Source: Asaia prunellae JCM 25354
Lineage (GTDB): Bacteria; Pseudomonadota; Alphaproteobacteria; Acetobacterales; Acetobacteraceae
DNA: 37,828 bases
Reading direction: 5' to 3'
Assembly: GCF_000613885.1 (NCBI RefSeq)
Contig: NZ_BAJV01000020.1
Location: forward strand, 1 to 37,828
A program made the position numbers and the translations under genes. The stretch's first letter is position 1. Each line of letters begins with the position of its first letter. Positions 1-37,828 of this stretch are shown here, in pieces. Below the pieces are notes generated by a model. The model did no database searches. It was not told where the DNA came from and saw nothing but the letters and a program-made list of their open reading frames with translations.

Positions 1-47
1 TGTTCGGGACGCAGGGGCCGGAGGTTCGAATCCTCTCACTCCGACCA
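1..47 (+). tRNA. tRNA-Pro(CGG), 3' part only
   Basis: The window opens inside the anticodon stem. The anticodon loop TTCGGGA (3-9, anticodon CGG at 5-7) is followed by the 3' anticodon strand, variable loop, T arm (GGAGG, TTCGAAT, CCTCT) and acceptor strand, ending with an encoded CCA at 45-47. The pattern closely matches the 3' half of bacterial tRNA-Pro(CGG). The 5' half must lie to the left of the window. Confidence 0.88.
1..47 (+). other. Probable prophage attachment core (attL side) in tRNA-Pro
   Basis: Many tyrosine integrases use the anticodon-to-3'-end part of a tRNA as the crossover core, and this prophage has its integrase at the opposite end (36704-37720). The window begins exactly within such a tRNA segment, as expected if it was cut at the attachment core. 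No second copy is found in 37721-37828, so the right-hand copy should lie just beyond the window. The exact core limits are inference. Confidence 0.55.
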
Positions 48-119
48 GATAAATCAATGGCTTAAGCCGTTGCAGCGCAGTGGCTCCGATGTTCAGGCGA
101 ACACAGCCACCCATTATCC

Positions 120-347
120 CTATAGATTTACCTTGTACTGCCCCGCCAGATCGTGCGATTCTGCGAGGGCTGCGGCGGCGTGGATGGACACGCTTGAGGA
201 CAGGGGTAGCTGCTCGTTCGATCCGAGCGCCTGACGCGATGTGTCTGAAACTGCATCGACAGCCGGTATCAAGCCCGGCACGCAGCAATCATCTTCGGTT
301 TGATAGGCAGGGGCGACTTTCGGGTCGCCCTTCGCTTTTGTGGTCAC
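120..347 (-). CDS. Doubtful small protein at the end of the lysis operon
   Basis: A 75-codon frame starts at a GTG that overlaps the stop of the previous gene (GTGA), the same coupling seen elsewhere in this operon. I recognise no domain. The first codons lie in a strong hairpin (310-339) and the composition (Ala, Ser, Asp) is unremarkable. It may be a real last gene of the operon or simply open sequence between the operon and the attachment core. Confidence 0.3.
   Translation of the reverse strand: MTTKAKGDPKVAPAYQTEDDCCVPGLIPAVDAVSDTSRQALGSNEQLPLSSSVSIHAAAALAESHDLAGQYKVNL
310..339 (+). terminator. Possible rho-independent terminator
   Basis: A hairpin with stem GGGCGAC / GTCGCCC and loop TTTCGG is followed on the plus strand by TTCGCTTTTG. 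It would end plus-strand transcripts coming from the tRNA side. On the minus strand no T-run follows, so it is unlikely to end the lysis operon. It lies inside the weak minus-strand reading frame 120-347. Confidence 0.4.
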
Positions 348-532
348 GATGCCTGAATAGCGGCATCCGTATCCTGCGCCTGCTTGAGCGCGGCGGCGAT
401 CTGATCCTTTGTCGGACCATCACCCGATTTGACGGCGGCGATCGCGTCCTCAATCACCTGAAGGATATTCGGGAAGACCTGAGCGACTGCAACAACAAGC
501 TGCACAATCTGGGCTGCAAAGGCTGCGTTCAT
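344..532 (-). CDS. Small protein, 62 aa, unknown function
   Basis: A short protein with a hydrophobic N-terminal half (about residues 5-30, rich in Ala, Val and Ile) and a polar Gln/Ala/Asp-rich C-terminal half. Its ATG overlaps the stop of the RyR-domain gene (ATGA), so it is translated as part of the lysis-side operon. The hydrophobic stretch could be an amphipathic helix or weak membrane segment. No family recognised. Confidence 0.6.
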   Translation of the reverse strand: MNAAFAAQIVQLVVAVAQVFPNILQVIEDAIAAVKSGDGPTKDQIAAALKQAQDTDAAIQAS

Positions 533-882
533 TTCGCGATCTCCGTTTCAAGGGATCTAACCACCGCAAGGAAAAGATGGTCCTTCACTTTCTGCTCAGA
601 GGGAAGGGCTTCATAAGGAACCATGCAAGGATGCTCCTTCTTCGCAACGTCTTTGACGGGGCCATAGATCCAGCCATCAGCCTCTTTCACCGCAAGCCAC
701 GACTTATGCGAGTCACTCGGGCGGGCGTCTGGGTGAGAAATAACGAACTCGACACCCGATATCGCAGATGCTTTTTGCCATTCAGGTGCTTCGCTCCATG
801 GTGCTTGCGACTTGTCGCCATGTGCAAGGCAGAGCGCACGATTTACCTCGTGACAGACAAAGGCGATTTTCTGAATGTTCAT
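529..882 (-). CDS. RyR-domain protein
   Basis: This 117-aa protein carries the signature of the RyR domain (named after ryanodine receptor repeats, common in phages and bacteria): W-x-A-P-E-W near residue 30, H-x-S-W-L-A-x-K, GW-x-YG, VKD, HPCMVPYEALP and the final KD-x-LFLAVV. The whole length is one domain. The bacterial version has no established reaction; ligand binding is usually assumed. The gene overlaps its neighbours by ATGA on both sides, inside the lysis module. Confidence 0.82.
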   Translation of the reverse strand: MNIQKIAFVCHEVNRALCLAHGDKSQAPWSEAPEWQKASAISGVEFVISHPDARPSDSHKSWLAVKEADGWIYGPVKDVAKKEHPCMVPYEALPSEQKVKDHLFLAVVRSLETEIAK

Positions 883-1211
883 TTCGCGGTCTCCTTGGCG
901 ATCTGGGCCTGAAGTGCTGCAACCGCTGCGGTTGCTGCTGACACCTCAAGCGCGGTGAGGGGATTGGACGACTGAAGATCGGTCCCGAGCGGCGTAATGA
1001 CCTTCATAGCGTCCGCACTTGCCGTCTTGATTTTATCTCTGATCGTCGGGTCTGCGCCTGGCTGCTTCATATAGGCCAGAGCCAGCGGCGCTGTAGCGTT
1101 GTAAGCCTGGATGGTAACATAACCGGCATTGCGAAGATTGGTCTGACTGGGATCGCACGCCGTCAGCGTGACAAGGCAGAGTACCCCGAAGAGGGCGCAT
1201 AGTCGTTTCAC
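879..1211 (-). CDS. Phage-encoded lipoprotein, spanin candidate
   Basis: A basic start (MKR), a hydrophobic stretch and the lipobox L-T-A-C place the lipidated cysteine at residue 19. The mature part is about 90 residues, rich in Ala, Thr and Lys, without obvious domains. It sits directly after the holin-like gene with an ATGA overlap, the usual place for an outer-membrane spanin, but it is longer than Rz1 proteins and not proline-rich. Asp at position +2 is the inner-membrane retention signal of E. coli, which argues against an Rz1-like role if the host follows that rule. Confidence 0.72.
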   Translation of the reverse strand: MKRLCALFGVLCLVTLTACDPSQTNLRNAGYVTIQAYNATAPLALAYMKQPGADPTIRDKIKTASADAMKVITPLGTDLQSSNPLTALEVSAATAAVAALQAQIAKETAK

Positions 1212-1447
1212 TTGGATGAGCCTTTCACATCGTCAGCGTTCGCAGCGTGCTTGCCGTTCATCGCGAGCTTGTTGATGAGCAGGTAGATGGGAAGCCACTT
1301 CGACCCAGCCGCAGGGCGAGGCCAGAACCGGGCGATCACGGCAGCCAGCGCGATCAGGAAAGTCCCGATCAGCGTAAGGTCGCCCGCAATCTGCGCAGGC
1401 AGAAACGGCAGGAGCTGGGCAAAGAGCGTTTGCCAGTCGATGGTCAT
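1208..1447 (-). CDS. Holin-like small membrane protein
   Basis: A 79-aa protein with one strong membrane segment (about residues 22-41) and a second, weaker one (about 50-62), ending in a charged tail. It lies directly after the lysozyme gene with an ATGA overlap. Size, topology and position suggest a holin that lets the endolysin reach the wall. No specific holin family is recognised, so the call rests on context. Confidence 0.65.
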   Translation of the reverse strand: MTIDWQTLFAQLLPFLPAQIAGDLTLIGTFLIALAAVIARFWPRPAAGSKWLPIYLLINKLAMNGKHAANADDVKGSSK

Positions 1448-1935
1448 GAAGTGACTCCGGTTGTGGGGATATTCCGCCCGAGAAACACTGCGCTTTCGAT
1501 CTTGCGACGACGCTGCAAGCCACGCAGAACGATGAGCTTTCCGTTCACCGTGGCCTTGTCCCAGACGAGAAACTGTTGAGCTGCCGACGCATAAAGCCGC
1601 TGGTTCAGAAGACGGACCAGCGTTGAGCTTCTGGCGGCATTGCTGCCAACATTGAACTGCCAGGAGAGCAGGGCGCCTTCCTGATAGTCAGTGAGTGGTA
1701 CGGTCACGAAGGAGCGCAGCTTTTCTTGCAGCGTCACAACGGTCTGACGCAGAAGGTTGAGCGCTTCTTCTTTCGTAATGGGGCTGGTGGTGGCTGTTAT
1801 CGGCTTTCCGTTTGCCAGAAAGCGGTTGCCATAACCGATGGTCCAGTAATTGGCGGGGCAGAGATACGGACTGAGGCTCAATCCCTCGAAATCCGGGCGA
1901 GAGATCAGCGCGAGGGCGATATCAAGTCCGGTCAT
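1444..1935 (-). CDS. Endolysin, GH24 lysozyme
   Basis: The enzyme cuts the glycan strands of peptidoglycan at the end of the lytic cycle. From the ATG at 1935 the T4-lysozyme-type catalytic residues keep their spacing: Glu17, then Cys26 in place of Asp, then Thr32 (E-x8-C-x5-T), within FEGLSLSPYLCP and WTIGYG. A central LLSWQFNVG block is also typical of the family. Length (163 aa) is normal. No signal-anchor is seen, so export probably depends on the holin. The start codon shares bases with the upstream stop (TGATG); a GTG one codon earlier is also possible. Confidence 0.9.
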   Translation of the reverse strand: MTGLDIALALISRPDFEGLSLSPYLCPANYWTIGYGNRFLANGKPITATTSPITKEEALNLLRQTVVTLQEKLRSFVTVPLTDYQEGALLSWQFNVGSNAARSSTLVRLLNQRLYASAAQQFLVWDKATVNGKLIVLRGLQRRRKIESAVFLGRNIPTTGVTS

Positions 1936-2258
1936 CACAGTTTCCCCAGACTGTGGAGCAGAGCATAGACGCCAACAGCTGCGCCCCCACCAAAACCAGA
2001 AGCCCCGGCAATGATGGTTGCGCGCAAGGTCAGCTTGTCCTTGATTGGGACTATCTGGTCAGAAAGTGTCTTGAATCCTCGCTCCATCGCTTTTTCGGCG
2101 TGTTCTGCGCGCACACGGTTTTCACCGTGCTGTTCTGCGTTTTTCTCGCTCATGGCAGCGAGACCAATTTCGATTTTATCGAAGCGTTCGGTTACAATGG
2201 CCTGGTCGCGTTCATATTCCCGGCGACTGACAAACCCGTTCGGGTCAAGATCGCTCAT
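1935..2258 (-). CDS. Coiled-coil protein with C-terminal membrane anchor (XhlA-like)
   Basis: A charged, helix-forming body of about 80 residues (EYERDQAIVTERFDKIE, then more Glu/Lys heptads) ends in one hydrophobic segment (about residues 80-102, Gly/Ala-rich). This architecture matches XhlA/DUF-type proteins that accompany holins in phage lysis cassettes. It starts at ATG 2258, which shares bases with the stop of the tail-fibre-like gene, and overlaps the lysozyme gene. The family call is by architecture only. Confidence 0.6.
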   Translation of the reverse strand: MSDLDPNGFVSRREYERDQAIVTERFDKIEIGLAAMSEKNAEQHGENRVRAEHAEKAMERGFKTLSDQIVPIKDKLTLRATIIAGASGFGGGAAVGVYALLHSLGKL

Positions 2259-2851
2259 CACCACTTCCCGGCCTGAGAGTTGATGAGGAAAGGCACCCAG
2301 GTAGGCGACCCGTTCACGAGCAGGCACCCTACATAAGTGCTTGCATTCGTTGAGTTCGTGTCCTTGTAAATGTAGGACGAACCTGCATTGTGGTCAGCAG
2401 TCATAGCCGTCCAGAACTTCTGACCATCGGGAACATAGGCGATCAGAGGGGGGGTGCATGGACGGGGCAGATCATCAAACGCTATCGAGGGCGGAGAAAA
2501 GCTGGTCGTAACAGCCAGCGTCTGAACCGTACCGCCTGTTTTGGGGAGGTACGTTGCGGACGCCTGATCTTTAGTGAGGTAGGATGAGAGGGTATTTCCA
2601 AGATTGACATAAAGTGGATTGTTCTGCGTTCCGACCCGGCGCCCGTAACTGAAAAGCTCGACCGGGGCAGCCGCCTGACCAGAGGAAGCCGAGGCGGAAG
2701 GAACAACAGAAGAAATCGCCGCAAAAATCGGGTTAGCTGATGTGCCGACGCGCTTTCCCTCAAGGAAGGGAGAGACAGGGTTTGCGGCCTGCGACTGCGC
2801 AAACGCAGTGCCGGGGAGTACGAACGGAAGAATAAGCAGAAGCCGACGCAT
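2258..2851 (-). CDS. Tail-fibre-like protein with a Sec signal peptide
   Basis: The N-terminus is a textbook signal peptide: MRR, a hydrophobic core and a predicted cut after A-F-A, before QSQA. The mature part has two related blocks (GKRVGTSANP and GRRVGTQNNP, about 46 residues apart), then SYLTKDQASATYLPKTGGT, a motif common in phage tail fibres. The C-terminal half holds two cysteines. It heads the lysis-side operon. A secreted fibre is odd for a virion built in the cytoplasm; alternatives are a secreted accessory protein or a moron. Confidence 0.65.
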   Translation of the reverse strand: MRRLLLILPFVLPGTAFAQSQAANPVSPFLEGKRVGTSANPIFAAISSVVPSASASSGQAAAPVELFSYGRRVGTQNNPLYVNLGNTLSSYLTKDQASATYLPKTGGTVQTLAVTTSFSPPSIAFDDLPRPCTPPLIAYVPDGQKFWTAMTADHNAGSSYIYKDTNSTNASTYVGCLLVNGSPTWVPFLINSQAGKW

Positions 2852-2905
2852 GGGGGATACCAGACTGATTTTCCCGCCCGGCCATTACTGGCGCGTCGTA
2901 TGTTT

Positions 2906-2934
2906 TTTTTACTGCTAACTGATGTCCGGCGCAA
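2906..2934 (-). promoter_or_regulatory. Candidate promoter of the lysis-side operon
   Basis: On the minus strand TTGCGC (2934-2929) is separated by 17 bases from TAAAAA (2911-2906), about 55 bases before the ATG at 2851. The -10 falls in an A-run, so it may be chance. It lies just downstream of the terminator that closes the antirepressor operon, which is where a new promoter is needed. Confidence 0.35.
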
Positions 2935-2936
2935 TG

Positions 2937-2962
2937 AAAAAGCCGCCCGGTAAGGGGCGGCT
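2937..2962 (-). terminator. Rho-independent terminator of the antirepressor operon
   Basis: Read on the minus strand, AGCCGCCC, loop CTTACC and GGGCGGCT form a perfect 8-bp stem followed by TTTT. It begins a few bases after the stop of the gene at 2969-3262, so it separates the antirepressor operon from the lysis genes. Confidence 0.82.
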
Positions 2963-2968
2963 TCTCTG

Positions 2969-3262
2969 TTACGCGAGGGCAGGGCGCTTTCTGGCGTTGC
3001 CTGACACCTGCCGCCTGCGGATATCCTGCAAACGCGAGAGGATTGATTTCTCCTCGTCGTTTTCCAAAACATCGAGGTCGCGCCAAGCCTGCATGATCGC
3101 CTGAGCGCCTAGCTTCAGCCTCTCGCGCTGAACGTCGAGATCACGGTTATCGCCCTGCGCTATGGCGAGACCGGCATGAAGCGCCGATCCGATGTTTCTG
3201 CCTACTTCTTCCGCACTCATGCGCTGGGGCGATGTCTGCCCGAATACCGCAAGCGCACTCAT
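2969..3262 (-). CDS. Unknown protein downstream of the antirepressor
   Basis: A 97-aa charged, helical protein. The chosen ATG (3262) overlaps the antirepressor stop by ATGA and has a near-perfect Shine-Dalgarno AAGGAGG eleven bases upstream; the frame is open further upstream, but that part lies inside the antirepressor gene. Residues 17-75 look alpha-helical (QRERLKLGAQAIMQAWRDLD). No domain recognised. It is co-transcribed with the antirepressor and followed by a terminator, so a role in the lysis-lysogeny switch is plausible but unproven. Confidence 0.7.
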   Translation of the reverse strand: MSALAVFGQTSPQRMSAEEVGRNIGSALHAGLAIAQGDNRDLDVQRERLKLGAQAIMQAWRDLDVLENDEEKSILSRLQDIRRRQVSGNARKRPALA

Positions 3263-4056
3263 GACGCTGCCTCCTTCGGGCGGGTGAAAGGGCGCAGGTG
3301 CTTCACGATCCGGTTGGACCATTTGAGCTGAGCCTGCGATCCCTTGCCGTTGCTCCGCGTCGTGTCGAACATGCGTCCAAATGGTGCGCCTTTCTCGGTC
3401 GCCTGATAATCGCACCCATTGGCAGATGCAGGAACCTTGATCTGATAGCCCTCCGCGATGAGCAGCTTGTTCACAGCCATGGCATTGAGGCCGATCTCTT
3501 TCCCGATCTCGGTCGCCGTCAGGTAGGCGTCATTGTTCGGGGCAGCAATCGACGTAACGCCCATGACCTCAAGCGGGTTGATGCCGGTCATGTTGAACGT
3601 GCCACGAGCCGCATGAAGGCAGTGCTGGTTCTCGTCAAAGCCGGGAAGGGTGCGGGCGATCTTGAGAAGGCGATTGTATGTCGTGTCGATCGCAGGCTTG
3701 CGGGGACGCTTGGGTGCAGGCAGCGCCTTGCCCTGCACCATCGCATCAAACGCCCGGATGACTTTCAGGTGAAACGCCGGGCTGATCCACATCGCATAGG
3801 CGTAAACGAGTTCCTTCGCGACGTAGGTGCCTCGGCCTTCGTTTGGGCCGGTCGTAACGGTGTTTGTGGGGTAAGCAGGAATTCCTGCCGACCCTTCCAA
3901 TTCAACGACCAGAGCCTTTGTCTGCGCGTTTTCGAGCCACAGGCTTGGGCGCTTGGCATTTTCGCCGCCCGATGCCTTGTGGCAGTCATTCAAGCAGTAG
4001 CGGCCTTCAGCGTCCTGACGGATGGCGGTCGTGATGATTGTGAGGTTCGTGCTCAT
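3259..4056 (-). CDS. ant: Antirepressor with N-terminal KilA-N domain
   Basis: The 265-aa protein has a KilA-N-type DNA-binding domain (about residues 5-105, with VYAYAMWISPAFHLKVIRAFD). A C-terminal antirepressor-like region follows (about 175-255), with YLTATEIGKEIGL, AVNKLL and the block FGRMFDTTRSNGKGSQ. Proteins of this build inactivate or compete with the main repressor and trigger induction. It lies divergent from a ribbon-helix-helix gene, as ant lies next to arc in P22 immI. Expression should come from the promoter at 4228-4256 through a short leader peptide gene. Confidence 0.82.
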   Translation of the reverse strand: MSTNLTIITTAIRQDAEGRYCLNDCHKASGGENAKRPSLWLENAQTKALVVELEGSAGIPAYPTNTVTTGPNEGRGTYVAKELVYAYAMWISPAFHLKVIRAFDAMVQGKALPAPKRPRKPAIDTTYNRLLKIARTLPGFDENQHCLHAARGTFNMTGINPLEVMGVTSIAAPNNDAYLTATEIGKEIGLNAMAVNKLLIAEGYQIKVPASANGCDYQATEKGAPFGRMFDTTRSNGKGSQAQLKWSNRIVKHLRPFTRPKEAAS

Positions 4057-4163
4057 GTGCGGCCTCCCTTGATCGCAACCGGCACGATCTTCACCGAGAA
4101 GCCGGAGGAAAACAGGAGGCGTGCAACCGCAATTATGGTATGGATGGCATTAGCCGTAGGCAT
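4053..4163 (-). CDS. 36-aa leader protein before the antirepressor
   Basis: A short frame (ATG at 4163, MPTANAIHT...) overlaps the antirepressor start by ATGA and has AGGGA upstream of its start. It is the first frame of the antirepressor transcript. The middle is hydrophobic and the end basic. Translational coupling suggests that it sets antirepressor translation. P22 also controls ant expression after transcription begins, but no homology is claimed. Confidence 0.5.
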   Translation of the reverse strand: MPTANAIHTIIAVARLLFSSGFSVKIVPVAIKGGRT

Positions 4164-4189
4164 GGGGTTTGTTCCCTGCTGATGGTTAG

Positions 4190-4222
4190 GGCCGCTTGCG
4201 AGGTGCGAACTCGCTTGCGGCC
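4190..4222. repeat. Long hairpin at the 5' end of the antirepressor mRNA
   Basis: GGCCGCTTGCGAG (4190-4202) and CTCGCTTGCGGCC (4210-4222) pair except for a central TT/TT mismatch, with loop GTGCGAA. In the minus-strand transcript, which should begin near 4221, the hairpin occupies the first ~33 bases. On the plus strand TGTTTTTT follows, so the same element could also stop rightward transcripts before the ribbon-helix-helix gene. Confidence 0.65.
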
Positions 4223-4243
4223 TGTTTTTTATCGCGCTATAAA
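4215..4243 (+). promoter_or_regulatory. Promoter of the ribbon-helix-helix gene, leaderless
   Basis: TTGCGG (4215-4220), 17 bases, then TATAAA (4238-4243). The ATG at 4250 is seven bases after the -10 box, so the mRNA should start at or within a base of the start codon. The promoter faces and overlaps the antirepressor promoter. Confidence 0.7.
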
Positions 4244-4244
4244 A
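4227..4244. promoter_or_regulatory. Operator dyad between divergent promoters
   Basis: TTTTATCGCGCTATAAAA is an inverted repeat with only one mismatched base pair (positions 7 and 12). It contains both -10 boxes: TTTATC of the antirepressor (minus strand) and TATAAA of the ribbon-helix-helix gene. A dimer-of-dimers of the repressor at 4250-4441 is the obvious candidate to bind it. This is inference from position and symmetry. Confidence 0.65.
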
Positions 4245-4256
4245 TCATAATGTCAA
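4228..4256 (-). promoter_or_regulatory. Antirepressor promoter
   Basis: On the minus strand a consensus TTGACA (4256-4251) is followed after exactly 17 bases by GATAAA (4233-4228). The predicted start is near 4221, about 58 bases before the leader ATG. The -10 box lies in the left half of the 18-bp dyad at 4227-4244. Confidence 0.75.
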
Positions 4257-4441
4257 TAGATAGCGCCAAGAAATCAAAAAGAGGAAGGCCCGCCATTGAT
4301 AGCGAGGCAGTCAACGTGCGGATTGACCGCGAGTGCCTAGAGGCGTTGGATGACTGGAGACGAGATCAGTCTGATTTGCCGTCACGCCCAGAAGCTATTC
4401 GACGTCTGATACGCATGACGGTGGGCAAAAAAGCGCCCTAG
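4250..4441 (+). CDS. Arc-like ribbon-helix-helix repressor
   Basis: The 63-aa protein has a basic N-terminus (KKSKRGRP), one beta strand (VNVRIDRE) and two helices (CLEALDDWRRDQSD, SRPEAIRRLIRMTVG), the full ribbon-helix-helix fold of Arc/MetJ/CopG repressors. I chose ATG 4250, not the upstream codons, because it sits at the expected transcription start of a strong promoter. It should repress the divergent antirepressor and its own gene. Its stop overlaps that of the convergent gene 4438-4707. Confidence 0.8.
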   Translation: MSIDSAKKSKRGRPAIDSEAVNVRIDRECLEALDDWRRDQSDLPSRPEAIRRLIRMTVGKKAP

Positions 4442-4707
4442 AAACTCGGTTCGGAAGGCGGTTTGTATGGTTCTTCAATCTTTCTATTAATGTCATGAAC
4501 GCTGTATTCTAGGTTCTGGATGCTATCGTATATCTTCTCCATTACATTCCCGTTACGTAAGAATGTATTGTGAGCATTTTGATCCATTCGGACGATATCG
4601 ACATTTATACTCACAAGGGTTTTTAATATTTTGTTGCCAACTGAATAAATGCACAGAATTAAGGCGCATACTGCACCGAACAGGGTGTCCAGGTTCGCAT
4701 GAAGCAT
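4438..4707 (-). CDS. Small protein with one membrane segment
   Basis: An 89-aa protein with an N-terminal hydrophobic segment (about residues 8-28) followed by a helical, Asn/Asp/Glu-rich tail that could form a coiled coil (MEKIYDSIQNLEYSVHDINRKIEE). Its sequence is more AT-rich than its neighbours. It converges with the ribbon-helix-helix gene and both stops share bases. It could be a superinfection-exclusion or other lysogeny accessory protein; no family recognised. Confidence 0.55.
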   Translation of the reverse strand: MLHANLDTLFGAVCALILCIYSVGNKILKTLVSINVDIVRMDQNAHNTFLRNGNVMEKIYDSIQNLEYSVHDINRKIEEPYKPPSEPSF

Positions 4708-4807
4708 TTAAGTTCTCCGGAAGATGATGTAATTTTCGCCAAAACCACTCTCCTGCTTTGGCGATGAAGAGAGTTTCGTTTTTTGCGCCTAGAGCGGCAA
4801 CAGATTC

Positions 4808-4834
4808 TCTGCGCCTTCGTAATGGAGGCGCAGA
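4808..4834. repeat. Perfect inverted repeat in a non-coding stretch
   Basis: TCTGCGCC (4808-4815) and GGCGCAGA (4827-4834) can pair around an 11-base loop. They lie in the 226-base gap between genes 4438-4707 and 4934-5266, where nothing else was recognised apart from a weak plus-strand promoter (TTGGTG 4896-4901, 17 bases, TGATAG 4919-4924). Confidence 0.4.
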
Positions 4835-4933
4835 CCCTCTATACCAACTGCTGTTGACCCGACTCCGGGCACGGTGGTGGGGCAGCATTAGAAATTTGGT
4901 GAACACTCTGAGCGGCTCTGATAGCCTTGCAGA

Positions 4934-5266
4934 ATGATCATCCTCATTGTTGGCGGCCTGATCGCCATTGCCCTCTGGTTCACCTGCTCCGGCATCGGCG
5001 GAGTGGCCATGACGCTTGCCCTCATATTTGTGACGGGTGCCGGGAACTGGTTCGTTCCGTTCCCATACCCAGAGGACATGCCGTGGGAGCAGATGAAGTG
5101 GTTGCATTACGAGGGCTTCGCTCTTGCTGCCCTCATAGGTTTCGCGCCGTTCCTTCTCGCCCAATATGGCGGTTGGCGCCAGTCAGTCCGTGCGCGAAAC
5201 GAGGCGTTGTTTTCTGGTACGATCCAGAGCGGGCGTGATCGCGCCCTGACCAGAGATAAGGGCTGA
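4934..5266 (+). CDS. Membrane protein, unknown function, on the opposite strand
   Basis: The 110-aa protein begins with a strong membrane segment (residues 2-35, with a Gly/Ala break) and has another at about 67-82, followed by a basic tail. The amino-acid pattern looks like a real integral membrane protein. It runs against the late operon and its last 84 bases overlap the 3' end of the gp16-like gene. A weak promoter ends 10 bases before the ATG. It could be a lysogenic-conversion gene. Confidence 0.5.
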   Translation: MIILIVGGLIAIALWFTCSGIGGVAMTLALIFVTGAGNWFVPFPYPEDMPWEQMKWLHYEGFALAALIGFAPFLLAQYGGWRQSVRARNEALFSGTIQSGRDRALTRDKG

Positions 5267-7078
5267 CGCTGCCTTGCGCCACGGACTCTCCTGATCGCCT
5301 CTTGCTCCGCGCTTGATCAGAGATTGAGCCAGTAGCGGATTGTCCATGTAAGTGCGGATGCCAGCTCGCAATGGGGCGCCTGCAATTAAGGGAACGCTTG
5401 CTGCAAGTGCAATTTCGGGAATTGACGTATGTCCGGTCAAAGCTGCGCCCAACATCATGGGAGCCTCTGACAGCGCTAGACGTGCGCCAGATCTGCCTGC
5501 GGTTCCGCTATTGGGCTCTGCCTTCATAAAAGCCTGTCCAATATCGGCCAAATCACCAAGATCACCAGCTCCACGCTGCGCCCGGCTGCGAAACTGAGCA
5601 TTGACGCGCGCTTGCAGAAGGGGCGGTGAAATCGCGTGTTCGTTTGCCCCGGCCTTTGTGGCAAGCGGTTCTATCGTTTTCAGATTCTTGTATTGCAGCC
5701 GGGCGTCTCTCAGTTCTGCAAGAAGATCCTGCCGCCCATCTGCTACAAGAGATCGCTCCATAGCCTCATCAAGTGCATCCCGAACACGCCCGGCGTGATA
5801 GGAAATATTCGGGTCAGGATGCGCCATAGCGCGCGCCAATGGTGTATTTGCACGCGTTAGGGCCTGGTACTGCGCGCCGGTGATATGCCCATCCTCTCCG
5901 ATTTTGCCGAGCACATCACTGATGCGGTTCTTTATCGGAGTGATTTCGCCGGGGGTGACGTCGCCCTGCGCCTCCTCCTCAATGCGCGCCAGATCATTGA
6001 CCAAGGTGTCATCTGCCTTGATGCGCGTCTCATGGGCAATGCGGTCCATGCGCGCCCCAATACGGCCTTGCGCCTCTGCCAGAACGTCAGGTGTGAGGCT
6101 TTCGCTGTCTGCGCCGAACGTCCGTGAAACTGCCCGAGTAAACTGGTTGATCTGATCTTGCGTAGTATGGCCCCCGCCTGCCTCATCTGCGAGATAGCGC
6201 ATACGGGAGGATGTGCCGATCTGCGGCGCAGTCAGATCAATGCCGAAATCTTTCGCGCGTTGGGCGAGGGCAGCGCGGGCCTGACTTATACGCCCGCCAG
6301 TCAGCGCTTCCGCGCCTCTCCTGATTGCCCCGCCTGCTGCCGCCAGAACAGGGGCTGCGACCGCTCCAATCTCCGCACCGTGTAACGCTGCTGTTCCAAT
6401 ATCCTCATTACCGCCACCCGACGCCGCCGCATTGGCTGTAGCGCCTTCCGCTGCGCCGCGACCAATAAGTCCTACCCCGCGTGCAATAAGGCCACCTGCA
6501 AGACCAGCCCCGCGAGCCCCTGCGCCGATCGCTGCTGTAGCCAAGTCACCTACAGGGCCGACAAGGGGGGCAGAGGCGAGCATATTGCCGCCAATACGCC
6601 CGACCCCAGCCGCAACGCTGCCACCATAATCGCGATTGTAATCTGTGAGCGCGTTGGCCTCATAGTTGAGAGCCTTTTGCCGCTTGCTCTCATCAGCTCC
6701 TATCATCGCGTCCAGATCGGGTCCCGGCAGGTTCTTGTCTGCCCATTCCCCCGCCTTGAGGGCCGTATCGCCAACATCACGCACGCCGCGCTTGATCCCT
6801 GCTCCGACATTTTGCCAGAAGCCGGGCTGTTTTGGCGCATTTACTGTTGCGACTGTTGTCTCAGGCTGTCCAACACCCCATGCCTTATCCATATCGGAAA
6901 CCGCAACCGGAGACGCTCCTTTGTCTGGAGGCGTTCCCGCCTCATTTTCCTGAGAGGAAACACCCCAAGCCTCGTCCATGGCTTTGACATCTATGCCGGT
7001 CTGCTTCGGCTTTTCCTGTTTCGGAGCCATGTCAGGGGTGCTTTCGGTGCGAGGGGAGGGCGAATAAAAAGATGCCAC
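5183..7078 (-). CDS. gp16-like ejection protein, main part (frameshifted from its lysozyme domain)
   Basis: P22 gp16 is an internal virion protein that enters the cell with the DNA. Here the reading frame gives a long Ala/Gly-rich protein: two similar MDEAWGV / MDKAWGV motifs near the start, hydrophobic Gly-Ala stretches at about 150-250, and a helical rest. Joined in frame through one missing base near 7150, the protein is about 742 aa and begins with the transglycosylase domain listed separately. The GTG at 7078 is only the first usable codon after the break, not a likely real start. Confidence 0.75.
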   Translation of the reverse strand: MASFYSPSPRTESTPDMAPKQEKPKQTGIDVKAMDEAWGVSSQENEAGTPPDKGASPVAVSDMDKAWGVGQPETTVATVNAPKQPGFWQNVGAGIKRGVRDVGDTALKAGEWADKNLPGPDLDAMIGADESKRQKALNYEANALTDYNRDYGGSVAAGVGRIGGNMLASAPLVGPVGDLATAAIGAGARGAGLAGGLIARGVGLIGRGAAEGATANAAASGGGNEDIGTAALHGAEIGAVAAPVLAAAGGAIRRGAEALTGGRISQARAALAQRAKDFGIDLTAPQIGTSSRMRYLADEAGGGHTTQDQINQFTRAVSRTFGADSESLTPDVLAEAQGRIGARMDRIAHETRIKADDTLVNDLARIEEEAQGDVTPGEITPIKNRISDVLGKIGEDGHITGAQYQALTRANTPLARAMAHPDPNISYHAGRVRDALDEAMERSLVADGRQDLLAELRDARLQYKNLKTIEPLATKAGANEHAISPPLLQARVNAQFRSRAQRGAGDLGDLADIGQAFMKAEPNSGTAGRSGARLALSEAPMMLGAALTGHTSIPEIALAASVPLIAGAPLRAGIRTYMDNPLLAQSLIKRGARGDQESPWRKAASALISGQGAITPALDRTRKQRLVSRTD

Positions 7079-7410
7079 GCGCCCTGGGTAAGCGCTTGTT
7101 TCGGCATTGGTCCAATGCGACCGATCAGTGCCCCCATTATAGGCGCGCAGGCGTCCGGCACGTTGCCATAATGGTCGAGATGCTGGCTCAGAAGATTGGC
7201 AGCGCCATAAATAGACTGCACAGGGTCCGAGGCGTCCACGCCCAGACGACGCGCCGTATCGGGCATGATTTGCATCAGTCCCGTTGCCCCAGCTCGGCTG
7301 CGTGCTTTCGGATCTCCGCCGCTCTCGGCCATCATCACAGCCCTGATGAGAGCGGGTTCGACATTGAACCGACGCCCAGCGTCCTCGATCGTGTCGCTAT
7401 AATCGGCCAT
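6991..7410 (-). CDS. Lytic transglycosylase (SLT) domain, N-terminal part of the gp16-like protein
   Basis: Residues 1-85 hold the SLT goose-lysozyme-like fold: ALIRAVMMAESGGDP with the catalytic Glu, then GATGLMQIMPDTARRLGV. Such domains open the cell wall during DNA ejection. After HYGNVPDA the frame turns to nonsense, while another frame continues with RAYNGGTDRSHW, the expected AYNGG motif. A deletion of one C (GCCCTG to GCCTG, at 7150-7151) explains this. The ATG at 7410 shares bases with the stop of the gp20-like gene. Confidence 0.85.
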   Translation of the reverse strand: MADYSDTIEDAGRRFNVEPALIRAVMMAESGGDPKARSRAGATGLMQIMPDTARRLGVDASDPVQSIYGAANLLSQHLDHYGNVPDACAPIMGALIGRIGPMPKQALTQGAWHLFIRPPLAPKAPLTWLRNRKSRSRPA

Positions 7411-8957
7411 CAGCGCGGCGGCGTCACAAGGCCATGGTCAACGGCGCCTTGGACCTGCTCATAGAACTGCGCCCGCTTGGCCGTGTCCCATCCTTTCATC
7501 ATGGTCGTGCGCTGCTGCGGCGTCATGAGATCGAACGCATAAACACGGGGGTCAACATGCGAGGACCATTCTGCTGCATAAGACGGCCACTCGTTCGCGT
7601 GTAGCTGAGACTGCCCGCCTGGATATTTCTGATTAAAGCCAAGAAGAGCGGCCTGGTTCTGACGGTCGAGAGCAATGTTCGCCTTGACTACATCTTGTGC
7701 TGCGAGATTGCTGATATGGGTCGAAGCGTTCCCGGACAGAGCGGTTGAAAGACGCTCATTGCTTCCTGTTGCGCCCGGCTGTGCCATGGCCATCTGCGTG
7801 AGGTATTTATTCGCCTCATCGTAAGCGCGCGTCGTGTCGCTTGGTGCAGTGAAGCCCAAGGTCTGGGCATAGCTGACGATCTGGTTTCTCCCCTCGCTGC
7901 CGGGGCCTGTGCCGGTCGGACCCAGCTTTTCGAGGGCAGAGAGAGCCGCACGCGATTGATATTGACGCTGTGCGAACCCTGCTGCGCTCTGGTTTGCCGC
8001 CGCATATTGTGCGCCTGCTTCGTGTCCTGCCGACTGAGCCGCTTCTGCCTGACCGGGGGCAAGCCCTGTTTCCATTGAGTGAGGGGGCGGTGCGCCATTC
8101 CCGTCCTGCGATGCAACCCCGCCATAGCGCCCGCTATTCCAAGGGTAGTTCTCGGCACCGTGGGGGAGCTGCCCTTGCGCATTGGTCTGACTGACAGGGG
8201 CTGGAGATACGTTAAGACCATTGGCTTGCATGACGGCACCGACCGTAGTGATGTGCTTTTTCCCATCATCACCGGTGTATTCATAAGGGTGAGAGAGGAA
8301 TTCAGGACTCAGGTTTTTTGGTGCTGCCTGTGTTGCGCTGAAACCGCCGCCCTGCATCGCAGATTTGCGCGTACCAATGAGGTTAGCATTCCCTGTGTCC
8401 ATGCTATCGTTAGTGCCATAGACGTTCTGTTCTTGCCCCTGCGGCGCCTGCATCGAGTTGGTAATCTGCGCCACGCCGCCAGCAATGCCGTTTGGATGGC
8501 TCCCGATCTGCTGCACGATTGCATCAACCTGGCCCCATTGGCTTTTCGGCAGCACAGCCTTGGCCATGCGAGCGCCTGCGTCCAGATGGGCCGCGTCAGG
8601 ATTGGCGCCGACAAAAGACATGATGGAGCCTACAGCATTTTTCGATGCTTCAGCATTGGCCAGATCGTCATTGCGTGACGCATTTTGCTGCCGGTAGGCA
8701 TCAATGGCTCCATATGCTGTCGCTGGGTCGGCAGCCATGGCCGCGCGCGCCTTGGCGTAATCAACCTGACCATCAGCGCCGGTCGCGCCCAGCAAGGCGC
8801 TCCCTTGAGCTACGCGGGCATCATATTCGGTTTGCTGCACCCGGTTGGCGAGTAGTGCATTCTTTATCTGCGCCGCCTGACCGGCCATTTCGAGCGGGTT
8901 GGCCGTGTGAAGTGGCGTAGGTTGGAGCGCGTTCGTATCAAAGCCAGAGAATGCCAT
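7410..8957 (-). CDS. gp20-like ejection (internal virion) protein
   Basis: A 515-aa protein rich in Ala, Gln and Gly, largely helical with low-complexity parts. It sits between the gp7-like and gp16-like genes, exactly where P22 places gene 20. It should be packaged in the head and injected with the DNA, probably helping to build the channel through the envelope. The N-terminal LEMAGQAAQIKNALLANRVQQ helix is typical of such proteins in related phages. The call rests on order and composition. Confidence 0.65.
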   Translation of the reverse strand: MAFSGFDTNALQPTPLHTANPLEMAGQAAQIKNALLANRVQQTEYDARVAQGSALLGATGADGQVDYAKARAAMAADPATAYGAIDAYRQQNASRNDDLANAEASKNAVGSIMSFVGANPDAAHLDAGARMAKAVLPKSQWGQVDAIVQQIGSHPNGIAGGVAQITNSMQAPQGQEQNVYGTNDSMDTGNANLIGTRKSAMQGGGFSATQAAPKNLSPEFLSHPYEYTGDDGKKHITTVGAVMQANGLNVSPAPVSQTNAQGQLPHGAENYPWNSGRYGGVASQDGNGAPPPHSMETGLAPGQAEAAQSAGHEAGAQYAAANQSAAGFAQRQYQSRAALSALEKLGPTGTGPGSEGRNQIVSYAQTLGFTAPSDTTRAYDEANKYLTQMAMAQPGATGSNERLSTALSGNASTHISNLAAQDVVKANIALDRQNQAALLGFNQKYPGGQSQLHANEWPSYAAEWSSHVDPRVYAFDLMTPQQRTTMMKGWDTAKRAQFYEQVQGAVDHGLVTPPR

Positions 8958-8960
8958 GGG

Positions 8961-9722
8961 TCAGCCCCCTACGGACGGAAGAGCTTTGCCGCCGTTGAAT
9001 TGCGCATACGGTGTCACCGATGCGACGTTGTTGTTATAGACGGTCGATCCTTCTCCATTAAGCAGCGCATTATAAATCTGATACTGCCCTATTGTGCTGC
9101 CAAGACTAGATAGTCCACCCGCCAATGCGTTTCCGGCGCCGACTGCGGCGGCTGCCCCGCCGTTGGCCCCAGCCATGCGGATATTCCCTGCATTCGTTGC
9201 CGCGTTGATGGTGTTATTCCCCTGCGCGGTCGCTGCCTGTCCGCCAAGATCGGCAAGGCTTTTGTAGTTATTGAACTGGTTCTGGTACGTCTGGTCAGCC
9301 AGACCCGTTGCATAAGCCGCAGCTCCTTTGAGCGCCGCGCCTGAGTTGGCAAGCCCGCGTGCTGCTGCGGCATTGGTAACGCCCTGCAATCCCTGGTTCT
9401 TGATGAACTGATAACCGGGCGTACTTTCAAGAAATTCCTGCGTCATGCCGCCGGAAAGTGCGTTGATCGCGTTGTTCCCGGTCGAGACATACGGATTGAG
9501 CAGCGCGTTTGCATCTGTCGCGCTTTGCGTCAGTGTAGGCGCAACCTCGTTTGCCGTGTTGATCGCCGTCTTGCGAGCATCTTGGAGTGCCTTTACCTGC
9601 ATAGAGGTCGCAGCCACAGTCCCGGCAGCTTGGGCCGCTCCCGCCGCAGCGGCTCCGACGCCTCCGGTCAGATCAAAACAGGCGCCTCCCATATGCGCCA
9701 GAGAGCGAAGAAAGGGGATCAT
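8961..9722 (-). CDS. gp7-like DNA injection protein
   Basis: A 253-aa Ala/Gly/Asn-rich protein. The core block TPGYQFIKNQGLQGVTNAAAARG and the following LANSGAALKGAAAYATGLADQTYQNQFN are typical of injection proteins of P22-type phages. The N-terminus has a Gly/Ala helix that could contact membrane. The protein should be ejected from the virion ahead of the DNA. It starts with an ATGA overlap to the previous gene. Confidence 0.75.
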   Translation of the reverse strand: MIPFLRSLAHMGGACFDLTGGVGAAAAGAAQAAGTVAATSMQVKALQDARKTAINTANEVAPTLTQSATDANALLNPYVSTGNNAINALSGGMTQEFLESTPGYQFIKNQGLQGVTNAAAARGLANSGAALKGAAAYATGLADQTYQNQFNNYKSLADLGGQAATAQGNNTINAATNAGNIRMAGANGGAAAAVGAGNALAGGLSSLGSTIGQYQIYNALLNGEGSTVYNNNVASVTPYAQFNGGKALPSVGG

Positions 9723-10075
9723 GGGCGCTGCATCCCGTAAATAGCTGTCTCACGCACCACGCCGTCAGGCCATGGGAGAGAAAGAGTGAAACGAAAGGCA
9801 AACCCAAGGCGAACGGCAAGGTAGCGGGCTGCGCGGTTCTGTGCCTTGATGGCACCAATCAATTCGCACACTGCCGGGAATTGCTGCCAGAACCGGGCGA
9901 GAAGGCGACGAAAAGCAGCAAGGGCCTTGGCGCCGCGCATCCAGGGCTCAGCCGCATAATGGGCCTCCCATTGCGTTTCCGTTATCGGAAGAAATCCACC
10001 CACAGCACCAGCTTCGCGAACAACATGCGCCCCGACAGGAACATCACACCCGAAAATTTCTGCCGCCGACTTCAT
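9719..10075 (-). CDS. gp13-like (GNAT-fold) phage protein
   Basis: A 118-aa protein whose C-terminal half reads like the acetyl-CoA-binding helix of GNAT proteins (IKAQNRAARYLAVRLGF). The family resembles T7 gp13/DUF2833 proteins, which assist assembly of the internal virion core. It precedes the ejection genes. Whether it acetylates anything cannot be told from sequence. Both gene ends overlap neighbours by ATGA. Confidence 0.6.
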   Translation of the reverse strand: MKSAAEIFGCDVPVGAHVVREAGAVGGFLPITETQWEAHYAAEPWMRGAKALAAFRRLLARFWQQFPAVCELIGAIKAQNRAARYLAVRLGFAFRFTLSLPWPDGVVRETAIYGMQRP

Positions 10076-10386
10076 GACAGAAGATACCCGTCAATAACGA
10101 TATTCAGCCCGGCGCCCGAAGCCTGGATAACATCCCCAGCATTCAGAACGCGCGCCAACTCAGGCACGAGGTCCGTCCCTCCGGCAGCGATTGCCCGCCC
10201 CGGAACAATAATGAATGAACTTCCATCGGCGCGCTGGAGTGTTACCGAGAGACTGGCTGTTGCGCCTGTCGGATTGGCGACAACGGCTCCGCTTGCGACA
10301 GTTGTTCCCGCACCTGCCGCAAAAATGGAACTCAGATTACTGGTAAGGGTGGCACCTTTTACAAGGGTTTGTGCGACGACTGCCAT
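10072..10386 (-). CDS. Small beta-rich structural protein
   Basis: A 104-aa protein of alternating hydrophobic and polar residues (VKGATLTSNLSSIFAAGAG..., GAVVANPTGATASLSVTLQ), typical of a compact beta sandwich. Similar small proteins occur in phage neck and tail regions. It overlaps the previous gene by 28 bases and the next by ATGA. It may decorate the capsid or tail, but the sequence does not decide. Confidence 0.6.
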   Translation of the reverse strand: MAVVAQTLVKGATLTSNLSSIFAAGAGTTVASGAVVANPTGATASLSVTLQRADGSSFIIVPGRAIAAGGTDLVPELARVLNAGDVIQASGAGLNIVIDGYLLS

Positions 10387-10841
10387 ATACGGGTCATGAC
10401 GCTGAACGTCATGCTTTCATCCGAAGATATCCCGTCTCGCGGCTGGCGCGTCGTAAGGAGCAGTTTAGACAATTCCTCGACTTTTTCCAAGGCTTTTAGT
10501 GCTCTGGCCTCGGCCTGACTGGCCCTGAGTAATGCCTGAACTGCTATCGTGTATAGTTTTTGCGTGTCGATAGCCGGTGATGACTGCGCAAGGATTGCAG
10601 CAAGCGTAGATGAGCTCTGCGCTGAAGCTTCGGAGTGATCCGCCTTCGCGATTGCCGACTGTGACGACAAATAGGCGATGTCAGCCTCTCTCGCTCCCCA
10701 TGCCGCGTCAAAGCCGGGGGCGTACCCTGTACGCTCCCACAACCGCCTGATAAATGCGGTAAACTGCATGGTGGCTGTCCCATCCTGATTGCAGATCTTT
10801 CCCGCAGGCAGCGGAGAATTGAAATCACGCGGTCCGCTCAT
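10359..10841 (-). CDS. Unknown structural protein (tail-needle position)
   Basis: A 160-aa protein at the place of gene 26 (tail needle) in P22 order. The N-terminal ~50 residues look globular (AGKICNQDGTATMQFTAFIRRLWERTGY) and the remainder is a long Ala/Ser/Glu helix suited to a trimeric coiled coil. No sequence similarity to gp26 is evident. It ends 28 bases into the next gene, unlike the 1-4 base overlaps elsewhere, so its C-terminus may be altered by a base error. Confidence 0.55.
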   Translation of the reverse strand: MSGPRDFNSPLPAGKICNQDGTATMQFTAFIRRLWERTGYAPGFDAAWGAREADIAYLSSQSAIAKADHSEASAQSSSTLAAILAQSSPAIDTQKLYTIAVQALLRASQAEARALKALEKVEELSKLLLTTRQPRDGISSDESMTFSVMTRIWQSSHKPL

Positions 10842-10908
10842 GATCGCACCTGATCAATATCAAGAAAAGCACCCATAAGAGACGTCCGGACAGGGGCTGT
10901 CCATGTCA
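10838..10908 (-). pseudogene. Displaced C-terminus of the gp10-like protein
   Basis: In the -1 frame the sequence after the gp10 stop encodes VTWTAPVRTSLMGAFLDIDQVRS. Its stop (10838) overlaps the next gene's ATG (10841) by ATGA, like nearly every junction in this operon. One lost G (GTGGTG to GTGTG near 10906) explains both facts. Confidence 0.8.
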
Positions 10909-12294
10909 CACGATAAACCGGTCCCTTGCCATTCCCAGCCGCCACAAAGTCGGCCAGACATTGCCGGAAGCGCCAAGACTCAAGGAGTGCGGCGCGCTGA
11001 ATGTAGCGCCTCTGTCATCCGACCAATCAACTGCAACAGCGGCATTATCAGCCTGCTGCATATCGAGCATGAACTTTCGATGTATGCCCCTTGTCCCACT
11101 GGTTAAAAGGTGAGGGAAGGCGCGTTGCCGTTTTATCGGAATGCCTGCGTCATCAAGCGCGTCTGTGGATACCTGATAAATCGTGCCGTTATCTCGGTCT
11201 AAAGCCCATATTTTTCCGTAAGCCTGCGTCCAGAAGAGAGGCCGGATCTGCACTTCATTTCCTGCTGCATCAAGTCCGCTTCGTTCGTGCCACATCCCCG
11301 TTGATACGTCATACACCCATGATGAAGACTGGCCAGGAATGGTCAAAACATAAAAGACGTGCCCTTCCTGCTGGTACACAGAAGCAACCGCCGCCGATAA
11401 ATCCCCCATACCCTGCAAGGAATCATCAATAGGAAATGTCGATACGGGTGCTGCTGTTGTCTGCTGCCCCAGGTAAACGCGTGCATAGCCGGATTGATCG
11501 CGCCCCAGCCACATGATTCCCCCATTCGGGGTCGCCTGTGTCGTCGGTAATTTTGCGATCGTGTAGGGCGAGATAACGCCTACCTCTACCGTGACACCCT
11601 GCACGCGCTGGAATGGGAAATCCGCAGCCCCGCTATTATACCAGAATTCAATCTGCGATCTGCTGAACAACCATATATATTGGCCTACGACCTCAACGCC
11701 AAGGATGGTGTCCAGGCTCGTCGTGTCGCTCGCAACATAAAGACTATCAAAAGGAGTTGTTTCCTCGTCAGCAAATTGGGCTGGGGATACATACCAGTTT
11801 GTCGTTTCTGAATTCACAAACAGGAAGAAAGTATCGAGAATGGCGATCGTCTTGCTGCCATAAAAAGCGTCATCATTGATCTGATGCAATGTGCCGTAAT
11901 TGCCAACCCTAGGCAATGAAGGGAGAGAGCAATACCATCCGCCTTTCGCTGAACCGTCCACCAGAAACATTGTGGTTCCGTTGTCAGAAATGCGAACCGG
12001 CCCGATTTCTGATGGAAGAGAGCCTATTGTCTTCAGTGCGCCGGATGCATCCATCAAGATGACATCGTGGCCTATAACAAAAACTGCATCCCCCTGCGTT
12101 GTCAGATAAGCAGCGCGCCCACCACCAGAAGACTGGGCCACACGAATCAGCCCCGGCGTTGGGAAATATACGATCCTTGTAGGCTCACCCTGAAAATCTG
12201 GAATGGGTTCCGGATACAGGTTAAGAACTCTCTGCGCTGCAATTGCAACTGATCTGGAGGTATATGACCCGCCTGAAAGATTAATGCGTGGCAT
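10906..12294 (-). CDS. gp10-like packaged-DNA stabilisation / tail hub protein (C-terminus truncated by frameshift)
   Basis: P22 gp10 plugs the portal after packaging and carries the tail needle and spikes. The protein has 462 residues as read (P22: 472), with an N-terminal PRINLSGGSYTSRSVAIAAQRVLNLYPE segment and repeated beta-propeller-like strands (YIWLFSRSQIEFWYNSG). It stops after GMARDRFIV, but the next frame continues with VTWTAPVRTSLMGAFLDID, the usual family ending. The ATG at 12294 shares a base with the upstream stop (TGATG); the frame is open further upstream but only inside the previous gene. Confidence 0.82.
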   Translation of the reverse strand: MPRINLSGGSYTSRSVAIAAQRVLNLYPEPIPDFQGEPTRIVYFPTPGLIRVAQSSGGGRAAYLTTQGDAVFVIGHDVILMDASGALKTIGSLPSEIGPVRISDNGTTMFLVDGSAKGGWYCSLPSLPRVGNYGTLHQINDDAFYGSKTIAILDTFFLFVNSETTNWYVSPAQFADEETTPFDSLYVASDTTSLDTILGVEVVGQYIWLFSRSQIEFWYNSGAADFPFQRVQGVTVEVGVISPYTIAKLPTTQATPNGGIMWLGRDQSGYARVYLGQQTTAAPVSTFPIDDSLQGMGDLSAAVASVYQQEGHVFYVLTIPGQSSSWVYDVSTGMWHERSGLDAAGNEVQIRPLFWTQAYGKIWALDRDNGTIYQVSTDALDDAGIPIKRQRAFPHLLTSGTRGIHRKFMLDMQQADNAAVAVDWSDDRGATFSAPHSLSLGASGNVWPTLWRLGMARDRFIV

Positions 12295-13958
12295 CAGTTG
12301 GGGAACATCCTGGCTTCCCATGAAAATGTCACGGGGTAAGACTGTGCATTCTGAATATGGACAGTGAAGCTGGATTGGGTCTTGGTGTCTGCATACCATC
12401 CCGCAGCCGAACCGGGCGCTGCGGTGGGTGATACCGAAACCCAGTAAGGGACGCCCGGAAGACCATGGGTAACAGTTGCAGAAACTGCGTTGGCTGGAAT
12501 CGTCACTTCTCCGCGTGCGACTGTGATGTATCCGGCATTGCCCTCAACATGAGCCCCCGCAGCGTTGCCGCTAAAGTAAACTCCTACTTGAGAATTGTAC
12601 GCGAGGTCATTGCCTGTGATGGTGACACCCGTTCCATTGACTGCGCAGATTCCTGCTGATGTACTCAGGTTCGAGTTTAGCGCCCCGGAGCGTGTACCTG
12701 TAATCATGACAGTAGCATTGGTGTTTGTATTCAGAAGGTTGATGGAACACGTTCCGGCTGCGCCGTTGGCCCCGTTCTGAAGGAATTCAGCTCCTACAAT
12801 CTGCGTTCTGAACGCACTCCCAACATAGCCTTCCTGCGAATTATCAAAGACAATCACATCTCCGATCTGAATATCCGCAATATTACCTGTTGTGTATATT
12901 CCACGGCCTGTATTGGACTTCGGGATCTTGAAGTCCCGCCCCGTTGCAGCCGTGCCTGCGGCTTCGATGAACGTTCCGCCTGAAACGGTAATATGACCGC
13001 TGTAGGTGTCAAAAAACAGCTCGTTATTCCCGTCTGTAGAGAATATTCCGCCCTCAATGTTGATGTTTGAAATATACCCTTCAGGCGTTCCTACGAACCG
13101 CGCTCCACCAAGGCCATTGGCGAAAGCCTGCGTGTCCCACCACGGAAGTAATATCATGGGGTTTTTCGTGTTTGATACGACATTGTAGCCATAGCCATCG
13201 TTCGTCTGGCTGATAGTGTTGGTCAGGTTCCATTGTGCTGTCGTGTATGTTGCGTTGTTGCTCAGATAGAATCCGTCGCCATAATTGTTCTGTGCCGTCA
13301 GGTTTGATGCAACGCCATAAGCCATACCGCCCAGATAAAACCCGGTCCATTGATTGGTGGCATAGATGTCCCGCAGGGTAGCAAATCCGCCCCCACCGCC
13401 AGATGTATCAATGCCACGCGCCGTATCAGAAGCCGGAACAACTGAACGATCCACAGAAAAGCCAGACAGGGTGTAATTGGACAGTCCAGCAGCCACAGAA
13501 ATCACAGGGGCTGTAGCCGAGTTGGAGACGAACGTTACAGACGTTTGCCCCGCACCTACGAGCGTAGTGCCGTTTCTGGTGATGTTAATGGGCGAGGAAA
13601 CCAGACACTTGCTGATGCCCTGCGGGATCGCAACGTTGTTGTATGCTGAAAGAACAGCATTGATGGCCACTGTGTCGTCGGTTGTGCCGTCACACTTTGC
13701 GCCCTTTGCCAGGATAGAAACAAAGGGGGGTTGCAGGAGGCCACCTGAAGTCAAATTTGTAACGGACAGATTTGTTGCAGCGGCATCGTTGATCTGTGGT
13801 GCCGTCAATATACCATTCTCGGTATCGGCTTTCTTGCTCATAGCCCAATTCAAACCGGTAGGGCCCGATAGAGAAACGCGTCTGTCCATCTGTGGGACAG
13901 ATTGTGCGAATGCGACCACAGGCAGGAAGGCCATCAAAGCAACAGGAATACGAATCAT
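12294..13958 (-). CDS. Right-handed beta-helix (pectate-lyase-like) protein with signal peptide, tailspike candidate
   Basis: From ATG 13958 (ATGA overlap with the gp4-like gene) the 554-aa protein starts with a signal peptide (MIRIPVALMAFLPVVAFA, then QS). Next comes a pectate-lyase-3-type entry motif (KGAKCDGTTDDTVAINAVLS, about residue 85). Long runs of short Gly/Asn/Thr-rich repeats follow, as in polysaccharide-degrading beta helices. The C-terminal ~80 residues look like a separate beta domain. Position among virion genes suggests a tailspike or depolymerase. The signal peptide is unexpected for a virion part. Upstream in-frame codons lie inside the gp4-like gene and were not used. Confidence 0.75.
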   Translation of the reverse strand: MIRIPVALMAFLPVVAFAQSVPQMDRRVSLSGPTGLNWAMSKKADTENGILTAPQINDAAATNLSVTNLTSGGLLQPPFVSILAKGAKCDGTTDDTVAINAVLSAYNNVAIPQGISKCLVSSPINITRNGTTLVGAGQTSVTFVSNSATAPVISVAAGLSNYTLSGFSVDRSVVPASDTARGIDTSGGGGGFATLRDIYATNQWTGFYLGGMAYGVASNLTAQNNYGDGFYLSNNATYTTAQWNLTNTISQTNDGYGYNVVSNTKNPMILLPWWDTQAFANGLGGARFVGTPEGYISNINIEGGIFSTDGNNELFFDTYSGHITVSGGTFIEAAGTAATGRDFKIPKSNTGRGIYTTGNIADIQIGDVIVFDNSQEGYVGSAFRTQIVGAEFLQNGANGAAGTCSINLLNTNTNATVMITGTRSGALNSNLSTSAGICAVNGTGVTITGNDLAYNSQVGVYFSGNAAGAHVEGNAGYITVARGEVTIPANAVSATVTHGLPGVPYWVSVSPTAAPGSAAGWYADTKTQSSFTVHIQNAQSYPVTFSWEARMFPN

Positions 13959-14803
13959 AGCTTCTGGATCTCCAGTCCGGGCCAGTAGAACGGGCTTTGG
14001 GTGTTGGTGAGTATTGCGGGGATGCCGAGTGTAGGGATTTGGGTATTGGCGGTTCTTATGGTGCCAAGGGCAGATTTGACCATGGCGACCACCGTAGGAG
14101 ATGCCTCTTGCCCATAAGAGGGCGATAACCTGGCCGCGAGACACCACATGATGGCGTCCCAGTATTCAGGAGGCAGGTTAATAGCGCTTGAGGCTGAAAG
14201 ATTCGCCGGAAGAGGCTGCTTGTACAGGATATGTATTTCCCACAGACCTGATTGAGGTATGGGCCAGATATACAACTCTCCCTGCTGAAACGCGGGGTTA
14301 TAGAAAGCCATAGACGGCCATGCACGCAGGGCTTTCATTCCTATTGATGCGTAATCTTCATAAGAAGGAATCAGCGTCAGATTATAGTCAAGCGGCTGAA
14401 CGCCTGCATCCAGCCCGTTAGTCGGCGTCAGGAAGTCCGCTCCGGAGAAATCAAGCGGGGAAAAATCACCATCCTGACTTAATGGGGCACCGTTGAGCCG
14501 CCTTGCGTATGCAGCTTCGATTTTGTCCGGCCTTGTCGGAACATCGATATCGCCGCCCGGACCAATGTAGTAAACGCTACTTCCTGTCGACTGGAATGAT
14601 GCGTCGGTCAGGTTTGGTACCAGCCAGCGGCGCCGTTGCCATTGAGCCAGCATCATATTCAAATGCCTGACCCCCGATATCATCCCCTGAGGGTCAGAAG
14701 TCATCCCCCCCGTGCCCACTCCGATCTGTTCAAGCGCCATGCCAACAAGGTCAGAGACAAGATATCCTTGTGCGCCGGGTGTGCCTTCAAGGTTTTCTGA
14801 CAT
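13955..14803 (-). CDS. gp4-like tail accessory / head completion protein
   Basis: P22 gp4 binds the portal ring and starts tail assembly. The N-terminal half (LVSDLVGMALEQIGVGTGG, ISGVRHLNMMLAQWQRRRWLVPNLTD) has the helical ring-protein pattern of this family. The protein (282 aa) is longer than P22 gp4 (166 aa), as in many relatives. It lies between the coat and gp10 positions, as expected. Its start overlaps the small gene 14787-14972 by 17 bases. Confidence 0.75.
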   Translation of the reverse strand: MSENLEGTPGAQGYLVSDLVGMALEQIGVGTGGMTSDPQGMISGVRHLNMMLAQWQRRRWLVPNLTDASFQSTGSSVYYIGPGGDIDVPTRPDKIEAAYARRLNGAPLSQDGDFSPLDFSGADFLTPTNGLDAGVQPLDYNLTLIPSYEDYASIGMKALRAWPSMAFYNPAFQQGELYIWPIPQSGLWEIHILYKQPLPANLSASSAINLPPEYWDAIMWCLAARLSPSYGQEASPTVVAMVKSALGTIRTANTQIPTLGIPAILTNTQSPFYWPGLEIQKL

Positions 14804-14972
14804 TGGGCAAGCGTCCTTTCGGTCGCATCACTGGCCTGGGGGGAAGAGCTTTGCCCTCTGGCTCGGCTTTCCCCTCAAAACGGGCGCGCACCTGCGCCTC
14901 CTGTTCTGCGTTCCTGACAGTCACGAACGTGAACCCGTCAGGCGCAGTGAGAGTATGAGGGTAGCGCGCCAC
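14787..14972 (-). CDS. Small protein between coat and gp4 genes
   Basis: A 61-aa protein: an N-terminal beta-like part (YPHTLTAPDGFTFVTVRNAEQEAQVRARFEG) followed by a Pro/Arg/Lys-rich tail. It starts two bases after the coat stop and overlaps the next start, so it is part of the late operon. No function known. It may be a minor head protein. Confidence 0.65.
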   Translation of the reverse strand: MARYPHTLTAPDGFTFVTVRNAEQEAQVRARFEGKAEPEGKALPPRPVMRPKGRLPNVRKP

Positions 14973-14974
14973 GA

Positions 14975-16285
14975 TCAGAACCCGTCATCCGTGGGAGACG
15001 GAACAACAACGCCCCAGTCAGGGCGCAGCATGGCCTTACCATAGAGCAGATCCATACGCGTTCCACGTACGTCCACCGGCCCGTCATAGTAGGTCAGTGT
15101 ACGCAGGCTGATGCCGTCCAGATTATCGCGGCCACAATCGATGGTTGCACCTGTGACCATTTCCAGATCAACCGTCGCAAGCGTCATCGCCTTCTTGTGG
15201 TAAATGAAGTTACGGCGCGTGACCTCGCCAGCCTTGCCAATCAGGTTGACCTTGGCACCGTTCGCCGGGGCAGAATCAACGGTCTGATAAAGTGCAGCAC
15301 TGCCGTCCGAATTGGGCGGGATCAGAGCGGGCATGATCGGAATGGAGGTCGCACCACTCGCCACATCCTGAGCAACCACGAATTGCATCGGGATAGCGCG
15401 GGACTGTTTCGTGATGCGGTTGACGCGGTTCACGCCGGTGATGGTGATGATATCGCCCGCTTTGAACCCACCATTTAGAGCGCTGACAGAAATCAGCGAC
15501 ATATGCGGCGAGGCTACGGAGCTGATGTTCGCGGACGGCACAACCTGCCCGGTCGGCGTGAACGAGTTGACTGCGCCCGTTGCAGTAGCCTGCCCATCAT
15601 AGGAGCCGGTTTCATGCACGATGACCGTGTTGTCCTGCATCCAGCCGGACACGCCAAGCAGACGCGAGCCCATGCGACCCGAACGGTTGATGTCCGAGAT
15701 CTCGCCAGCCGGGTTGAACATGCCCATCAGGCCCGCAACGGTGTCAGCCTCGGATAGAGGATCAAGGATGGCGTAACGGTTCGCCGCTTCGGCGTTACAC
15801 TCGGACAGTATCGCATTGGCGCGGAGCCAGGTGTTCGAGGATGGAACAATCGTATTGCCCTCTGAATCCACGTTCCGAACAAGGTTCGAGAACTGGAGCG
15901 AGAGCCCGATAAGATCAGCCGCGAGCGCACCGACCAGCACGTTCACAGACGGCGCAACATAACGCTCTGCGAAGCGGTCCACCTTCAGGGTACGGTCCTG
16001 CGTCGTGAACGAAAGCGAGGTGTTCCAGCGCTTGTCGATTACGAGGGGAATAGACCGCTCCTGCATACCCTGCGGATTTACGGTTGCACCCTCGATCGCC
16101 ACGTTATCGTTCGGCAGTCGGACGTTGACAGTATCGCCAATCTTGCCGCCATTCTGGGCGAACTGGTCCTGATAGGACCGATCGACATTCTGCACGAGAG
16201 AGTTCTGATTACGACGAAGGGCAAGGGCCATCCTCGTAATCATCTGGTTATTGATAATGCTGTTTGACACGGGGTTAGGTCTCAC
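14975..16285 (-). CDS. Major capsid protein, P22 coat (gp5) family
   Basis: The 436-aa protein matches the P22 coat size (430 aa) and pattern: NSIINNQMITRMALALRRNQNSLVQNVDRSYQDQFA at the N-terminus, then GDTVNVRLPND, an inserted beta domain in the middle and a C-terminal HK97-fold part (MVTGATIDCGRDNLDGISLRTLTYYDG). About 415 copies form the T=7 shell in P22. It follows the scaffold gene after a 149-base gap. Confidence 0.9.
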   Translation of the reverse strand: MRPNPVSNSIINNQMITRMALALRRNQNSLVQNVDRSYQDQFAQNGGKIGDTVNVRLPNDNVAIEGATVNPQGMQERSIPLVIDKRWNTSLSFTTQDRTLKVDRFAERYVAPSVNVLVGALAADLIGLSLQFSNLVRNVDSEGNTIVPSSNTWLRANAILSECNAEAANRYAILDPLSEADTVAGLMGMFNPAGEISDINRSGRMGSRLLGVSGWMQDNTVIVHETGSYDGQATATGAVNSFTPTGQVVPSANISSVASPHMSLISVSALNGGFKAGDIITITGVNRVNRITKQSRAIPMQFVVAQDVASGATSIPIMPALIPPNSDGSAALYQTVDSAPANGAKVNLIGKAGEVTRRNFIYHKKAMTLATVDLEMVTGATIDCGRDNLDGISLRTLTYYDGPVDVRGTRMDLLYGKAMLRPDWGVVVPSPTDDGF

Positions 16286-16383
16286 GCATGGCGCCTGTGC
16301 GCCTCGTGTCCCGCTCTCGGCTGTTGCCAGAACGTGCGCCGGTTACGACCGGAAACCACCCGTGGCTGTCGCGCCAGTCAGCG

Positions 16384-16403
16384 CCCGGTTATTCGATACC
16401 GGG
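16384..16403. repeat. Hairpin between scaffold and coat genes
   Basis: CCCGGT and ACCGGG pair around TATTCGAT in the 149-base gap between the scaffold stop and the coat ATG. No T-run follows on the minus strand, so it is not a classic terminator. A hairpin here might stabilise the coat mRNA after processing; this is inference. No promoter was recognised in the gap. Confidence 0.35.
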
Positions 16404-16434
16404 AAACGAACGGTTTATAGCCCCTCGGCTTCGT

Positions 16435-17316
16435 TCAACTGCGCTTGTTGAACATGGTGGCGAAATCCTCTGCCGACAAACCGTTGTCATACAGAGAACG
16501 TCCGCCAGTAACGGCGCGAGCCGAACCCGTGGCAGCGGCTACAGGAGCGGGCGTCCGGGAGATCTGAGGTGAGGGGCGAGGCGCGGGCGCTTCTGCCTGC
16601 TTTGCACTCATCTCGGCCTTGGTCAGCCCGTCCGCGAACTTCTGAAGCATCGCGTACTGTCTGCGCTCGGGAGCGTCGAACAGGGCGCTAGCTGCATCCG
16701 GATCGTTGGCCAAAGCATAGTACACTTCGCCGGGATTGGGCAATTCCGAAATATCGCGAATGATCTGCTGATGACCGGGGTTGTTGAAGTCGAGACCTGC
16801 CGTTTCAGCAAGACGCTCGGTCAATGGCTTTACTGCATCCCAGCCGTGCGTACCTGCCAGTGATTCTGCAACCTTGACCGTCACAGCACTGAAGTCTTCA
16901 AGCTGGCGCTGCTGGGCTGTTTGCGCCTCGATCCGGCTTCGTTCTTCCGCCCGGATCTGTTCTGGCGTCATCTCAGGCTGGCGCGGCTCTTCCTCACCGC
17001 GAGCAGCGGCAAGGGCGCGGCGATATTCTGCCAACTCCTGTTCGGCCTGCGCAGCACGCTCCTCGGCTTCGCGGCGCTTGGCCGTAATCGCTCCGATACG
17101 GCGCGAGAACCATGCGGGTTCTTCCGTCTTGCGTTCGGTCTGCGTCCCTTCGTTTTCAGCAGGAGTTCCCGGTGTGCCTGGTTCGTGGTGCGGCGTCTCC
17201 ACCTGCTTCGTTTCTGCCTGAGGGGCTTCCATCTGTCCTGGCTGCTGATCACTTCCGAAATCGATGCCAGTCAGGATATTGGTTTCCTCGGCAGGGGCTT
17301 GAATGGTCTCGCTCAT
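16435..17316 (-). CDS. Scaffolding protein, gp8-like
   Basis: A 293-aa acidic, Glu/Gln/Ala-rich protein with a long central helix (AKRREAEERAAQAEQELAEYRRALAAARGEEE). It sits between portal and coat genes, the place of P22 gene 8 (303 aa). Scaffold guides procapsid assembly and is then released. Sequence is poorly conserved in this class, so position, length and composition carry the call. The ATG overlaps the portal stop (ATGA). Confidence 0.8.
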   Translation of the reverse strand: MSETIQAPAEETNILTGIDFGSDQQPGQMEAPQAETKQVETPHHEPGTPGTPAENEGTQTERKTEEPAWFSRRIGAITAKRREAEERAAQAEQELAEYRRALAAARGEEEPRQPEMTPEQIRAEERSRIEAQTAQQRQLEDFSAVTVKVAESLAGTHGWDAVKPLTERLAETAGLDFNNPGHQQIIRDISELPNPGEVYYALANDPDAASALFDAPERRQYAMLQKFADGLTKAEMSAKQAEAPAPRPSPQISRTPAPVAAATGSARAVTGGRSLYDNGLSAEDFATMFNKRS

Positions 17317-19529
17317 ACGTCAACGGCTCCTGTGACAGGGTTTGGGGCGTGAATGAGGCCGCCCGGAGGGTTATTGGAAGGAAGGCGCTCAAGGTCGGCA
17401 GGTGGCCCACTCGGAAGCGATTCAGGCCCATGATATCCCTGTTCTGCGAGAACTTTTCTCACCAGAGCTTCAAGGACCGGGTGAAGCGATGCCGGATCTT
17501 CTGAGCCGATTGCGGCCATGCGATCAGTGTCCGCCTTATCTCGGCGCGTTTCTGCTTCCATCAGATCAGTGACTTGCTCGTGACGCTGCTTGTCGGCCCT
17601 TAGGGCAAAATCCTGGCTCTTGTCGTTCAGCTTCTGCTGTAGCTGCTGAATGATGCCTTGCATCTGCTGAATCTGCTGCTGTGCCTGCCCAAGGCGCGGG
17701 TCATCAGTCGCAGGCTTGAGGCGGTCGGCAATTTCGTCAGCAAGCGGAAAATCGGCTGCCTTGAAGAACAGATCACCGATCTGCTCCATGATCGCCGGGT
17801 TTGCCTGCAAAACCTGCATCAGGCTGTTGAATGTGTCCTGACGGCGCGTTGCGAAGGCTGGCCCTACATCGGCCTCAACGTCATATCTGCCAATCGTCGG
17901 ATTGATGGCGATGATCGCGCCCTCGATTGCAGCCCGCTGCTCAAACGTCATGCCCGGCTCTGCCTGTTGACCAGGCGGCAATTCAACTTGCGCAGCCTGT
18001 GGAGCCTGTGGGTCGACAACGGCGCTGGTCTGCGTTCCGTCTGCACCCATGACCTGCACAGCGCGTTGTGTGTCGTAAACGTAAGGAATGGCGTCAATCA
18101 GGATGCGCCCGGCAAGACGAAGCGCCATACCCTGATTGTCGGTGTAATGATAATTCGCCGTGTCGGACTGGCGCTGTCGCTCGTTGATAGCGCGGCCTGA
18201 CCTCTCGTTTCCTGGGGCGCCCATTTCCGCTTGATACTGGCCCGTGACCATCTGCATCTGGGAGTCAGACGCCTGCATCAGCGCGATATGCCCGGTTGAG
18301 CCGGTTGCAGGGTCGAGGCGCTGGGGCGGCGCTATCGGGCTGCTGTCGTCGGGATCAGTCGAGCGGTAGGGCAGATAAGCAGCGTTCGAAACGTTCGCGT
18401 TCGACCAATCGTTTTCGTATCCTTCGATTGCGCGCGCATCGACCAGCCATGGTGATTTTGTCTGAAGTGCCACGCTCTCAACCGAGGCCGACGCGCTGTA
18501 GTTATACATGCGCTGCGGGTCGAGCAGGGCACGCACGAGGCCGGAACGATCCAGCTTCCCATCGATCACGCTTTCCATGCCAATGACAGGCACAAGCGGG
18601 ACATACGTGAACACCGTATCGCCGCTTGATACGATCTTATCCCCGGCGATCAGAAAGAACTCGACATGTGGGCGCGTGATTGAGCGGCTTTGCGCCTGCA
18701 TTGAGCGGCAATATTCTACCGCCTCAGCAGGCATGACGCTTTCCCGCATGGGCTGGATTACTGTTGATCCGTCCTGCTGCGGTACAGGGACGGCCCAGAG
18801 CGTGTCCTTGCGCTCGCTGCGCCGGTAATACCGGAACACGCGCACCACATCCTTGCCCGCTTCCTGTCCTCGATAATCCGTGTTGCCAGCAATCGAGAGA
18901 GGCGCACCGGAAACGTCCTTGTGCGCCGGATAGAGCCGTTCAAACTCTGCTTTGGGCATTTCTTCAACGATCATGGCCCATTGCATGTCGCTGTGGTCAG
19001 GCTCCTGCGTGTTGGGGTCCGAGTAAACAGACCGTGGGTCAGGAACGCTCTTGATGTAGAAATCCTGGTCGAACGTGTCAGCACCGCGCACATAGTCGGT
19101 GACGATATGAAACCAGCCAATGCCCTGCCTGACCTGCCCCTGGATGGCGCACATATAGGCGTTCTGCTGGGCGTTGGACTGGTATTCGATATGCCTGATA
19201 ATGCCCTCGATCACGTCCGCGGCCTTGGCTGTTGAGCCAAAGCCGGTCGCGTTGACCTTGATGCCCATTTGCGATTGCCGGGCGTCGTTCTCAACCTGCA
19301 AGACATGCTGCGCCGTCTTGTTGATCGTCAGGCACGGGCGAGGGGAGCCGCCAAACGTGCCGGAACGCGCCTGATAAACGGCACTGTCCCACTGGTAGTG
19401 GTTGCGGGAATCTGCGTGGAAGAACCTCAGGTCATCGAGCGCATTTGTGCGCCAATTGGCTTCGAAAGCCTCTGCTGCCTCATACCGCTCTTTGACTTCC
19501 GCCAGGATGTCGTCCGTTCTTTCTTCCAT
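17313..19529 (-). CDS. Portal protein, P22 type
   Basis: The 738-aa protein (P22 gp1: 725 aa) forms the dodecameric DNA gate at one capsid vertex. Family features are FFHADSRNHYQWDSAVYQAR, RPCLTINKTAQHVLQVENDARQS near the start, IGWFHIVTDYVRG, and a C-terminal Gln-rich coiled coil (about 630-660), the barrel region of P22-like portals. The protein is uninterrupted. It lies 42 bases after the large terminase gene. Confidence 0.92.
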   Translation of the reverse strand: MEERTDDILAEVKERYEAAEAFEANWRTNALDDLRFFHADSRNHYQWDSAVYQARSGTFGGSPRPCLTINKTAQHVLQVENDARQSQMGIKVNATGFGSTAKAADVIEGIIRHIEYQSNAQQNAYMCAIQGQVRQGIGWFHIVTDYVRGADTFDQDFYIKSVPDPRSVYSDPNTQEPDHSDMQWAMIVEEMPKAEFERLYPAHKDVSGAPLSIAGNTDYRGQEAGKDVVRVFRYYRRSERKDTLWAVPVPQQDGSTVIQPMRESVMPAEAVEYCRSMQAQSRSITRPHVEFFLIAGDKIVSSGDTVFTYVPLVPVIGMESVIDGKLDRSGLVRALLDPQRMYNYSASASVESVALQTKSPWLVDARAIEGYENDWSNANVSNAAYLPYRSTDPDDSSPIAPPQRLDPATGSTGHIALMQASDSQMQMVTGQYQAEMGAPGNERSGRAINERQRQSDTANYHYTDNQGMALRLAGRILIDAIPYVYDTQRAVQVMGADGTQTSAVVDPQAPQAAQVELPPGQQAEPGMTFEQRAAIEGAIIAINPTIGRYDVEADVGPAFATRRQDTFNSLMQVLQANPAIMEQIGDLFFKAADFPLADEIADRLKPATDDPRLGQAQQQIQQMQGIIQQLQQKLNDKSQDFALRADKQRHEQVTDLMEAETRRDKADTDRMAAIGSEDPASLHPVLEALVRKVLAEQGYHGPESLPSGPPADLERLPSNNPPGGLIHAPNPVTGAVDV

Positions 19530-19571
19530 GGATACTTTATAGCATAGTGCATATTGTTCGGTACAGCGAAA

Positions 19572-20936
19572 TCAGAGCGCCGCCCAGCCAGACGGGCCGC
19601 CGATAACGGGCGAGGTTCTTGGCGCCTTCGGAGGGGGTATTTTCGTCCGCTCACGCAGCCCAACCGCGAGATAGCGGAACGCATCCGATCCATGCGAAGC
19701 CCAGTCATGCACGGGGGCAGCCTTGAATTGCGCCAGCTTATCGTTCCATTCGCGTCGATAATTCGTCAGACACTCGACGCCACGCTTGCATTTCACCTCA
19801 TCAAACCAGCACCGGGCGAGGAACAGGCGAACGGCATTGATTCCGTCATCCACACCGATCTGTGGCACGATCCGCACCTTGCGCCCGTTTGCTCGTGCGA
19901 TTTCCTCACGCGTCTTGCCGGTGCCCAGCTCGCGCGCTCTGGCATCGTGCGGAAACAGATCCTCCGCATACCGATATCCGCGCCCGTCAAGCCACTGGCA
20001 GTAGTGCGAAATCGCCTCGCCACTCGCCTCGTAATAATCGATCAGATGGATTTCACGTCCAACGATCTGGGCGCACCAGAGCGCCATACTGTCAGCAATA
20101 CCCAAGTCCCAGGCGACGTACACCGGCACCGATGGATCGTATGGCACACGGCACAAGCGCGGCTGCTCACCGCCTTTGACGGCGTCCATTTCCGCCTTGT
20201 AAATCGCCCCCGGAACGTCAAGCACATCCCACCTCCCATCAAGCAAGGCCCGGCGCTGCATTTCCGGCATGGTTGCGAGATTTGCCCGGTATTCAAGGTC
20301 TATGTACGGATTGTCAGTTACGCGAGCGCCGATAAAGCGCCGCCGCGTAGTGATCGTCTGTCCCTCAATCTCGACAGAGGAAGCCGAGCATGTGTCCCGC
20401 CCGTCATCAGGGATAGACCAGTATTGCTGCACCCATTTCGAGCCGATACCGCCCGGATTGCAGTTTGCCCGCATGAGCCGCTTGAGGTTCGTTCCTCGCA
20501 GTCGTGAGCGGAGGTATGTCCAAACGAAATCCGATGGGTATTGAGTCAATTCCTCAACACCGATCCACTGGAATTCCTCGCCTTGGAACTGGAATACATC
20601 GGCATCGCGTTCAGCATAGCCCATAATGATTTTGGCGCCGGACGGAAAGCGGAACTCGTGCTTCTGCTCGTTCCACGCCACGCCTTCCAATCCCTGAATG
20701 GACGGATACAGAGCCCGTGCACGGTCGATCACTTCACGTAACTGCTGATAGGACCGGCGAAGGATCAGGGCCTTGTAACGAGGCACCAGAGGCGCGTTCT
20801 GCCACAGTCCGAGAGCGTCCACGATGAATGCGTCTGTCTTCCCGCCACCAGCCGCACCGCCGTAAAGAACTTCCTCTTCCTCGGCTGCAAGAAAAACCTG
20901 CTGCCGGTCGGTTGGCGACCAGACAATGTTCGTCAC
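19572..20936 (-). CDS. Terminase large subunit
   Basis: The packaging motor and headful nuclease, 454 aa. The ATPase domain has Walker A GGAAGGGKT (residues 26-34) and a Walker-B-like hydrophobic run ending in two acids (WIGVEEL, Glu128/129). The C-terminal nuclease domain begins near VYVAWDLGIADS, whose Asp should bind metal. It overlaps the putative small subunit gene by ATGA and precedes the portal gene, the standard order. Confidence 0.92.
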   Translation of the reverse strand: MTNIVWSPTDRQQVFLAAEEEEVLYGGAAGGGKTDAFIVDALGLWQNAPLVPRYKALILRRSYQQLREVIDRARALYPSIQGLEGVAWNEQKHEFRFPSGAKIIMGYAERDADVFQFQGEEFQWIGVEELTQYPSDFVWTYLRSRLRGTNLKRLMRANCNPGGIGSKWVQQYWSIPDDGRDTCSASSVEIEGQTITTRRRFIGARVTDNPYIDLEYRANLATMPEMQRRALLDGRWDVLDVPGAIYKAEMDAVKGGEQPRLCRVPYDPSVPVYVAWDLGIADSMALWCAQIVGREIHLIDYYEASGEAISHYCQWLDGRGYRYAEDLFPHDARARELGTGKTREEIARANGRKVRIVPQIGVDDGINAVRLFLARCWFDEVKCKRGVECLTNYRREWNDKLAQFKAAPVHDWASHGSDAFRYLAVGLRERTKIPPPKAPRTSPVIGGPSGWAAL

Positions 20937-21250
20937 TTCGAGCCTTTAACGGGGAGGGCGATCACGCCAAGCGTTTGCACCTTGCCGTCCTCATCGACCT
21001 GCTGGAACTGCGCCGGGATCAGGCTTGCGACAACCTTCACATAGTCGCCCGGCTTCTCGACCCGCATGTCTTGGATTGCCTGAATGCCGTGCTCTTCGAA
21101 GTCAGCGTAGAGGGCTGCTACGAAGTTTTCTGACAGCTTGTTGCGCGTGCCTTTCGGGCGACCTGCCGGATTGCCGGATTGCCCGGGCTTGAACAGTCTT
21201 TTGCCAGCGCCTTTCTGTTTTTTTTCTGTAGGTTCAGATGGGTTCGCCAT
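20933..21250 (-). CDS. Probable small terminase subunit (DUF5681 protein)
   Basis: A 105-aa basic protein with the DUF5681 signature FKPGQSGNPAGRPKGTRNK near residue 20, followed by a helical region (FVAALYADFEEHGIQAIQDM). DUF5681 proteins often lie directly before the large terminase in alphaproteobacterial phages, which supports a role in recognising the packaging site. The ATG lies six bases after a good -10 box, so its mRNA is probably leaderless and this gene probably opens the late operon. Confidence 0.7.
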   Translation of the reverse strand: MANPSEPTEKKQKGAGKRLFKPGQSGNPAGRPKGTRNKLSENFVAALYADFEEHGIQAIQDMRVEKPGDYVKVVASLIPAQFQQVDEDGKVQTLGVIALPVKGSK

Positions 21251-21256
21251 GCCGAA

Positions 21257-21285
21257 ATCCTACCAGAAAGCGCCGTCCGGTACAA
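21257..21285 (-). promoter_or_regulatory. Candidate late promoter before the terminase genes
   Basis: On the minus strand TTGTAC (21285-21280), exactly 17 bases, then TAGGAT (21262-21257), preceded by TGG as an extended -10. The start codon follows six bases later. Caution: the -10 lies in a box that recurs near other starts (see repeats at 21259-22222), so part of the match may reflect a shared translation signal. Confidence 0.5.
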
Positions 21286-21444
21286 CGAAAACCGTCGGGA
21301 CTACGAGACGGAATCACCCTTCGAAGCTCTATGGTGTGCCTACGTTTCTGCGCCATTTGCGTGAGCAGAACTCCAAGTTGAATCATGTCCCTTGGCTGGC
21401 GAGCGTGTCCACAAGGTCTCGCCAGGTGGGGAAGGGTAGGCGGG

Positions 21445-21750
21445 TCACGGCGAACTATCCGCCCATTTCTTCGTCAGATGATCGCGCGCTCGACGCTCCC
21501 AATCCGCAAGATCGGCGTTGTATTGCTCAGCAACCCATAGTGCGATCGTTCCGCTTCGCGTGGCGCACTGCTTGTCCGGATGGCCATCATTCCAGCGTTC
21601 CACGAAATCATCGAACATACCCGACTGTTGCCATTCGTCCGGGTCGGTGGAAGCCGCCAGCCAGTTGTTCCGCCGGTCTATCTCGTCCATCTTTCGCGCT
21701 CGAACGCACAGGTCCAGGCCCTCGGACAGGAGTTTTTCTGCCGCATCCAT
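21445..21750 (-). CDS. Unknown protein, 101 aa
   Basis: A charged, Trp-rich helical protein (WLAASTDPDEWQQSGMFDDFVERWNDG, LWVAEQYNADLADWERRARDHL) without a known domain. The ATG at 21750 shares bases with the upstream stop and follows a strong purine tract. The 194 bases between its stop and the terminase gene hold only the late promoter candidate. It is the last gene of the early leftward cluster. Confidence 0.7.
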   Translation of the reverse strand: MDAAEKLLSEGLDLCVRARKMDEIDRRNNWLAASTDPDEWQQSGMFDDFVERWNDGHPDKQCATRSGTIALWVAEQYNADLADWERRARDHLTKKWADSSP

Positions 21751-21932
21751 CAAACCCCCTCCCTACCAGAAGCGCGGCTTGCCATGTTGCTCAAGACACG
21801 GACAAGCCACGCCAAGGAAAACCCCGCCACGCACGCCAGAAAAGCGGCGATCGGACCGATGAATGATGAGCTGAGCGTTGCAATAGCCGAACTCATCGTC
21901 ATTAGCGCCCACACTCTCGCGTTGTCAGACAT
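21750..21932 (-). CDS. Small membrane protein, 60 aa
   Basis: One or two hydrophobic stretches (about residues 7-45) with short polar ends. It is one of a run of tiny membrane proteins between the terminase and DnaB genes, each joined by a stop/start overlap or a 1-3 base gap and sharing start-site boxes. No function is recognised. Such phage proteins sometimes block superinfection or alter host membranes. Confidence 0.6.
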   Translation of the reverse strand: MSDNARVWALMTMSSAIATLSSSFIGPIAAFLACVAGFSLAWLVRVLSNMASRASGREGV

Positions 21933-21934
21933 GC

Positions 21935-22195
21935 CTAACCCCCATCCCTACCAGAAGCGCGGAAAACCTGCCCGTTGGCATGAACGTCAACTGTCCCGCA
22001 GTTCCGCATGATCACAACGACTTCACGCGGCGGCCTGATCGAGTAGGCGAGGGACCAGCAAACGAGAGCGGTTGCGAGCGCCACAAGGCCGCTGATCCAT
22101 TCCCCGCCGAATAGCATATTGGCCCCGGCAACGCAGGATACCGCAGCGGCAACGCCATAGAGACCGAATGCGCACCACTTGCCGAAATTCTTCAT
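21935..22195 (-). CDS. Small membrane protein, 86 aa
   Basis: Two hydrophobic segments (about residues 5-28 and 33-52) followed by a soluble tail (IRPPREVVVIMRNCGTVDVHANGQVFRASG). The ATG at 22195 was preferred to the long open stretch upstream, because it overlaps the preceding stop by ATGA and has GGGGGAGCGGAACG as a plausible ribosome site. Member of the small membrane gene cluster. Confidence 0.62.
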   Translation of the reverse strand: MKNFGKWCAFGLYGVAAAVSCVAGANMLFGGEWISGLVALATALVCWSLAYSIRPPREVVVIMRNCGTVDVHANGQVFRASGRDGG

Positions 22196-22595
22196 CGTTC
22201 CGCTCCCCCACCAGAAGCGCCCCGCGCCATTTTCCACAGCACGGCGATCAAGGCGCAGAAAGCCACAAAAGCCGGGCCGCAGGCCACCGATAGGGCTGAC
22301 CCATGGGAAAGGATCAAACATGCGGCGACCGATGCAACTGCGAGAGGGCAGAGAGAAAGGGGTATGACCTCTACCCAATTCAGAGCCGTTTTCCGCCCCG
22401 TACAGGGCGTTCCAATTTCCGGCGGTAAGTTTGTCGTCTCACGATCTTCACCGCCCTCAGCGGTCAACCTCGATGGTCTGGGAGGGGTGTTGGCGACAGG
22501 AGCGGCAATCAGGTGCGTCCGATCGACGCGCTTGTGCATGGGATGCTGAGATCGATCAGATCGGCATTCAGAGCCCGTTTCGTCGTTTCGCTCAT
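22192..22595 (-). CDS. Membrane protein, probably frameshifted
   Basis: A frame starting MSETTKRALNADLIDLSIP stops early (22509). The next frame carries on with MHKRVDRTHLIAAPVANTPP..., ending in two membrane segments and a basic tail (stop 22192). One lost C in the CCC(C) run at 22540-22542 would join them into a 134-aa protein, whose start overlaps the upstream stop by ATGA. Without that, the second part would have to start at ATG 22539, which lacks a ribosome site. Confidence 0.55.
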
Positions 22596-22596
22596 G
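22576..22596 (-). repeat. 21-bp exact repeat at two gene starts, copy 1
   Basis: Positions 22576-22596 and 22940-22960 are identical over 21 bases and cover the start codon and first codons (MSETTK) of two different membrane-protein genes. Partial copies occur at the starts at 22783 and 30237. This suggests duplication of a 5' cassette rather than of whole genes. Confidence 0.8.
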
Positions 22597-22783
22597 GCGC
22601 ACCTCCCGGAGTGAGAAGCACAAGGGCGGTCAGGAACCTTCTCTGCAACTCGTCTAGCGCCGTACCTGGGCGATCTCCGCCCCATGCGCTTGGGTTGTCT
22701 CTGAGCCATTTCTTCCGCTCCGACTGAGAGGCGGCGGCCCATGCGTCGGTGTTGAACGGGGATATTCCTGTTGTTTCGCTCAA
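22592..22783 (-). CDS. Unknown protein, 63 aa, TTG start
   Basis: A short protein, MSETTGISPFNTDAWAAASQ..., with a helical basic middle (SERKKWLRDNPSAWGG). The start codon is TTG at 22783, overlapping the upstream stop (TTGA). The N-terminal SETT is shared with two neighbouring genes. No domain recognised. Confidence 0.6.
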   Translation of the reverse strand: MSETTGISPFNTDAWAAASQSERKKWLRDNPSAWGGDRPGTALDELQRRFLTALVLLTPGGAP

Positions 22784-22959
22784 GATAAAATCTCCGCAGC
22801 AACTACGACAAACGTGATCGCAAGCCAGAAGAAAGCGCCCATCCATGCCCAATCTTCGCAACCCGCCCGAAGGGGCGCGACGGTGGCGCAGACCAGTATC
22901 CCAAGCCAGCAGGCAATAGCGCAAGCAATCAATGCCGCTCGTTTCGTCGTTTCGCTCAT
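22780..22959 (-). CDS. Small membrane protein, 59 aa
   Basis: MSETTKRAALIACAIACW...: two membrane segments (about 8-26 and 38-57) with Cys and Trp in between. I chose the ATG at 22959 because the same leader and first codons recur at 22595; an ATG at 23043 in the same frame, overlapping the end of dnaB, would add 28 residues. Confidence 0.58.
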   Translation of the reverse strand: MSETTKRAALIACAIACWLGILVCATVAPLRAGCEDWAWMGAFFWLAITFVVVAAEILS

Positions 22960-22960
22960 G
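22940..22960 (-). repeat. 21-bp exact repeat at two gene starts, copy 2
   Basis: Second copy of the repeat described at 22576-22596. It covers the start of the gene 22780-22959. The two copies are 364 bases apart in direct orientation. Confidence 0.8.
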
Positions 22961-23036
22961 CCCGATCCTACCACACCACGAGTCCCGTTTGTACCGAAAT
23001 CGCCCGGTTTTGCTGGGTTTTTCATGATTTTCTCGC

Positions 23037-23222
23037 TCACCATGCCGGGTCATTCTGGCGCTCGTCGTCGCCGCGGAACCACGTTGAAGGGCCGTCAAAC
23101 TGCATCCCTACGATGCCGGTTCTTCCGCCTCGGTTCTTGAGCACGATCACTTCCGCCGTGCCTGCTGACTTTGCCAGTCGGTCCATGACTTCAGCCGCCC
23201 GCTTTTCGTAGGCGCGTCGCTC
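23037..23222 (-). pseudogene. Displaced C-terminus of DnaB
   Basis: In the -1 frame the sequence reads RRAYEKRAAEVMDRLAKSAG, then TAEVIVLKNRGGRTGIVGMQF and a final DPAW. TAEVIV-x-K-x-R-x-G-x-TG is the conserved end of DnaB helicases. One lost G near 23219-23224 (GAGGAG to GAGAG) explains the break. Confidence 0.85.
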
Positions 23223-24523
23223 TCGCCTGTGTTTCGGCTGACCTGCCCGTCTGCCCCGACGCGAAGCCGTAGCGCCATTTCCTCGCGGTAGAGCGCCATC
23301 ACACATCGGGCGTCCTGCTCGATCGCGCCACTGTCCCGGATATCGGCGAGGGAAGGGCGCCGGTCCTCGCGGTTCTCCGATTGCCGGTTGAGCTGGGAGA
23401 GCGCGATGACGGGAACGTTCAGTTCACGAGCCATGCGGGCCACATCGCGGCTGATTTCGGTCACTTCTGCCGTCCGGTTGCCGGAACGCTTCACGGCCGC
23501 ACTGGCTTCCATAAGCTGGAGATAGTCGAGGGCGATGAACGCCAGCCCCTGTTTCTGCCGCTTCATGCGTCGGGCCCGAGTGAGGATCTGCTGCACGGTT
23601 GCGCCTTCTCGGTCATCGACCATGAGCGGGATATCGCGGGCGGCCATGCCTGCCGACACGATCCGGTCCATGTCCTCGCGTGATACCGGCCTCCTTTCCC
23701 CGTTTGGAAATTTCCAGTGCCCCGTCATGACCACATCGACCGGCAGGCCAGTCTTGCCCGCCACCGCCTTGCTCATCAGTTCCTCGGCCGACATTTCGCC
23801 CGACCAGATCAGCCCCCGGCCGGAAGTCTTGGCCGCCCGCATCGCAAGCCCGAGCATGAGCGAGGACTTACCGACACCCGGCCGGGCTGCGATGACATAC
23901 ACGCCACCCGGCCTCAGGCCGCTCAGGAGGGCGTTCAACCCCTCGTACCCGGTATCCATACCGGAAAGGGCGTCCCCTGCCTTCCACGCGCATTCTGTGG
24001 CCTCCAGGAGGGTGTCTATGGCGGAGGCCGAGGTCTTCATCGGGCGTTCGGCATCGCCAGTCAGTGCCAGCCGCTCGATCCGCTCCTGCAATTCCTCGAT
24101 CAGAACCGCGCCGGTCTTGTCGCCGGAATGCACCACGTCGAGGATCAGATTTTCCCCTTCGACCTTCAGGGCGCGCAGAAGCGCGGCATCTGCAATCGCC
24201 TGTGCATAGCCTCGCATGACCGGCTTGCCGACAAAGGCCGTTGCAAGCTTTGTCGCAGACTCCTTCCAGAATTCCGCCGTCTTCGGGTTGGTCTCGACTT
24301 CGCCCCGGATGGTGATGAAGTCGCACGCCTTCCCGGCCTGCACCCGGTCTCTGGCAATCCGGTAGATCTCCCCCAGCGCCTCAGACGCGAATGCCTCGGA
24401 GGTCAGGAGGTCATCGACCAGTTCGAGTGAACCGCTGTTGAGCAGCACACCCGCGACAAGCGAACACTCGGCCTCGAACGTGTCGAGCGAACGCTTAGGG
24501 GGAAGGAACAGGGATTCACCCAC
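23147..24523 (-). CDS. dnaB: Replicative DNA helicase, DnaB family (C-terminus frameshifted)
   Basis: The protein unwinds the replication fork as a hexamer. It has the DnaB N-terminal domain (EAECSLVAGVLLNSGSLELVDDLL), then the RecA-like core: Walker A ARPGVGKSS, IALDYLQLM (Walker B), VPVIALSQLNRQSENR and DSGAIEQDARCVMALYREE. After VSRNTGE the frame changes and the true ending continues at 23037. I chose GTG 24523, with GGGAGA upstream and eight bases of overlap with the previous gene; codons further upstream lie inside that gene. Joined length would be about 495 aa. Confidence 0.88.
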   Translation of the reverse strand: MGESLFLPPKRSLDTFEAECSLVAGVLLNSGSLELVDDLLTSEAFASEALGEIYRIARDRVQAGKACDFITIRGEVETNPKTAEFWKESATKLATAFVGKPVMRGYAQAIADAALLRALKVEGENLILDVVHSGDKTGAVLIEELQERIERLALTGDAERPMKTSASAIDTLLEATECAWKAGDALSGMDTGYEGLNALLSGLRPGGVYVIAARPGVGKSSLMLGLAMRAAKTSGRGLIWSGEMSAEELMSKAVAGKTGLPVDVVMTGHWKFPNGERRPVSREDMDRIVSAGMAARDIPLMVDDREGATVQQILTRARRMKRQKQGLAFIALDYLQLMEASAAVKRSGNRTAEVTEISRDVARMARELNVPVIALSQLNRQSENREDRRPSLADIRDSGAIEQDARCVMALYREEMALRLRVGADGQVSRNTGESDAPTKSGRLKSWTDWQSQQARRK

Positions 24524-24695
24524 GGTCGTTTCTCCCGAACTGGAGTTCGGCAATGAAGCGCAGGGCATTGGCCGTTGCCTCGATCTCTGCCTCGATTTCG
24601 TCACGGCTCAGGCCGCCTTGCACGATCGCATCGGCAAACGTGCTGTTCATGCGCTGCCGGTTCACAAAGAACGGCTCGGCTATGTGCTGGATCAT
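24516..24695 (-). CDS. Unknown small protein, 59 aa
   Basis: A helical, acidic protein (IQHIAEPFFVNRQRMNST..., LSRDEIEAEIEATANALRFIAE). ATG 24695 overlaps the stop of the replication protein (24692) by ATGA; further upstream codons lie in that gene. It lies between the replication protein and DnaB, so a helicase-loader or adaptor role is possible but not shown. Confidence 0.62.
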   Translation of the reverse strand: MIQHIAEPFFVNRQRMNSTFADAIVQGGLSRDEIEAEIEATANALRFIAELQFGRNDRG

Positions 24696-24949
24696 GCTCG
24701 TGCTCCTTCCGCGAATTCCTCGATCATGGGCGGCTTGCCCTCGCAGCCAGTGCGCGCCCATTCGCGACGGGCTGCCCGATAGGCGGCCTCGACTTCAGGC
24801 GGATGCTGCGAAGCCGTTGGTCTGGCCACCGCCTGCACGACGCACTCGTCGTTCCATCGCTCGCCGTTGAGCCAGGTGGCCGGGTGGGGGCGGAAGTCCT
24901 GCCCGTTGCGGACGTTCTCGCCAAAGGGCCATGATGCGACCGCCCGCAT
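24692..24949 (-). pseudogene. Displaced C-terminus of the replication protein
   Basis: MRAVASWPFGENVRNGQDFRPHPATWLNGERWNDE is the usual last domain of DUF1376-type replication proteins (FxPHPATWLNxxRW). In the same frame upstream lies RKDGKASARRAYDKARKKIGHAA, so the ATG at 24949 is internal, not a start. Two missing bases in the middle of the gene moved it out of frame. Confidence 0.82.
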
Positions 24950-25865
24950 GATCGCAGCATGGCCGATCTTTTTCCGGGCCTTGTCGTAGGCCCTTCGAGC
25001 CGATGCCTTTCCGTCCTTGCGTGGGTAGCTGTCCAGAATTCCTCGAAGTCTCTGGCTGGTCCTTCCGTCTCGCTTCCCGGATTGCCGCTTTCGTCTGTTT
25101 CGAGATCCAGCGTCGGTTCGTCCTCAAAGGGACTATAGGGTTATATGCTTCTGCTTCTGCTTCTTGGTGTTTAAGGTCGGAATTTGCTTTTCCATCGTGT
25201 CGGAATGATCCGACACCAACCCCTAGGTAGGGGTCGGAAGGATGGGACCAATCTTTCCGCGCCCTAGCATGATTGCACGCCGCGCAGGCTGCTACGAGAT
25301 TGGATTCATCGTTCGATCCGCCGTCGCAAACCGGCTTCAGATGATCGATGTGACAATAATCCGGCCCGGCCTGTCCTGATATGCGCAGTTTGACGCCGCA
25401 CCAGAAGCATTTTCCATTACTTCGGGCGATGATCCGCTTTGTCTTCTCAGGGCTGTCTGATTTTCGATATGGTCGGACACGCTCAGATTTTGGAACTGAT
25501 CCGCGCCGCAAAAGTGGATTTCCTCCCTCGGTCCCATTTGCTGAAGCTTCATCGGAAATGGCCTTATCCCTGACCATGCGACGATTGAAGATTGTCCCAT
25601 CTTCCGAGCGGCTAAATGCGCCTGCTTCCTCAAGCTCTGAGAGGCAGGAAGTCAGTTCATCCACGCTCGCGCCACACACGGCCGCGAGTTGTCGCTCAGT
25701 CGGCCGGCGCCCGTTGACGAGCAAATGACCGCACGGCTCTGCATCGAACATGATCGCCAAAAGGTCCATCCAGATGCCTCGTGCGGCTGGTGAGCACATG
25801 CGCAATGCTGGGTCGCGCTGCCAGTCCTGCCACCACCATTTTGTCCATCGCCTTGCCGTGCTCAT
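24795..25865 (-). CDS. Phage replication protein with internal HNH domain (C-terminal part frameshifted)
   Basis: The first ~115 residues resemble DUF1376/replisome-organiser proteins (WWWQDWQRDPALRMCSPAARGIWMDLL, a winged-helix pattern). Residues about 142-210 are an HNH endonuclease with two CxxC zinc pairs (CFWCG, CAACNHAR) and the core CHIDHLKPVCDGGSNDESNL. From about residue 242 the written frame is wrong. One missing base near 25139 and another near 25028 restore SPFEDEPTLDLETDESG, then DFEEFWTAYPRKDGKASARRAYDKARKK and the ending at 24692. The protein probably loads DnaB at the origin. Confidence 0.78.
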   Translation of the reverse strand: MSTARRWTKWWWQDWQRDPALRMCSPAARGIWMDLLAIMFDAEPCGHLLVNGRRPTERQLAAVCGASVDELTSCLSELEEAGAFSRSEDGTIFNRRMVRDKAISDEASANGTEGGNPLLRRGSVPKSERVRPYRKSDSPEKTKRIIARSNGKCFWCGVKLRISGQAGPDYCHIDHLKPVCDGGSNDESNLVAACAACNHARARKDWSHPSDPYLGVGVGSFRHDGKANSDLKHQEAEAEAYNPIVPLRTNRRWISKQTKAAIREARRKDQPETSRNSGQLPTQGRKGIGSKGLRQGPEKDRPCCDHAGGRIMALWRERPQRAGLPPPPGHLAQRRAMERRVRRAGGGQTNGFAASA

Positions 25866-26194
25866 GCCTTACCTCCCAGCATCTCAAGCCAGCGGTCCCA
25901 TGGCAGCACAACCATAGGCTGCTGCCGGTCACGCACGAGAAAGAGCGCGTCTGCCTGACCAAGCCAGCGTTCAAGCGTGGCAAAGCCTTCGCCATTGGCG
26001 CGGGCCTTCACCTCGCACACGAACGGCGCCCCATCGGGACCGCGCGCATAGACGTCCACATCTGTGCTGGCTGTATTTCGGAATTTCATTGCACCGGATA
26101 GGGGAACGCGCTCAGCACGAACTCCCGCTTCTGTGTGCAGGGCGACGATCTTTCGCTCTACCCTGGCACCTTTGTCACGTGAGGCTTTACCCAT
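25862..26194 (-). CDS. PD-(D/E)XK nuclease, resolvase-like
   Basis: A 110-aa protein with the layout of phage Holliday-junction-resolvase-like nucleases: basic start KASRDKGARVERKIV with a helix Glu, then STDVDVYARGPDGAPFVCEVKARA (Asp ... Glu-x-Lys catalytic set), and a final VVLPWDRWLEML. It could resolve branched DNA before packaging. It is in operon with GapR and the replication protein, overlapping the latter by ATGA. Confidence 0.75.
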   Translation of the reverse strand: MGKASRDKGARVERKIVALHTEAGVRAERVPLSGAMKFRNTASTDVDVYARGPDGAPFVCEVKARANGEGFATLERWLGQADALFLVRDRQQPMVVLPWDRWLEMLGGKA

Positions 26195-26197
26195 GGC

Positions 26198-26464
26198 TCA
26201 CATCCCAAGCGCACGACGGTAGATATCAAGAAGCGTTTCCTGCTCCTCAATTTCGTTCGGCTCTTTCTTGCGGAGCTTGATTATGTTCTTGATGGTTGCG
26301 ACATCGAAACCTGCCGAGCGGGCTTCGGCAAAAATATCCTTGATGTCACCGGCGAGGGCTTTCCGCTCTTCCTCAAGTCTCTCAACTCTTTCGATCACGG
26401 AACGGAGACGGTCCACGGCGATGCCGCCCACGTTGTCGCTGTTGTGACCTGTCATATCGCTCAT
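26198..26464 (-). CDS. GapR-like nucleoid protein (DUF2312)
   Basis: 88 residues. The core DRLRSVIERVERLEEERKALAGDIKDIFAEARSAGFDVATIKNIIKLRKK is the GapR signature. Cellular GapR of alphaproteobacteria clamps overtwisted, AT-rich DNA ahead of forks and stimulates topoisomerases. A phage copy may serve phage replication or alter host chromosome structure. Its ATG overlaps the methyltransferase stop (ATGA). Confidence 0.88.
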   Translation of the reverse strand: MSDMTGHNSDNVGGIAVDRLRSVIERVERLEEERKALAGDIKDIFAEARSAGFDVATIKNIIKLRKKEPNEIEEQETLLDIYRRALGM

Positions 26465-27612
26465 GGGGTCAGCCCTTCGTCTTGCATGTCGGCGATTGCG
26501 CCGAGGAATTCCGTGATGAATTGCGCCGCGACCTGGGGTACGATTGCATTGCCGTAACCGCGCAGGCGTCCCACTCGGGCGGAAATCCCTGTAGCCAGCG
26601 GCTGTGTGCCGGGTTCAACTGGCCTGAACTTGCCGTCGCGGCATCCGAGCCAGTCAGCACCTGACCAGAAGCCGTGATGCGGATTGGTCCTGGATGTTCG
26701 GACCAGCCTCCGGCCGAGGTCATCCGCGCCTCCATCGCTGTGCCGATCTCGCGCCCATTTCTCATGCGCTTCTCGATCGCCGGTGGTGTGGCATCCAGCT
26801 TGTCGCCATCTCTCGCGAGAGGGGTGTGCCAGCCCGATAGCCGCACCTCCCGACCCAGCAGACTGTTCGTCGGCACGTTCGGGCATTCCTGCCCGTCCTT
26901 GTGGTCGCGTGTTGTGGGAGTGGGCCAGCCCGCACGCTGCGCCGCCATGTTCAGCGTCATGTTCGGAGCAAACGGGTTGTATTTCTCGCCGCGCTCTGAG
27001 TCTGTCTTCGTGGGCGTCGGCCATCCTGCCGTCTTGGCTTGCCCTGCAAGGGTACGAAGCCCGCGTGCTGTCTCTGGCTGGTTGAACACGTTGCAGGTTG
27101 GCGTGTTCCAGCCTGACCGCTCCGAAGAACAGTCGCTTGCGGATATGCGGCGCGCCGACGCTACAAGCTGGCAATACTGCCGCCCCGCAGGCGTAGCCGC
27201 ATCCTTCCAGCGTATCGAATAGATCATCGAGCCAGCCGACCCGAATTGCTGCCTCAACCTGTTCCCCAAAAATGAGCCCAGGCTTGCACTCGCGGATGAG
27301 TTCGAGCCAGACGGGAGCAAGGTGCCGATCATCAGCCTGGCCAAGCCCTTTTCCAGCAACGGAGAAGGGCTGGCAGGGCGGTGATCCGGTCCAGATGCCG
27401 GGCGTTCCTTCAAGTCCTGCCCAGCGCAGGGCGAGCGGCCATCCGCCGATGCCGGCAAAGAAATGGCACTGGTCGAAGTCTCGCAGATCGTCCGTCCGAA
27501 CATCTCCGATTGACCGGGTATCGACCGACCCGGAGGGCAGATGACGTCCATTGATGAGTTCGCGCAGCCATGCTGCCGTGGGTTCGTCCCATTCATTGTA
27601 GAGGACACGCAC
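26461..27612 (-). CDS. C5 cytosine DNA methyltransferase
   Basis: 383 aa from GTG 27612. The C5-methylase motifs appear in order: FAGIGG (52-57), TGSPPCQPFSVAGKG with catalytic Cys80, GEQV (117-119, for the usual ENV), GAPHIRKRLF (about 153-162), a variable target-recognition region with repeated GLAHS/GLAHP blocks, and RLRGYGNAIVPQVAAQF at the C-terminus. No restriction partner is near, so it is an orphan enzyme, probably protecting phage DNA. The stop overlaps GapR's ATG. The same DNA is open in a second frame (26469-27617). Confidence 0.88.
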   Translation of the reverse strand: MRVLYNEWDEPTAAWLRELINGRHLPSGSVDTRSIGDVRTDDLRDFDQCHFFAGIGGWPLALRWAGLEGTPGIWTGSPPCQPFSVAGKGLGQADDRHLAPVWLELIRECKPGLIFGEQVEAAIRVGWLDDLFDTLEGCGYACGAAVLPACSVGAPHIRKRLFFGAVRLEHANLQRVQPARDSTRASYPCRASQDGRMADAHEDRLRARREIQPVCSEHDAEHGGAACGLAHSHNTRPQGRAGMPERADEQSAGSGGAAIGLAHPSRERWRQAGCHTTGDREAHEKWARDRHSDGGADDLGRRLVRTSRTNPHHGFWSGADWLGCRDGKFRPVEPGTQPLATGISARVGRLRGYGNAIVPQVAAQFITEFLGAIADMQDEGLTP

Positions 27613-27617
27613 GTCAT
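26469..27617 (-). CDS. Overlapping second frame across the methyltransferase gene
   Basis: A 382-codon frame, +1 relative to the methyltransferase, covers almost the same DNA. Its ATG (27617) overlaps the upstream stop by ATGA and has GAGGGGGCGG before it, so it is better placed than the methyltransferase GTG five bases later. The product has repeats SGWNTPT, AGWPTPT, AGWPTPTTRDHKDG, SGWHTPLARDG, a block TPAGRQYCQLVASARRIS and an end LNPAHSRWLQGFPPEWDAC. From memory these resemble a recurrent family of unnamed phage proteins. Whether it is translated is unknown. Confidence 0.45.
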   Translation of the reverse strand: MTCVSSTMNGTNPRQHGCANSSMDVICPPGRSIPGQSEMFGRTICETSTSAISLPASADGRSPCAGQDLKERPASGPDHRPASPSPLLEKGLARLMIGTLLPSGSNSSASASLGSFLGNRLRQQFGSAGSMIYSIRWKDAATPAGRQYCQLVASARRISASDCSSERSGWNTPTCNVFNQPETARGLRTLAGQAKTAGWPTPTKTDSERGEKYNPFAPNMTLNMAAQRAGWPTPTTRDHKDGQECPNVPTNSLLGREVRLSGWHTPLARDGDKLDATPPAIEKRMRNGREIGTAMEARMTSAGGWSEHPGPIRITASGQVLTGSDAATASSGQLNPAHSRWLQGFPPEWDACAVTAMQSYPRSRRNSSRNSSAQSPTCKTKG

Positions 27618-27808
27618 TCCGCCCCCTCGATAAATTCGTAATGCACGGACACGACGCGGCGCAGGCCAGCGGCCTTGAGAACCTTTTCTGACAGGGGTTT
27701 GTCAGCGTTGCGCTGCTGGTGGAGCGTCTGGCGCTTGATGCCAGCGGCGCGGGCTGCGGCGGCTTCGCTTGGGAAACTGTCAGCCCATCGCCTGACAATT
27801 CCGATCAC
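27614..27808 (-). CDS. Small helix-turn-helix-like protein
   Basis: From GTG 27808 the 64-aa protein reads IVRRWADSFPSEAAAARAAGIKRQTLHQQRNADKPLSEKVLKAAGL, an XRE-like helix-turn-helix followed by a short beta tail (VVSVHYEFIEG). It may be a small regulator. The frame stays open far upstream, but that part overlaps the restored C-terminus of the previous gene, so the GTG is preferred. It ends with an ATGA overlap to the next gene. Confidence 0.55.
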   Translation of the reverse strand: MIGIVRRWADSFPSEAAAARAAGIKRQTLHQQRNADKPLSEKVLKAAGLRRVVSVHYEFIEGAE

Positions 27809-27834
27809 GTCCGCTTCTTCCAGCCGGTTACGCC

Positions 27835-27962
27835 TTACTTGGCGGCGTTCCGGTCGGCCCAGGCCATCATGCGAAGCGCAATGCTGTTGAGCCGGTCCGA
27901 GGCCCATTTCAGACAGAGTGCGGATTGTAGAAGGATGCAGGCGAGCCACTGGATTTCTGCGG
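27835..27962 (-). pseudogene. Displaced C-terminus of the 28325 gene
   Basis: Helical tail AEIQWLACILLQSALCLKW, then ASDRLNSIALRMMAWADRNAAK and stop at 27835. It continues the upstream protein after restoring one base at 27960 and ends shortly before the likely start (27808) of the next gene. Confidence 0.65.
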
Positions 27963-28325
27963 CTTGCCGGTGGATGAACCAGCGCATTCATTGTCCCATC
28001 TTTCGGATAGATCGCGATACAGCGCGGCCTGGTGTTCGGCTCTGCGTCTGGCGCGGTCGAGGTGGTGCCGATAGGCAGATTGGACGGCCAGAAAGACGTG
28101 GGCCGGGATTGCCGACCATTCGCCGTAAAACAGCCGTTTGACTTGTCCGTCCGTAAGCCCGGTATCCCTGGCAGCACGGTGGAATTTCTGTTTGCGTGGG
28201 GTGGCGTCGTGGCCGCTTTCGACCATCTCGCGCACTAACCCTGAGCAGTATTCGGTCACGGCTTCTGGTGTGAATTGTCCACAACTTTCCGCCGTGGCGG
28301 AAAAGATTTCCGTCATTTTGAACAT
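27909..28325 (-). CDS. Unknown phage protein (C-terminus frameshifted)
   Basis: From ATG 28325 (TTGGAG ribosome site) a protein with a helical N-terminus and TGLTDGQVKRLFYGEWSAIPAHVFLAVQSAYRHHLDRARRRAEHQ, which looks DNA-binding. After SSTGKP the written frame gives a short meaningless tail. The -1 frame gives AEIQWLACILLQSALCLKWA and ends MMAWADRNAAK at 27835. One lost base at 27960 explains it. Joined length is about 163 aa. Confidence 0.65.
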   Translation of the reverse strand: MFKMTEIFSATAESCGQFTPEAVTEYCSGLVREMVESGHDATPRKQKFHRAARDTGLTDGQVKRLFYGEWSAIPAHVFLAVQSAYRHHLDRARRRAEHQAALYRDLSERWDNECAGSSTGKPQKSSGSPASFYNPHSV

Positions 28326-28358
28326 GTCTTGCTCCAATCACTGTGAAGCGGATCCACA
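28275..28358 (+). other. Two DnaA-box-like nonamers
   Basis: TTGTCCACA (28275-28283, one mismatch to TTATCCACA) and GGATCCACA (28350-28358, two mismatches) lie in the same orientation near the start of the 28325 gene, in the replication cluster. Two weak boxes are not enough to call an origin. Confidence 0.2.
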
Positions 28359-28373
28359 GTTCTTGAGGCATTC

Positions 28374-28589
28374 ATGGAAGGCGACACCACCACCCACGAG
28401 CACGACAAGCCTTTGCTTGAAGCGGATGCAAGAAGGTTCACGCAGCGTCTTGATACGCCCGTGATCGCTCTCGACATCATGCGACAGGCCCGGCTCTGGT
28501 CGATGCTGCACCCGCACGCTACGGGCCAGACGCGCCAACGTCTGGTCTCGGAGTTTGCGGCTGCGGTGGGGGTCGTGGTCGTCATTTGA
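28374..28589 (+). CDS. Possible small protein on the plus strand
   Basis: The stretch 28326-28597 has no convincing minus-strand gene. On the plus strand a 71-aa frame has a ribosome site (TTGAGG, five bases before ATG), high GC in third codon positions and a protein-like sequence (ARRFTQRLDTPVIALDIMRQARLWSMLHPH). A minus-strand alternative (28313-28585, 90 aa) is open but Ser/Arg/Cys-rich, like a shadow. Function unknown. Confidence 0.4.
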   Translation: MEGDTTTHEHDKPLLEADARRFTQRLDTPVIALDIMRQARLWSMLHPHATGQTRQRLVSEFAAAVGVVVVI

Positions 28590-28597
28590 TTGCGGGA

Positions 28598-29116
28598 TCA
28601 GACGACGCCAGACGCGCCAGGTTGGTATCGCTTTGACGCCATGCGCGGCACGAAAGATGCATCCAAGTTACGATGCATTTTATGGTGATTTGCATGGCAA
28701 GAAACGCAGAGCCAGCGGACGTCTAACGGATTGGAATAATCGTCGTGATGCGCTTGGACCTTCTTATCTCCGCAATTCTCACACGGGCATTTTTTGAGTT
28801 TTCCATCCCGCACGGCATTGCTTACTTGGATATGAGCCGATCTCTTCTGAGGATTTTTCTTTTCCCACACCTTTTTCGCCTCGTTCCCGGCGTCAGGCTT
28901 GGCAGTCGCATACGCCTGGCGTGCGGCAATCCGCTTTGGGTCATTTGCGCGCATCCGATCATAAGTGCGGTAATATTCTGCACTTGCCATGCGAACGTTT
29001 TTTGCGTCCGCTTTCGTGCATTCTTTGCATTTATTCAGATGGCCATCAGCCATTTGCGAGTGTGCGTAGAATTCGCTCAACGGGAGATGCCGCGAGCATT
29101 TGAAGCATTGCTTCAT
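28598..29116 (-). CDS. HNH endonuclease with extra zinc motif
   Basis: 172 aa. The N-terminus has two cysteine pairs (CFKCSRHLPLSEFY ... CKECTKAD), a zinc module often fused to HNH proteins. The C-terminus has CPCENCG, VQAHHDDYSNPLDVRWLCVSCHANHHKMH, the HNH catalytic His and zinc-binding Cys. A strong AGGAGG precedes the ATG. It may be a free-standing homing-type nuclease. It is not disrupted. Confidence 0.82.
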   Translation of the reverse strand: MKQCFKCSRHLPLSEFYAHSQMADGHLNKCKECTKADAKNVRMASAEYYRTYDRMRANDPKRIAARQAYATAKPDAGNEAKKVWEKKNPQKRSAHIQVSNAVRDGKLKKCPCENCGDKKVQAHHDDYSNPLDVRWLCVSCHANHHKMHRNLDASFVPRMASKRYQPGASGVV

Positions 29117-29125
29117 TGCAGCCTC

Positions 29126-29599
29126 CTAAAATGGGATAGAATCATCCAGATCGCCGGGTGGTGCGTTCCATCCGCTCGACTGGTGCGATTGTTGACCGCT
29201 CTGACGTTGCGGGGCAGGGCGGTTGTCCTGACCCTCGTCACCGTCCCGGTTGTTGTCGAGCAGCGTCAATTCGCCCCGAAATGGGCCAAGCACGATTTCA
29301 GTCGTGTAGCGCTCCTGTCCGCTCTGGTCGGTCCATTTTCTTGTCTGGAGCTGACCTTCCACGTAGATCTTGCGGCCTTTACGCAGAAAGCGTTCAGCCA
29401 CATCGGCAAGGCGTTCGTTGAAGATTGCTATGCGGTGATATTCGGCTCGTTCTTTACGCTCTCCAGACGCGCGGTCTTTCCGGCTCTCGGACGTTGCTAC
29501 CGTCAGGTTGACGATCTTGCTGCCAGACTGGGCATTGCGCGTCTCGGGGTCGCGGGTAAGTCGGCCCACGAGAATGACCTTGTTTACAGAACCGGCCAT
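29126..29599 (-). CDS. ssb: Single-stranded DNA-binding protein
   Basis: 157 aa with a full OB fold (SVNKVILVGRLTRDPETR, EYHRIAIFNERLADVAERFLRKG, KIYVEGQLQTRKWTDQSGQERYTTEIV) and a Gln-rich linker ending in DDSIPF, the acidic tail that recruits replication and repair partners. It coats single strands at the phage fork and could cooperate with the annealing protein at 33928-34839. Confidence 0.95.
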   Translation of the reverse strand: MAGSVNKVILVGRLTRDPETRNAQSGSKIVNLTVATSESRKDRASGERKERAEYHRIAIFNERLADVAERFLRKGRKIYVEGQLQTRKWTDQSGQERYTTEIVLGPFRGELTLLDNNRDGDEGQDNRPAPQRQSGQQSHQSSGWNAPPGDLDDSIPF

Positions 29600-29600
29600 G

Positions 29601-29777
29601 TCACTTCGCCTTTATTTCTATGACGCGGCGCTTTCCGGCTGTCCGGTATCTAAACGACACATCGGAGCGAGCAATCGCCTCATCGGTCGTCATGATTGAT
29701 CCTGGCGCCTCGACCACTGCGCCGTTCGCAGGCGACAGAAATCCAATGACAGTCCAGTCTTTGGGGGCTTCCTTCAT
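29601..29777 (-). CDS. Small protein, 58 aa, unknown
   Basis: A short frame between the zinc protein and ssb: MKEAPKDWTVIGFLSPANGA..., ending FRYRTAGKRRVIEIKAK. It starts one base after the upstream stop and ends one base before the ssb ATG, so it fills the gap exactly. The beta-like composition and tight packing suggest a real gene. No family recognised. Confidence 0.65.
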   Translation of the reverse strand: MKEAPKDWTVIGFLSPANGAVVEAPGSIMTTDEAIARSDVSFRYRTAGKRRVIEIKAK

Positions 29778-29778
29778 G

Positions 29779-30237
29779 TCAGTACGCCCTCATATTCGCG
29801 ATCTGGCGTTGAGCGTCGGCCCAATTGAGGTCGGGCATCATCGCGCCCCAGGTCTCGTCCGCTCCGGCTGCCAGAGGCTCGATACGCTTGGGCTTTGGTT
29901 CCGGCTCCGGCTGGGGAGGCGGTGGTGGCTCCATAAGCCCGTGCTTGATGGCGGCGAGCATCATGCGACCGCCGTTTGCGCGTCCGACCCGCATCGTGGC
30001 TTCAGTCATCCCCACACCATCATTCAGGAGAGCAACAAACCGCTCTGCCTCATCGCGCGTGATGGGAGAATTCGAAGCCTTGTACGGTGTCTTGTTTCCG
30101 CTTTTCGCCTTGGCAATCAATGCAGCCCGCGCGCACGCTTCCGCACAGAAACGGCGGCGGTTCCAGTTGAAATCAAGGGATTCAGCGGGACGATTAAATA
30201 CCTTCCCGCAGTGGGGGCATGTCTTCGTTTCGCTCAT
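29779..30237 (-). CDS. Zinc-finger-like phage protein
   Basis: 152 aa. CPHCGK (Cys7, Cys10) and FCAEAC (Cys31, Cys35) form a likely zinc site; the middle contains a helical block (ITRDEAERFVALLNDGVGMTEATMRVGRANGGRMM) and the end has a Pro/Glu/Lys spacer. It probably binds nucleic acid or a protein partner. The start overlaps the upstream small gene by ATGA and repeats the MSET start of other genes. Confidence 0.65.
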   Translation of the reverse strand: MSETKTCPHCGKVFNRPAESLDFNWNRRRFCAEACARAALIAKAKSGNKTPYKASNSPITRDEAERFVALLNDGVGMTEATMRVGRANGGRMMLAAIKHGLMEPPPPPQPEPEPKPKRIEPLAAGADETWGAMMPDLNWADAQRQIANMRAY

Positions 30238-30338
30238 TTCCCGCCCTTCCTCTCAATGCGCTTTGCGATGCTCTGCACGTCGAGCGCGGAGGGCGACCCG
30301 AACATGGAGAAGGGGGGCTTGGGGGTGGATTGCTTCAC
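30234..30338 (-). CDS. Small protein after Cro, 34 aa
   Basis: A GTG-started frame (MKQSTPKPPFSMFGSPSALD..., IAKRIERKGGK) that overlaps the restored cro stop (GTGA) and the next ATG (ATGA). Both couplings support it as a real gene. No function known. Confidence 0.5.
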   Translation of the reverse strand: MKQSTPKPPFSMFGSPSALDVQSIAKRIERKGGK

Positions 30339-30546
30339 TGGTGTCCTCCCATGAATGGTTTGGGGAAAACATCCGGGCGCAAGATATGCGGATCGACGTT
30401 GAAGGCGGCTCCAATCTGGGCGGCCTTCGTGGCAGGCACACGGTTGGAACGGCACCACTTCCAAATTGCGGTACGCTCACGCCGAAGAGAACGGCTACCG
30501 CCTGCTTCCCTCCATGCTCTTTCACCATGTCAGCGAATGTTTTCAT
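30335..30546 (-). CDS. Cro-like repressor, frameshifted
   Basis: MKTFADMVKEHGGKQAVAVLFGVSVP, then in the next frame AIWKWCRSNRVPATKAAQIGAAFNVDP and the end FMGGHQ: a classic small Cro/YdaS fold with GGKQAVAVLFGVSVPAIWKW as helix-turn-helix. One lost base (CCGGCA to CCGCA at 30469-30471) breaks it. Its ATG lies seven bases after the -10 box, so the mRNA is probably leaderless. It should bind the same operators as the divergent repressor. Confidence 0.78.
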
Positions 30547-30553
30547 AGCAATA

Positions 30554-30582
30554 GCGTTACCTATGGTGTCTGAAGCCGTCAA
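30554..30582 (-). promoter_or_regulatory. Leftward early promoter (cro and replication genes)
   Basis: Minus strand TTGACG (30582-30577), 17 bases, TAACGC (30559-30554). It has the same build as the rightward promoter at 30990-31018, and an operator lies across the -10 box in both. Confidence 0.65.
30556..30570. promoter_or_regulatory. Repressor operator copy 1
   Basis: GTTACCTATGGTGTC, an imperfect dyad (ACC-N3-GGT core) overlapping the -10 box and spacer of the leftward promoter. Its reverse complement recurs at 30966 and 31002. Confidence 0.7.
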
Positions 30583-30589
30583 GCAAAAA

Positions 30590-30604
30590 GATACTTATGG
30601 TGTC
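30590..30604. promoter_or_regulatory. Repressor operator copy 2
   Basis: GATACTTATGGTGTC, two mismatches to copy 1 and starting 34 bases from it. It lies just upstream of the repressor gene and could serve autoregulation. Confidence 0.65.
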
Positions 30605-30638
30605 AGACATGAAAAGAGCGAAATGCGAAAATGCTTGC

Positions 30639-30959
30639 ATGAGCACGGCACAGCAAATTAGAACATTAAGAGAACATCGGAACCTCTCTCAAGAGGCGTT
30701 TGCGGAAGCTATCGGAAAATCCCGGTCACTTGTCGCTGCTTGGGAGGCAGGCCGCAAAGAGCCAGGGAGAGATAGTTTGCGTGCAATAGAACGTGTTTTC
30801 GGTGTTCCAATGGCTTATGTCTTAGGTGATGCGTCTGAGGTGAAGGCAATTGCTGAAGGCGCCGCCGAGGTCACGCTTCTTGAGATGTTCCGCAGCGCCG
30901 ATTCTGTAACACAAAACAGTGTTCTCCATATTCTAAGCCTTGGAAAGTCAAAGGACTGA
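30639..30959 (+). CDS. cI-like XRE-family repressor
   Basis: From ATG 30639 the 106-aa protein has an XRE helix-turn-helix (TAQQIRTLREHRNLSQEAFAEAIGKSRSLVAAWEAGRKEPG, residues 3-43) and a short helical tail. No LexA-type self-cleavage domain is present, so RecA-driven autocleavage is unlikely; induction by the antirepressor would fit. It diverges from cro with four operators around it. No clear ribosome site precedes 30639; an ATG at 30609 is an alternative. Confidence 0.82.
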   Translation: MSTAQQIRTLREHRNLSQEAFAEAIGKSRSLVAAWEAGRKEPGRDSLRAIERVFGVPMAYVLGDASEVKAIAEGAAEVTLLEMFRSADSVTQNSVLHILSLGKSKD

Positions 30960-30965
30960 AAAAGA

Positions 30966-30980
30966 GACACCTAAGGTAAC
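30966..30980. promoter_or_regulatory. Repressor operator copy 3
   Basis: GACACCTAAGGTAAC, the reverse-complement form of copy 1 with one substitution. It lies just upstream of the -35 box of the rightward promoter. Confidence 0.7.
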
Positions 30981-30989
30981 TTTTTTTTG

Positions 30990-31018
30990 TTGACCTAAAA
31001 AGACACCATGGGTAACGT
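30990..31018 (+). promoter_or_regulatory. Rightward early promoter
   Basis: TTGACC (30990-30995), 17 bases, TAACGT (31013-31018), followed by the early plus-strand genes from 31046. Operator copy 4 covers the spacer and part of the -10 box, so repressor binding would block it. Confidence 0.65.
31002..31016. promoter_or_regulatory. Repressor operator copy 4
   Basis: GACACCATGGGTAAC overlaps the spacer and -10 of the rightward promoter. It starts 36 bases from copy 3, close to the 34-base spacing of copies 1 and 2, so the two operator pairs are arranged almost symmetrically around the repressor gene. Confidence 0.7.
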
Positions 31019-31045
31019 CACCCCATCAAACCGATGGGGAGCCAG

Positions 31046-31258
31046 ATGGCACACTTCATAAAGCTGAACAGCGCAAAAGATGAAGCCGCGTTCGCGTATA
31101 TAAATATCGATCATATTACCTCGTTCAGGACAGAAGAATTCGGGTCAACCGTCGTCATCAATGCGCGTGACTACGGAACTGCTTCAGCATCCTGCAGTGT
31201 CCAAGAAACCCCCGATCAGATCCTTGCCCTGATCGCCGAAGCGCAGGGGGCGAAGTGA
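31046..31258 (+). CDS. First early rightward protein, 70 aa, unknown
   Basis: MAHFIKLNSAKDEAAFAYINIDHITSF... with alternating beta strands (TVVINARDYG) and a C-terminal helix. ATG 31046 has GGGGAG five bases upstream and is preferred to an ATG at 31034. As the first gene after the rightward promoter it may act early in infection. No family recognised. Confidence 0.7.
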   Translation: MAHFIKLNSAKDEAAFAYINIDHITSFRTEEFGSTVVINARDYGTASASCSVQETPDQILALIAEAQGAK

Positions 31259-31446
31259 TGAGCGACGAAAAAGACGAAGCGTTTGGCGACGCATTCGAAG
31301 GGGCCACGCGCGACAGATACGAGAGCGTGTCTGTCGATCGGGCAAAGCACACCTGCGCCTATCTGGAAGACCTCGTGAGCGAAGACGAAGATATCGCCTC
31401 GTTCACCGTCGCCGAGATCATCGACCACCTGAACCGCCGTCTCTGA
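31258..31446 (+). CDS. Acidic small protein, 62 aa
   Basis: MSDEKDEAFGDAFEGATRDRYESVS... with many Asp and Glu; the C-terminal half is helical (VAEIIDHLNRRL). The ATG shares bases with the upstream stop (TGATG). Small acidic early phage proteins often mimic DNA or block host enzymes, but nothing specific is seen. Confidence 0.65.
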   Translation: MSDEKDEAFGDAFEGATRDRYESVSVDRAKHTCAYLEDLVSEDEDIASFTVAEIIDHLNRRL

Positions 31447-31526
31447 CCCAGCTTGACGCGACCCCGGTGCGCCGGGGCCGAACAAGCCGGATCACCGGCC
31501 AGTGTTTCCAGTGATGGAGAGAGAAG

Positions 31527-31805
31527 ATGGCATATCCAGACGGAATGCAGTTTCGGAGCGGCGATACACGCAGCCCTTATTACACAACCGGAACGCTTAG
31601 GAATTTCCGGGGTGCGGTCGATCAGGACGCCGAAATTGCCGAGGAAATTCGTGAACTGATTGAAAACACAGAACGTCAGGTCAACGCGAAGCTGTCGCGT
31701 GTAAGTGACCGGGCAGCGTTCGATATGGACGAAATAGGCTGCCTGTTTCAGGGCTTGACCGACGCACTGCCGAACCGCGCCGTTCTTGAGCGGAGGGCAG
31801 CGTGA
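31527..31805 (+). CDS. Unknown protein, 92 aa
   Basis: MAYPDGMQFRSGDTRSPYYTTGTLRNF... followed by a long acidic helix (DAEIAEEIRELIENTERQVNAKLSRV). A GAGAGAGAAG ribosome site precedes the ATG. The 80 bases before it contain a GC-rich hairpin (CCCCGG/CCGGGG near 31460-31477) without T-run. No domain recognised. Confidence 0.68.
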   Translation: MAYPDGMQFRSGDTRSPYYTTGTLRNFRGAVDQDAEIAEEIRELIENTERQVNAKLSRVSDRAAFDMDEIGCLFQGLTDALPNRAVLERRAA

Positions 31806-32011
31806 TGGCTGAATATATCATCGAGAGCGAGTTGCTCGATAATCTCGGAAGCGAACTGTCAGCTATTAGCGAGACGCTGCTTTCTTACGAGATACGCCTT
31901 CGCGATGAGGGGAAATCCGAGGCCGCAGATCGTATTTTCTGGCGCCGTCGCTCGCTCGCAGAATATCGCGAGATTTTAGCCGAGGTTCCGGCTCTGGGGG
32001 CAATCCAATGA
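31805..32011 (+). CDS. Unknown helical protein, 68 aa
   Basis: MAEYIIESELLDNLGSELSAISETLLSYEIRLRDEGKSEAADRIFWRRRSL...: almost entirely helical, possibly a dimeric coiled coil. It starts at an ATG sharing bases with the upstream stop (TGATG) and overlaps the HNH gene by ATGA. No known function. Confidence 0.65.
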   Translation: MAEYIIESELLDNLGSELSAISETLLSYEIRLRDEGKSEAADRIFWRRRSLAEYREILAEVPALGAIQ

Positions 32012-32508
32012 CGCCCGCCCATCGTTCAGACCTGTCTGATAAAGACCTTTCCGGGCTGGTGGCATTCGTGACGGAGCGCGGAAGCGAAGTTCTGGCGCCT
32101 ACGAACGAATGGGAAGTCGCAAGATTTACCGGGCCATCTGGCGTCTGCGTAATCTACCGCAACGCAAAAGACCGCCTTGTTTGGTCAGGCGGCGCAGATG
32201 TGGCGTGGAACGCATGGAAGAACGCCAAGGAATGGCGCGCAAACAAGCGCACGAAGCGAGGCGCATCCAAGCGTTGGGCACGATTTGCCACCCTGACGGC
32301 GCGTGACGGTAACGCCTGCTTCTATTGCGGAAAGCCAGTCACGTTCGAGGATTTCACGGTTGAGCATCTGGTTTCGCTTACACATGGCGGACCTGATCAC
32401 ATCGCAAATATGGCCATCAGTCACGCACGCTGCAACGCGACGGCTGGGCACCTGTCTGTCGTGCAGAAAGTCAGGCTGGCCGTGGACATGAAGGGATCGG
32501 CACAATGA
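32008..32508 (+). CDS. HNH endonuclease
   Basis: 166 aa. The N-terminal ~80 residues are of unknown type; the C-terminus has an HNH fold: ARDGNACFYCGKPVTFEDFTVEHLVSLTHGGPDHIANMAISHARCNATAG, with CxxC, the VEHL catalytic block and H-x2-CN. It is the third HNH gene in the window. It may nick DNA or be a homing remnant. Confidence 0.8.
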   Translation: MTPAHRSDLSDKDLSGLVAFVTERGSEVLAPTNEWEVARFTGPSGVCVIYRNAKDRLVWSGGADVAWNAWKNAKEWRANKRTKRGASKRWARFATLTARDGNACFYCGKPVTFEDFTVEHLVSLTHGGPDHIANMAISHARCNATAGHLSVVQKVRLAVDMKGSAQ

Positions 32509-33011
32509 CGCCGGCCGAGCAGAAAGCCGAACACGCAGATATTGCGCTCGCATACCTGAGAAACGCCGCTTGGGGCCTGAACCGGACCCCGCACGCAACC
32601 CGCCTGATCGGTGAGTGGGAGCGTGTGAAGCGCGGAATGACGACAATTATCATCAAAGAGGGAGACACGCTCATGAGCGGGAAATGGACGCCGGGGCCTT
32701 GGTGGACATCGGGCGAGTATGAAGATGACGATTTTGGATGCGCAGTTATCGCAGCCAGAACAGACAGCGGGCCGCTTCCCGGCAACCCTACGAGAGGCAT
32801 GGTAGCGTGGGCGACTGGATATGGATCCAGTAGTTCGGAGCAGTCCGAAGCAAACGCCCGCCTGATCGCCGCCGCGCCGGAACTAGCCGAGACACTGGAA
32901 GCAATGGTTGAGCGCTTCGGGCACGACATCTTCACGATGCCTGCGGAGGATCGCGACCTCCTGACACGCGCCGTTGACGTGCTCGCAAAGGCGAAGGGAG
33001 AGGGGGCGTGA
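32505..33011 (+). CDS. Unknown early protein, possibly two joined genes
   Basis: 168 aa as read. The part from ATG 32673 (MSGKWTPGPWWTSG... NARLIAAAPELAETLEAM) looks like a widespread family of small phage proteins that begin with TPGPW and contain ARLIAAAPEL. The first 56 residues (AEHADIALAYLRNAAWGLN) look like a separate small protein fused in frame. A lost stop or two overlapping genes are possible. Confidence 0.6.
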   Translation: MTPAEQKAEHADIALAYLRNAAWGLNRTPHATRLIGEWERVKRGMTTIIIKEGDTLMSGKWTPGPWWTSGEYEDDDFGCAVIAARTDSGPLPGNPTRGMVAWATGYGSSSSEQSEANARLIAAAPELAETLEAMVERFGHDIFTMPAEDRDLLTRAVDVLAKAKGEGA

Positions 33012-33928
33012 TTATCACGAAGCCCGGCATCTACGAGATGTCGTCTGCTGAATATCATGCTGACCCGTGTCCGTCTGGCAGCTTGTCGAGTACAGGCGCC
33101 CGGTCACTGGTTACGGATTGCCCGGCCATGTTCCGGTACAAGCAGCTTAATAGCCCAAGATCGAATGCGTTCGATATCGGCACGGCTGGCCACCTGATGG
33201 TTCTGGAGCCGCATCTTTTTGATGAGCGCGTGGTCGTGGTGCGCGGGAAAACGGCAGAAGGGAAGGCGTCACCAGGCTATCAGACCGCAGATGCTAAAAA
33301 GCAGCGCGATACGGCCTATGAAATGGGCAAAACTCCGCTCCTTGAGGTTGAGGTTGCCAAGGTCAAAGCCATGCGTGACGTGCTGTGGTCCGACCCGGTG
33401 GCAAGCCTTGCATTCAAGGGCGGGCAGGCTGAACAGTCGATGTTCTGGCAGGACGATGAGTCCGGCGTCTGGTGCAGAGTGCGACCCGACTTCGTGCCTG
33501 CAAGCGGCAATTACCTTGTCGATTACAAGACGGCTGCGTCTGCGAACCCGGATGATTTCGCCCGGGCGATGCTGAACTGTGGCTATCACCAACAAGCGGC
33601 TTGGTATCTCGATGGATACCACGCAGTCACCGGGAAGATGCCGGACGCATTCTGGTTTATCGTACAGATGAAAGAGCCGCCGTTTCTGGTCTCTGTCTGC
33701 AAGATCGACCAAGCTTCTATCGAGGTAGGGCGCACGCTCAATCGATATGCACGAGGCGTTTTCGCATGGTGCCAAGAGCGCGACGAATGGCCGGGATATC
33801 AGCCACGCGTCGATGAGCCGGGCCGCGTCTGCATGGTCAGCCTGCCGCCTTACGCCTTCAAAAAACACGACGATGGAATGGAAGTCGGCGCATTTGAGCC
33901 GCCCGTGACCGTCAAGGAACACGCATAA
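33008..33928 (+). CDS. RecE-like exonuclease (PD-(D/E)XK family)
   Basis: 306 aa with the layout of exodeoxyribonuclease-VIII-type phage nucleases: YHADPCPSGSLSSTGARSLV, TAGHLMVLEP, WCRVRPDFVPASGNYLVDYKTAASANPDDFARAMLNCGYHQQAAWYLDGY. The Asp-Phe and Asp-Tyr-Lys pieces form the metal site and the GYHQQAAWY helix is the family mark. It resects double-stranded ends for annealing recombination. The start is GTG 33008 overlapping the upstream stop. Confidence 0.85.
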   Translation: MIITKPGIYEMSSAEYHADPCPSGSLSSTGARSLVTDCPAMFRYKQLNSPRSNAFDIGTAGHLMVLEPHLFDERVVVVRGKTAEGKASPGYQTADAKKQRDTAYEMGKTPLLEVEVAKVKAMRDVLWSDPVASLAFKGGQAEQSMFWQDDESGVWCRVRPDFVPASGNYLVDYKTAASANPDDFARAMLNCGYHQQAAWYLDGYHAVTGKMPDAFWFIVQMKEPPFLVSVCKIDQASIEVGRTLNRYARGVFAWCQERDEWPGYQPRVDEPGRVCMVSLPPYAFKKHDDGMEVGAFEPPVTVKEHA

Positions 33929-34839
33929 TGAACGATATGGTTCCGACCCATTGGGATAATGAGCAGGGCGCACAGGGCGACGTTATTCCACCGCCCAAGA
34001 CAACGCGCCCGGTAACGCACAACCCTTTCGAGGCGGCGGTACCTGAGCATGTGAATGCCGGGACAGTAGCAATCGAAGGTAAACGTGCTGCGGCTGAGAT
34101 CCAGGGCAGAATGATCGTCGCCAAGCAATGGCCACGCGATACGGCTGTGGCCTATGCGAAGGCAATGCAAGCATGCCAGCGCCCCGGCCTGGCAGAAGCA
34201 GCAATCTACCGGTACAGCCGAGGCCAGACGGTCGAAGGTCCATCAATTCGCCTCGCGGAAGAACTGGCGCGGTGCTGGGGAAATATCGAATACGGGCTGC
34301 GTGAGCTTTCTCGCCGTGATGGCGAGAGCGAGATGGAAGCCTTCGCGTGGGATCTGGAAACAAACACGCGCTCTACACAGAATTTCACTGTCAAGCATAT
34401 CCGGGACAAGCGCGGCGGCGGCCAGGCCCTTAAGGAAGAGCGCGATATTTACGAGATCACCGCCAACATGGGCGCTCGGCGTCTGCGGTCTCGCATTCTG
34501 GCTATCTTACCGCCCGAACTGATCGACGGCGCAGTGAAGCAATGCCGCGAGACAATCAAGAGCGGTGGCCGCGTACCTCTGGCTGATCGCATATCTGCCA
34601 TGACCGGCGCATTCGGGCAGATCGGCGTTACGGTGGAAATGATCGCCGGGAAAGTTGGTCATGCGGTCGATCAGATCAACCCTGACGAATTGGTCGATCT
34701 TCGTTCTGTCCTTCAGTCGATCAAGGATGGGCAGTCGAGCATTTCGGATTGGTTCGGCGCCAAGAAAGCCGAGATCAGCAAAGACGCCGACGCATTCGAG
34801 AAGGCCACTGCCGGACAGCCCGAACAGGTGCCCGCATGA
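33928..34839 (+). CDS. Putative single-strand annealing protein, partner of the exonuclease
   Basis: 303 aa. The core reads AEIQGRMIVAKQWPRDTAVAYAKAMQACQRPGLAEAAIYRYSRGQTVEGPSIRLAEELARCWGNIEYGL, EMEAFAWDLETNTR, then ANMGARRLRSRILAILPPELI. This matches a family I have seen beside RecE-type exonucleases in phages, but I cannot assign it to RecT, Erf or Red-beta. Position right after the exonuclease and the helical end suggest a recombinase or annealing role. Confidence 0.6.
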   Translation: MNDMVPTHWDNEQGAQGDVIPPPKTTRPVTHNPFEAAVPEHVNAGTVAIEGKRAAAEIQGRMIVAKQWPRDTAVAYAKAMQACQRPGLAEAAIYRYSRGQTVEGPSIRLAEELARCWGNIEYGLRELSRRDGESEMEAFAWDLETNTRSTQNFTVKHIRDKRGGGQALKEERDIYEITANMGARRLRSRILAILPPELIDGAVKQCRETIKSGGRVPLADRISAMTGAFGQIGVTVEMIAGKVGHAVDQINPDELVDLRSVLQSIKDGQSSISDWFGAKKAEISKDADAFEKATAGQPEQVPA

Positions 34840-34913
34840 CCGCCTTTCTACGCCGCCTCGCGTCCTGGTGGCGCGACGGAATGAACGGCCACGGGTGGAG
34901 GTGGAGACGATGA
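34836..34913 (+). CDS. Tiny basic protein, 25 aa
   Basis: MTAFLRRLASWWRDGMNGHG and a WRWRR end. ATGA overlaps at both ends tie it to its neighbours. Trp- and Arg-rich with an amphipathic look; possibly membrane-active or only a coupling frame. Confidence 0.4.
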   Translation: MTAFLRRLASWWRDGMNGHGWRWRR

Positions 34914-35053
34914 CTGACCCCGCCGCTGAGGAAATAACCGCACGCCTGACGAGAGAGCAGGCGGCACAGGAAACAATTCGCGCCCGGATAGCGACGCAGG
35001 AACAAGCGCAGGAGGCCGTAAAACGCCGGAGCGCAGGGGAGAAACAGGGATGA
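34910..35053 (+). CDS. Small helical protein, 47 aa
   Basis: MTDPAAEEITARLTREQAAQETIRARIATQEQAQEAVKRRSAGEKQG is a single long charged helix. Its start and stop overlap neighbouring genes by ATGA. Unknown function. Confidence 0.5.
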   Translation: MTDPAAEEITARLTREQAAQETIRARIATQEQAQEAVKRRSAGEKQG

Positions 35054-35340
35054 GTGATTACACAGTCGAGGTCTCGCAAAGCGTCAAGCTGAAGCTGCGA
35101 GATGACGCATTCACACCCAAGTTCATGGAGGAATATCGAAATAATTTTTCCTCCTTTGATGACCTTTCTGAACATGCCGAATATTTCGGGTGGCTAGTTG
35201 CGAGCGGAAGGGTAGATGAGGTTACAAAATACTCGGGCAAGGAACAGTTTATCGAGGGTTACGGGCCGATCGGCCAATTCGTGGAGCTCGCTGAGATAGT
35301 CAGCACAGACACCTCAGTCGAAGCCGGAGACGCCCCATGA
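35050..35340 (+). CDS. Unknown protein, 96 aa
   Basis: MSDYTVEVSQSVKLKLRDDAFTPKFMEEYRNNFSSFDDLSEHAEYFGWLVASGRV...: beta start, then helices, acidic. Related short proteins occur in phage early regions. ATGA overlaps at both ends. No known domain. Confidence 0.65.
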   Translation: MSDYTVEVSQSVKLKLRDDAFTPKFMEEYRNNFSSFDDLSEHAEYFGWLVASGRVDEVTKYSGKEQFIEGYGPIGQFVELAEIVSTDTSVEAGDAP

Positions 35341-35813
35341 CCCACGAACAGAAGCCGGAGAGCGTGGAGTTTCGGACGCGGAGGGCGCAGATTGGTGCGC
35401 TGGCCCTCGCAATGGACGCTGCGTACCCTCTCGTAGTAGCTGAGATGCACATCCTAGAAGCCGAGGCCCGAGGCGCGACAGAGCAGCGCCGGAAGGATGC
35501 GGAGGACGGAGAGCCGGTTGCTTGGATGTATCGCACACGCGACGGATCGCATTGTGTGACGCGATATATCGAGGAAGCCGAACTCGAAGGGATTGAGATT
35601 TTCCCACTCTCCTACACCCGCCCCGCCAACATCGCCGCGCTTGAGGCTCGGGTGAAGGAGCTGGAGGGGGCAAAGGGCCGCAAGCAGGAAGAGGCCAGAC
35701 GCTACCGTAATGCGCTGGCCAATATCGTAGCTAAGACGGGAAGCCATAGCGTAGCGCACAGGATCGCGCTTGAGGCGTTGGCAGCCATCCGCGAGGGAGG
35801 CGAGCATGGGTGA
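35337..35813 (+). CDS. Unknown protein with coiled-coil C-terminus
   Basis: 158 aa. The middle part EPVAWMYRTRDGSHCV ... FPLSYTRP is a common module in phage and host small proteins; a helix with heptads follows (IAALEARVKELEGAKGRKQEEARRYRNAL). The role is unknown. It overlaps both neighbours. Confidence 0.65.
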   Translation: MTHEQKPESVEFRTRRAQIGALALAMDAAYPLVVAEMHILEAEARGATEQRRKDAEDGEPVAWMYRTRDGSHCVTRYIEEAELEGIEIFPLSYTRPANIAALEARVKELEGAKGRKQEEARRYRNALANIVAKTGSHSVAHRIALEALAAIREGGEHG

Positions 35814-36285
35814 GACGAATAATCGGACATGGATCGAGAACGTCCGCAAGATGCAGAAAAAAGTTCAGGATCGCCTTGGGTCTCGCAAAGCCTCACCATC
35901 TGCTCCAGCCTCTCCACAGAGGTGCGACGAAACCTTCATGTTTCAATTCCTTACTGCGGATATGAACGCAGGCACGCCAAAGCCGCCGATAGCTCGGTTC
36001 GAAGAACTGTTCGTCAGTGGCGTCGAATGGACAGAAGAACGAGTGCGAGAAATGCTCGCAGGGATCGGCATCGACACAATGTTCATCGCAGCCGATTGCG
36101 GCCCAAGGATAAGATTTAGGTCGCTATCGCGCAGAGATGTTGAATGGATAGCTCAGGATATGCGGCACAAGACACAAGGCTGGAAACTTGCCTGCGCATG
36201 GGAAGATGATCATGGCGACGTCACCTTGCGTTACGTGCGTCCGATGATTCCCGGCGCCGCTGCAAAGGAGGCGCCCCATGTCTAA
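35806..36285 (+). CDS. Unknown protein, 159 aa
   Basis: Starts at ATG 35806, eight bases inside the previous gene. Helical N-terminus with a Ser/Pro linker, then an alpha/beta part (MFQFLTADMNAGTPKPPIARFEELFVSGVEWTEERVREML, and ending WEDDHGDVTLRYVRPM). No family recognised. The stop overlaps the next gene. Confidence 0.65.
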   Translation: MGETNNRTWIENVRKMQKKVQDRLGSRKASPSAPASPQRCDETFMFQFLTADMNAGTPKPPIARFEELFVSGVEWTEERVREMLAGIGIDTMFIAADCGPRIRFRSLSRRDVEWIAQDMRHKTQGWKLACAWEDDHGDVTLRYVRPMIPGAAAKEAPHV

Positions 36286-36531
36286 CCCCACCCCCTTCAA
36301 CCGCCTGATGGGCGAGCGGGTGCGGCGACTGGTCGAGAAAGACGGTCGCTCAATGGAGCTATTTCTCTAGCCGCTGGCATGGGAACGCATACGGTTTCGC
36401 GGATCGTGAATGGCCACGCCGTGAAGGTCGAGACGCTGTTTGCAATCTTGCACGAGGTAAAGGCCACGTTGGATGACGTGGCTGCAATCTGTGTTGATTT
36501 TTCGGAGTGTCAGAGGGAGAGGGTGCAGTGA
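36278..36531 (+). CDS. XRE-like helix-turn-helix protein, frameshifted
   Basis: MSNPTPFNRLMGERVRRLVEKDGRSMELF, then in the next frame SLAAGMGTHTVSRIVNGHAVKVETLFAILHEVKATLDDVAAICVDFS, a typical XRE fold. One lost T in the run at 36362-36364 breaks it; as written it stops after 30 residues at 36370. It lies next to the excisionase-like gene and may regulate integration. Confidence 0.7.
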
Positions 36532-36821
36532 GGCAAGAAATCAAACCCGAATACACCAAGGTTAGCGCACTCGCGAAAAAATGGGGGTGCTCAACGGCCA
36601 AAATCTACCGAATGATCAATGCCGATGCTCTGGCCTCTGTCCGGCTCCATGGGATGATTCGCATACCAATCGCCGCCATTATCGAGATTGAAAACAAGCC
36701 CGCATGTCCGAAGCAGGAAAGCCCCGTCTCTGTCGCGTCTCAGGCCGAGACACATGGCACATCTATCACCAGCGCAAGCGCATCTCTACGGGCTGCACGG
36801 ATCGCGCATCGGCTGAACTAA
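36528..36821 (+). CDS. Excisionase-like winged-helix protein
   Basis: The GTG start overlaps the upstream stop (GTGA). EYTKVSALAKKWGCSTAKIYRMINADALASVRLHGMIRIPIAAIIEIEN is a MerR/excisionase-type DNA-binding domain (about residues 8-57). Just upstream of the integrase, it is a good candidate for the excision factor. The C-terminal ~40 residues overlap the integrase gene by 118 bases and are Ser/Ala-rich, so the true end may be earlier. Confidence 0.65.
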   Translation: MRQEIKPEYTKVSALAKKWGCSTAKIYRMINADALASVRLHGMIRIPIAAIIEIENKPACPKQESPVSVASQAETHGTSITSASASLRAARIAHRLN

Positions 36822-37720
36822 TCCTTGCCCGGTATGCCGCCGAACTGTCCCGCCCAACAACACGGGCGGTCAGTGTTTCTGAAATCCTGTCTCTCTATCT
36901 GAATGACCGACGCGAAGCCCTCAAGCCGGGGGCCGAGCGTCTGAGCTGGGCACACAAGCCAGTAGCGGCTTGGTTTGGAGAGAAGCCGCCCGAGGCTGTG
37001 ACCGATCGGGAATGTCGCGCATACGCTCAGAAACGAATGGAAACAGGCATAGCGCCAAGCACGGCAAGAACAGAGATGCAGGCGCTTCGTGCTGCGTTGA
37101 GATGGGCGGCGGCTCAGAAGATCATCACAGAATGTCCGAATGTGCCTTTGCCATCGCGTAGCCCGCCTAAAGAGCGCTGGCTGACGAGAGATGAAGCCCA
37201 TGCCCTCATTGGCGGTTGCGAGGCGTTCCATATCCGCCTGTTTGTGATCCTGGCTCTTGGTACCGGAGCGCGTGTTTCAGCATTGCTGGAACTACCATGG
37301 TCTCGTGTCGATATGGAACGGCGAATCATCGACCTTCGTGACCCGGGCAAAGCACGGACGGCAAAAGGACGTGCCCGGGTGCCAATCAATGACGGGCTAC
37401 TGGCGACCTTGCAGGAAGCGCATGCAGTCAGGGAAACCGGTTGGGTGATCGAATGGGCGGGCGATCGTGTCGCATCCGTGAAGCGAGGATTCAGAGCTGC
37501 GACCATTCGGGCCGGTCTGGAAGGGGTTACACCTCACACCTTGCGACACACGGCAGCGACATGGATGGCACAGGCTGGCGTTCCTCTATGGGAGATCGCC
37601 GGGTTTCTTGGGCATTCGAACACGGCCATGGTCGAAGAAACATACGCCCATCATTCGCCGGGTCATCTCAAAGGCGCATCAAGTTCTGGATATGACCCTA
37701 GTGCAACAGTTCCCGGTTGA
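36704..37720 (+). CDS. int: Tyrosine integrase
   Basis: 338 aa. Arm/core-binding region in the first ~150 residues (with ILSLYLNDRR and SPSTARTEM-like helices), catalytic domain thereafter: Arg190 (GTGARVSALLEL), His278-x2-Arg281 (PHTLRHTAATWM), His304 (FLGHSN) and nucleophile Tyr314 (EETYAHH). It is intact. It recombines the phage with the tRNA-Pro site at the left end of the window. Reading direction is towards the right boundary. Confidence 0.93.
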   Translation: MSEAGKPRLCRVSGRDTWHIYHQRKRISTGCTDRASAELILARYAAELSRPTTRAVSVSEILSLYLNDRREALKPGAERLSWAHKPVAAWFGEKPPEAVTDRECRAYAQKRMETGIAPSTARTEMQALRAALRWAAAQKIITECPNVPLPSRSPPKERWLTRDEAHALIGGCEAFHIRLFVILALGTGARVSALLELPWSRVDMERRIIDLRDPGKARTAKGRARVPINDGLLATLQEAHAVRETGWVIEWAGDRVASVKRGFRAATIRAGLEGVTPHTLRHTAATWMAQAGVPLWEIAGFLGHSNTAMVEETYAHHSPGHLKGASSSGYDPSATVPG

Positions 37721-37828
37721 GCGCGTGAACACAGGCAATCGTAAAAGCCAGTAAACACGTGACGAAATCTGTGCCTAAGCTTGTGGGCAAAACGAGCTAA
37801 ATGATTGAAGATAAACAACGGGGTTCAG
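37721..37828. other. Right end, non-coding
   Basis: 108 bases after the integrase with no gene and no copy of the tRNA-Pro segment. If the prophage ends here, the right attachment site starts just outside the window. Nothing else is recognisable. Confidence 0.5.

Follow-up and report, generated by a model that had tools for sequence, protein, structure and literature searches.

Overlapping reading frames at a methyltransferase locus probably encode two halves of one C5 DNA methyltransferase

The methyltransferase locus of the window (the whole stretch of DNA analysed, 37,828 nucleotides of contig NZ_BAJV01000020.1 from Asaia prunellae JCM 25354) very probably encodes one C5 DNA methyltransferase as two polypeptides, with the large domain in one reading frame, A, and the small domain in an overlapping frame, B. 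Both frames are open on the minus strand, and B is the +1 frame of A:

26461 to 27612, minus strand: frame A, C5-methyltransferase large (catalytic) domain with motifs I-VIII and a candidate motif X, 383 aa, GTG start
26469 to 27617, minus strand: frame B, +1 relative to A, 382 aa, ATG start; proposed as the small domain, with a cassette array and a candidate motif IX
27614 to 27640, minus strand: purine-rich site and ATGA overlap between the stop of the upstream ORF and the ATG of B, read from the sequence

Frame A runs from its GTG at 27612 to a stop at 26461 and frame B from its ATG at 27617 to a stop at 26469, the GTG of A lying 5 bases past the ATG of B. The TGA of an upstream ORF (27614-28177) overlaps the ATG of B as ATGA, preceded by gagggggcgga. 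The original prediction had described two full-length open frames sharing the methyltransferase gene, with ATGA coupling and a purine-rich ribosome site for B; the coordinates and frames were reproduced, and both start features are seen in the sequence. It had also put same-strand shadow frames elsewhere at no more than about 95 codons, a figure exceeded by the coat-like gene below and by the minus-strand gene 7410-8957, whose +1 shadow of 206 codons is second only to that of the methyltransferase among the 16 genes checked. The shadow frames of three other genes (gene names from the first reading) are:

19572-20936: TerL-like gene, shadow frame reaching 85 codons
17313-19529: portal-like gene, shadow frame of 79 codons
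14975-16285: coat-like gene, shadow frame of 106 codons

The same locus is present at 100% identity in an IMG/VR contig, and the window lies within a 3.18-Mb bacterial assembly. A downstream ORF (26198-26464) starts within the stop of A; in Komagataeibacter phage phiKX1 the ORF directly after the end of A carries the annotation UPF0335 protein. HNH-like cysteine/histidine patterns can be made out by eye in two ORFs close to the methyltransferase, 24795-25865 and 28598-29116.

Frame A carries the catalytic large domain of a C5 methyltransferase. It matches PF00145 in Pfam (1.5e-16, residues 75-178) and phrog_363 (1.6e-76, residues 4-378), and residues 45-172 match motifs I-VIII in a profile of 19 canonical methyltransferases (E 9.9e-19). 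Residues 50-165 are taken to hold motifs I to VIII.

27118 to 27465, minus strand: region of A (residues 50-165) holding motifs I to VIII; profile match, with AlphaFold pLDDT blocks of 84-96 except three of 61-74
26479 to 26577, minus strand: candidate motif X of A, residues 346-378; weak local match to canonical motif X, with AlphaFold helices at 346-354 and 359-378

When the C-terminal part of A is cut out it aligns with motif X (template 360-385) at E 0.0053 and an HH-suite probability of 7%; with the full profile the match has E 0.033. No motif IX was found in A by comparison with the 19 canonical enzymes, so the earlier statement that A has every C5-methylase motif does not hold; in a single-chain enzyme motif IX would share a chain with I-VIII, and here it is the best match of B. 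The AlphaFold model of A (mean pLDDT 67) is mostly confident over the large domain and confident in the C-terminal helix, with pLDDT below 50 in the middle (residues 179-195 and 208-313), and its best Foldseek match is M.HhaI (E 1.1e-8, TM-score 0.31/0.36). Several residues of A between 316 and 342 are nearly invariant.

Database searches with both translations, as originally proposed, placed A in PF00145 and phrog_363 and left B without a Pfam family, B matching phrog_1008 (5.6e-34) and phrog_31772 (8.5e-29), both labelled DNA methyltransferase; sequence searches of B against Pfam, NCBIfam, PADLOC and the PDB returned nothing. With the C-terminal part of B cut out, its best local match is motif IX (template 341-359) at E 0.0018 and an HH-suite probability of 15%, or E 0.016 with the full profile. 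The places matched by motif IX in B and motif X in A are adjacent on the canonical template (341-359 and 360-385). The proposed assignment of IX to B and X to A is supported, if weak when taken alone.

26571 to 26618, minus strand: proposed motif IX of B, residues 334-349 (LNPAHSRWLQGFPPEW); weak best local match

The last W of this proposed motif is kept in 52 of 53 loci; its first W and its G are partly demanded by the pattern with which loci were picked. A stronger link, judged by profile matches, is a single-chain methylase of Mycobacterium phage Chanagan, in which residues 5-286 match the A family, phrog_363 (1.6e-61), and residues 192-285 match the B family, phrog_1008 (1.5e-31, profile 224-324; the B of the window reaches 289). 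At the level of profile similarity, this bridge makes the C-terminal part of a single-chain phage methylase a homologue of the B family.

Other phages carry the two families in further arrangements. Gordonia phage Float294 has gp62 of the A family and gp61 of the B family (4.8e-51) in the +1 register, with gp61 ending, by eye, in a motif X of its own, and the annotated internal gene of the methyltransferase of Paenibacillus phage Shelly is a B (phrog_1008, 8.2e-74). AlphaFold modelled B alone at low confidence (mean pLDDT 56, pTM 0.27), with a confident helix and hairpin at residues 108-157, and the model had no match in the PDB at E <= 0.001.

Ahead of the proposed motif IX, B is built from short repeated units:

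26619 to 27110, minus strand: stretch of B with four WxTP cassettes and a tail ahead of motif IX, over which A is mostly of low confidence; cassettes, codon-position test and AlphaFold model of A

Among 125 B proteins, 410 WxTP units were found by pattern at a median spacing of 34 residues, 21 of them being a hairpin that precedes the array and not cassettes; tandem short units of this kind are what multispecific methyltransferases have. Similar cassettes stand at different positions in loci whose catalytic-domain identity is as low as 46-51%; clusters were formed by single linkage, and the largest of them, with 135 units, is probably held together by chaining through a shared tail. The window and locus L018 are 93.5% identical in catalytic DNA and 95.9% identical in IX-X DNA, yet three of the four cassettes have no counterpart (best 0.35-0.45), a combination of high flanking identity and unmatched cassettes that points to exchange; loci L027 and L029 differ in the middle cassette of three. 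Such comparisons show, by alignment, that cassettes have been exchanged between close relatives. By analogy with multispecific phage methyltransferases, the cassettes, of about 34 residues, are probably target-recognition units, and the reading of the middle of B as an array of exchangeable putative units is new here.

When the synonymous codons of A in the window are shuffled, 35 of 20,000 shuffles match the observed 380-codon +1 run (null mean 214); from this one locus, that is suggestive against chance, not decisive. The decisive test is family-wide: over 49 distinct loci from an A-driven scan (window included), in whose finding B had no role, the +1 run averages 267 codons vs 138 after shuffling and reaches p<0.05 in 46 of the 49, whereas the +2 frame of the same loci averages 61 vs 73 and reaches p<0.05 in none. 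A set of 62 distinct loci of mixed origin (the same 49 with 4 more found by a B-driven scan, plus 9 phage records taken from both searches, without L010-L012, which repeat L017-L019) gave +1 means of 281 vs 146 shuffled and +2 means of 66 vs 75.

The control comprised 30 methyltransferase loci from related genomes, namely 15 canonical, 7 of the two-frame type and 8 without an ORF matching the A profile. In the 15 canonical single-chain enzymes the +1 run is 31-164 codons long and does not exceed that of the shuffles; one of them, L188, stands out for a +2 run of 279 codons (p 0.02). The B profile matched in six of the seven two-frame loci, L199 being the one without, and L205 showed no +1 excess (p 0.63).

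A scan with the B profile found at least 600 matching stretches; 593 of the 600 listed encode a relative, and the best 80 were kept. Together with 6 cellular loci found via A, 78 viral loci from these best 80 of at least 600 matches make up a set of 84, not deduplicated, in which both ORFs are present in all 84, B is always in the +1 frame and the overlap spans 611-1182 bases. A single locus of these 84 (L114; 78 of the set again from the best 80 of at least 600 B matches) has an internal stop in A, and A has no stop across the cassettes in 77 of the 78 B-found loci (from the best 80 of at least 600). With the B protein fixed, about 4.4 of 120 loci would be expected to keep A free of stops across the cassettes by chance; these 120 were preselected for intact frames, so their zero cassette stops are by construction. 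The N-terminal half of B, over the catalytic part of A, is open in 113 of the 120 vs 23 expected, in part a result of how loci were chosen.

The original prediction had named stops in many relatives together with unreduced synonymous variation as the pattern that would speak against it; a frame is disrupted in 5 of the 62 distinct loci (L044, L051, L053, L056 and L077), and synonymous variation in A is reduced. L033 has stops within the first half of B. By eye, six of nine further phage records (L080-L088) have both frames open, one is single-chain (Chanagan), one is split (Float294) and one, Pseudomonas phage PACT201 (L086), appears disrupted.

Several loci depart from the common layout in other ways. 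In L051, L056 and L077 the frames appear to swap within the cassettes, and the open run that begins as the first half of B ends in the motif X of A; L060-L062 and L079 have run lengths like theirs. Frame A is unusually long in L002 (543 codons), L065 (630) and L013 (526), with a long stretch ahead of motif X. By eye, B of L013 (1501-2997) extends past motif IX into an HNH-like region rich in cysteine and histidine; A remains open as far as motif X, and this second domain seems to overlap A as well.

Selection was compared frame by frame in closer, alignable pairs (15 for the cassettes, 22 for the catalytic stretch and 23 for the IX-X stretch). In the cassette stretch, differences at A codon positions 1/2/3 are 0.211/0.105/0.124, so that changes fall mainly on position 1 of A, which is position 3 of B; protein identity there is higher for B (0.834) than for A (0.744), and change at four-fold sites is 0.071 for A and 0.171 for B. 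In the catalytic stretch the positions of A differ at 0.141/0.106/0.269 and identity is higher for A (0.833) than for B (0.690). The IX-X stretch is equally conserved in both (A 0.787, B 0.786).

A looser test used 25 independent pairs, distant ones included, from 53 of the 62 loci; it dropped L013, L014 and L050 (missed by the pattern), L059 (at a contig end) and the five disrupted loci. Four-fold change in A is 0.438 before the overlap; inside it the values are 0.300 (catalytic stretch), 0.166 (cassettes) and 0.109 (IX-X stretch). In the cassettes this test shows no first-position excess in A (position 1 above position 3 in 11 pairs, below in 11, with 3 ties); distant cassettes align poorly there.

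The comparison of codon positions and synonymous sites in both frames, which the original prediction had called for, thus finds reduced synonymous change in A and cassettes under the constraint of B. As judged by these substitution patterns, both frames are shown to be conserved and under selection, and B is not an accident of A. The idea of a conserved dual-coding locus is supported, with both frames conserved, reduced synonymous change, stop avoidance (in loci preselected for intact frames) and a clean control; its other part, an unknown protein beside a complete enzyme, is not, since no motif IX was found in A, the middle of A is of low confidence, and B matches motif IX weakly and, through its family, the C-terminal part of a single-chain methylase.

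Candidate starts for B lie near the start of A. An ATG in the B frame at +70 to +135 of A is present in 135 of 143 distinct loci, preceded by ggaggt in L019 and L171; B is open to within 40 bases of the start of A in 29 of the 143, and 6 have neither this nor such an ATG. At the window, +91 of A reads ata, B is open upstream to a first ATG over the upstream stop, and there is also an ATG at +109.

We propose that frame A would give the large domain, with cofactor binding and catalysis (I-VIII) and a C-terminal helix bearing motif X, and that frame B would give the small domain, with tandem WPTP cassettes as recognition units followed by motif IX. Single-chain enzymes have their small domain placed after motif VIII and before motif X; with that domain in the +1 frame, A would have to cross its DNA out of frame to reach motif X, which would explain both the near-complete overlap and the filler-like middle of A. 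The two chains would then combine to form the active enzyme, whose probable role is to mark the DNA of the phage or prophage and so shield it from restriction, and swapping cassettes would alter which sites are marked. That B is translated, that the chains assemble and methylate DNA, and that this protects from restriction, is inferred here from sequence.

Precedents exist for parts of this arrangement. M.EcoHK31I recognises YGGCCR, and Lee, Kam and Shaw are reported to have found in 1995 that the two EcoHK31I genes share DNA read in different frames, with both proteins required. The multispecific C5-methyltransferases of Bacillus subtilis phages SPR and phi3T are single chains with several short recognition units in a row; the cassettes resemble them as short units in a row within the variable region, and differ in that the array would sit on a chain of its own, read in another frame.

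M.EcoHK31I and M.AquI are described as two-polypeptide C5 enzymes in PMC3404938, which gives M.EcoHK31I a large subunit with motifs I-VIII and X, a small subunit with motif IX, and a predicted recognition domain in the larger subunit. PMC5944983 reports efficient complementation by enzymes that were cut in two between motif VIII and the recognition domain. The locus has the motif layout of M.EcoHK31I, with I-VIII and X on the large chain (A) and IX on the small chain (B), an assignment in which the matches to IX and X are each weak on their own (E 0.0018 and 0.0053; 15% and 7%) and gain backing from the Chanagan bridge. Unlike M.EcoHK31I as described there, the recognition-like array would lie in B. 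Like M.AquI, the enzyme is split within the variable region into two chains, and Float294 gp62/gp61 resembles the AquI layout; unlike M.AquI, whose motif X is on the small subunit, motif X here appears on A, and the two genes must therefore overlap. The labels of phrog_363 (A) and phrog_1008 (B) say DNA methyltransferase and are silent on overlapping halves. Among the titles and abstracts listed in searches of the open-licence literature, none described this overlap in phages.

That A is the only gene, B being open as a by-product of codon usage and composition, is scarcely credible. The GC content of 0.63, the want of a Pfam or NCBIfam family for B, the shuffles that reach the run at the window and the looser test without a first-position excess would all fit it, but alignable cassettes evolve under the constraint of B and not of A, no +2 excess appears in the 49 loci and no +1 excess in canonical methyltransferases, and relatives of B form the C-terminal part of a single chain (Chanagan) and a gene of their own (Float294). 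A programmed frameshift that fuses motifs I-VIII of A to the cassettes and motif IX of B in one chain is highly improbable; the order of the parts in the DNA is indeed that of a single-chain enzyme, but a frameshift leaves unexplained why B is open, with start codons, far upstream of the junction (the ATG at +70 to +135 in most loci), and motif X would require a second shift back.

It is decidedly unlikely that B is a separate protein with a function of its own, for example counter-defence, overlapping the methyltransferase by chance. In its favour, and against a split enzyme, the N-terminal half of B is kept open, which a bare small domain would not need; the confident helix and hairpin at 108-157, the extra C-terminal part in the B of L013 and the want of a recognised fold for B alone also fit. 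Against it stand an A in which no motif IX was found and whose middle is of low confidence, the match between the B family and the C-terminal part of the Chanagan methylase, and the finding of no B without A among the 84 loci (78 from the best 80 of at least 600 B matches), and B would be better explained as the other half of A's enzyme. Less easily set aside, though still unlikely, is a variant of that split-enzyme explanation, whose odds overlap with it, in which A chooses the sites, B gives only motif IX and the cassettes are not recognition units. The account of M.EcoHK31I in PMC3404938 and the nearly invariant residues of A between 316 and 342 agree with this variant, but the middle of A is of low confidence and changes faster than B in alignable cassettes, and the cassettes are exchanged between relatives.

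The preferred reading, one enzyme in two frames, may extend well beyond this locus. At E 1e-5, a search of 50,697 phage records finds B-like stretches in 213; both frames are listed in the records of K1G and Xanthomonas phage PhiXhv-5, and other records list only A, only B, or pieces. We lean slightly towards the view that a large and seemingly unrecognised class of phage methyltransferases is split by frame at the domain boundary, with the +1 frame holding shuffling recognition cassettes. Cassettes would be exchangeable only if open in both frames, so that one DNA would serve as a specificity store in one frame and a linker in the other. If true, phage genes annotated as complete cytosine methyltransferases would be half enzymes, and +1 frames now ignored or called "hypothetical" would be the other half. 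The family would also be a well-conserved case in which two same-strand genes overlap almost completely and the overlap has an explanation, and methylome sequencing could reveal the target sites of its naturally exchangeable cassettes.
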